This document shows, piece by piece, positions 1 to 32,255 of a DNA stretch of 32,255 nucleotides (position 1 is the first letter of the stretch; the number at the start of each line of letters is the position of its first letter). Made by a program: the position numbers and the translations under genes. This DNA is from Acidobacteriota bacterium (lineage in GTDB: Bacteria > Acidobacteriota > Vicinamibacteria > Vicinamibacterales > UBA2999). Location: NCBI GenBank assembly GCA_009694735.1, contig SHUG01000021.1, forward strand, positions 1 through 32,255, in the 5' to 3' direction. The notes under the pieces are model-generated. The model worked only from the letters and a program-made list of their open reading frames with translations. It made no database searches and was not told the DNA's origin.

Positions 1-593
1 TCGCCGAGCACCCGCGTGCCCTTCTGATCGCCGTCGCGCACTTCGGCGGGGTTGGAGCCCAGGAACATGGGTGAGCTGGCGATCGCATTGGTGACGGAGC
101 CGTCGTTGACCGTGAATCGGATCGAGATGTGATGGCCCTCGACGCGCCAACCCCAGGGGCCCTTCGGCCCAGGTGTGCCGAAGACGGAGAAGAGATACTC
201 CTGTTTGTTACGCGCGAACTTCCCGCCGGCTTCGACCACCTTCAGCACGTCTTCGAGTTGGATGATCGTCGTCACCTTGTTGTAGCCACGCGCGCTCAAG
301 CCGGTGCGCAGCAGGTCGTGGGCCAGACGCCGTTGCTCCTCGCTCATGTCCTTGATCATCAAGCCCTTGCGCGGAAAGATCTCGTTGGGGAGGAAGTGCC
401 AGCGCAGCCGCTCGTCGCTCTCGAACGGGAACGCGGCCTTCGCGCGCTGATCGGCGTTCAAGCCGTCGAGGAATTGACCAGCCGCCTTGGCCATCGTGGC
501 GGCCGATTTCCGCGAGGCGAGCATCGCGCCGCCCATCAGGGTGGAAACGAGCACGGTGGCGACGGCGAGTCTGAGGGCGGTCAATTGGCTCAT
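1..593 (-). CDS. DUF3500 domain protein, secreted (3' end outside window)
   Basis: The protein starts at ATG 593-591, behind a strong AGGAGG Shine-Dalgarno, and runs off the left edge after 197 codons. Residues 1-30 form a hydrophobic signal or anchor (MSQLTALRLAVATVLVSTLM). The rest carries hallmarks I associate with DUF3500: FPFESDERLRWHFLP, MSEEQRRLAHDLLRTGLS, a WGWRVEGHHISIRFT block and FLGSNPAEV. The family has no settled biochemical role; members are secreted or periplasmic proteins, often in Acidobacteriota and Bacteroidota. It lies downstream of the Omp85-type gene on the same strand but is separated from it by two hairpin repeats, so co-transcription is uncertain. Family call is from remembered motifs. 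Confidence 0.85.
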   Translation of the reverse strand, partial: MSQLTALRLAVATVLVSTLMGGAMLASRKSAATMAKAAGQFLDGLNADQRAKAAFPFESDERLRWHFLPNEIFPRKGLMIKDMSEEQRRLAHDLLRTGLSARGYNKVTTIIQLEDVLKVVEAGGKFARNKQEYLFSVFGTPGPKGPWGWRVEGHHISIRFTVNDGSVTNAIASSPMFLGSNPAEVRDGDQKGTRVLG

Positions 594-624
594 GGTGGTC
601 CTCCTTCGGCGGAGTTTAACGCTA

Positions 625-674
625 TCCGGCTGAAGCCGGACGCCACGCTGCTGTCGATCCGGCTAAAGCCGGAT
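625..674. repeat. Two copies of a palindromic hairpin repeat
   Basis: Two perfect palindromes lie 16 bp apart between the Omp85 gene and the DUF3500 gene: TCCGGCT-GA-AGCCGGA (625-640) and ATCCGGCT-AA-AGCCGGAT (657-674). Either could fold as a transcript hairpin on both strands. Neither has a U-tract, so a terminator role is not shown. A third copy is at 1877-1894 inside the next gene. Confidence 0.85.
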
Positions 675-675
675 T

Positions 676-1965
676 CTACTTGAAGGTGACGCCCAGGCCG
701 AAGTGCCAGCGGACCTTGCCGGTTTCGTGCCCGCGGGCGACGTCGAGCGACAGGCTCAGGATCGTCAGGTGCAGATACGCGCCGCCGCCATACCCACGGT
801 CGAGGTGTTGGTCGCCGAGCTTGAGTCCGTGCGCGTACGCGGTGCCAGCGTCGACCAACGCCTTGATCCCGAATCGCCCGACCGACATCGGTGACGTCAC
901 CGGAATGCGCAACTCCGCCGAGGCGGCCGCGAGGTTGTCGCCAGCCTGGTAGCCGGCATCGAACCCGCGCAAGTTTGCCGCCCCTCCAAGCAGACTCTGT
1001 TCGAAGTTGGGGATCGGCGCCGTCGCGGTCACCGACACGCCGCGAACGGCAAGCACCGTCTGGCCAATCAAGCCGACATAGGCGCGCACATCCGCCGTTC
1101 GCCGATTGGCGCGGCTCGCGTCGAACGACAGCCGCTCGAGACCGAACGTGGCGTGAACCGCGTTGCGCGGAAAGCTGGGATCGACGCGGGTGTCGACGGT
1201 GATGTCGCCACCCGCGCGCACGATCCGATCGCGCAAGTCACCAAACTCGACGTCCTCAAGGCCCGCGCCCGCACCGAGCCTGAGCCAGCGCTGCACCGCC
1301 GATTCCGCGCGCGCATGAAACCCCGTCCTCACATCGTTGATCTCAAAATGCGGGTTCTCGCGCCGGCCGATGCCACCCTCTGCTGACACGCGACCGAGCG
1401 GCCCGCGCGTGAAGGTTCGTTCGATCTCCGCTCGCGCTTGCCGCTCGCCGCCCCACGTAAGGGGAAACGAAACGCGACTGCGCGGACCCAACCGATTCAC
1501 GAAGCTGACGCGCGCGCCGTAGGTGAACCCGTAGCCGTCTTCGCTGTGCAGGATCGGCAGGAGCATCCCGCTGCTCCTGAGTTTCTTCAACGGCCCTGGC
1601 GTCAGGTCCTGGTCGGTGATGCCGGGCACCTCGTCGACCACGATCATCAGCAGGATGTCGTGGGGGTTATCAATCGAGCGAAACCGCTTGCGGATTTCCA
1701 CGCCGTCGAAGCGGCCGCTCTGCTCGAGGCGACCGCCGACCTCAGCGATCAGGGCGTCGGTCGCCGGCTTGCCGACGACTTCACCGACGATCGCGAGGAT
1801 GTCGGCGTCTGGCGTCGTGTGGTTGCCGTGGACGCGGACCTCGGCCACCACACCGGGCGGGGTCTGTGCCGAGATGGTCCGGCTAAAGCCGGACACCACA
1901 GACAGCAGGAGTAAGAGCGCCAAGCCCCAAGCCCCAAGCCCCAAGCCCCAGGCCCCAAGCCTCAT
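676..1965 (-). CDS. Omp85-family outer-membrane barrel protein (BamA/TamA-like, single POTRA)
   Basis: Residues 1-35 are a hydrophobic signal peptide. Residues about 38-115 (VAEVRVHGNHTTPDADI... to a basic beta segment) look like one POTRA domain, and the remainder is beta-strand-rich to a C-terminal aromatic residue (GLGVTFK). The sequence LLGGAANLRGFDAG matches the conserved LRGF/VRGF turn of Omp85 barrels. At 429 residues it is far shorter than BamA and resembles small Omp85 proteins with one POTRA. The expected role is insertion or translocation of proteins at the outer membrane; the substrate is unknown. The start ATG (1965-1963) overlaps the stop of the upstream gene as ATGA, so translation is probably coupled. 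Codons 2-15 are made entirely of a heptamer repeat, and a second repeat encodes part of the signal peptide. Confidence 0.8.
   Translation of the reverse strand: MRLGAWGLGLGAWGLALLLLLSVVSGFSRTISAQTPPGVVAEVRVHGNHTTPDADILAIVGEVVGKPATDALIAEVGGRLEQSGRFDGVEIRKRFRSIDNPHDILLMIVVDEVPGITDQDLTPGPLKKLRSSGMLLPILHSEDGYGFTYGARVSFVNRLGPRSRVSFPLTWGGERQARAEIERTFTRGPLGRVSAEGGIGRRENPHFEINDVRTGFHARAESAVQRWLRLGAGAGLEDVEFGDLRDRIVRAGGDITVDTRVDPSFPRNAVHATFGLERLSFDASRANRRTADVRAYVGLIGQTVLAVRGVSVTATAPIPNFEQSLLGGAANLRGFDAGYQAGDNLAAASAELRIPVTSPMSVGRFGIKALVDAGTAYAHGLKLGDQHLDRGYGGGAYLHLTILSLSLDVARGHETGKVRWHFGLGVTFK
1877..1894. repeat. Third hairpin repeat copy, inside the Omp85 signal-peptide region
   Basis: The perfect palindrome GTCCGGCT-AA-AGCCGGAC is the same family as 625-640 and 657-674. 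Read on the minus strand it encodes the SGFSRT segment at the end of the Omp85 signal peptide. Confidence 0.85.
1921..1962. repeat. Six tandem heptamers (CAAGCCC) forming codons 2-15 of the Omp85 gene
   Basis: Six consecutive 7-bp units occur: four exact CAAGCCC, then CAGGCCC and CAAGCCT. The array is exactly 42 bp, i.e. 14 codons directly after the start ATG, encoding RLGAWGLGLGAWGL. Gain or loss of one unit would shift the reading frame. Confidence 0.9.
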
Positions 1966-2960
1966 TTGATCTTGTAAGTCACGTCGGCCTGCTTGTAATT
2001 GAAGTACTCGACCTTGTAGGTTGCGTCCACGGCGCCAAGGGCCATCATCATGCCGAAGCGCATTTCGAGGTTGCGCGGCATCCAGACCTCGGGGAACGGC
2101 TGACCCATGCGCATGGTGGCCTGCAAATCGCTGACGCGCATCAGCGCGCGGCCGGGGAAGAAGTCCATGTCGATATCGTCAAAGGTGTACTGCAGGATCT
2201 GGTGCGTCGTCTGATCCACCCACAGCGTGACCAGCGACACCTTGTTCATCTTCGCTTCGATCTCGTCTTCCTTGTCGCGGACCTTCCGGTTGGGGCGCGA
2301 CTTGCCCTCCTTGAAGAGGCCGGTGCCCGGGTAGTAGTCAATCTTCAGCGCATCGCGGTCGCCGACCTTCTCTCGTCCGGCCAGTGCGTAATGGCCTTTC
2401 TCGAACCGGAACTTGAGGAAGTAGGCGGCCGACACGAACTGCGGGTCGCCACCCTGCTTGAGCATGTCGTCGATGTTCGACGGCAAGTCCGAGGGTGTCG
2501 TGGCCTGCTGGTCCTTCACTTCAATGCCGGTCGGGCTGATGACGATGGCGCGGTTGTCGGCCTCGGGGGGCAGGCCCTGCTGCTCGCGTTCGGCGCGCCG
2601 CTTGCGCCGTTCTTCGCGCCTCACCTCCCGCTTGAGCCACTCGTCTTCGGCTTTCCGCCGCTCCGGCTCGGACAGGGCGACGCCGTTGGCCTTGACGGGG
2701 CTGCGCACGAAGATGCCCTGCCGAATGAACCACGAGTACTCGCGCCGCATGCCCCAGAGTGGCAGGCCGCCCGGCCCCGTGAGGTCGAAGGCCTCTTTCT
2801 CTTCGAGCACGTACTGCTGCAGCTTCGTCCAGTTGTCGTCGCGACGTGCCAGCACGCGCTCCATGAATGCGTCGAGGTCCGACTGGGCGCTCACCCGGCC
2901 GGTCAGGGTGACGGCCAGCAACGCCAGGCTGAGCAGGACGACAAGGGGTTTGGTACGCAT
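1962..2960 (-). CDS. Secreted protein of unknown function, coupled to the Omp85 gene
   Basis: I do not recognise a named family with confidence. The ATG at 2960-2958 gives a clean signal peptide (MRTKPLVVLLSLALLAVTL, cleavage near VSAQ). An in-frame TTG at 2972 would add four residues, but its spacing from AGGGG is too short. Residues about 100-135 are a very charged stretch rich in Arg, Glu and Lys, and the C-terminal half is beta-rich with repeated aromatic/acidic strands ending in VTYKIK. The layout recalls periplasmic LolA-fold proteins, which is only an impression. The stop overlaps the Omp85 start as ATGA, and the amidohydrolase gene ends 40 bp upstream on the same strand. A partner role for the Omp85 protein is inference from the overlap. 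Confidence 0.75.
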   Translation of the reverse strand: MRTKPLVVLLSLALLAVTLTGRVSAQSDLDAFMERVLARRDDNWTKLQQYVLEEKEAFDLTGPGGLPLWGMRREYSWFIRQGIFVRSPVKANGVALSEPERRKAEDEWLKREVRREERRKRRAEREQQGLPPEADNRAIVISPTGIEVKDQQATTPSDLPSNIDDMLKQGGDPQFVSAAYFLKFRFEKGHYALAGREKVGDRDALKIDYYPGTGLFKEGKSRPNRKVRDKEDEIEAKMNKVSLVTLWVDQTTHQILQYTFDDIDMDFFPGRALMRVSDLQATMRMGQPFPEVWMPRNLEMRFGMMMALGAVDATYKVEYFNYKQADVTYKIK

Positions 2961-3000
2961 AGGTGGACTCAAGTCCCCTGGGGGTGGGGAAGACGGCTGG

Positions 3001-4740
3001 TCAAGGAGCCGAGGTGGTTTCGACGGGCTCGCGGCGGTACACGACCTTGCCGTCGACGACGGTCACCATCACCTGGGCTTCGGTGATGCGGGTCGTGGGA
3101 CCCGCGAAGATGTCTGCCGACAGCACCACCAGGTCAGCCAGCATGTCACGCGCCAGCACGCCCTTGCGTTGTTCGTCGAACGAGGCCCACGCGGCATCGC
3201 TCGTGTAGGCGTCGATGGCCTGGCGCAAGGGCAACCGCTCGGCCGGCAGCCAGCCACCCTTGGGCAGGCCCTCCACCGTGGTGCGATTCACCGCCACCTG
3301 CAAGCCCATCAGCGGGTCGAGTGTCATCACCGGCCAGTCGCTGCCGAACGCCAGCCGTCCGCCGGCCTTGGCGATGCTGGCCCACAGCCAGCCGTGCGAA
3401 GCGCGCTCGGCGCCGAGGTTCGTGCTCCACACATCTCCAGGCGTCGCACTGGGCGTGGCGTGCACTGGTTCCATGGACGCGATCACGCCGAGCTTGCCGA
3501 AGCGCGGAACATCGGCGGGGTCGATGGTTTCAATGTGCTCGATGCGATGCCGGCGCCCGCGCGCGGGCACGGGGTTGGCCCTGGCCGCCGCTTCGTAGGC
3601 ATCAAGAGCCATGCGCACGGCGGCGTCGCCGAGGGCGTGGGTCATCACCTGCCAGCCTTCGCGATCGAGCAGCGACACGGTTTGGTTGAGTTGCTCCGCC
3701 GTGAAGCGAGGGTCGCCGCTCGAGCCAGGCTTGTTGGCGTACGGCTCGAGCATGGCCGCCGTATGCGACTCGATCACGCCGTCGGCCACCAGCTTCACCG
3801 CGCCGGTCTTCAGGAGCGGATCGTCGGCGAATCGCTCGCGCACCTCGGCGAGTTGCGCGAGCTCGGCCTCGTTGATCGGCCCGTTGACCGACAGCGCCTG
3901 ATAAACGCGCAGCGTCAACTCGCCGCGCTTGCGCAGGCCGTCGTAGAGTTCGAGGTCGGCGGCCGTGCCGCCGGCGTTGGTCACGCTCGTGATGCCGACG
4001 CGGTGCGCCTCCACCAACCCGGCGCGGATCGCGGCCACCTTATCCTCCGCGGTCGGCTGCGGCGAGGCCTTCATCAGCGCCATCGCGGCCTCCTTCAGCG
4101 CGCCGCTCGGTTCGCCCGTGCGCGGATCCTTCACGATCACGCCGTTGGGCGGGTTCTTGGTGTGCCGCGTGATGCCCGCCAGCTTCAGCGCCTTGCTGTT
4201 CGCCCACCCGGTGTGGCCGTCGTAGGCCACCAGGTACGCGGGCCGATCCGGCACCAGCGTGTCCAGTAACTGGCGCGTGGGCAACGTGCCGGCAAAAGGC
4301 TGGTAGTACCAGCCGCGGCCAGTGATCCAGGTGCGTTCGGGATGCACCTCCGACCAGATACGAATGGTGTCCTTGATCTCGTCGAGCGTCGTGGCCTCGA
4401 GCAGGTTGACCTGATCGAGCGCGAGCCCGCCACTGATGAAGTGCGCGTGCGCGTCGTTGAAGCCGGGCACCACGGCGCCGCCCTTGGCATCGACGATCGT
4501 GGTTTGCGCGCGGCGCAGGCGTTCGATCTCGCGGTTCGAGCCCACCCGCACCACCTTGTTGCCGCGAATGGCGACCGCCTCGGCCAGGTCCGCGGCGCCG
4601 TCGCCCGCGTATACCTTCCCGTTGATGACGATCAGGTCCACCCCGTCATCGTCCGCCCGCTGGGCGCCGACAATCAGCCCGGCAATGAGCGTGACGCCGA
4701 CGATGCAGGCCACGAGATAGGCCGTGAGACGGGCCGCCAT
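3001..4740 (-). CDS. Amidohydrolase family 3 protein (YtcJ-like), N-terminally anchored
   Basis: This is a metal-dependent hydrolase of the amidohydrolase-3 group, which hydrolyses amide or related bonds; the substrate cannot be read from the sequence. An N-terminal hydrophobic helix (residues 1-26) suggests an inner-membrane anchor or export. The metal-site HxH lies in VVPGFNDAHAHF, a later His in WQVMTHALGD, another in HRIEHIETI, and the Asp in AFGSDWPV, all in the expected order. The length (579 residues) is normal for YtcJ-like proteins plus a leader. I chose ATG 4740-4738; a TTG two codons upstream is less likely. TAGAAT lies 6 nt before this ATG, so the mRNA may be leaderless. It is divergent from panE with a 42-bp gap. 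Confidence 0.88.
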   Translation of the reverse strand: MAARLTAYLVACIVGVTLIAGLIVGAQRADDDGVDLIVINGKVYAGDGAADLAEAVAIRGNKVVRVGSNREIERLRRAQTTIVDAKGGAVVPGFNDAHAHFISGGLALDQVNLLEATTLDEIKDTIRIWSEVHPERTWITGRGWYYQPFAGTLPTRQLLDTLVPDRPAYLVAYDGHTGWANSKALKLAGITRHTKNPPNGVIVKDPRTGEPSGALKEAAMALMKASPQPTAEDKVAAIRAGLVEAHRVGITSVTNAGGTAADLELYDGLRKRGELTLRVYQALSVNGPINEAELAQLAEVRERFADDPLLKTGAVKLVADGVIESHTAAMLEPYANKPGSSGDPRFTAEQLNQTVSLLDREGWQVMTHALGDAAVRMALDAYEAAARANPVPARGRRHRIEHIETIDPADVPRFGKLGVIASMEPVHATPSATPGDVWSTNLGAERASHGWLWASIAKAGGRLAFGSDWPVMTLDPLMGLQVAVNRTTVEGLPKGGWLPAERLPLRQAIDAYTSDAAWASFDEQRKGVLARDMLADLVVLSADIFAGPTTRITEAQVMVTVVDGKVVYRREPVETTSAP

Positions 4741-4746
4741 GAGCAA

Positions 4747-4752
4747 ATTCTA
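4747..4752 (-). promoter_or_regulatory. -10-like box 6 nt before the amidohydrolase start
   Basis: On the minus strand TAGAAT is followed by 6 nt and then the ATG, which would put the transcription start at or next to the start codon. No convincing -35 is visible. Confidence 0.4.
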
Positions 4753-4763
4753 GCACTGTGCTA
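4751..4763. promoter_or_regulatory. 13-bp perfect palindrome between divergent genes
   Basis: TAGCAC-T-GTGCTA lies in the 42-bp gap between the amidohydrolase and panE and overlaps the -10-like box of the former. It could be an operator, but no regulator is identified. Confidence 0.35.
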
Positions 4764-4782
4764 AAACGTCTGCGGAGGTTCA

Positions 4783-5715
4783 ATGAAGTTCGCGATTCTG
4801 GGTTCGGGCGCGGTAGGGGGCTATTTCGGCGCCAAGTTGGCGCGCGCCGGGCAGGACGTCACGTTCATCGCGCGCGGCGCCCATCTCGAGGCCATTCGCG
4901 CGAATGGCCTCGTCGTGACGAGCCCGAAGCTGGGGGACTTCCTCGTTCGGGCCGCGGCCGAAAGCGACACCGCCACGGTCGGTCCGGTGGACGTGGTGAT
5001 TGTCTCGGTGAAGGCCTACGACAACGCGACCGCGCTGCCGATGCTCACGCCGATGATTGGCCCGGATACGGTGGTGCTGACTCTCCAGAACGGCGTCGAC
5101 AGCGTGGACGAAGTGGCGGCCGTGGTGGGTGAGGCGCAGGTGCTGGGCGGCACGACTTACGTGGCGACGGCCCTCGAGGGCCCGGGGCTGATCGTCCAGA
5201 CCGGTGTGCACCGGTCGATCATCTTCGGCGAGGTGTTCGGCGACCACCGCCAGGTGTCGCCGCGCGTCCAGGTGATTGCCGACATCTTCGCCACCGCCGA
5301 CATCCAGGTGACCGCGGTCGCCGACGCGCGCGTGCCGATTTGGGACAAGTTCGTTTATCTCGTCGCCTTCTCGGGATTCACCGGCGCGTCGCGGCTGGCG
5401 ATTGGCCACCTCTGGAAATTCCCGCACGTCCAGGAGATGTTCTACGCGACGTCACGTGAGATCGCGGCGATTGCGCAGGCCGAAGGCGTGGCGATCTCGG
5501 TCGATCGCTTCGCCACGCTGAAGGACTACATGGACAACATCCCGCCCACCACGCGCTCGTCGCTGCTGATCGATCTCCAGCAGGGCAAGCGTATCGAGGT
5601 GGAGGCACTGCAAGGCGCGGCGGTCCGCCGGGCGCGGAAACTGGGCGTGCCGGTTCCCATCACCGCGACCCTCTACGCCGTGCTCAAGGCGTGGGAGGGC
5701 GGTCCGGTGAAGTGA
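4783..5715 (+). CDS. panE: 2-dehydropantoate 2-reductase (ketopantoate reductase)
   Basis: The predicted enzyme reduces 2-dehydropantoate to pantoate with NADPH in the cytosol, a step of pantothenate and CoA synthesis. The Rossmann motif GSGAVGGYFGAKLA is at residues 7-20, followed by FIARGAH. The conserved lysine-containing VSVKAYDN comes next, then LTLQNGVDS, the active-site lysine segment WDKFVY and the C-terminal SSLLIDLQQGKRIEVEALQG block with the substrate-binding Glu. The 310-residue length is normal. GGAGG lies 5 nt before ATG 4783. The family also contains many reductases of unproven substrate, so strict PanE specificity is likely but not certain. No other pantothenate gene is nearby. 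Confidence 0.88.
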   Translation: MKFAILGSGAVGGYFGAKLARAGQDVTFIARGAHLEAIRANGLVVTSPKLGDFLVRAAAESDTATVGPVDVVIVSVKAYDNATALPMLTPMIGPDTVVLTLQNGVDSVDEVAAVVGEAQVLGGTTYVATALEGPGLIVQTGVHRSIIFGEVFGDHRQVSPRVQVIADIFATADIQVTAVADARVPIWDKFVYLVAFSGFTGASRLAIGHLWKFPHVQEMFYATSREIAAIAQAEGVAISVDRFATLKDYMDNIPPTTRSSLLIDLQQGKRIEVEALQGAAVRRARKLGVPVPITATLYAVLKAWEGGPVK

Positions 5716-5720
5716 ATGCG

Positions 5721-5745
5721 TCACACGGAAGCACGGAAACAGGGA
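5721..5745. repeat. Left copy of an inverted repeat flanking the GxxExxY gene
   Basis: CACGGAAGCACGGAAACAGG lies just downstream of panE. Its core CACGGAAACA (5732-5741) recurs inverted at 6163-6172 (TGTTTCCGTG), on the other side of the GxxExxY gene. Confidence 0.7.
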
Positions 5746-5777
5746 AGAACGCAGGATTCGGTCGATGAGCCCCCGCT

Positions 5778-6158
5778 TCAGAGAACCACACGCCTTATGC
5801 CCTCATTGGCCATCGACGTTACGTTGAAGTTCAGCAGCAGTCCGACCCGCAGATGCGTGACGCGCAAGTAGGTCAAGACCTGCTTGATAAAGACCGGTTC
5901 GATTCGGCTCACTGACTTGATCTCGACGACGACGGATTGCTCGACGACAAAATCCGGCCGGTGCCAGCCGACAATCGCGCCGCGAAACTCGACCGGAATT
6001 GGCTGCTCGCGAACGAACTGCAGTTGGGTGGCCGTCATCTCCAGTTCCAATGCCGCTTGCTACGAGTACTCGGTCAACCCCGGCCCAAGGGCGCGATGAA
6101 CAGCGACTGCCGAGCGCAGGATCCGGTCGGTAAGTTCTTCGTGAATTAGAAGTGTCAC
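5778..6158 (-). pseudogene. GxxExxY protein (PD-(D/E)XK fold), interrupted by an amber codon
   Basis: Read from GTG 6158-6156 the frame gives a typical-length (126-residue) GxxExxY-family protein: VTLLIHEELTDRILRSAVAV, then GPGLTEYS, a TAG at 6062-6060, then QAALELEM and the rest. The TAG falls exactly where the family has the final Tyr of its GxxExxY motif, so a single TAC/TAT-to-TAG change explains it. The C-terminal part keeps a PD-(D/E)XK-like core: RPDFVV, then VVVEIKSV. A TTG (6050) or ATG (6038) downstream could restart a 90- or 86-residue product with the core but without the N-terminal helix. The GTG overlaps the methylase stop as GTGA. The biological role of the family is not settled. 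Confidence 0.82.
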
Positions 6159-9100
6159 ACTGTGTTTCCGTGTTTCTGCGATTCCGTGCGAAGCATGTAC
6201 TGGTCACAACAGCAGCGTCGTAGCCCGTCGGGGAGCAGTGGAAACGTCTCGACGACGTGTTGGTAATGTTCGGGCGTCAGCTGGTAGAGCCTCGCCACGA
6301 TTGCGTTCAGGCGCGCATAGCCGTCTGGAGCAGATTCGATCCCCGTCTTAGCGAGCCCCCTGGCTAGCGCGGCCAGCTCACAAAACGCGGCTGAACCATC
6401 TGGCGGCCTCGGTACCGGCAGGCGGGTCATCAGCGCAGTGGTGACGTGCGTGGTGACGTTGAGCCGCACGAGGTAATTCGCGACCAGGCTGTTGAGCAGC
6501 GCCAGCAGGCACCACTGGGCGTCGGGAGCGAGCGCCGTCTTCAGCACAAACACGGTGTGCGTCGAGAGCGTTCCCTTGGGTAGTAGCCCCGCGATCAGCG
6601 TGAGCCGGTTGGTGGCGCTGGCGACGTCGCGGTAGGCAATGCGATCGCGGGCGAAGCTCGTCGAGGGGTCGATCAACCGCGTTGCCGTCTCTCGCAGAAC
6701 GGCGTGCGTGGTGCCGGCCAGCGACACTTGAAACGGCGCCAGGTGCTTGCCCTCGACAATAGGCAACATCGAGGTCTTGCGGTCTTGCGGTCTTGAGGAC
6801 TTACGACCTGTGTGGCGTGCCGATCGCTCGACGAAGTGCGCACGATCGTCCGTGGCGTTCAGCTCGCGGCCGAATCGCGCGTACCACCCGTGGACGGCGC
6901 CGAGCGGCGGCGCGGCGGCCGACGCCGAGGTCAGAATGGCGAGCGCGGTGGGCGAGGTCAAGGTCGGCACGCTGAGCTGTTCCGGATCCCAGGCTTGCAG
7001 TCGCGAGCGGGACACGCTGAGCCACTCATCACCCTTGTCCTGGCGCGCGTCACTGGCGCAGCGGTCGAGGGCGGCGGGATCCTGGAGACCCGAACGAAAT
7101 CTCAAGACGTCGGTATGGCCTGCGTTGGTGGCCGCGATCAGGACAAAGCGCACGCTGCGGTGAATCGGGAAGATGCCGGCCTTGTTGTCGAGGCCGATCC
7201 AGGTGTCAAGGTCGCAGCGGTCGAACCACCGGCGCCGCAACGCCGCGCTGCCGTGATCGGTGCCAATGCCCGACGGAAGAATGAGCCCGAAACGGCCGCC
7301 CGGTCGCGTGAGCTGGAGAGCCCGCTCGGCAAACAACTGGTAGCGATTGGCATGACCCTGCCCCTGGGCGGTGTAGATTCCGGATGACCGGAAGAAGCGG
7401 CGCAGCGGCGTCGCCCGTTCGCGATCGGCGGCGCGAACAGCAGCCGCACCGGCATCGGCGCGCAACATGTCCCATGGCGGGTTGCCAAGCACCGCGTCGA
7501 AGCCGCCGTCGGGCCGCCGCTGACCGAGCGCGTCAAAAAACACCTCGGGGAACGCCAGCTCCCAATGAATCACCGCGTGGCTCGACGCGACCGCGGCGGC
7601 CTTCGCCAGCCACCGCGCCAGCTGCTCCGCGGGCAACGTGGTCGCGCCGCCAAGCAGCGACGCGATCCATTCGTTGACGACCGCGTGCGATGGCGCCGCG
7701 CCCGGCCACAGCGCGGCCGCACACCACGCGTCGGTCGCACGCGACCAGTTGGCGAATGGACCGTTGGGCGCCGAGAGCCGCTCGAGCCTGCGTTCCTTGT
7801 CGCGCACCGCCTGCAAGGTATCGGACGGCTCGATGGCCAGGCGCAGCCGATCGGGTAGCACGTGGGCCGCCACGACCGCCGACACCTCCGCATCGAAGAG
7901 TGGCAGCGCGGCGTGATTGATCGCACGGCCACGCACCGGCGGCTTCGCCAGGTCGGCGAGCCATCCGCCGATCAGGCTGTTGCCGACGGCCAGGTGATGG
8001 TCGAGAAAGGTCAGCGGCTTGCCGGCGGCCAACGTAGTCAACCACAGCGACAGCCGCGCCAGCTGCACGGCCGTCGGATTCAGGTCGACACCGTACAAGC
8101 ACTGCTCGGCCACCTGGCGGCGAAGGCCCGCGCGGTCGGCTGGTGTCACGCCGTGCGCGTCCCACTGGCCGTCGCGGACCAGCGCCAGCTCGCACTGGTC
8201 CGCCAGGTAGTGGCAGGCGGCAACCAGGAAGGCGCCGCTGCCCATGGCGGGGTCCACCACGCGAAGGGCGAGCAGATCGCCGATCGGCCGATCCACCACC
8301 AGCGGATGCAGCGTGCGCCGCACCAGGAACTCGGTGATCGATCGCGGCGTGTAAAAGCTGCCGGTGGCCTTACGCTCGGTTGATGTTCGCCGCAGCATGA
8401 CACCGCCGCGGGTAACCACTGGTTCGTGTTCGAGCACGCGCTCGTAGACGGCGCCGAGCTGTTCCACACCGAGGTCGTGGTACGCAATCCGCCGTCGCCC
8501 AGCTGGTGTGTCGGTGGTGGCCAGCGCCAGCACGAGGGCCTTGACGACGTCTTCGGGAACGCGGCGCCGCTCGACCAACGGGGCATGTCGCGGCGAGAAG
8601 AGTCGCCCGTTGAACGCGGTGACGTCGAGGTCGCCGGCCTTGCAGCCGGCATGAGCCATGCGGGCAATTGCCTGCATGGCCGCCCATAGGCCGCGGGGCA
8701 CTCGCGGTTCGACCGACCGCTGATAGAGCGCGTCAATGCTGTAGGCCTCGCGATAAACGGGATGCCACACGGGCACCAGCCCGCGCGCTTCAGCGAACAG
8801 CAGGAAGAGCACGCGGTAGACGACGGTGAGCGCCTGGTCGTAGGGCTGCGCACCGGGCGCCGCGCCAGGCGAAAGCGCGCCGGCCAGCGCCGGCAAGGCC
8901 GCCAACACGCCGTCGCCCAGGGATTGGCACACGCGCGCGCCATGCAGATTCGAAGCATCGACGCGCGATCGCAGGGTATTCGGGCCCGCGCGGTTGCAGG
9001 TGGCGTGCGCACCGGCCAGCGCCCACAACAGCCGCGAGCCGTGCGGATGAGAGAGCAGCGTCGCGAAGTCGAACTGCAGCGTGTGCCGCGTCCACGGCCG

Positions 9101-9532
9101 GCCGCAATCGACCACGTGCAGGCTGCGACCGTTGGTCACCAGTGCCCACGCCGCCTCGGCGCCGACGCCGCCGCGAATGGCCTCGCGCCAGGCGGCCGCC
9201 ACCGGCGCCGCCCACGGCAGCGTGACCATGAGCGCCGGTGGCGTTTCCCCACCGTGGCATAGACCTGCCAGCAGGTCGCCGACCGGGCGAACCATCGACA
9301 CCGCATACCCCAGGGCGTCGAGCAGTGGCGCGGTCGCCACATCGAGCACTTGTCGGGCGCTGGCCGCGGGCCCAATCGACCGCGACACCGATCGCCACCA
9401 CCGAACGGCCTGCCGCTCGAACCCGACAGTGGCGGCCGGGTCCAGGCCCGGCAGCAGCTGCTGCTCGAGGTACGCATGCGAAACCAACTGTCCGCCAATG
9501 CCGGCAATCACGGCGTGAGAGGGAGCGGCCAC
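6155..9532 (-). CDS. Eco57I-like N6-adenine DNA methyltransferase
   Basis: This 1125-residue protein is built like type IIG/BREX/DISARM-type large methylases. GSFYTP (391-396) precedes the core, motif I DPAMGSGAF is at 427-435 for SAM, GVDLNP at 481-486 and catalytic motif IV NPPW at 684-687. HWELAFPEVF (656-665) is typical of the group. Residues about 750-1110 should contain target recognition. The N-terminal 170 residues end in WALVTNGRS (129-137), a landmark that in type IIG enzymes follows the nuclease ExK, but here I see no D...ExK, so the protein is probably modification-only. GTG 9532 lies inside the helicase gene (25-bp overlap), which argues for coupled translation. The last residues (SQKHGNTV) are encoded by a dispersed repeat. 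Specificity is unknown. Confidence 0.85.
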   Translation of the reverse strand: MAAPSHAVIAGIGGQLVSHAYLEQQLLPGLDPAATVGFERQAVRWWRSVSRSIGPAASARQVLDVATAPLLDALGYAVSMVRPVGDLLAGLCHGGETPPALMVTLPWAAPVAAAWREAIRGGVGAEAAWALVTNGRSLHVVDCGRPWTRHTLQFDFATLLSHPHGSRLLWALAGAHATCNRAGPNTLRSRVDASNLHGARVCQSLGDGVLAALPALAGALSPGAAPGAQPYDQALTVVYRVLFLLFAEARGLVPVWHPVYREAYSIDALYQRSVEPRVPRGLWAAMQAIARMAHAGCKAGDLDVTAFNGRLFSPRHAPLVERRRVPEDVVKALVLALATTDTPAGRRRIAYHDLGVEQLGAVYERVLEHEPVVTRGGVMLRRTSTERKATGSFYTPRSITEFLVRRTLHPLVVDRPIGDLLALRVVDPAMGSGAFLVAACHYLADQCELALVRDGQWDAHGVTPADRAGLRRQVAEQCLYGVDLNPTAVQLARLSLWLTTLAAGKPLTFLDHHLAVGNSLIGGWLADLAKPPVRGRAINHAALPLFDAEVSAVVAAHVLPDRLRLAIEPSDTLQAVRDKERRLERLSAPNGPFANWSRATDAWCAAALWPGAAPSHAVVNEWIASLLGGATTLPAEQLARWLAKAAAVASSHAVIHWELAFPEVFFDALGQRRPDGGFDAVLGNPPWDMLRADAGAAAVRAADRERATPLRRFFRSSGIYTAQGQGHANRYQLFAERALQLTRPGGRFGLILPSGIGTDHGSAALRRRWFDRCDLDTWIGLDNKAGIFPIHRSVRFVLIAATNAGHTDVLRFRSGLQDPAALDRCASDARQDKGDEWLSVSRSRLQAWDPEQLSVPTLTSPTALAILTSASAAAPPLGAVHGWYARFGRELNATDDRAHFVERSARHTGRKSSRPQDRKTSMLPIVEGKHLAPFQVSLAGTTHAVLRETATRLIDPSTSFARDRIAYRDVASATNRLTLIAGLLPKGTLSTHTVFVLKTALAPDAQWCLLALLNSLVANYLVRLNVTTHVTTALMTRLPVPRPPDGSAAFCELAALARGLAKTGIESAPDGYARLNAIVARLYQLTPEHYQHVVETFPLLPDGLRRCCCDQYMLRTESQKHGNTV
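6159..6186. repeat. Right copy of the inverted repeat flanking the GxxExxY gene
   Basis: TGTTTCCGTG (6163-6172) is the reverse complement of 5732-5741, and the flanks are also similar. It overlaps the 3' end of the methylase and supplies its last codons. Confidence 0.7.
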
Positions 9533-11826
9533 AAGGCAACCAGCCGCGAGTGAACGGGTTGCGGATCGATACCGCTCAACGAGGCGGCGCGTCTTGCCAG
9601 CGCCGCGTCAAGCTGGGCGGCGACTTCGCGCCGTGCACCGGCGGAGCGTTCGGCGCGCCGGTCGAACAGCGAGGACTGGTGCATCACCGGCTCCGACGCC
9701 AGCCGTGTCCTGGCAGCGGCGATTCGCGCCAGCACCGCCCGGCGCAACGGCGGCGACAACGCTTTCGGGTTGCCGGTCGTCTCGGTGTTGCCCATCGCGA
9801 TGACGACCTCGCGCCACGCGGCGGTCATGTGCATGCCGTGGAGGGCCACGGTGCGCGCAACCACCCGGCGTTCGATCAACCGGCCGCCCGGTCCCCACTG
9901 CGTGCGCTCGAAAAGCGCGACGGCGGCGCAGTCTCCCTGGCGAGCGTGTCGAGGTATTGCGAAGATCGGGTGGGCGGGGACCGCGCCGGCGTGACGACTT
10001 AACTGTCGATGGCTGGTGACGCGCGCCAACTCATCAGCCACGCCGTGCATGCGTGTGGTGGCGATGGGCGTGACCGCCCGCGGCGGCCGCGCCACATCGT
10101 CGAAGACGGCGCGCGCAGTGTCGAGCGTGTTGGCATCCTGTTCGGCCAGTGCCTGCTCGGCATAGTGGCGCCGCCGCTCGAGATGGTTCCAGACCCGGTC
10201 CTCCACCGTGCCGCGGTGCACCAGGTGCACCGCGTGCACCCGGCGCCGTTGTCCAATCCGGTCGACGCGGCCGATCCGTTGCTCGAGACGAAGCGGATTC
10301 CACGGCAGCTCGAGATCGATCACCAGGCGGCAGCGCCGATGGAGGTTCAGGCCTTCGCCGGCGGTGTCGGTGGCGATCAGCACATCGAGCTCGCCACGAT
10401 CGAATTGCCGCAGAACCTCCTGGCGCATGGGTGCGGGGACGCCGCCGTGAATGGCACCCAGTCGGAACGTTGACGCCAGAAAATCTGCCGCGGCCTGGAG
10501 CGTGTCGCGATACTCCGTGAACACCACCGCGGGCTCGCCGGCCCGTTTCAGGAACCGCCGTAGTCTCGATAGCTTCGACGAGTGCCCCGCCGCGCGGTGC
10601 GCCAGGTCGATCAGCTGGTCGAGGCACCGTCGCTCCCCCGCCTCGTCTGACAGGCCCGGTCGGGCCAGCCGCTCATCCAGTTCGTCGCCATCGTCGTCAT
10701 CGCCGTCTTCCCAAGGGAGCGAGCCCTGGACGGGCACCGGCGGCGGTGCCCCCGCGAGCAGCGCCCGGCGTCTTGCCAGTGTCAGGGCGACCGCCGCCGC
10801 GCTCGAGGCGGCCCGACGCGCGAGCGTGATCGCCACCAGTTGCACCGCGTGATCCGATTGCCCGCGCGCCTGCCAGATGTCGCGCGCGTAGTCGTCCGTG
10901 GCGCGCAGCAGCCGCGCCTCGTCGTGGGTCGCGGTGACACTCATCAGGCGAGCGCGGCGATCGTCCCGAAGGCCGATGTCAAACCGGCCCCGTCGAAAAA
11001 TCACCAGCGGGTCGCCGAGTGACCCAATGGCAGTGAGGTAGGCAAAGGCGGCCCGATCGCCCGAATGCGGCGTGGCCGACGCCAGTACTATCCACGGTGC
11101 TCGTGAGGCGAGGCGACTGACGGCGTGGCCGCGGTCGCTGGCTGGGGTCAGGTGGTGCGCCTCATCAGCGATCACCAGGTCGAACGGCACTTCCTCAACG
11201 GCGGCGATCACTTCCGGACGCTTGACGAGATCGATCGACGCAATGACGACGGGATGGGCGGCCCACGGATTGACGCCGGCCGGCAGGTCCTGGAGATTCA
11301 TGGCGAGCGAGGTGTGATCGAGCACGGCCGCCACGATCCCGAATCGATCGCGTAACTCGGTGGCCCAGGATTCGCGCAGTCCGGCGGGACAAAGAATCAG
11401 CGCGCGATCGAGCAGGCTGCGTGCCCGAAGCTCGGCGAGAATCAGGCCGGCCTGAATGGTCTTGCCCAGCCCCACGCCGTCGGCCAGCAGCACTCGGGTG
11501 GCACCGTGCAGCACCGCCAGCGCAGGTTCCAGTTGATAGGCGAACAGGTCCAGCGTGGCATCCGCGGCGGTCCACAGACCGAGGGCTGGCCGTTCCCGGG
11601 CGATGGCGGCAAGGGCGCCGCGCAGGACGGTGCGTCGCTTGCGCCGCCGGGGTTGCGTCGACTGAGACGCGGTGACGCGATCGAAGGGCGTGACGGCGTG
11701 AAAACGACGGCCGTGGTTGTCGGGTCCGCAGCCCTCGAGCGTCAACACCGTGCAGCGCTCGAACACTTCCGTGCGCGCGACCGTCCAGCACTCGTCGCGC
11801 ACCCTCACCATTTCACCGGGTCGCAT
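9508..11826 (-). CDS. SNF2/HepA-type helicase-like ATPase paired with the methylase
   Basis: This is a superfamily-2 DNA translocase of the SNF2/RapA type. The motifs are in order: motif I DGVGLGKTIQAG (116-127), Ia ILCPAGLRESW, II DEAH (221-224), III LASATPHSG (248-256), a charged linker (370-400), then the C-lobe with VVFTEYRD, V IATDTAGEGLNLH (484-496) and VI QRIGRVDRIGQRR (516-528). The C-terminal 200 residues match nothing I know. At 772 residues it is shorter than the DrmD helicase of DISARM, its closest known analogue by partner type. Start ATG 11826 has no clear ribosome site; ATG 11811 is an alternative. It overlaps the downstream methylase by 25 bp, so the two are almost certainly expressed together. 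A role in restriction of foreign DNA is inference from the pairing. Confidence 0.85.
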   Translation of the reverse strand: MRPGEMVRVRDECWTVARTEVFERCTVLTLEGCGPDNHGRRFHAVTPFDRVTASQSTQPRRRKRRTVLRGALAAIARERPALGLWTAADATLDLFAYQLEPALAVLHGATRVLLADGVGLGKTIQAGLILAELRARSLLDRALILCPAGLRESWATELRDRFGIVAAVLDHTSLAMNLQDLPAGVNPWAAHPVVIASIDLVKRPEVIAAVEEVPFDLVIADEAHHLTPASDRGHAVSRLASRAPWIVLASATPHSGDRAAFAYLTAIGSLGDPLVIFRRGRFDIGLRDDRRARLMSVTATHDEARLLRATDDYARDIWQARGQSDHAVQLVAITLARRAASSAAAVALTLARRRALLAGAPPPVPVQGSLPWEDGDDDDGDELDERLARPGLSDEAGERRCLDQLIDLAHRAAGHSSKLSRLRRFLKRAGEPAVVFTEYRDTLQAAADFLASTFRLGAIHGGVPAPMRQEVLRQFDRGELDVLIATDTAGEGLNLHRRCRLVIDLELPWNPLRLEQRIGRVDRIGQRRRVHAVHLVHRGTVEDRVWNHLERRRHYAEQALAEQDANTLDTARAVFDDVARPPRAVTPIATTRMHGVADELARVTSHRQLSRHAGAVPAHPIFAIPRHARQGDCAAVALFERTQWGPGGRLIERRVVARTVALHGMHMTAAWREVVIAMGNTETTGNPKALSPPLRRAVLARIAAARTRLASEPVMHQSSLFDRRAERSAGARREVAAQLDAALARRAASLSGIDPQPVHSRLVALWPLPLTP

Positions 11827-11955
11827 GCCGGGGGAACTGCAAACGCCGGGCCCGATGCCGATGCGCGCTTTCTCGTGGATTCCGGAACGCGCGGCCTGAG
11901 CGCAGCGCAGAATCTTCTACGCGGGCGCCTCGTTGATGCCGCAGTTACTGCAACG
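11827..11955. other. 129-bp gap between M14 peptidase and helicase genes
   Basis: I see no gene, convincing terminator or promoter here. The helicase reading frame stays open for some way upstream of ATG 11826 but shows no recognisable domain. Confidence 0.4.
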
Positions 11956-14547
11956 CTAGCGGGCGGTGTGGAGGGCGTTGAAGAAGAGGCGGAAGGTGGC
12001 GTGCGACTGCGCGCGATGCTGGGGGCGAAACGCGAACAGGATGGCGCGGCCGAGGCCTGCCGTGACCTCCACCATCGCCCCCTTGCCGGCAATCACGCCC
12101 TCGCCTTCGAGCCAGCCGCTGAGCAGGACGCCGCTCTTCGCGTAGCGGCCAATGATGCGCGCGGTTGGCACGGCCAATCCTGCCGCCGCCGTCGGTGCGG
12201 CCGGCGCCAGCTCGAACGCGCCGCTGAACGCGCAGAAGCCGGCGGTCTCGCGGGGCAGGCCGTAGGTGAGGGGATCGGGATCCAGTTCGAGTTTGATCAC
12301 CGAGCCCGGACAGAAAAAGTCGCCCGGCGGCAAGCCGCGGGTGACGTCCGTCACCGGTGCGCCGAGCAGCGTGACCGCCAGCTCGCTGGCTGAATCGAGG
12401 GTCACGAGCGTGCCGCCGCCCGTGACGAACTGACGGAGCATCTCGGCGCCGTCCGTGCCGAGGCCGCCGACGTACTCGGGAGGCATGGTCCCGGCCGGAT
12501 GTCCGGCGATCAGGCGATCCGCGCCCAGGTCGGGAATGATGATGGCGTCGAAGCGCGCCCCCAGGCCACCGCGGCGAATGTCGGCATCGGTGAGGTTCTC
12601 GAACGGGAACTCGTACTGCTCGAGCAGCCAGCGCGTCCAGCCCTCATCGATGCTTTCGACCCACGGCTTGTAGAGGGCAAGCCGCGCGCGGCCGAGCGGC
12701 CGCGCGTCCGGTGGTGGACGCCCCGCCGAGGCAGTGACACGCAAGCCGAGGTCACGGGCGACGCCGTCCACCGCCTGCCGCACGCCCTTGGCTTCGACCA
12801 CGACCAGCGCGCCGGGCTGATAGGTATAGCCCTGGATCGCCATCGCTGACGCCAGCCACGACACGCGCGCGCCCGCCTTCTGCAGACGGTTAATCGCCAG
12901 GCTGGCACCATTGCCGCGACCATCGATCACGTAGAACGCGGGCTTGCGGGTATCCCCCCAGACCTGGGCCGGCGCGATCGTCGCGCGATCGAGGCGTGTC
13001 GTGGGGGGCGGCTCGAAGTACTGATCAATGCGATCGATCTTCACGTTCATCTGGAGTGGCAGCGTCCAGCCGGCGACGTCGTAGGGACGGTCGACCTGCG
13101 CGCCGGGCGCGAGCCGCCGCACGGGATACTGCTGGGTCTCGAGCAAGGTCTTGGCGTAGGCGCGAAATGGCTGCGCCATCAGGATGATGTCGGAGCCTTG
13201 CGGGTAGACCGTGTCGGCCACGCGGAACGGCTCGATCGTCCGTCTGATCTCCACCGCTCCTTCGAGCAGGAGCTGTTCGAGCTTGCGGGCCGCATGCGGG
13301 TCGAACTGTCCAGGCGGAATGATGAACGCAAATGGGCCGCCCTTGAGCCCGAGCTCCACCTGCCGCTTGCCCATGCGATAGAAATTGCGAACCAACTCTT
13401 CGCGATAGCGCGCCGCCGCGCCGAGCATGCCCCGGGCGGCCGACAGGTCGTAGTTGACGATGTCGCGCAGGCGCCAGTCACCGCCCGGCCACGGATTGGG
13501 AAAGGTGGTGGACGGCGAGTGGTCGGGAAACCCGCGGCCGCCGGTCAGCTGGTCGGGTGCCACCGTGATCGGCGAGGCAATGCGAACACTGGCCGCCTCG
13601 GTGAGGATTGTCACCGTGTTGTGGCCAAGCGGCGCCGAGTCTTCGTAGCCCGGCCAGTAGTAGTCGTAGAGCGCATTTTGCAACACGCCCGAGTGGCCGT
13701 CTTGCTCGAGTGACAGCGCCATGGCATGGCCGAGCAGGCCGGCAGTGCGCCAGATCAACGGGTCGTAGTTGCGATCGATCGGATCGAGATTGGGCGGCAC
13801 GAAAAAGCGCGCCCCGCGCGGCCCCATCTGGTGCATGGTCAGGAACACTTGCGGATGCCAACGGCGGTAGAAAAAATCCGCGAGCGAGCGGTTCTCCGCC
13901 ATGTTCATCATGAACGCGTCGCGGTTGAGGTCGTGGCCGACGTAGTGGTGGTACAGCCACGGCATGTTGCTGCCCTCGAACTCAGTGCCCTTCCACTGGC
14001 GATACCAGTCGACGGTGATGACATGCCCGTCAGGGTTGAGCGAGGGAAACAGGATCAGCACCACCTCGCGCAGCGCCCGCAACACCTCCGGATCCCGCGA
14101 GGTCGCCAGCGTGTGCAGCAACTCGGGCGCCGCCTGTGTCGCGCCAATCTCGGTGGCGTGAATGCTCATACCGAGTGCCACGATCACGGGCTGGCGTTCG
14201 GCCAGGGCCATGGCGGCCGGTTCGTCGAGCGTCCGCGGGTCAGCCAGCCGAAGAGCATTGGCGCGAATCTGCTCGAGCCGCGCGATGTTCTCCGGCGCCG
14301 ACACGACGGCCGCGATCAACCGCCGGCCGTCGGTGGAGGGACCGGCATCGACGATCTCGACGCGATCCGACGCCGCGGCCACGGTCTCGAAGTAGCGTTG
14401 GAGACCGGGCCAGTCGGCCAGTTCCCGGTCGGTGCCCATCCGAAATCCGAATGCCGCTTCCGGCGTCGGGATCGCGGCCGGCGCCTGCCCGCCAAGGGGT
14501 GCCGTGAGCAGGAAGGCCAGGAGCAGGCCGATCGATCGTGCGCGCAT
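11956..14547 (-). CDS. Secreted M14-family zinc metallocarboxypeptidase
   Basis: A signal peptide (MRARSIGLLLAFLLTAPLGG) precedes a peptidase M14 domain. The zinc ligands are visible as HATE (130-133) and a distal His in FLTMHQMG (239); LNPDG (170-174) and HDLNRD (205-210) are the usual neighbours, and TILTEAAS (E317) holds the likely catalytic Glu. The enzyme should remove C-terminal residues or cleave peptides outside the cytoplasm. The long C-terminal half (about 400-863) includes a Rossmann or glutaminase-like segment near IIIPDLGADRL and GGGTLVTLDSASEL, seen in other long M14 proteins of Acidobacteriota and Bacteroidetes. TATGAT lies 8 nt before the ATG, so the transcript may be leaderless. 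It is transcribed toward the helicase, with a 129-bp gap. Confidence 0.9.
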   Translation of the reverse strand: MRARSIGLLLAFLLTAPLGGQAPAAIPTPEAAFGFRMGTDRELADWPGLQRYFETVAAASDRVEIVDAGPSTDGRRLIAAVVSAPENIARLEQIRANALRLADPRTLDEPAAMALAERQPVIVALGMSIHATEIGATQAAPELLHTLATSRDPEVLRALREVVLILFPSLNPDGHVITVDWYRQWKGTEFEGSNMPWLYHHYVGHDLNRDAFMMNMAENRSLADFFYRRWHPQVFLTMHQMGPRGARFFVPPNLDPIDRNYDPLIWRTAGLLGHAMALSLEQDGHSGVLQNALYDYYWPGYEDSAPLGHNTVTILTEAASVRIASPITVAPDQLTGGRGFPDHSPSTTFPNPWPGGDWRLRDIVNYDLSAARGMLGAAARYREELVRNFYRMGKRQVELGLKGGPFAFIIPPGQFDPHAARKLEQLLLEGAVEIRRTIEPFRVADTVYPQGSDIILMAQPFRAYAKTLLETQQYPVRRLAPGAQVDRPYDVAGWTLPLQMNVKIDRIDQYFEPPPTTRLDRATIAPAQVWGDTRKPAFYVIDGRGNGASLAINRLQKAGARVSWLASAMAIQGYTYQPGALVVVEAKGVRQAVDGVARDLGLRVTASAGRPPPDARPLGRARLALYKPWVESIDEGWTRWLLEQYEFPFENLTDADIRRGGLGARFDAIIIPDLGADRLIAGHPAGTMPPEYVGGLGTDGAEMLRQFVTGGGTLVTLDSASELAVTLLGAPVTDVTRGLPPGDFFCPGSVIKLELDPDPLTYGLPRETAGFCAFSGAFELAPAAPTAAAGLAVPTARIIGRYAKSGVLLSGWLEGEGVIAGKGAMVEVTAGLGRAILFAFRPQHRAQSHATFRLFFNALHTAR

Positions 14548-14555
14548 GACGCGGG

Positions 14556-14561
14556 ATCATA
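14556..14561 (-). promoter_or_regulatory. -10-like box 8 nt before the M14 peptidase start
   Basis: Minus-strand TATGAT (five of six consensus bases) is followed by 8 nt and the ATG. No clear -35 is visible. Confidence 0.4.
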
Positions 14562-14592
14562 TCGCCTTCGCGCGGAGCATCCCCGAGCGGAC

Positions 14593-14622
14593 AAAAAGCC
14601 GGGGTGCCGCGGACGGCACCCC
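14593..14622 (-). terminator. Rho-independent terminator of the 64-residue gene
   Basis: On the minus strand GGGGTGCCG-TCCG-CGGCACCCC forms a perfect 9-bp stem with a 4-nt loop (14622-14601). It is followed by GGC and TTTTT (14597-14593), 27 bp after the stop of the small gene. Confidence 0.88.
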
Positions 14623-14649
14623 AGAAGGGACGGAGGAAACGGCGGTTGG

Positions 14650-14844
14650 TTACTTTGCGTCGCGCAGCGACGGCCACTCGATAGCGGCGGGATGCTCGAT
14701 AGCCCTCGGGCTGTCACCTGCCGCCGGCTTCACGCGCGCATCGATGCGCGCGAACAATGCCGCAAGGCCAGCCTGCTCTGGATCGTAGACGCCCCATTCA
14801 TCCCTGGCGGGACGCGCGGGTGGTTGAGTATTGGTAATGGCCAT
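14650..14844 (-). CDS. Small protein of unknown function under a sigma-54 promoter
   Basis: This 64-residue protein (MAITNTQPPARPARDEWGVY at the start) matches no family I can name, but it looks real. It has an AAGGA ribosome site just before ATG 14844, a near-consensus sigma-54 promoter 32 bp upstream and a strong terminator 27 bp downstream. The core DEWGVYDPEQAGLAALFARID is amphipathic and resembles short acidobacterial proteins I have seen with the DEWG..DPEQ.G motif. There is no signal peptide, Cys or membrane helix, so it is probably cytosolic. It is divergent from the CpaE-like ATPase gene and may share its activator. Function unknown. Confidence 0.72.
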   Translation of the reverse strand: MAITNTQPPARPARDEWGVYDPEQAGLAALFARIDARVKPAAGDSPRAIEHPAAIEWPSLRDAK

Positions 14845-14875
14845 GGTCCTTGTTAGAGGGTTGCGCCGACTCTAG

Positions 14876-14891
14876 AGCAAGCCACATGCCG
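14876..14891 (-). promoter_or_regulatory. Sigma-54 promoter for the 64-residue gene
   Basis: Minus strand CGGCATG-TGGC-TTGCT matches the consensus TGGCAYG-N4-TTGCW at every fixed position except the first. The -12 C at 14877 predicts a start at about 14865, leaving a 21-nt leader that contains AAGGA before ATG 14844. Confidence 0.75.
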
Positions 14892-15089
14892 AAGGAGTCT
14901 CGCCGGCGTGCGACTGGCGAACCCGTCCCGTTACTATGAGTTAGCGCCTCGTCCCACAGCCGGCCACCACGCACTCAGGCACGCCGCAACCACCATTCGT
15001 GTGGACGCACTTACATTTGTGCAAGCCGCGCCCAGCCGGCCAGCCCAGCGCTGCGCACTTTCTCATAGGGGAGCCAGCGCCGCTCGCTC
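14892..15089. promoter_or_regulatory. Intergenic segment between two divergent sigma-54 promoters
   Basis: About 200 bp without a supported gene lie between the two sigma-54 sites, the expected place for enhancer-binding-protein sites. The only symmetric element I noted is a weak GCAC-N8-GTGC at 15007-15022. No binding site is proven. Confidence 0.4.
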
Positions 15090-15105
15090 TGGCACACAGG
15101 TTGCT
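15090..15105 (+). promoter_or_regulatory. Sigma-54 promoter for the CpaE-like gene
   Basis: TGGCAC-ACAGG-TTGCT matches the -24/-12 consensus with the correct spacing (GG at 15091-15092, GC at 15103-15104). With C15104 as -12 the transcript starts near 15116, one base before the ATG at 15117, so the message would be leaderless. Confidence 0.8.
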
Positions 15106-15116
15106 CCTGCCCCGGC

Positions 15117-15914
15117 ATGATCGTGAGCTACCTCGGCACCAAGGGTGGGACCGGCACGACAACGCTGGCCGTCAACGGGGCGGCGGATATTCGCCGGCTG
15201 ACACACAAGCCGACCGTGATCGTCGACCTCAAAGCCGGTCCGGGCGACGTCTCGCTGTTTCTTGGCCTTCGGCCGCGTCACTCGGTGCTGCATGCCATCG
15301 ACCACTTGTCGTGGATGGATCCGGGCGCCGTGTCCAAGTACGTCGTCCACCATCAATGCGGCCTTCACGTGCTGGCGTGCGCGGACGAGTTCGGCCGCCC
15401 GGCCTCGCGCGATGTCGAGGGCATCGAGCAGATGTTGCGCTGCCTCAACTCACTCTACGACTTCGTGATCGTCGACGTCGGCAGCACGTTGAGCACCTGC
15501 GGCGCGATGGCCCTGCAGCTGTCGGATACGGTGATGCTGGTGGCCAACCCCGACGTGCCGTGCCTCCGCAACCTGCAGCGGTTGATCGATGCCGTCAAGC
15601 TGACCGGCGTCGGTGCCGAGCGTCTGAAGATCGTCCTCAACCGCGCCTCGGAGTTTGGCGTGCTCTCCACGGCGCAGATTGAGCGCGTGCTCGGCCTGGG
15701 CATCGACTACAGCGTCAACAGCGACTATCGCACCGTCGCCTCGGCCGTGAACTCCGGTGTGCCGGTGTCGACCCTGCGCGCGTCGGCGGAGCTGCATCAC
15801 CAGCTGGAGGTCATTGCCCGGGCGCTGTGCGGGGTGCCCGCCGGCCGGGCGCGGCCGGCCGGCGGCGATCGCAGCGACGATGAGGAGTCCGGGCTCGCCC
15901 GGCACCAGCTGTAA
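15117..15914 (+). CDS. MinD/ParA-type ATPase (CpaE/TadZ-like, no receiver domain)
   Basis: A deviant Walker A motif of the ParA/MinD kind, GTKGGTGTTTLA, is at residues 7-18. It is followed by VIVDLKAGPGDVSLFLGL (A'-like) and YDFVIVDVGSTLS (Walker B). In CpaE/TadZ proteins this ATPase directs pilus or secretion machinery to a cell site; those usually have an N-terminal receiver-like domain, which is absent here. The C-terminal 25 residues are disordered and charged. The start is fixed by the need to keep the P-loop intact. The sigma-54 promoter ends 12 bp upstream and suggests control by an enhancer-binding protein, possibly the one encoded at 16733-18115. No tad or pil genes are in the window, so the process it serves is unknown. 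Confidence 0.82.
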   Translation: MIVSYLGTKGGTGTTTLAVNGAADIRRLTHKPTVIVDLKAGPGDVSLFLGLRPRHSVLHAIDHLSWMDPGAVSKYVVHHQCGLHVLACADEFGRPASRDVEGIEQMLRCLNSLYDFVIVDVGSTLSTCGAMALQLSDTVMLVANPDVPCLRNLQRLIDAVKLTGVGAERLKIVLNRASEFGVLSTAQIERVLGLGIDYSVNSDYRTVASAVNSGVPVSTLRASAELHHQLEVIARALCGVPAGRARPAGGDRSDDEESGLARHQL

Positions 15915-15919
15915 GTGGT

Positions 15920-15947
15920 CAAGTCCCAAGCCCCAAGTCTCAAGCCT
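15920..15947. repeat. Four heptamers (CAAGYCY) at the queF 3' end
   Basis: The units are CAAGTCC, CAAGCCC, CAAGTCT and CAAGCCT in tandem. The last unit provides the final codon and part of the stop of queF. Same family as 1921-1962. Confidence 0.8.
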
Positions 15948-16290
15948 TCGTGTACTCCGCCGTCACCTTCGTGGTGATCCCGCCGCGCGCGGTAAAGTCG
16001 CCGACCACGGTCATCTGCCGTGGGGCGCAGGCAGCCACCAGGTCGTCCAGAATCTGGTTGGTGGCGGCCTCGTAGAAAATTCCCTTGTTCCTGAACTCCA
16101 GCAGATAGTATTTGAGGGACTTGAGCTCGAGGCAGTGGGCGTCGGGCAGGTAGCGGATGCGGATGACGCCGAAGTCGGGGAGGCCCGTCTTCGGGCACAT
16201 CGACGTAAACTCTGGGCAGTCGATCGCGATTTCGAAGCGGCGTTCGGGCCGCGGGTTGGGAAACGTCTCGATCGTCGACGCGGTAGACAT
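15940..16290 (-). CDS. queF: preQ1 synthase (NADPH-dependent 7-cyano-7-deazaguanine reductase)
   Basis: The enzyme reduces preQ0 to preQ1 in the queuosine tRNA-modification pathway. It is the short, single-domain type (116 residues). The active-site Cys is C32 in FTSMCPKTGLPDFG, the substrate region is LELKSLKYYLLEFRN, and FYEAATNQIL with DFTARGGITT follow as in the family. No other queuosine gene lies nearby. TAGACT sits 7 nt before ATG 16290, suggesting a leaderless transcript. The stop codon overlaps a heptamer repeat array. Confidence 0.93.
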   Translation of the reverse strand: MSTASTIETFPNPRPERRFEIAIDCPEFTSMCPKTGLPDFGVIRIRYLPDAHCLELKSLKYYLLEFRNKGIFYEAATNQILDDLVAACAPRQMTVVGDFTARGGITTKVTAEYTKA

Positions 16291-16297
16291 AATGATC

Positions 16298-16303
16298 AGT
16301 CTA
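16298..16303 (-). promoter_or_regulatory. -10-like box 7 nt before the queF start
   Basis: Minus-strand TAGACT is followed by 7 nt and the ATG, consistent with transcription beginning at the start codon. Confidence 0.4.
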
Positions 16304-16348
16304 CGGCAAAAGGATGCAGCCTTCGGCTGAGCGGCGGATTAGCGGCGA

Positions 16349-16377
16349 TTGACAGACCCCAAGGTCGGGGTTAGCAT
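16349..16377 (+). promoter_or_regulatory. Sigma-70-type promoter of the HU-like gene
   Basis: A perfect -35 TTGACA (16349-16354) is followed by a 17-bp spacer and TAGCAT (16372-16377). The start would be near 16384, giving a leader of about 26 nt with GGGGGA before ATG 16410. The spacer carries ACCCC-N6-GGGGT, a possible operator. Confidence 0.75.
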
Positions 16378-16409
16378 ACACGCCGTCAACATTGACCCTG
16401 GGGGACACG

Positions 16410-16715
16410 ATGGACGAAGCCCGGAGAATGGGCAAGTCGGAACTCTTTTCGCACTTCGCTGAACGGTTCGACGTCAAGCGTACGCAGTCGCGCGAATTCT
16501 TCGACGAACTGGCGATCCTGTGCGAGAAGGAATTAAAGCGAACCGGAGAGTTCGTGATCCCCGGCATGGTGAAGCTCGTCGTGCAGCACCGCAAGGCCCG
16601 GACCGGACGCAATCCGGCCACCGGCCAGCCGATCGAGATCGCGCCCAAGACCGTGGTCAAGGCGCGCATCGTCAAGCAGCTGAAAGACGCGATCCTGCCC
16701 AAGAAGCCGAAGTAA
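16410..16715 (+). CDS. HU/IHF-family DNA-binding protein
   Basis: The 101-residue protein has the HU layout: N-terminal helices (GKSELFSHFAERF), a helix-turn with FFDELAILCEKELKRTGEF, the strand IPGMVKLVVQHRKARTGRNP and the DNA-arm signature GRNPATGQPIEIAPKTVVKARIVKQLKDAIL. HU proteins bend and compact DNA. The N-terminal segment is about ten residues longer than in standard HU, as in divergent HU-like proteins. ATG 16410 is chosen because GGGGGA lies 5 nt upstream and the next in-frame codon upstream is a TTG without a better site. It has its own strong promoter and converges with the NtrC-type gene. Confidence 0.87.
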   Translation: MDEARRMGKSELFSHFAERFDVKRTQSREFFDELAILCEKELKRTGEFVIPGMVKLVVQHRKARTGRNPATGQPIEIAPKTVVKARIVKQLKDAILPKKPK

Positions 16716-16732
16716 GGATGGCGGCGGGGGAT

Positions 16733-18115
16733 CTATTTCCTGATCTTCCTCGCCAGCTCCCGAATCTCCAGGCGTTCCATCTTGAATTTCAACGTGCTGA
16801 GCGGCACGCCCAGGTAGCGTGCCGTCTGCGTGACGTTCCAGGCGTTGCGTTCGAGCGCCCGCACCAGGAAGTTGCGCTCGAAGGTGACCAGCGCCCGATC
16901 CAGCAGGCTGGTGTCTGACTTGGTGCGATCGAGTTCGACGACATGGAACTCGAACGGCAGGTCCTCGTCGGTAAGCCATTCCTGATCCGACACCGCCACC
17001 AGCCGCTCGACCAGGTTCTCCAGTTCGCGGATGTTCCCGGGCCACCCGTAGTGCGACAGCATGCGCAGCGTGGATTCGGCGATGCCGCGCACCGGCTTGT
17101 GAAACCGCGCGCTGTAGCGGCGGATGAAAAAATCCACCAGTACCGGGAGGTCTTCGATGCGCTCGCGCAGCGGCGGCAGCCGGACCGGAATCACGTTGAT
17201 GCGATAGAACAGGTCTTCGCGGAACGTGCCGTCCTTAACGGCGCGATCGAGGTCGACGTGGGTGGCGGCAATCAGCCGGAACGACGTGCGCACCGGTCGC
17301 GTGCCGCCCACCCGCTCCACTTCGCCTTCCTGGATGGCGCGCAGCAGCTTGGCCTGCAAATCCAGCTTGAGGTCGCCGATCTCATCGAGGAACAGGGTAC
17401 CGCCGTTGGCCAGCTCGAACTTGCCGATGCGCTGCTGGATGGCGCCGGTGAACGAGCCCTTCTCGTGGCCGAACAGCGTGCTTTCCACCAGCTCGCGCGG
17501 AATCGCCGCGAGGTTGACCGCCACAAACGGCGCGGCGGCGTTGACCGACTCGCGGTGCAGTAGACGCGCCAGCAGTTCCTTGCCGGTACCGCTCTCGCCG
17601 AGCACCAGCACGGTGGCCGACAGCTTGGCGACCTTGTGCACCGTCTCGAGCACCTCCTTGAGCGCGGTGCTCGGGCCGGTGATGAAGTCGCGCGCCGCGG
17701 CGTCGTCCGCGGCGTCCTCCAGCGTGAGCACGTGGCGTTTCAGGTCCTGGCGCTCGCCGGCGTGGCGGACCAGCGCGCGGAACACGTCGGGGTCGGCGTC
17801 CTTGGTCAGGAAGTGGTAGGCGCCGAGTTTGATGGCGCTGACCGCCGCGTCGACGTCGGGCCCGGCCGAGGTCATGATCACCTCGACCAGCGGGAAGTTC
17901 TCGCGCACGACCTGGAGGAGGTCGAGCCCGCCGAGCGCGGGCAGCTGCATGTCGGCGACCAGCACGTCGACTTCTTCCCGGTCCATCAACGCCAGGCCGG
18001 CCTCCGCGGACGTGGCGCGAATGACGCGGAAGTCGCGCCGTAGCGTCTGCGAAAGGCGTTCGCGCGCCTCGTCGTGGGCGTCGATGACCAGCACGGTCTT
18101 GCGGCGGACCGACAT
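16733..18115 (-). CDS. NtrC-family sigma-54-dependent response regulator
   Basis: This is a three-domain transcription activator. The receiver (1-120) has D12/D15, phospho-acceptor D55 in VADMQLP and K105. The AAA+ domain has Walker A GESGTGKE (173-180), GSFTGA (220-225) in place of GAFTGA, and Walker B GGTLFLDEIG (238-247), then WPGNIRELENL. A Fis-type helix-turn-helix (NVTQTARYLGVPLSTLKFKM) ends the protein. It contacts sigma-54 polymerase and opens promoters by ATP hydrolysis. No partner kinase is in the window. The start at ATG 18115 gives a clean receiver; TATACT is 7 nt upstream. Two sigma-54 promoters 1.6 kb away are plausible targets. Confidence 0.93.
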   Translation of the reverse strand: MSVRRKTVLVIDAHDEARERLSQTLRRDFRVIRATSAEAGLALMDREEVDVLVADMQLPALGGLDLLQVVRENFPLVEVIMTSAGPDVDAAVSAIKLGAYHFLTKDADPDVFRALVRHAGERQDLKRHVLTLEDAADDAAARDFITGPSTALKEVLETVHKVAKLSATVLVLGESGTGKELLARLLHRESVNAAAPFVAVNLAAIPRELVESTLFGHEKGSFTGAIQQRIGKFELANGGTLFLDEIGDLKLDLQAKLLRAIQEGEVERVGGTRPVRTSFRLIAATHVDLDRAVKDGTFREDLFYRINVIPVRLPPLRERIEDLPVLVDFFIRRYSARFHKPVRGIAESTLRMLSHYGWPGNIRELENLVERLVAVSDQEWLTDEDLPFEFHVVELDRTKSDTSLLDRALVTFERNFLVRALERNAWNVTQTARYLGVPLSTLKFKMERLEIRELARKIRK

Positions 18116-18122
18116 CGAGAGG

Positions 18123-18128
18123 AGTATA
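18123..18128 (-). promoter_or_regulatory. -10-like box 7 nt before the NtrC-type start
   Basis: Minus-strand TATACT (five of six consensus bases) ends 7 nt before ATG 18115. The same bases on the plus strand lie next to the GAGGAG ribosome site of the divergent small gene, so the two signals are interleaved. Confidence 0.45.
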
Positions 18129-18132
18129 AGGG

Positions 18133-18357
18133 GTGACGAGTTCATTGATCGTGGCGATGGTGGCGTTGGCGGTGGCGGCATTGGCGTTCGCGCAGTCGAG
18201 GCGGACGGCCCGGCAGCTGGCGCAAATCACCGAGATGTACTGGCAGCTCAAGTTCGATCATGGCGAACTCAAGGCCAAGGTCGACCCGTCCGCGCCGGCC
18301 GTGCCCAAACCCAAGGAAACATTTGTGCCCCTCACCCAACTGAAGCGCCCATCCTGA
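18133..18357 (+). CDS. Small single-pass membrane protein, unknown function
   Basis: This 74-residue protein starts at GTG 18133, with GAGGAG 8 nt upstream. Residues 3-21 are one hydrophobic helix (SLIVAMVALAVAALAFAQS), followed by a charged helix (about 22-50) and a Pro/Lys-rich tail. It has no recognised domain. Only 17 bp separate it from the divergent NtrC-type gene, so the two may be co-regulated; a role in signalling is guesswork. The E3 gene begins 114 bp downstream on the same strand after a repeat-rich spacer. Confidence 0.68.
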   Translation: MTSSLIVAMVALAVAALAFAQSRRTARQLAQITEMYWQLKFDHGELKAKVDPSAPAVPKPKETFVPLTQLKRPS

Positions 18358-18395
18358 CCCTTGACCTTCCGTTCAATTCCGAGCGACATTGAGGG

Positions 18396-18443
18396 TTCCC
18401 ACCTTCGCCGAAGGCTTCCTCCTTCGCCAAGGCTTCGGCGGAC
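18396..18443. repeat. CTTCGCC / GGCGAAG-type imperfect repeat in the spacer before lpdA
   Basis: The spacer holds the palindrome CCTTCGCCGAAGG followed by CCTTCGCCAAGG and CTTCGGCGG. The units are self-complementary and can form alternative hairpins. I recall similar repeats in other acidobacterial genomes. Confidence 0.6.
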
Positions 18444-18471
18444 GGGTCGGTGGGTAAAGGGCAGAGGTTCA

Positions 18472-19896
18472 ATGGCGAGTGAGTACGACGTTGTAGTGGT
18501 GGGCGCGGGCACCGGCGGTTACGTGGCGGCGATTCGCGCCGCGCAGCTGGGCCTCAAGGTCGCGGTGGTCGAGAAACAGAAAGCGCTTGGCGGCACCTGC
18601 CTGATCTGGGGCTGCATTCCCACCAAGGCGTTGCTCGAGCACGCGCACGCCCTCAAGGTGGCGCAAAGCGCCAAGGAGTGGGGTCTCACCGGCATCGACG
18701 GCGCCGGTGTCGGCATCGACATGGTCGCCGTGCACGCCCGCAAGGACAAGATGGTGTCGGGCCTCACCGGCGGCATCGAGATGCTCTTCAAGAAGAACAA
18801 GATCGACTGGATCAAGGGCAGCGCGCGCCTGACCGGCAAACAGGGTGTGGAAGTCACGTTGCACGACGGAACCAAGCAGTCGCTGACCGCCGGCAAGGAA
18901 ATCATCGTGGCCACCGGATCGTCGCCGCGCAGCGTGCCCGGCATCGAGGTCGATCGCAAGACGATCGTCTTCAGCGACGAGGCGATTCACCTGCCGTACG
19001 TGCCCAAGTCGATTGCCATCATGGGCAGCGGCGCCGTCGGCGTCGAGTTCGCGTCGATCTTCAGGAGCTACGGCAGCGACGTCACGGTGATCGAGCTGCT
19101 GCCGAGGCTGGTGCCGGGCGAAGACGAGGCCGTGTCGGCCGAGCTCGAGCGCACCTTCAAGAAGCGCGGCATCAAGGTGATGACCGGTTCGAAGGTCACC
19201 GCCGCGAAGCCGGGGGCCAAGGGCGTCGACATCGACGTGCAAGGCGGGGACGGCAAGTCACAGAAACTCAGTTACGACCTGCTGCTGGTCGCCACGGGCC
19301 GCGGGCCGGTGACCGAAGGCCTCGGCGCCGAAGCGCTTGGCCTCAAGATGGATCGCGGCTACGTGGTGGTCGATTCGCTGTTCAAGACCAATGTGCCCGG
19401 CATTTCCGCCATCGGCGATGTCATCACCATGGGCGGCCCACACTACCAGCTCGCGCACGTGTCATCGATGGAAGGCATTCTGCTCGCGGAGCGAATCGCC
19501 GGCCACGCCGTGCAGCCGATCAACTACGACCACGTGCCGCGCTGCACCTACAGCGACCCCGAGATTGGCAGCGTCGGCCTCACTGAGGCGCAAGCCGCGG
19601 CGCAAGGCCACGACGTTCGCATCGGCACCTTCCCGTTCCGCGCCCTGGCGCGCGCCCGCATGGCAGGCGAGACCGACGGTTTCGTGAAGATCGTCGCCGA
19701 GAAAAAATACGACGAGGTGTTGGGTGTCCACCTCATCGGTCCGCGCGCGACGGAGCTGGTGGCCGAAGCGGTGATTGCCCTGCGGATGGAAGTGACCGTC
19801 GAAGAGCTGATCAAGACCATTCACGCGCACCCGACCATGTCAGAAGCAGTGGGCGAAGCCGCGCACGCCGCGCACGGCGCCGCGATTCATCTCTAG
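18472..19896 (+). CDS. lpdA: Dihydrolipoyl dehydrogenase (E3)
   Basis: The FAD-dependent enzyme reoxidises dihydrolipoamide on the E2 arm with NAD+. The FAD motif VVVGAGTGGYVAA is at 8-20 and the redox disulfide is C43/C48 in GGTCLIWGCIPTK. The NAD motif MGSGAVGVEFASIF comes next, then the second FAD block AIGDV and the C-terminal catalytic HAHPTMSEAVGEAA with the His-Glu pair. Length (474 residues) is normal. ATG 18472 is preceded by AGAGG at good spacing. It is followed by the E2 gene and lipB on the same strand, so it probably serves a pyruvate, 2-oxoglutarate or branched-chain dehydrogenase; E1 is not here. Confidence 0.95.
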   Translation: MASEYDVVVVGAGTGGYVAAIRAAQLGLKVAVVEKQKALGGTCLIWGCIPTKALLEHAHALKVAQSAKEWGLTGIDGAGVGIDMVAVHARKDKMVSGLTGGIEMLFKKNKIDWIKGSARLTGKQGVEVTLHDGTKQSLTAGKEIIVATGSSPRSVPGIEVDRKTIVFSDEAIHLPYVPKSIAIMGSGAVGVEFASIFRSYGSDVTVIELLPRLVPGEDEAVSAELERTFKKRGIKVMTGSKVTAAKPGAKGVDIDVQGGDGKSQKLSYDLLLVATGRGPVTEGLGAEALGLKMDRGYVVVDSLFKTNVPGISAIGDVITMGGPHYQLAHVSSMEGILLAERIAGHAVQPINYDHVPRCTYSDPEIGSVGLTEAQAAAQGHDVRIGTFPFRALARARMAGETDGFVKIVAEKKYDEVLGVHLIGPRATELVAEAVIALRMEVTVEELIKTIHAHPTMSEAVGEAAHAAHGAAIHL

Positions 19897-19900
19897 GGTC

Positions 19901-19956
19901 CTGGGACCCAAGACCTAAGTCCTAGGTCCTAGGTCCTGCGTCCCGAGACTGAGACC
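19901..19956. repeat. Eight degenerate heptamers between lpdA and the E2 gene
   Basis: The consecutive 7-bp units are CTGGGAC, CCAAGAC, CTAAGTC, CTAGGTC (twice), CTGCGTC, CCGAGAC and TGAGACC. They fit the family at 1921 and 15920 and fill nearly the whole 72-bp spacer. Confidence 0.75.
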
Positions 19957-19968
19957 TGAGAAGTATTT

Positions 19969-21309
19969 ATGTCAACACCCGTAGTCATGCCCCAGATGGG
20001 CGAGTCGATCGCCGAAGGCACCATCGTCCGCTGGATCAAGAAGGTCGGCGATGCGGTCGACCGCGACGAGCCGCTGTTCGAGATTTCCACCGACAAGGTC
20101 GACGCCGAGATCCCCTCGCCCGCCGCCGGCGTGCTGATGGACATTGCGGTCAAGGAAGGCGAAACCGTTCCGGTGAACACCGTGGTCGCGACGATTGGCG
20201 CCGCGGGGGAGAAGATGGCGCCTTCGCAAGGTGCCAACGGTGCCAAGGGCACGCAGACTTCGGAGAGTGCCGACGCGACGGGCACTCCGGGTGCGGCCTT
20301 AAGCGCTCCAGCCTCTCCCCCGACCACGAGCCCCGTATCTGCGGTCCCCGAGCACTCTGGCACCGAGGCACTTGTGGCACCCTTGGCACCCGAAGGCGAA
20401 GCCGATCGCCAGAAGTCGTCGCCGCTCGTGCGGCGCATTGCCAAGGAACACAACGTCGACATTGGCCGCATCCAGGGTTCGGGCATTGGCGGCCGCGTTA
20501 CCAAGCAGGACATCCTCGGCTTCATTGACCACGGTGGCAGGGCGTCCTTCGACTCGCAGTCCACTCGCCCGGCGAGTGAACCGCTCGCTCAGGATCGACC
20601 GCCGGTGGTGACCCGGGCGGTCGGCGACACGGTCGTCCCGATGTCGGTGATGCGCAAGAAGATCGCCGAGCACATGGTGGTCAGCAAGCGCACTTCGGCG
20701 CACGTCTACTCGGTGTTCGAAGTGAATTACTCACGCGTCGATCAGATTCGCAAGGCGAAGAAGGACGACTACGAGCGGTCGGGCGCCAGGCTGACATTCA
20801 CCTCGTTCATCGCCAAGGTGGTGGTCGATTGCCTCCGCACGCACAAGGTGATCAACGCGTCGATTGACGGCGACAACATCATCTACCGCACCGACATCAA
20901 TCTGGGCATTGCCGTGGCGCTCGACAACGGGCTGATCGTGCCGGTGGTGAAAGCCGCCGGCGAGAAGAACACGCTCGGCCTGTCGAAGGCCATCCAGGAC
21001 ATCGCCGAGCGCGCGCGCGCGAAGAAGCTCAATCCGGAAGAAGTGCACGGCGGCACGTTCACGATCACCAACCCCGGCAACTTCGGCGCGCAGTTCGGCC
21101 TGCCGATCATCAACCAGCCGCAGGTCGCCATTCTCGGCGTCGGCGCCATCGAGAAGCGTCCGGTGGTGATCGATGACGCGATTGCCATCCGGCTGATGGG
21201 CTTTCTCACGCTCGGCTACGACCATCGGTTGGTGGACGGTGCGGTGGCCGACCAGTTCATGGCCGACGTCAAGATGGGCATCGAGACCTTCGATCCGTCG
21301 CACGCCTGA
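19969..21309 (+). CDS. Dihydrolipoyl acyltransferase (E2) of a 2-oxoacid dehydrogenase complex
   Basis: The protein has one lipoyl domain (1-80; lipoyl-lysine K43 in EISTDKVDAEI) and a disordered linker of about 70 residues. A peripheral-subunit-binding domain follows (SSPLVRRIAKEHNVDIGRIQ to TKQDILGF), then a second linker and the CoA-dependent acyltransferase domain ending in GYDHRLVDGA with the catalytic His. It passes acyl groups from E1 to CoA. The TXPXMGES start and the acyltransferase sequence fit SucB/BkdB-type or pyruvate E2; substrate cannot be decided. The first linker contains inverted GGTGCCAA/TTGGCACC repeats. lpdA is 72 bp upstream and lipB overlaps its stop (TGATG). Confidence 0.92.
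   Translation: MSTPVVMPQMGESIAEGTIVRWIKKVGDAVDRDEPLFEISTDKVDAEIPSPAAGVLMDIAVKEGETVPVNTVVATIGAAGEKMAPSQGANGAKGTQTSESADATGTPGAALSAPASPPTTSPVSAVPEHSGTEALVAPLAPEGEADRQKSSPLVRRIAKEHNVDIGRIQGSGIGGRVTKQDILGFIDHGGRASFDSQSTRPASEPLAQDRPPVVTRAVGDTVVPMSVMRKKIAEHMVVSKRTSAHVYSVFEVNYSRVDQIRKAKKDDYERSGARLTFTSFIAKVVVDCLRTHKVINASIDGDNIIYRTDINLGIAVALDNGLIVPVVKAAGEKNTLGLSKAIQDIAERARAKKLNPEEVHGGTFTITNPGNFGAQFGLPIINQPQVAILGVGAIEKRPVVIDDAIAIRLMGFLTLGYDHRLVDGAVADQFMADVKMGIETFDPSHA
20230..20390. repeat. Inverted GGTGCCAAG/CTTGGCACC repeats inside the E2 linker
   Basis: GGTGCCAAC and GGTGCCAAG are tandem at 20230-20247. TGGCACC units occur at 20358-20390, including CCCTTGGCACC, an 11-bp perfect inverse of 20239-20249. 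All lie in-frame within the flexible linker. Confidence 0.8.
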
Positions 21310-21950
21310 TGATCGACGTTCGCAGGCTCGGACTCGTCTCGTACGCGGACGGTCTCGAGCTGCAGCGCGGGCTGGTCGAAGACCGCCAGGCCGGCCGCAT
21401 TGCCGACACGCTGCTGCTGTTGCAGCACCCTCATGTGCTGACCATCGGCGTGAAGAAGGCTGGGCGTCAGCACATTCTCGCGGCTCCCGAGTTGCTGGCC
21501 GCGCGCGGCGTCGAGGTCTTCGAGACCGGACGCGGCGGCGACGTCACCTACCACGGCCCCGGGCAGCTGGTGGGCTACCCGATCATCGACCTGAATCCTG
21601 ATCGGCGCGACGTCCACCGTTATGTTCGCGATCTCGAAGCGGTGATGATCGGCGTGTGTGGCGACTATGGCCTGGCCGCCGAACGCGTGAAGGGCATGAG
21701 CGGTGCGTGGCTGGGCGACGCGAAGATCGGTGCCATCGGGGTGCGTATCTCGCGGTGGGTCACCAGCCACGGGTTCGCCTTCAACGTCACTACCGACCTC
21801 GACTTCTTCAACCTCATCGTTCCCTGCGGCATTACCGACCGCGGCGTGACCTCCCTGGCCGCCCAGCTCGGCCGGGCCGTCGCCCTGCCAGAAGTCGAAG
21901 ACGCGTTTATCCGCCACTTCTCCGCCGTTTTCGCGAAACCGACCGCCTGA
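21309..21950 (+). CDS. lipB: Octanoyl-[ACP]:protein N-octanoyltransferase
   Basis: LipB moves octanoyl from acyl carrier protein to the lysine of lipoyl domains, the first step of lipoylation. The signature RGGDVTYHGPGQLVGYP is at 75-91, the active-site Lys is K139 in AKIGAIGVRI, and the acyl-accepting Cys is C173 in NLIVPCGI. The length (213 residues) is normal. Its ATG shares a base with the E2 stop (TGATG), so it is translated with the very protein it modifies. lipA is not in the window. Confidence 0.94.
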   Translation: MIDVRRLGLVSYADGLELQRGLVEDRQAGRIADTLLLLQHPHVLTIGVKKAGRQHILAAPELLAARGVEVFETGRGGDVTYHGPGQLVGYPIIDLNPDRRDVHRYVRDLEAVMIGVCGDYGLAAERVKGMSGAWLGDAKIGAIGVRISRWVTSHGFAFNVTTDLDFFNLIVPCGITDRGVTSLAAQLGRAVALPEVEDAFIRHFSAVFAKPTA

Positions 21951-21960
21951 ATCCCTCCCC

Positions 21961-21990
21961 GGGAATAACCGCTCGTGGGTTGGGGTTCTA
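21961..21990 (+). promoter_or_regulatory. ECF-type promoter before the sigma-factor gene
   Basis: GGGAATAACC (21961-21970) and TTCTA (21986-21990) are spaced about 16 bp apart, like the GGAAC-N16-TCTA layout of ECF promoters. The predicted start falls at about the ATG (22000). Autoregulation is inferred. Confidence 0.4.
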
Positions 21991-21999
21991 CTCCCCAAC

Positions 22000-22623
22000 A
22001 TGCGAGATCAAGCTGAAACTGAGTTGGTGGAGCGGCTGCGCCTTCGGGACGAGGGTGCGCTAGTGGAACTGTCGTCGCTTTACGGCGCCAGGATCTTCCA
22101 GCTGGCCTTCCGCTACGTGAAGAACCGTGAAGACGCGGAAGAAGTGGTCCAGGACGTGTTGTTGAAGGTGTTCCGCAAGATCGACGCGTTCCGGGGCGAC
22201 TCGGCGTTGTCGTCGTGGATCTACCGCATCACGTTCAACACCGCCATGTCGCGTCTGCGGCACACCCGCGCGGCCCGCATGGCCGAAGTGCCCGAGCTTC
22301 CGGTGGGCAGGGCCACGGCCGGCGACATGACACCTCGTAGGCACGAACCGGCCGACTGGTCGAACCTGGCTGACGAGGCGATGCTGCGCCGCCAGATGCG
22401 CGAGCGGCTGTTCGAGGCGGTCGACGAGCTGCCCGCGATCTATCGCGCGCCGGTCATCCTGCGCGATCTCAAGGGCCTGAGCACAGAAGAGGCGAGCTCT
22501 CGCCTGAAGGTGAAAGACCAGACGCTGAAGTCACGGCTCCACCGCGGCCGCCTGTTGCTGCGCGAGCGGCTGTCGGACTTTGCCGGCGGGCTGTCGATGC
22601 ACCGTCCTGCTGAAGCTTTCTAA
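22000..22623 (+). CDS. ECF-type RNA polymerase sigma factor
   Basis: Region 2 spans about residues 25-95 (LYGARIFQLAFRYVKNREDAEEVVQDVLLKVFRKI, then SALSSWIYRITFNTAMSRLR) and region 4 about 135-195 (VDELPAIYRAPVILRDLKGLSTEEASSRLKVKDQTLKSRLHRGR). An acidic/Pro linker joins them. This is the RpoE-like two-domain form at normal length (207 residues). It directs polymerase to a stress or envelope regulon. No anti-sigma gene follows: the next gene is convergent. The start has no Shine-Dalgarno but sits 10 nt after an ECF-like promoter. Confidence 0.92.
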   Translation: MRDQAETELVERLRLRDEGALVELSSLYGARIFQLAFRYVKNREDAEEVVQDVLLKVFRKIDAFRGDSALSSWIYRITFNTAMSRLRHTRAARMAEVPELPVGRATAGDMTPRRHEPADWSNLADEAMLRRQMRERLFEAVDELPAIYRAPVILRDLKGLSTEEASSRLKVKDQTLKSRLHRGRLLLRERLSDFAGGLSMHRPAEAF

Positions 22624-22667
22624 CCCGCGTCCGCTGTTTCGAACACCGTAGCCTCGGCGAAGGCCGT

Positions 22668-23516
22668 CTAGCCGGACATCGAGGTGTCGTATCGCACGCG
22701 GTCGCGTGACGACAGCGCGGGTGCCACGATCGAGGCAATGCCGGACGGCTGCACGGTCACCGGCATGATCGCCCACCGGCCCGGCGTGCCTTCCTCGCGC
22801 GTGACGGCGACGATGGCCATGTGCAGGCGCGATCCGCGGGTCAGGGCCGTGCGAATGACCCGGGTGGCGGCCGCCGCGAGCGCGTAAGGCCCTGGCGGCC
22901 ATAGCCGTGCCACCCGCGCGTCAAGCCTCGCCAATTGCGCCGCTGACAGTACCCTCGGAATTGACCGCCCGCCAATCGCGCCTTCGTCCCACGGCACAAT
23001 CACCTGATGCGGGGGACGTCCCAGGACCGACAGCGAGATGTCCGACGGCGACGCGTTGGCTTCGAGCGCGGTCAGGGCCGTGACCGCCGACCGCAACGCC
23101 TCTGCCCCAGTGCCGAACAATCGCGCCCGCGGAATGCCCGCCTCGTTCACGCCCCGCTCAATCAACCCGCCTTGCGCCGCTCCCGCGCACAGAAACGGCG
23201 CCGATTGATTCAACCCCGCGACCCTCTTCAAGAGCGCCAGGCCTGCCTCGTCTTGCCACTCGCCGCCAGGCTGGCCAGCGCGGTCCGCGACCACGACCAG
23301 CACCGCACCCACCACCGCGGCGACATCGCTGGTACCCGACATGACGGTGTGATACCGATCGACCGGGCCCGATTGCGCCACATCGAGCGCCTTGCCTGCC
23401 GCGATCGTGCCCTGGTCATCGACCAGGACGATCCGTGACACCAGGTCGGTTGCGGCCAGCTGGCGCGCGAGCGCGCCGCCAATCTCTCCGGCCCCCAGGA
23501 TCACCACAGTCGACAC
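22668..23516 (-). CDS. Malate/lactate dehydrogenase-like protein with missing catalytic residues
   Basis: The Rossmann half is clearly MDH/LDH-like: VVILGAGEIGGALARQLA at 4-21, then VLVDDQGTIAAGKALDVAQSGPV and a strand ending VVVADRAG. The usual arginine loop (AGxPRxPGxxR) is replaced by RAGQPGGEWQDE. The NPVD motif is absent, and the site of the catalytic His (normally GxHGD) reads VLGRPPHQVIVPW, with no clear equivalent. The 282-residue length is slightly short. The protein may bind NAD and have lost, or changed, chemistry. GTG 23516 is preceded 7 nt upstream by TAGAAT and is divergent from the SDR gene with an 18-bp gap. Confidence 0.75.
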   Translation of the reverse strand: MSTVVILGAGEIGGALARQLAATDLVSRIVLVDDQGTIAAGKALDVAQSGPVDRYHTVMSGTSDVAAVVGAVLVVVADRAGQPGGEWQDEAGLALLKRVAGLNQSAPFLCAGAAQGGLIERGVNEAGIPRARLFGTGAEALRSAVTALTALEANASPSDISLSVLGRPPHQVIVPWDEGAIGGRSIPRVLSAAQLARLDARVARLWPPGPYALAAAATRVIRTALTRGSRLHMAIVAVTREEGTPGRWAIMPVTVQPSGIASIVAPALSSRDRVRYDTSMSG

Positions 23517-23522
23517 GCGGAC

Positions 23523-23529
23523 TATTCTA
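23523..23529. promoter_or_regulatory. Overlapping divergent -10-like boxes (MDH-like / SDR)
   Basis: The 18-bp gap carries TATTCT on the plus strand (23523-23528, 6 nt before ATG 23535) and TAGAAT on the minus strand (23529-23524, 7 nt before GTG 23516). One site may serve both directions. Confidence 0.4.
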
Positions 23530-23534
23530 TAGGC

Positions 23535-24251
23535 ATGGCACGAGTCACTCTGATCACGGGCGGCACTCGGGGCATAGGCTTCGCGCTCGCGGAAGCACTG
23601 CTTGGCAACGGCGAGCAGGTGGCTGTCACGGGTACCTCAACCGACGGCGTGATGCGGGCCGAACACGCCCTGGCGACGGCCTGCGGGGACCCCGGCCGCA
23701 TTGCCGGCATCGTCTGCGATGTTCGCGACCCGGCGTCGGCCGAGCTCGCGGTGCGGACTGCCGCGGCGCGGTTTGGTGGCCTCGACGCCCTGGTCAACAA
23801 CGCCGGTGTCGGCGTTGGCGTGCCGATCAGCGAGATGCCGCACGACGAGTGGAACCGCATCATTGGCACCAACCTCACCGGCGTGTTCAACTGCTGCAAG
23901 GCGGCCATTCCCGTGTTGCGACAGCGCGGCGGCGGCTGGATCGTGAACGTCAGCAGCCTGGCGAGCAAGAACCCTTTCATCGGCGGCGCTGCCTACTGCG
24001 CCTCGAAAGCCGGACTGAACGCTTTCAGCGAAGCGCTGATGCAGGAGCTGCGCACCGACAATATTCGCGTCACCTACGTCCTGCCTGGATCAGTGGCGAC
24101 CGGGTTCAATAACCGCGAGAGCGACGCCGGCGCGGAATGGAAGCTGCACCCAGAAGACGTGGCCCAGGCGATTGTCGACGTGCTGAACCATCAGGCGCGC
24201 AGCCTGCCCAGCCGCGTGGAGATTCGCCCATCGCGGCCGCAGAAAAACTAA
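23535..24251 (+). CDS. Short-chain dehydrogenase/reductase
   Basis: Classical SDR, 238 residues. The cofactor motif TGGTRGIG is at 8-15, NNAG follows later (LVNNAGVG), the catalytic Ser is in VNVSSLAS, and the YCASK motif provides Tyr and Lys. The residue after the second beta strand (TGTSTDG) suggests NADP rather than NAD, weakly. Substrate is unknown. The stop TAA is followed at once by GTG of the pseudokinase gene, so the two genes form an operon. Confidence 0.9.
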   Translation: MARVTLITGGTRGIGFALAEALLGNGEQVAVTGTSTDGVMRAEHALATACGDPGRIAGIVCDVRDPASAELAVRTAAARFGGLDALVNNAGVGVGVPISEMPHDEWNRIIGTNLTGVFNCCKAAIPVLRQRGGGWIVNVSSLASKNPFIGGAAYCASKAGLNAFSEALMQELRTDNIRVTYVLPGSVATGFNNRESDAGAEWKLHPEDVAQAIVDVLNHQARSLPSRVEIRPSRPQKN

Positions 24252-24779
24252 GTGATCGCCAACCGGTACGAACCACTCGAACTGGCGCCGGCGGGGGCCG
24301 CCGTCAAAGCGCGCGACATGCAAACGGCGCAGACGGTAATGCTGCGGCCAATCACGCGCCTGGACGAGCGCCTGCGCGGTCTCTTCCATCCCTCCCTCGT
24401 CACCATCTTCGACATCGTCCACGACGGCGCCGCCACGTTCGCCGCGTGTGAGTTAGTGCAGGGACGCAGCCTGCGGCTGATCATGGGCGGACAACCGTTC
24501 AACGGCCGGCGCGCGGCGGAGATTGTGGCGGAAATCGCTGATGCCGTGGCCGAGCTTCATGCGCGCGGCCTCTATCACGGCGCCATCACCATCGACACCG
24601 TGCTCCTGACCGCGAAGGGCAAGGCGAAGCTGGATCTCGTGCATGCGACCGACTCGACCGAGTGCACCGACATCGATCAGCTGCGCGGCTTGCTCGCTGC
24701 GCTGGTTGGACACGGCCGTCCTCAGTTGGATGATGCGGGATCGGCGGCCGTGCTGGCGGCCCGTCTGCGATCACAGTGA
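24252..24779 (+). CDS. Short protein-kinase-like protein (likely pseudokinase)
   Basis: The 175-residue protein follows the outline of a bacterial Ser/Thr kinase. NRYEPLELAPAGAAVKARD resembles the glycine loop region, HPSLVTIFDIVHDG the C-helix and following strand, and IADAVAELHARGLYHGAITIDTVLLTAKGKAKLDLVH the catalytic loop. The catalytic loop HRDLKPxN reads HGAITIDT and DFG reads DLV, so the catalytic Asp and metal Asp are gone; the ATP Lys is not evident, and the C-lobe stops early. It is most likely a non-catalytic binding protein or a decayed kinase. GTG 24252 abuts the SDR stop. Confidence 0.7.
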   Translation: MIANRYEPLELAPAGAAVKARDMQTAQTVMLRPITRLDERLRGLFHPSLVTIFDIVHDGAATFAACELVQGRSLRLIMGGQPFNGRRAAEIVAEIADAVAELHARGLYHGAITIDTVLLTAKGKAKLDLVHATDSTECTDIDQLRGLLAALVGHGRPQLDDAGSAAVLAARLRSQ

Positions 24780-24790
24780 GCCGTCCTTCT

Positions 24791-24820
24791 TAATCGGTGT
24801 CAATCGGTGTGAATCGGTGG
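24791..24820. repeat. Three tandem 10-bp units (AATCGGTG core)
   Basis: TAATCGGTGT, CAATCGGTGT and GAATCGGTGG fill the gap between the convergent pseudokinase and dehydratase genes. The unit resembles dispersed repeats of many bacterial genomes. Confidence 0.8.
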
Positions 24821-24821
24821 C

Positions 24822-25790
24822 CTAGCTGATCGTGAACAACCACTTCGGCAGGTCGACGTTGCCCCCGGTCACCATGGCGACCACCCGCTGACCCGGGGCT
24901 GAGGCCTTGCCGGCCATGATGGCCGCGGTCGCCGCGACGCCCGCGCCCTCGACAATCAACCGCTCTTCGGTCGCCAGGCCCTTCATCGCCCTCGCCAGGT
25001 CTTCCTCGCTGACCGTGACCACGTAGTCCACGACCTGCTGCACCAGCGGAAACGTGATGGTGCCGGCCTCGAGATTGCCGGTGAGGCCATCGGCCAGCGA
25101 CTGGCGCGGCGTGATTTCGGTGATGCGGCCCGCCTCCAGGCTCAAAGTGAATGGCGACGACGCTTCGACCTCCACGCCGACGATGGTCACGCGAGGGGCT
25201 GCAGCCTTGATCGCCAGGCCCATGCCGCTGGCGAGCCCGCCGCCACCGAGGGGGATCACGATCACGTCAAACACGGGCATGGCCTCCACGATCTCGAGGC
25301 CAATCGTGCCGGCCCCGGCAATCACGTCGGGGTGGTTGTAGGGCGATATGTAAACGCCGCCTTCCGCCTCCGCATACTCCTTGGCCTGCTTTTCCGCGAG
25401 GTCGTAGTCCTCGCACTCGCCGTGCAGCACGGCGCCGTGGCGGCGAATGGCGTTCTTCTTGGCCTCCGGCGCGCTGGCCGGTGTGAAGACGACGCAGGCC
25501 AGGCCGAGTCGCTCCGCGGCCAATGCCAGCGAGCGCCCGTGGTTGCCGGCCGAGGCGGTGACCAGCTGCGGCGACGCGCCGGGATCGCTGCCTTCCATCA
25601 GCCGCAACGCGGCGTTCAGCGCGCCGCGAATCTTGAACGAGCTGGTGAGGTTGAGCGACTCGAGTTTCAGGAAGACGTTGCCATCGGCAATCGACGACAG
25701 CCAGTGCGAGGGCAGGAGCGGTGTGGGTTGCAGGTGCGGGGCGAGGCGCCGCTTGGCCTCGTAGATGTCGAGAACGGTCGGCAGCATCAT
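24822..25790 (-). CDS. PLP-dependent serine/threonine dehydratase, catabolic type
   Basis: Fold-type II PLP enzyme that deaminates threonine or serine to 2-oxo acids. Features: the PLP lysine in LTSSFKIRGALNAA (about K53), SAGNHGRSLALAA, the phosphate-binding GGGGLASGM, and TGGNVD near the C-terminus. At 322 residues it lacks the regulatory ACT domains of IlvA, so it looks like a TdcB-type or serine racemase-like enzyme; the substrate is not proven. Its ATG (25790-25788) overlaps the stop of the receiver-domain gene as ATGA. Confidence 0.9.
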   Translation of the reverse strand: MMLPTVLDIYEAKRRLAPHLQPTPLLPSHWLSSIADGNVFLKLESLNLTSSFKIRGALNAALRLMEGSDPGASPQLVTASAGNHGRSLALAAERLGLACVVFTPASAPEAKKNAIRRHGAVLHGECEDYDLAEKQAKEYAEAEGGVYISPYNHPDVIAGAGTIGLEIVEAMPVFDVIVIPLGGGGLASGMGLAIKAAAPRVTIVGVEVEASSPFTLSLEAGRITEITPRQSLADGLTGNLEAGTITFPLVQQVVDYVVTVSEEDLARAMKGLATEERLIVEGAGVAATAAIMAGKASAPGQRVVAMVTGGNVDLPKWLFTIS

Positions 25791-26137
25791 GAGCCTTGCA
25801 ATAACTGCGGCAACTGGGTGACAAAGGCAGAGCGGGCCATCACCTGGTCGACACCAGCCTGGCGCGCCGCGCCAATCAGCTCGGTCTGCACGTGCGACAC
25901 AAACCCCAGCGTCGGCACGGCGGCGAGCGCGGGGTCGGCCTTGAGCGCGGCAACCGCTTCGAGTGGCCGCACCTTCACGCTATTGAGGTCCAGGATCACC
26001 AGCCGCGGCGCCTTGGTCCGCACCGCCTCGACAATGGCTTCGGGTGACCGCGCGAACGCGATCTCGATGCCCAGCGCCTTGGCGGCGCTCGAAATCCGCG
26101 AGGCAAACATCAGGTCGTCCACCGCAACAATGATCAC
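25787..26137 (-). CDS. Stand-alone receiver-domain protein with altered switch lysine
   Basis: The 116-residue protein is a CheY-like receiver with no output domain. VDD (6-8) provides the acidic pocket, D50 (VILDLNS) the phosphorylation site and S81 the Thr/Ser switch. The conserved Lys (normally KP after strand 5) is replaced by R102 in VMARSAF, so phosphorylation may be altered. GTG 26137 is preceded 6 nt upstream by TACGAT. The stop overlaps the start of the dehydratase as ATGA, an odd pairing of signalling and amino-acid catabolism. Confidence 0.8.
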   Translation of the reverse strand: MIIVAVDDLMFASRISSAAKALGIEIAFARSPEAIVEAVRTKAPRLVILDLNSVKVRPLEAVAALKADPALAAVPTLGFVSHVQTELIGAARQAGVDQVMARSAFVTQLPQLLQGS

Positions 26138-26141
26138 GCTA

Positions 26142-26193
26142 GTATCGTAGCGAAACGCCGCTCAAACCAACAAGACGATACGCGTCGTTTCGC
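26142..26193. promoter_or_regulatory. Crossed inverted repeats (A-B-A'-B') upstream of the receiver gene
   Basis: GTATCGT (26142-26148) is inverse to ACGATAC (26175-26181), and GCGAAACG (26150-26157) is inverse to CGTTTCGC (26186-26193). The order A-B-A'-B' would make a pseudoknot if transcribed, or nested operators if not. Confidence 0.35.
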
Positions 26194-26227
26194 CAGGCAG
26201 CGTTGTTTTGCCCCGCTCCGCGGGGCG

Positions 26228-26269
26228 AGACATCTTCTAAGGTTACGATGGTGGTCTTAGAAGATGTCT
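26228..26269 (+). promoter_or_regulatory. 14-bp inverted repeat covering the MBL gene start
   Basis: AGACATCTTCTAAG (26228-26241) and CTTAGAAGATGTCT (26256-26269) are perfect inverses with a 14-nt spacer. The right arm contains the ATG (26264-26266); the spacer contains TACGAT (26244-26249), a -10-like box. It may act as an operator around the promoter or as a hairpin hiding the start. Confidence 0.6.
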
Positions 26270-26935
26270 AGCTCATTGATTATCGGGACGGCGGCGGCAG
26301 GGCCATTTCAGAAGAACGGGTATGTGCTCGGCTGCGAGCGCACGAAGGAGGCGGTTTACATCGATCCTGGCGACGAAGTGGCGCAGTTGCTCGGTTTCAT
26401 CGCCGAGCAGGGTCTCACCGTCACCCACATCCTGCTGACGCATGCCCACGTCGATCACGTGTCAGGCGTCGCCGAGGCCAAGCGAACACTTCATGCGCCG
26501 ATCTGTCTGCACCGGGCCGACCAGTCGTTGTACGACAACGCCGCCCGGCAGGGCGCGATGTTCGGGATCCAGGTGGAGCAACCGCCGCCCGTCGATCGCT
26601 ACTACGAGGCGGCCGCTCCGCTGACCTTCGGTGACTACGCTGTGGAGGTGCATCACACGCCTGGTCATGCACCGGGCGGCGTGTGCCTGGCCGTGTCGAA
26701 GGCCGGCGAGACGGCGCCGCCGGCGCTCTTTGCCGGTGACAACCTGTTTGCCGGCTCCATCGGCCGCACCGACCTGCCGGGCGGCGACTACGAGGTGCTG
26801 ATGAAGGCCATCACGGAAGTACTGTTCGCCTTTCCGGATGAGTCGATCGTCTATTCCGGCCATGGGCATGAAACGACCATTGGCCGCGAGCGCCGGACTA
26901 ACCCGTTTGTTCTGGAGTATCTGGCGGCACGATAG
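26264..26935 (+). CDS. MBL-fold metallohydrolase (glyoxalase II / YcbL-like)
   Basis: Zinc motif THAHVDH at residues 59-65 (H60, H62, D64, H65), distal His in TPGHAPGG, Asp in AGDNLFAGSIGRTDLPGG and His in SGHGHET. GSIGRTDLPGG is typical of the YcbL branch of glyoxalase II-like enzymes, which hydrolyse thioesters. 223 residues is normal. It stands alone and is divergent from the receiver gene; its start codon lies inside an inverted repeat. Confidence 0.9.
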   Translation: MSSSLIIGTAAAGPFQKNGYVLGCERTKEAVYIDPGDEVAQLLGFIAEQGLTVTHILLTHAHVDHVSGVAEAKRTLHAPICLHRADQSLYDNAARQGAMFGIQVEQPPPVDRYYEAAAPLTFGDYAVEVHHTPGHAPGGVCLAVSKAGETAPPALFAGDNLFAGSIGRTDLPGGDYEVLMKAITEVLFAFPDESIVYSGHGHETTIGRERRTNPFVLEYLAAR

Positions 26936-27039
26936 GGCCAACCTTCCGCCTTCGCGTCTGGCTGTTGTTCGCCGTCCCTGCTCGGACCGTGCGTCTCGTA
27001 CTCATCCGCCTCATCTTTCGTTGGCAATACGAGCCGTCT

Positions 27040-27107
27040 GTTGCGCGTATGTGTTCCAAGAGCCCCTACGCGCAAGTATATTTGCGTATATGCTTCCATG
27101 TTGCGCC
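27040..27107. other. AT-richer segment upstream of the Fic remnant
   Basis: Base composition drops relative to the surroundings. Near-repeats TTGCGCGTATGTGTTCC and TTGCGTATATGCTTCC occur, with a CGCAA-N6-TTGCG symmetry. It looks like the old promoter region of a foreign gene. No complete gene is visible between 26936 and 27110. Confidence 0.45.
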
Positions 27108-27110
27108 TAA

Positions 27111-27952
27111 ACGTGCTGTAACAAGCCAGTCGGCTACCAACGGGAATTCCTCAACGCCTACCGGCCCGGAGAGACGTACTACCTTCCGGAGGGCACGCGC
27201 GCGCACCTTGCCGAGATAGGCGCGAGACCAGTGAGCGGACAGGAGCCAGCGGGGACTTACGCGCGGCAGATCCTGAGCCGACTTCTGATCGACCTGTCAT
27301 GGAATTCGAGTCGTCTTGAAGGGAACACCTACTCACTGCTCGACACAAAGCGGCTGATTGAGTTCGGTCAAGAGGCGGAGGGCAGCGACTAGCGACTGCC
27401 GCGGCGATTAAAGATCCTTTTGAGCAATCGTTGTTCGTGATGGTGCAGCTGCCGTACCTGCAGCCGTTTGACGATGTGAACAAGCACGTGTCACGAATGG
27501 CGGCAAACATTCCGTTCATCAGAGCAAACCTCTCGCCCCTCTCATTCACGGATCTGCCGCGCGGGCTGTATGCGCACGCTATTCTCGGGGTCTACGAGCT
27601 CAATCGGATCGAACTCCTCCGGGATGTATTCACCTGGTCGTACGAGCGTTCGGCCGAGCGCTATGCTGCCGTGCGGCAGTCTCTCGGCGAGCCCGATCCG
27701 TTCCGGCTACGGCATCGAGACGCGCTGCGCGCCGTGGTCGCGGAGGTTGTGCTGAGGCGTATGGACCGAAAGACCGCCGCTGCCCACATCGGATCGTGGG
27801 CGACGACGCATCTGGACGATAGCGATCGGGCAACATTTCGTGAGGTCGCGGAGACCGAGCTGCTTGGCCTTCATGAGGGCAACTTTGCGCGCTACCCGAT
27901 CAGGCCAGGGGAGTTTAAGGCATGGCAGGAGATCTGGAGCTCGCGCGGCTGA
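27111..27952 (+). pseudogene. Fic-family gene, internally deleted and frameshifted
   Basis: Two frames carry parts of one Fic-family protein. From about 27123 the frame reads VGYQREFLNAYRPGETYYLP and so on to TYARQILSRLLIDLSWNSSR with LEGNTYSLLDT, including the SSRLEGN inhibitory-helix motif, and stops at TAG 27390. From 27392 another frame reads ATAAAIKDPFEQSLFVMVQL, then PYLQPFDDVNKHVSRMAANI, the Fic-loop-like segment, and continues to TGA 27952. Family members have a longer stretch between these, so an internal deletion with a frame change joined them; no start codon remains in frame after the TAA at 27108. Fic proteins AMPylate targets; this copy is almost surely inactive. Confidence 0.85.
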
Positions 27953-28256
27953 CGCTCCCTTGGGACTCCGCGTTCACCACGAACTCCACGCGCCCCACGG
28001 TCAGCTTGTCGCCATCCGCCAGCGTGGCCCGGGCGACCTTCTGGCCGTTGACGAACGTGCCGTTCGTGCTGCCGAGATCCTCGAGCAGCAGTTCGTTCGC
28101 CTCGCTCAGTGTCAGGCGGCAATGCACTCGCGATACCAGCGCGGCATCGACGACGAAGTCGACGCCCGGTGCGCGTCCGATCGTCTTCAACGTGCCCGGC
28201 AGCAGGCGAAATATCAACTGAGCATCGACAGGGTCGATCGATTGAAGCGTCCACAT
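27915..28256 (-). CDS. FHA-domain protein
   Basis: A single forkhead-associated domain fills the protein: TIGRAPGVDF (GR), VSRVHCRLTL (SRxH), then LLEDLGSTNGTFVNGQKV (NGTxVNG). FHA domains bind phosphothreonine peptides, often from bacterial Ser/Thr kinases. At 113 residues it has no other domain. The last 12 residues overlap antisense the end of the Fic remnant and appear unstructured, so the original 3' end may have been altered by that insertion. The cytochrome gene lies upstream on the same strand (54 bp gap). Confidence 0.87.
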   Translation of the reverse strand: MWTLQSIDPVDAQLIFRLLPGTLKTIGRAPGVDFVVDAALVSRVHCRLTLSEANELLLEDLGSTNGTFVNGQKVARATLADGDKLTVGRVEFVVNAESQGSVSRASSRSPAMP

Positions 28257-28310
28257 GTGATCGGTGCCACCAGTGTAAACGACTCGGCGCTCAAGAAGGC
28301 GGACGCCAGA

Positions 28311-28754
28311 TTACGGCGGGGGCTTGCGGCCGTAGCCAGGCCGATAGTGTTTGTGGCACGACGTGCAGGATTCCATGAGCCGATCGCTGAGCGCCGCGAT
28401 CGCCTCCACGTTCTTGGTCTTGGCCGCCTTCACGGCTGCCGCGCCGGCATCGAGCATCAGCTTGGCGTCGGCCATCCACTGCTTCTGGTCGCGAGCCCGT
28501 CCGGGCAGCATCAGGAGGTTGGCCGACTCGGCGACCATCAGGGCCTGGCCCTCGACGACCGTCCACTCGGCGTCGGTCTTCGGTGCGCGCGACTCGATGT
28601 AGAACAGTGCATCAGACGCGGGGTAGATGATCTTCACCATGAGCTCGCTCATCGTGCCGACGTTGCGCGTGGGCGGCCGGTCGGAGGCCGGCTGCTTCGG
28701 CGCCTGCGCCAGTGCCGTCGCGCCGACCAGGAAGAGAAGGGCCAGGATCTTCAT
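28311..28754 (-). CDS. Cytochrome c'-like periplasmic protein
   Basis: A signal peptide (MKILALLFLVGATALAQA) precedes a helical domain with a single haem motif CTSCH (130-134) close to the C-terminus, the class II (c') arrangement. ATG 28754 is chosen because it gives the clean signal peptide; a longer frame from 28886 would add 44 non-signal residues. It should carry one haem c and take part in electron transfer or gas binding in the periplasm. TAGACT lies 8 nt before the ATG. It is divergent from the DUF3089 gene (60-bp gap). Confidence 0.85.
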   Translation of the reverse strand: MKILALLFLVGATALAQAPKQPASDRPPTRNVGTMSELMVKIIYPASDALFYIESRAPKTDAEWTVVEGQALMVAESANLLMLPGRARDQKQWMADAKLMLDAGAAAVKAAKTKNVEAIAALSDRLMESCTSCHKHYRPGYGRKPPP

Positions 28755-28814
28755 GTCGCGGAAGTCTAACACCGCCAGAAATGCATTAACATCCGCGGTG
28801 AAACGGAGGCTCAT

Positions 28815-30005
28815 GTGATTGGACGGTCGCTCTTCGCCTTGGTCGTGTTCGGCAGCCTGGCCACATCCAGTTCCCTGGGCGCGCAAGCGCCGGCGGCCCA
28901 GTCACCCGCATCTGCCGCGGTGACGCCCAACGATTACACCGACGACAAGACATGGCTGTGCCGGCCAGGCCGCAAGGGCGATGCCTGCGACATTGACCTC
29001 ACCACGACGGTGGTGGCGGCCGATGGCACCATGACGCGCGAAACGTCGGCGGCCGATCCGAAAGCGCCGATCGACTGCTTCTACGTGTATCCGACGATTT
29101 CCACCGATCCCACCGACAACAGCGACATGAACGCCGACCCGGCAGAGCTCAACGTGATCGCGCAGCAGTTCGCGCGCTTCGCCTCGAAGTGCCGACCCTT
29201 CGCGCCGCTGTACCGCCAACTTACGCTTACGGGACTTCGCAAGCAGCTGTCCGGACCGCGCTTCGAGTTTGGGAAGGGCGTGCAATACGACGATGTCCGC
29301 GATGCATGGCGGTCGTACCTGCAGCGCGACAACCAGGGCCGCGGAATCGTGCTCGTCAGCCACTCGCAGGGCGCGTTCATCCTGACCGAGTTGATGCGCC
29401 ATGAGATTGAAGGCAAGCCGGTGCAGAAGCAGTTGGTCTCGGCGCTGATTCTCGGCGCGACGCTCGAAGTGCCAACCGGCAAGGACGTGGGCGGCGCCCT
29501 CAAGGTAATTCCGCTGTGCCGAAAGCCGGGTCAAATCGGCTGCGTCGTGAACTATTCAGCGTTCCGGTCCGACGTGCCGCCGCCAGCCAACACGCGGTTC
29601 GGCAAGGCCGCCGGGGCCGGCATGTCCGGCTCCTGCACCAATCCGGTCACGCTCGGCGAGGGCAGTGCGCCCCTGCGCGCCTACCTGGCCACTGCAGGCC
29701 GGACCATCACCGGCACGACCGCCACCAAGCCGTGGGTGACTGACAAGACCGTCGATACGCCATTCGTGAGCGTGCCAGGTTTGCTGACAGCGAAGTGCGC
29801 TTCCAACGAACACGCGACCTACCTGGAGATCACCGTCCACGGCGACCCGGCCGATCCGCGCGTCGACGACATCGTTGGCGACCTGGGCATGCGCGCGAAG
29901 CCACTCGCCGATTGGGGTCTGCACCTGGTCGACGTCAACCTCGCGATGGGAAATCTGCTCGACTTGGTGGCGCAGCAGACCAAGACCTATCTCGCGCGCC
30001 GTTAG
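28815..30005 (+). CDS. DUF3089-family secreted alpha/beta-hydrolase-like protein
   Basis: A signal peptide (to about residue 23) precedes DUF3089 hallmarks: FYVYPTISTDPTDNSDMNAD, YDDVRDAWRSYL, the nucleophile elbow VLVSHSQGAF and LILGATLEVP. The fold is alpha/beta hydrolase with Ser as the probable nucleophile; the substrate is unknown. GTG 28815 is chosen: GGAGG is 5 nt upstream, and the ATG two bases earlier (28813) runs into TGA. The 396-residue length fits. The PqiA-like gene follows 32 bp later. Confidence 0.88.
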   Translation: MIGRSLFALVVFGSLATSSSLGAQAPAAQSPASAAVTPNDYTDDKTWLCRPGRKGDACDIDLTTTVVAADGTMTRETSAADPKAPIDCFYVYPTISTDPTDNSDMNADPAELNVIAQQFARFASKCRPFAPLYRQLTLTGLRKQLSGPRFEFGKGVQYDDVRDAWRSYLQRDNQGRGIVLVSHSQGAFILTELMRHEIEGKPVQKQLVSALILGATLEVPTGKDVGGALKVIPLCRKPGQIGCVVNYSAFRSDVPPPANTRFGKAAGAGMSGSCTNPVTLGEGSAPLRAYLATAGRTITGTTATKPWVTDKTVDTPFVSVPGLLTAKCASNEHATYLEITVHGDPADPRVDDIVGDLGMRAKPLADWGLHLVDVNLAMGNLLDLVAQQTKTYLARR

Positions 30006-30025
30006 CGTGCCGCGCGCCATTCTGC

Positions 30026-30031
30026 TAGATT
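30026..30031 (+). promoter_or_regulatory. -10-like box 6 nt before the PqiA-like start
   Basis: TAGATT is followed by 6 nt and ATG 30038, consistent with a leaderless transcript separate from the DUF3089 gene. Confidence 0.4.
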
Positions 30032-30037
30032 GCTCGC

Positions 30038-30535
30038 ATGACGACTCGCAACATGGTGGCGGTTGGCCTGACCCTGGTTTCTCTCGGGCTGCTCATCCCG
30101 GGGCTGTGGCAACCGGCGCTGACCATCGTCGCGTCGGTCCCCTTCGGCAACAAGCCCATGGAGATCTTTCGCCAGACGCAGAACGTCGTGCAGGCGGTGC
30201 GCAGCCTCTACGAGTCGGGGAATTATTTTGTTTCGGGTCTGGTGCTGCTGTTCAGCATCATCGTCCCGTTCATCAAGGCGGCGATGCTCGGGGTGATCCT
30301 GGCGACCAAGGCGCCCGGGCCCAGGTATCGGCTCTACCTGTTCGTGCGGTCGCTCAGCAAGTGGGCGATGGCCGATGTGTTCGCCGTTGGCGTCTTCATT
30401 GCGTTCCTGGCGTCGAAGGCCACCGACAATCTCGACGCGATCATCGGGTCTGGTTTCTACTATTTTGTCGGCTACTGCCTGCTGTCGAACGTGGCGTTCC
30501 AGTTCCTCCACGTGCCGGTGCCTGAAACGAATTAG
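30038..30535 (+). CDS. PqiA/LetA-like integral membrane protein (single domain)
   Basis: Four hydrophobic helices are visible (about 7-32, 63-88, 105-127 and 135-155). The segment RSLSKWAMADVFAVGVFIAF matches the KWxMxDVF signature of paraquat-inducible protein A. PqiA/LetA proteins act with MCE proteins in lipid transport between membranes; this is a half-size copy (165 residues) without the zinc-ribbon Cys motifs of full PqiA. No MCE gene (pqiB/mlaD) is nearby. Confidence 0.8.
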   Translation: MTTRNMVAVGLTLVSLGLLIPGLWQPALTIVASVPFGNKPMEIFRQTQNVVQAVRSLYESGNYFVSGLVLLFSIIVPFIKAAMLGVILATKAPGPRYRLYLFVRSLSKWAMADVFAVGVFIAFLASKATDNLDAIIGSGFYYFVGYCLLSNVAFQFLHVPVPETN

Positions 30536-30546
30536 CCTCTGTGGCT

Positions 30547-31104
30547 TTACTTCGGTTCGTAATATTTTCTGTACCGGCCGCGACGGAACAGGAACCCGCC
30601 GAGCGGGCCGCCCCAGTCGAGCACGTAGTGCATCAAGCCCAGGTCCATCAGCTCGATCAGGTTGCCGTCGCAATCTTTCGCGAAGAAGAACGTGTGACCG
30701 CGTGGTGACTTCTCGGGCTTCGACACCACCTCTACGCCCTTGCTGACCAGGTAGTCGTACCACTTCTGCGTGTTGCGCACGTTGAGGCTGAAGTGGGTGA
30801 GGCCGACGCGGTTCCACGGGCCCTGCTCGAGCGGCTGCTGCGGCTGAAATTCGAAGATCTCCAGCACGGCGCCACCCGGCACGCGGATCCATCCGATCTT
30901 GCAGCTGGGCTCAGGCGCGCCAGCCCTGATCGACGCGCCGGGTGCCGGAGTCGAAGGGTCGACGCCGAAGAAGCTGCGCACGCGATCGGACGGCGTGTCG
31001 GAGACGCCGACGAGCGGGCAGCCGAAGACCTCCCAGTAGAAGCGGACGAAGGCGTTGAAGTCGCGAACGGTGATGCCGACGTGGCTGAACGAGCGCGCTC
31101 TCAT
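30547..31104 (-). CDS. VOC-superfamily (glyoxalase/dioxygenase-like) protein
   Basis: Two beta-alpha-beta-beta-beta modules are visible: FSHVGITVRDFNAFVRFYWE with GGAVLEIFEF, then THFSLNVRNTQKWYDYLVSK with FFAKDCDGNLIELMD. Metal ligands would be H8, E in LEIF, H in THFS and E in LIELMD. Substrate unknown; glyoxalase I, dioxygenase and epimerase are all possible. It starts 5 bp after the RsmH-like stop, so the two are in one operon. The C-terminus is basic and aromatic (RRGRYRKYYEPK). Confidence 0.85.
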   Translation of the reverse strand: MRARSFSHVGITVRDFNAFVRFYWEVFGCPLVGVSDTPSDRVRSFFGVDPSTPAPGASIRAGAPEPSCKIGWIRVPGGAVLEIFEFQPQQPLEQGPWNRVGLTHFSLNVRNTQKWYDYLVSKGVEVVSKPEKSPRGHTFFFAKDCDGNLIELMDLGLMHYVLDWGGPLGGFLFRRGRYRKYYEPK

Positions 31105-31109
31105 GAGTG

Positions 31110-32180
31110 CTATTGTCGCTCAGCTGCGGTTCCAGATTCGCAGCCTGTGCCGCGGACTGCCCAGCGCAACTTCGCCGCGGAGGAGCGGCGATTGGCGCGC
31201 GTTTCGGCCACCGATGAGCGAATCACTTCGTCGGCCATGTCGGAATACAACCCCTCTCGGAAACCCGCCGCGAACGCCTTCTTCACGCGCCGATCCTCGC
31301 CGGAGTGAAACGTCAGGATGACCACTCGGCCTCCGGGCGACAGGCAATAGGGCAGCGATCGCAACAGGCAGTCGAGCACGGCGAATTCATCGTTAACGGC
31401 GATGCGCAGGGCTTGCAGGGTTCTGCGGACCGACATCTTCACGTCGGGCTTCGGGACGTCGGGCCGCGCCCGGTTGACGCCCAGGCGCACGAGTCGTTCC
31501 AGCGCGTGGGTCGTCTGCACCGGCTGGGCCTTCAGGATGCCGGCAATCAGATCCGCGTGCGGCTCGTCCGCGTTCTCCTGCAGCAGCCTCGCCAGGGCTG
31601 CTTCGGTGATGCGCGCCAGCAGTTGCGCCCCCGATTCACCGCGCGATGGGTTCATCCGCAGGTCGAGGGGACCGACGCCCTTGTAGCTGAAGCCGCGATC
31701 GGGGTTGTCGAGCTGCATCGACGACACCCCGAGATCCGCAAGAATCATGTCCGCTCCTGCCAGACCGTGCGCGGCGAGGGCTTGCGGCAGTCCGGCGAAG
31801 TTGCCGTGATGCGCGACAAAAGTGTCCGGCCCAAAGCCGGCTGCGCGCAGGCGCGCTTCCGTGCGCGGCAACTCGATCGGGTCGACGTCCATGCCAATCA
31901 GCCGTCCCCCGGGCTGCACGCGTTCCAGTATCAATCGCGCATGACCGCCGCCACCGAGCGTGCAGTCCACAGCGACGTCGCCCGCCTTCGGTTGAAGGCA
32001 GGCGAGCACTTCGTCGACCATGATCGGCAAGTGGGAGCCCGCCGGCGTCTTGCCGGCATCAACGATCTTCCGTACGTCCGAGCCGTACTGCTCAGGGTTC
32101 AGTTCTTTGTACTTGTCCTGAAACCTTCGCGGGTTCTTGCCCGGATATCGTGGTCGTCGCGTGTGCGTCGGGGAACTCAC
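31110..32180 (-). CDS. rsmH: RsmH-like 16S rRNA (cytosine-N4) methyltransferase
   Basis: The methyltransferase core is RsmH/MraW-type: HLPIMVDEVLACL, VDCTLGGGGHARLIL (SAM motif I), IGMDVDP, ADLGVSSMQLDNPDRGFSY (characteristic) and TFHSGEDRRVKKAF. RsmH methylates N4 of C1402 in 16S rRNA. This protein has an N-terminal extension (about 45 residues, GKNPRRFQDKYKELNPEQYG) compared with the standard protein, and is not in a dcw cluster (no mraZ, ftsL or mur genes), so it may be a second, extended paralogue. GTG 32180 is the chosen start. Confidence 0.85.
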   Translation of the reverse strand: MSSPTHTRRPRYPGKNPRRFQDKYKELNPEQYGSDVRKIVDAGKTPAGSHLPIMVDEVLACLQPKAGDVAVDCTLGGGGHARLILERVQPGGRLIGMDVDPIELPRTEARLRAAGFGPDTFVAHHGNFAGLPQALAAHGLAGADMILADLGVSSMQLDNPDRGFSYKGVGPLDLRMNPSRGESGAQLLARITEAALARLLQENADEPHADLIAGILKAQPVQTTHALERLVRLGVNRARPDVPKPDVKMSVRRTLQALRIAVNDEFAVLDCLLRSLPYCLSPGGRVVILTFHSGEDRRVKKAFAAGFREGLYSDMADEVIRSSVAETRANRRSSAAKLRWAVRGTGCESGTAAERQ

Positions 32181-32255
32181 GCTGAATTCTGGATCGTTTT
32201 CGCCGCCAGTAGCGGTTTAGAGGTGGGAAGCGCGGATGTGATCGGCGGCGCGCAA
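32181..32255. other. Upstream edge of the window
   Basis: The last 75 bp hold the upstream region of the RsmH-like gene. Minus-strand CAGAAT (32191-32186) lies 5 nt before GTG 32180, but nothing else can be supported. Confidence 0.4.

What the first reader, a model, noticed from the sequence alone, without database searches (positions are those of the whole stretch)
5778..11826. Compact SNF2 helicase + N6-adenine methylase + PD-(D/E)XK-like gene cluster
Three genes on one strand overlap in turn: helicase/methylase by 25 bp, methylase/GxxExxY by GTGA. Motifs for an SNF2-type ATPase, a large adenine methylase and a PD-(D/E)XK-like protein are visible. The helicase/methylase pairing recalls DISARM (drmD and drmMI), but drmA, drmB and drmC are absent, and it is not BREX (no pglZ or brxC). 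It may be a minimal modification-restriction system or a decayed one. GxxExxY genes are scattered in many genomes, so the third member could be a chance neighbour.
Basis: partly seen in the sequence, partly recalled or inferred. Interest (0 to 1): 0.75.

Follow-up and report, generated by a model that had tools for sequence, protein, structure and literature searches.

The report
Inherited helicase-methylase pair, dead third gene
A DNA-tracking motor and a DNA-marking enzyme, related to parts of phage-defence systems, have stayed together at one chromosomal address across a soil-bacterial order, while the small nuclease gene attached behind them comes and goes and is broken by a stop codon in this genome.

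Summary
The helicase (9508-11826) and methylase (6155-9532) are intact, overlap by 25 bp and keep their catalytic motifs. The third gene is a pseudogene: an in-frame TAG (6062-6060) replaces the tyrosine of its own GxxExxY motif. The pair is not DISARM or BREX: DrmB is missing from 26 of 28 pair-bearing genomes and lies elsewhere in the other two; PglZ is above cut-off in only two, far from the pair. It is a compact DrmD/DrmMI-like pair of Vicinamibacterales (Acidobacteriota): the helicase clade is in 98 of 162 genomes, and helicase and methylase adjoin in all 79 loci with room. In several families the locus is HU-QueF-(Smr)-[pair]-PanE, and some pair-less genomes keep remnants there. The methylase's N-terminal PD-(D/E)XK-like domain lacks catalytic residues in every member, and its target-recognition region drifts with the core instead of being swapped. 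Best reading: a resident, nuclease-free methylation-plus-translocase module. GxxExxY is not a chance neighbour (15 of 81 loci, always directly 3' of the methylase), but it is dispensable. GxxExxY genes sit between inverted arrays of an 8-nt unit that also occur alone as ~100-bp hairpin units, a REPIN/RAYT-like arrangement I did not find described. Function is untested.

The parts
9508..11826 (-). SNF2-type (DrmD/BrxH/RapA-like) helicase/translocase, 772 aa
   Evidence: Walker A (residues 116-123), DEAH (221-224), motif III (SATPHSG), motif V (ATDTAGEGLN) and motif VI (EQRIGRVDRIGQ) conserved across 21-23 homologues
6155..9532 (-). DrmMI/type-IIG-like N6-adenine DNA methyltransferase, 1125 aa
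   Evidence: AlphaFold2 model mean pLDDT 85; Foldseek best matches BrxX/PglX, CamA, type IIG/IIL enzymes
9053..9370 (-). N-terminal PD-(D/E)XK-type fold of the methylase (residues 55-160) without catalytic D and E-x-K
   Evidence: Predicted alpha-beta-beta-beta-alpha-beta-beta order; catalytic residues absent in all aligned family members and in the more distant helicase-coupled relatives
8225..8257 (-). methyltransferase motif I, VDPAMGSGAFL
   Evidence: near-invariant in A1
7472..7483 (-). methyltransferase motif IV, NPPW
   Evidence: invariant in A1
6533..7132 (-). target-recognition region (residues 801-1000)
   Evidence: as conserved as neighbouring regions; tracks the catalytic core, no swapped blocks seen
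5778..6158 (-). GxxExxY (PDDEXK_3, TIGR04256) pseudogene; GTG start overlaps the methylase stop
6060..6062 (-). in-frame TAG in place of the invariant Tyr of the GxxExxY motif
   Evidence: Tyr34 invariant in A3
6155..6188 (-). 5' arm: array of an 8-nt unit (CAC[AG]GA[AG]N), also encodes the methylase's last ten or so residues and stop
   Evidence: 0.23 matches expected in the window, 5 found; pairs with the 3' arm
5724..5749 (+). 3' arm: inverted copy of the same 8-nt array
15940..16290 (-). QueF-like gene, anchor of the conserved neighbourhood (named from its sequence motifs, not from a profile hit)
   Evidence: Synteny in 44 loci; found in 12 of 13 genomes chosen for lacking the pair
16392..16715 (+). 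HU-like DNA-binding protein, anchor of the neighbourhood (named from its sequence)
   Evidence: Synteny in 39 loci
4783..5715 (+). PanE/ApbA ketopantoate reductase, downstream neighbour in many loci

Best explanation
The locus is a resident, vertically inherited helicase-methylase pair of Vicinamibacterales. Its methylase puts N6-methyladenine on what is probably one fixed sequence motif, and its SNF2-type motor tracks along DNA. No working nuclease belongs to the conserved unit: the methylase's own nuclease fold is catalytically dead throughout the family, and the GxxExxY gene is dispensable and dead here. It most likely works like the methylation-plus-translocase half of BREX or class-1 DISARM: methylated host DNA is tolerated, and the motor loads on and obstructs DNA that lacks the mark, without cutting it. 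Shown: intact motifs, coupling, synteny, co-divergence with neighbours, purifying selection, dead nuclease fold, loss of the third gene. Inferred: the enzymatic activities, the methylated base and motif, and that unmarked DNA is the target.
For: Helicase and methylase adjoin in all 79 loci with room, and their distances correlate at r = 0.88. The helicase clade (E below 1e-100) is in 98 of 162 genomes of the order, in most of its families. Fixed locus HU-QueF-(Smr)-pair-PanE in several families; methylase remnants at that site in G213 and G391, a helicase remnant in G014, and a clean absence in G301 of the same genus. Methylase distances correlate with QueF (0.74), Smr (0.76) and PanE (0.62) distances. 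Synonymous divergence is like that of the neighbours (dS 0.79-1.08 against 0.65-0.98), with dN/dS 0.20-0.32. Catalytic residues near-invariant. E-x-K absent in all aligned members. Target-recognition region tracks the core (for example mean 0.40 at core identity 0.55-0.60, n = 95), whereas other helicase-coupled methylases decouple (L067/L061 core 0.66, TRD 0.31; L211/L065 core 0.54, TRD 0.53). Closest solved folds are BrxX/PglX. Related helicase-methylase pairs lie in defence-like or mobile settings, beside brxL, DruE- and MkoA-like genes or IS elements.
Against: Vertical inheritance at a housekeeping locus and an apparently fixed specificity are unusual for a defence system and fit a host epigenetic role as well. 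About 40% of genomes lack the pair. dN/dS is two to three times that of housekeeping neighbours. The TRD control has only seven proteins. No expression, methylation or phage data exist, and the 86%-complete MAG cannot exclude partner genes elsewhere.
Confidence: 0.5

Rival explanations
1. Host epigenetic or genome-maintenance module: a solitary, CcrM/CamA-like fixed-specificity methylase with a chromatin-remodeller-like motor that acts on the cell's own chromosome (expression, replication or repair), not on invaders.
For: Vertical inheritance, fixed locus beside HU and QueF, co-divergence with neighbours, no TRD swapping, no nuclease; CamA is among the closest solved folds; no plasmid record covers 80% of the methylase and only five phage records match it at all.
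Against: Relatives outside the order lie in defence-like, mobile contexts; the pair is lost repeatedly; faster protein evolution than housekeeping neighbours.
Confidence: 0.33
2. True three-gene restriction system: GxxExxY is the nuclease fired by the helicase on unmethylated DNA; this genome carries a restriction-dead, modification-only relic.
For: 15 of 81 loci carry GxxExxY exactly 3' of the methylase, with overlapping or nearly overlapping reading frames; linked copies cluster in the GxxExxY tree (2 changes against 11.7 for shuffled labels) and one origin is not rejected (AU p = 0.44); active-site D, E-x-K and Q invariant; lambda-exonuclease/Cas4-like fold; dN/dS 0.10 between window and L033 copies, so selected until recently.
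Against: About 80% of pairs lack it; at least 11 gains or losses on the methylase tree; copies degraded in the window, L033 (start), L078, L091 and L111; GxxExxY genes elsewhere are equally stable at unrelated addresses, so persistence here does not prove partnership.
Confidence: 0.12
3. Residue of a class-1 DISARM island that lost drmA, drmB and drmC.
For: Best named matches are DrmD and DrmMI.
Against: No drmB genome-wide in 26 of 28 carriers, and on another contig in the other two; scores far below the NCBIfam DrmD cut-off; the compact pair is itself conserved and selected across the order, so it is a stable form and not a recent relic.
Confidence: 0.05

Closest known systems
Class-1 DISARM (DrmD helicase + DrmMI methylase)
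   Same: SNF2-type helicase beside a large adenine methylase; best PADLOC and NCBIfam matches
   Different: No DrmB in 26 of 28 carriers and none at the locus; shorter proteins (772 against about 1040 aa, 1125 against about 1350 aa for the best models); resident chromosomal locus
BREX (PglX/BrxX methylase, BrxH helicase)
   Same: Closest solved folds of the methylase are BrxX/PglX; helicase matches BrxHI/BrxHII; a plasmid relative sits beside brxL
   Different: PglZ above cut-off in only 2 of 28 carriers, far from the pair
Type IIG restriction-modification enzymes (Eco57I, MmeI, DrdV, BpuSI)
   Same: Nuclease-fold, helical, methylase and TRD order in one chain
   Different: N-terminal nuclease active site missing in the whole family; separate helicase gene
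Solitary epigenetic adenine methylases (CcrM, CamA)
   Same: Vertically kept, apparently fixed specificity, no nuclease; CamA is a close fold match
   Different: Paired with a motor gene; much larger protein
REPIN-RAYT systems (for the GxxExxY unit)
   Same: A gene flanked by inverted short-repeat arms, miniature gene-free hairpin units dispersed in the genome, positionally stable copies
   Different: The protein is a PD-(D/E)XK-type nuclease fold, not a tyrosine (HUH) transposase; mobility not shown

Membership tests
DISARM | DrmB (DUF1998) with DrmA as core | tested here: not met
   NF038324 (DrmB_fam) absent in 26 of 28 carriers including this genome; in G285 and G088 it lies on a different contig. 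DrmA was not searched by itself because its models hit any SNF2 helicase; none seen in the neighbour survey
[quoted passage not shown]
   DrmMI 2.1e-99 by PADLOC; no NCBIfam equivalog match
DISARM | DrmD-type helicase (class 1) | tested here: inconclusive
   PADLOC 7e-76, but NCBIfam DrmD 278 bits against a cut-off of 610
BREX | PglZ | tested here: not met
   No PF08665 match in this genome; two of 28 carriers have one above cut-off, far from the pair
Type IIG restriction-modification | active PD-(D/E)XK nuclease domain fused to methylase | tested here: not met
   Fold predicted, catalytic E-x-K absent in all members
N6-adenine DNA methylases (type IIG/Eco57I group) | SAM motif I and NPPY/W motif IV | tested here: met
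   DPAMGSGAFL and NPPW invariant or nearly so
SNF2/SF2 helicases | Walker A, DExH, motifs III, V, VI | tested here: met
GxxExxY (TIGR04256 / PF13366) | intact GxxExxY motif and open frame | tested here: not met
   TAG at the motif tyrosine; relatives intact
Functional anti-phage defence | protection against phage | not testable with these tools
   needs experiment
REPIN-RAYT-like element (GxxExxY unit) | inverted short-repeat doublets dispersed in the genome and flanking the gene | tested here: met
REPIN-RAYT | RAYT tyrosine transposase; evidence of replication of the repeats | tested here: not met
   GxxExxY has a lambda-exonuclease/Cas4-type fold, no HUH match; repeat mobility not tested

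The most novel reading that the evidence does not exclude
GxxExxY (PDDEXK_3) is the resident nuclease of a REPIN-like repeat family: its genes lie between inverted arrays of an 8-nt unit whose two arms match each other copy by copy, gene-free hairpin versions are scattered in the same genomes, and the nuclease processes or spreads these hairpins. The copy parked behind the methylase is one of several long-lived addresses. If so, this is a RAYT/REPIN-like partnership built on a PD-(D/E)XK nuclease.
Probability: 0.35. Interest if true: 0.8.

Novelty: new variant of a known kind. Interest (0 to 1): 0.58.

Why it matters
Helicase-methylase pairs are usually read as pieces of mobile defence islands. 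Here the pair is inherited with the chromosome across an order, with a dead nuclease fold and an apparently fixed target region, so it offers a clean test of whether methylation plus a DNA motor, without any nuclease, is enough for exclusion or has become an epigenetic system. Separately, the widespread and unexplained GxxExxY family gains a concrete lead: co-varying inverted repeat arms and gene-free hairpin relatives.

Tried and rejected
Smr as the conserved nuclease partner: it lies between QueF and the helicase in 28 loci, but stays with QueF in pair-less genomes (L063, L194, L196, L208) and is absent from this window, so it belongs to the QueF neighbourhood. PF09369 (MZB/DUF1998) as a DrmB proxy: hits a ~820-aa YprA-like helicase in almost every genome; replaced by NF038324. 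'L120 lacks the helicase': false, a profile finds an 890-aa helicase. In-frame TGAs in six helicases of family f6: not recoding and not a pseudogene sign; in four of the five examined the C-terminal part is a second overlapping ORF. L067 as a DISARM outgroup: its helicase is a DpdE-model match in a mixed defence island. A dead nuclease fold as specific to this clade: no, the more distant helicase-coupled methylases also lack E-x-K. GxxExxY as ordinary plasmid cargo: only 8 of 72,556 plasmids match. One query with wrong coordinates failed.

Full report
OBSERVATION. The coordinates are right. The helicase ORF is 9508-11826 and the methylase ORF 6155-9532, both on the minus strand, overlapping by 25 bp. 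The third reading frame is a GxxExxY/PDDEXK_3 protein (TIGR04256, 6.6e-34 when read with X at the stop), but it is not a gene any more: a TAG at 6062-6060 interrupts it. The stop sits on the tyrosine of the motif that names the family; that tyrosine, with the glycine and glutamate, D70, E80-x-K82 and Q94, is invariant in 42 aligned homologues. The sister genome G355 has a tyrosine there but seems to have lost the normal start. A sequencing error in the MAG cannot be excluded without reads.

WHAT THE TWO LARGE GENES ARE. The helicase has all SF2/SNF2 motifs and is nearest DrmD, BrxH and RapA among named families. The methylase has motif I DPAMGSGAFL and motif IV NPPW, and an Eco57I/N6_Mtase profile. 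Its AlphaFold2 model (mean pLDDT 85, 26 sequences) is closest to BrxX/PglX, then CamA, M.BseCI and type IIG/IIL enzymes. The model's first folded domain has the alpha-beta-beta-beta-alpha-beta-beta order of a PD-(D/E)XK nuclease, but no member of the family has the E-x-K pair there, and neither do the more distant helicase-coupled methylases I could compare. So this protein is not a type IIG restriction enzyme.

DISTRIBUTION. A search of 396 genomes of the phylum gave near-full-length relatives only within the order, with a sharp drop outside it (E below 1e-150 inside, 1e-63 at best outside). All 80 best loci of an 84,980-species collection form the same group; contigs titled Luteitalea, Vicinamibacteraceae and Vicinamibacterales place it in Vicinamibacterales, Acidobacteriota (a few record titles such as Bifidobacterium or Acidimicrobiia look like mislabelled MAGs). 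The helicase clade (E below 1e-100) is present in 98 of 162 genomes of the order (counted). Helicase and methylase adjoin in all 79 non-redundant loci with room upstream (77 by tblastn, one split match, one by profile). No plasmid record covers 80% of the methylase, and only five phage records match any of it.

A FIXED ADDRESS. The pair lies between HU-QueF-(Smr) and PanE or other constant neighbours in many loci of several families. Genomes without the pair show the same neighbours: a clean absence in G301 of the same genus, methylase C-terminal remnants beside the QueF locus in G213 and G391, and a helicase remnant beside QueF in G014. Methylase distances follow helicase (r = 0.88, n = 62), QueF (0.74, n = 40), Smr (0.76) and PanE (0.62) distances; HU gave no significant correlation (0.19, p = 0.08). 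Between window, G355 and G107 the synonymous divergence of the pair (0.79-1.08) is like that of neighbours (0.65-0.98), and dN/dS is 0.20-0.32 against 0.07-0.19. The simplest account is presence in an ancestor of much of the order, vertical inheritance with purifying selection, and repeated loss.

TARGET RECOGNITION. If this were a restriction-type system under pressure to change specificity, the target-recognition region should be swapped between relatives. It is not: across 26 family members its identity falls smoothly with that of the catalytic core, while seven helicase-coupled methylases from other contexts show decoupling in both directions. The control is small, so this supports but does not prove a fixed motif.

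THE THIRD GENE. In 1.54 Mb around the pair, GxxExxY occurs in 15 of the 81 loci with downstream sequence, always on the methylase strand and starting within about 100 bp of the methylase end, and nowhere else, against a background of roughly one copy per genome. The linked copies cluster in the GxxExxY tree (2 changes against 11.7 with shuffled labels), one origin is not rejected (AU p = 0.44), and on the methylase tree they fall in three subclades with at least 11 gains or losses. Several are degraded (window, L033, L078, L091, L111), and some GxxExxY-free relatives keep arm sequence at the site (L143, L070, L083). So it is an old but dispensable companion, under selection until recently here (dN/dS 0.10 between the window and L033 copies). 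Persistence at one site does not prove partnership: other GxxExxY genes of the order are equally stable at unrelated addresses with conserved flanks on both sides.

ARMS. Nearly every linked GxxExxY gene, and many unlinked ones, lies between inverted arrays of an 8-nt unit, CAC[AG]GA[AG]N and variants. The two arms of one copy match each other far better than arms of other copies: mean score 24.5 against 13.8 in the order (n = 41) and 19.9 against 13.2 in other Acidobacteriota (n = 23), with no permutation of 20,000 as high in either. The arms also occur alone: at one mismatch a 22-nt pattern gives 19 sites in this genome, 29 in G355, 36 in G167, 22 in G285, 17 in G213 and none in G107 and G301, with the reversed pattern giving none except three in G285. 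Several are inverted doublets about 100-130 bp long, always in the same facing order; one folds as single-stranded DNA at -33.3 kcal/mol, z = -8.1. GxxExxY itself is predicted (pLDDT 95) to have a lambda-exonuclease/Cas4-like nuclease fold, with modest Foldseek scores (E 3e-3 at best). The arrangement recalls REPINs, inverted REP doublets that form hairpins and are associated with RAYT transposases (PMC3116915), but with a different enzyme. Searches of the open-access library for GxxExxY, PDDEXK_3 and PF13366 returned three papers in all; the one GxxExxY passage I read (PMC8934634) and the titles of the others do not suggest that this has been described.

MEMBERSHIP. DISARM needs DrmA-DrmB (PMC9142583): DrmB is absent from 26 of 28 carriers and on another contig in two. 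BREX needs PglZ: not in this genome, above cut-off in two of 28 carriers and far from the pair. So it works like, but is not, these systems.

MECHANISM AND LIMITS. I commit to a nuclease-free methylation-plus-translocase barrier at 0.5; a host epigenetic role is the serious rival at about one third. Catalysis, base, motif and target are inferred; the genome is an 86%-complete MAG; gene calling in related loci was by simple ORF scoring; correlations and counts are not corrected for shared ancestry beyond the tree-based tests.

Noticed in passing
G000 contigs C3, C6, C19, C51 and others (L239 1395-1540 as example); also G355, G167, G285, G213: Dispersed ~100-130-bp palindromic units made of inverted 8-nt arrays, the same as the arms of GxxExxY genes; absent from the close relatives G107 and G301.
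   Followed up: partly
L198, L200, L201, L203 (genomes G410, G424, G408, G420, family f6): The helicase is split into a 614-652-aa core ORF and an overlapping 208-280-aa C-terminal ORF in another frame (L199 shows the same first stop, its second part was not found). Split gene or programmed frameshift; several genera share it.
   Followed up: partly
L210 (Allomeiothermus silvanus plasmid pMESIL01) 3992-17787: brxL, helicase, 1338-aa methylase, large DEAD/DEAH helicase and exonuclease in a row: a larger arrangement around the same kind of helicase-methylase pair.
   Followed up: no
L067: A related helicase-methylase pair inside an island with DruE-like, NERD/UvrD-like and MkoA-like proteins; PADLOC calls the helicase DpdE with 892 bits although no Dpd context was seen.
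   Followed up: no
L150/L155/L157/L158/L163 and L148/L149/L152/L168: Two other GxxExxY addresses with conserved flanking genes on both sides across genera: GxxExxY genes are positionally stable.
   Followed up: partly
L071, L099, L113, L115, L125, L145, L146: Contigs titled Cyanobacteria, Bifidobacterium breve, Acidimicrobiia or Gemmatimonadaceae carry this order's locus: record titles of these MAGs look wrong.
   Followed up: no
G050:C72, 34683 and 56832: Matches of identical score to a type-IIG-like methylase occur twice, 22.1 kb apart, suggesting a recent segmental duplication or an assembly artefact.
   Followed up: no
G000:C161:3786-4115 (L001): The only other GxxExxY gene found in this genome is open but of a divergent type and without recognisable arms.
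   Followed up: partly
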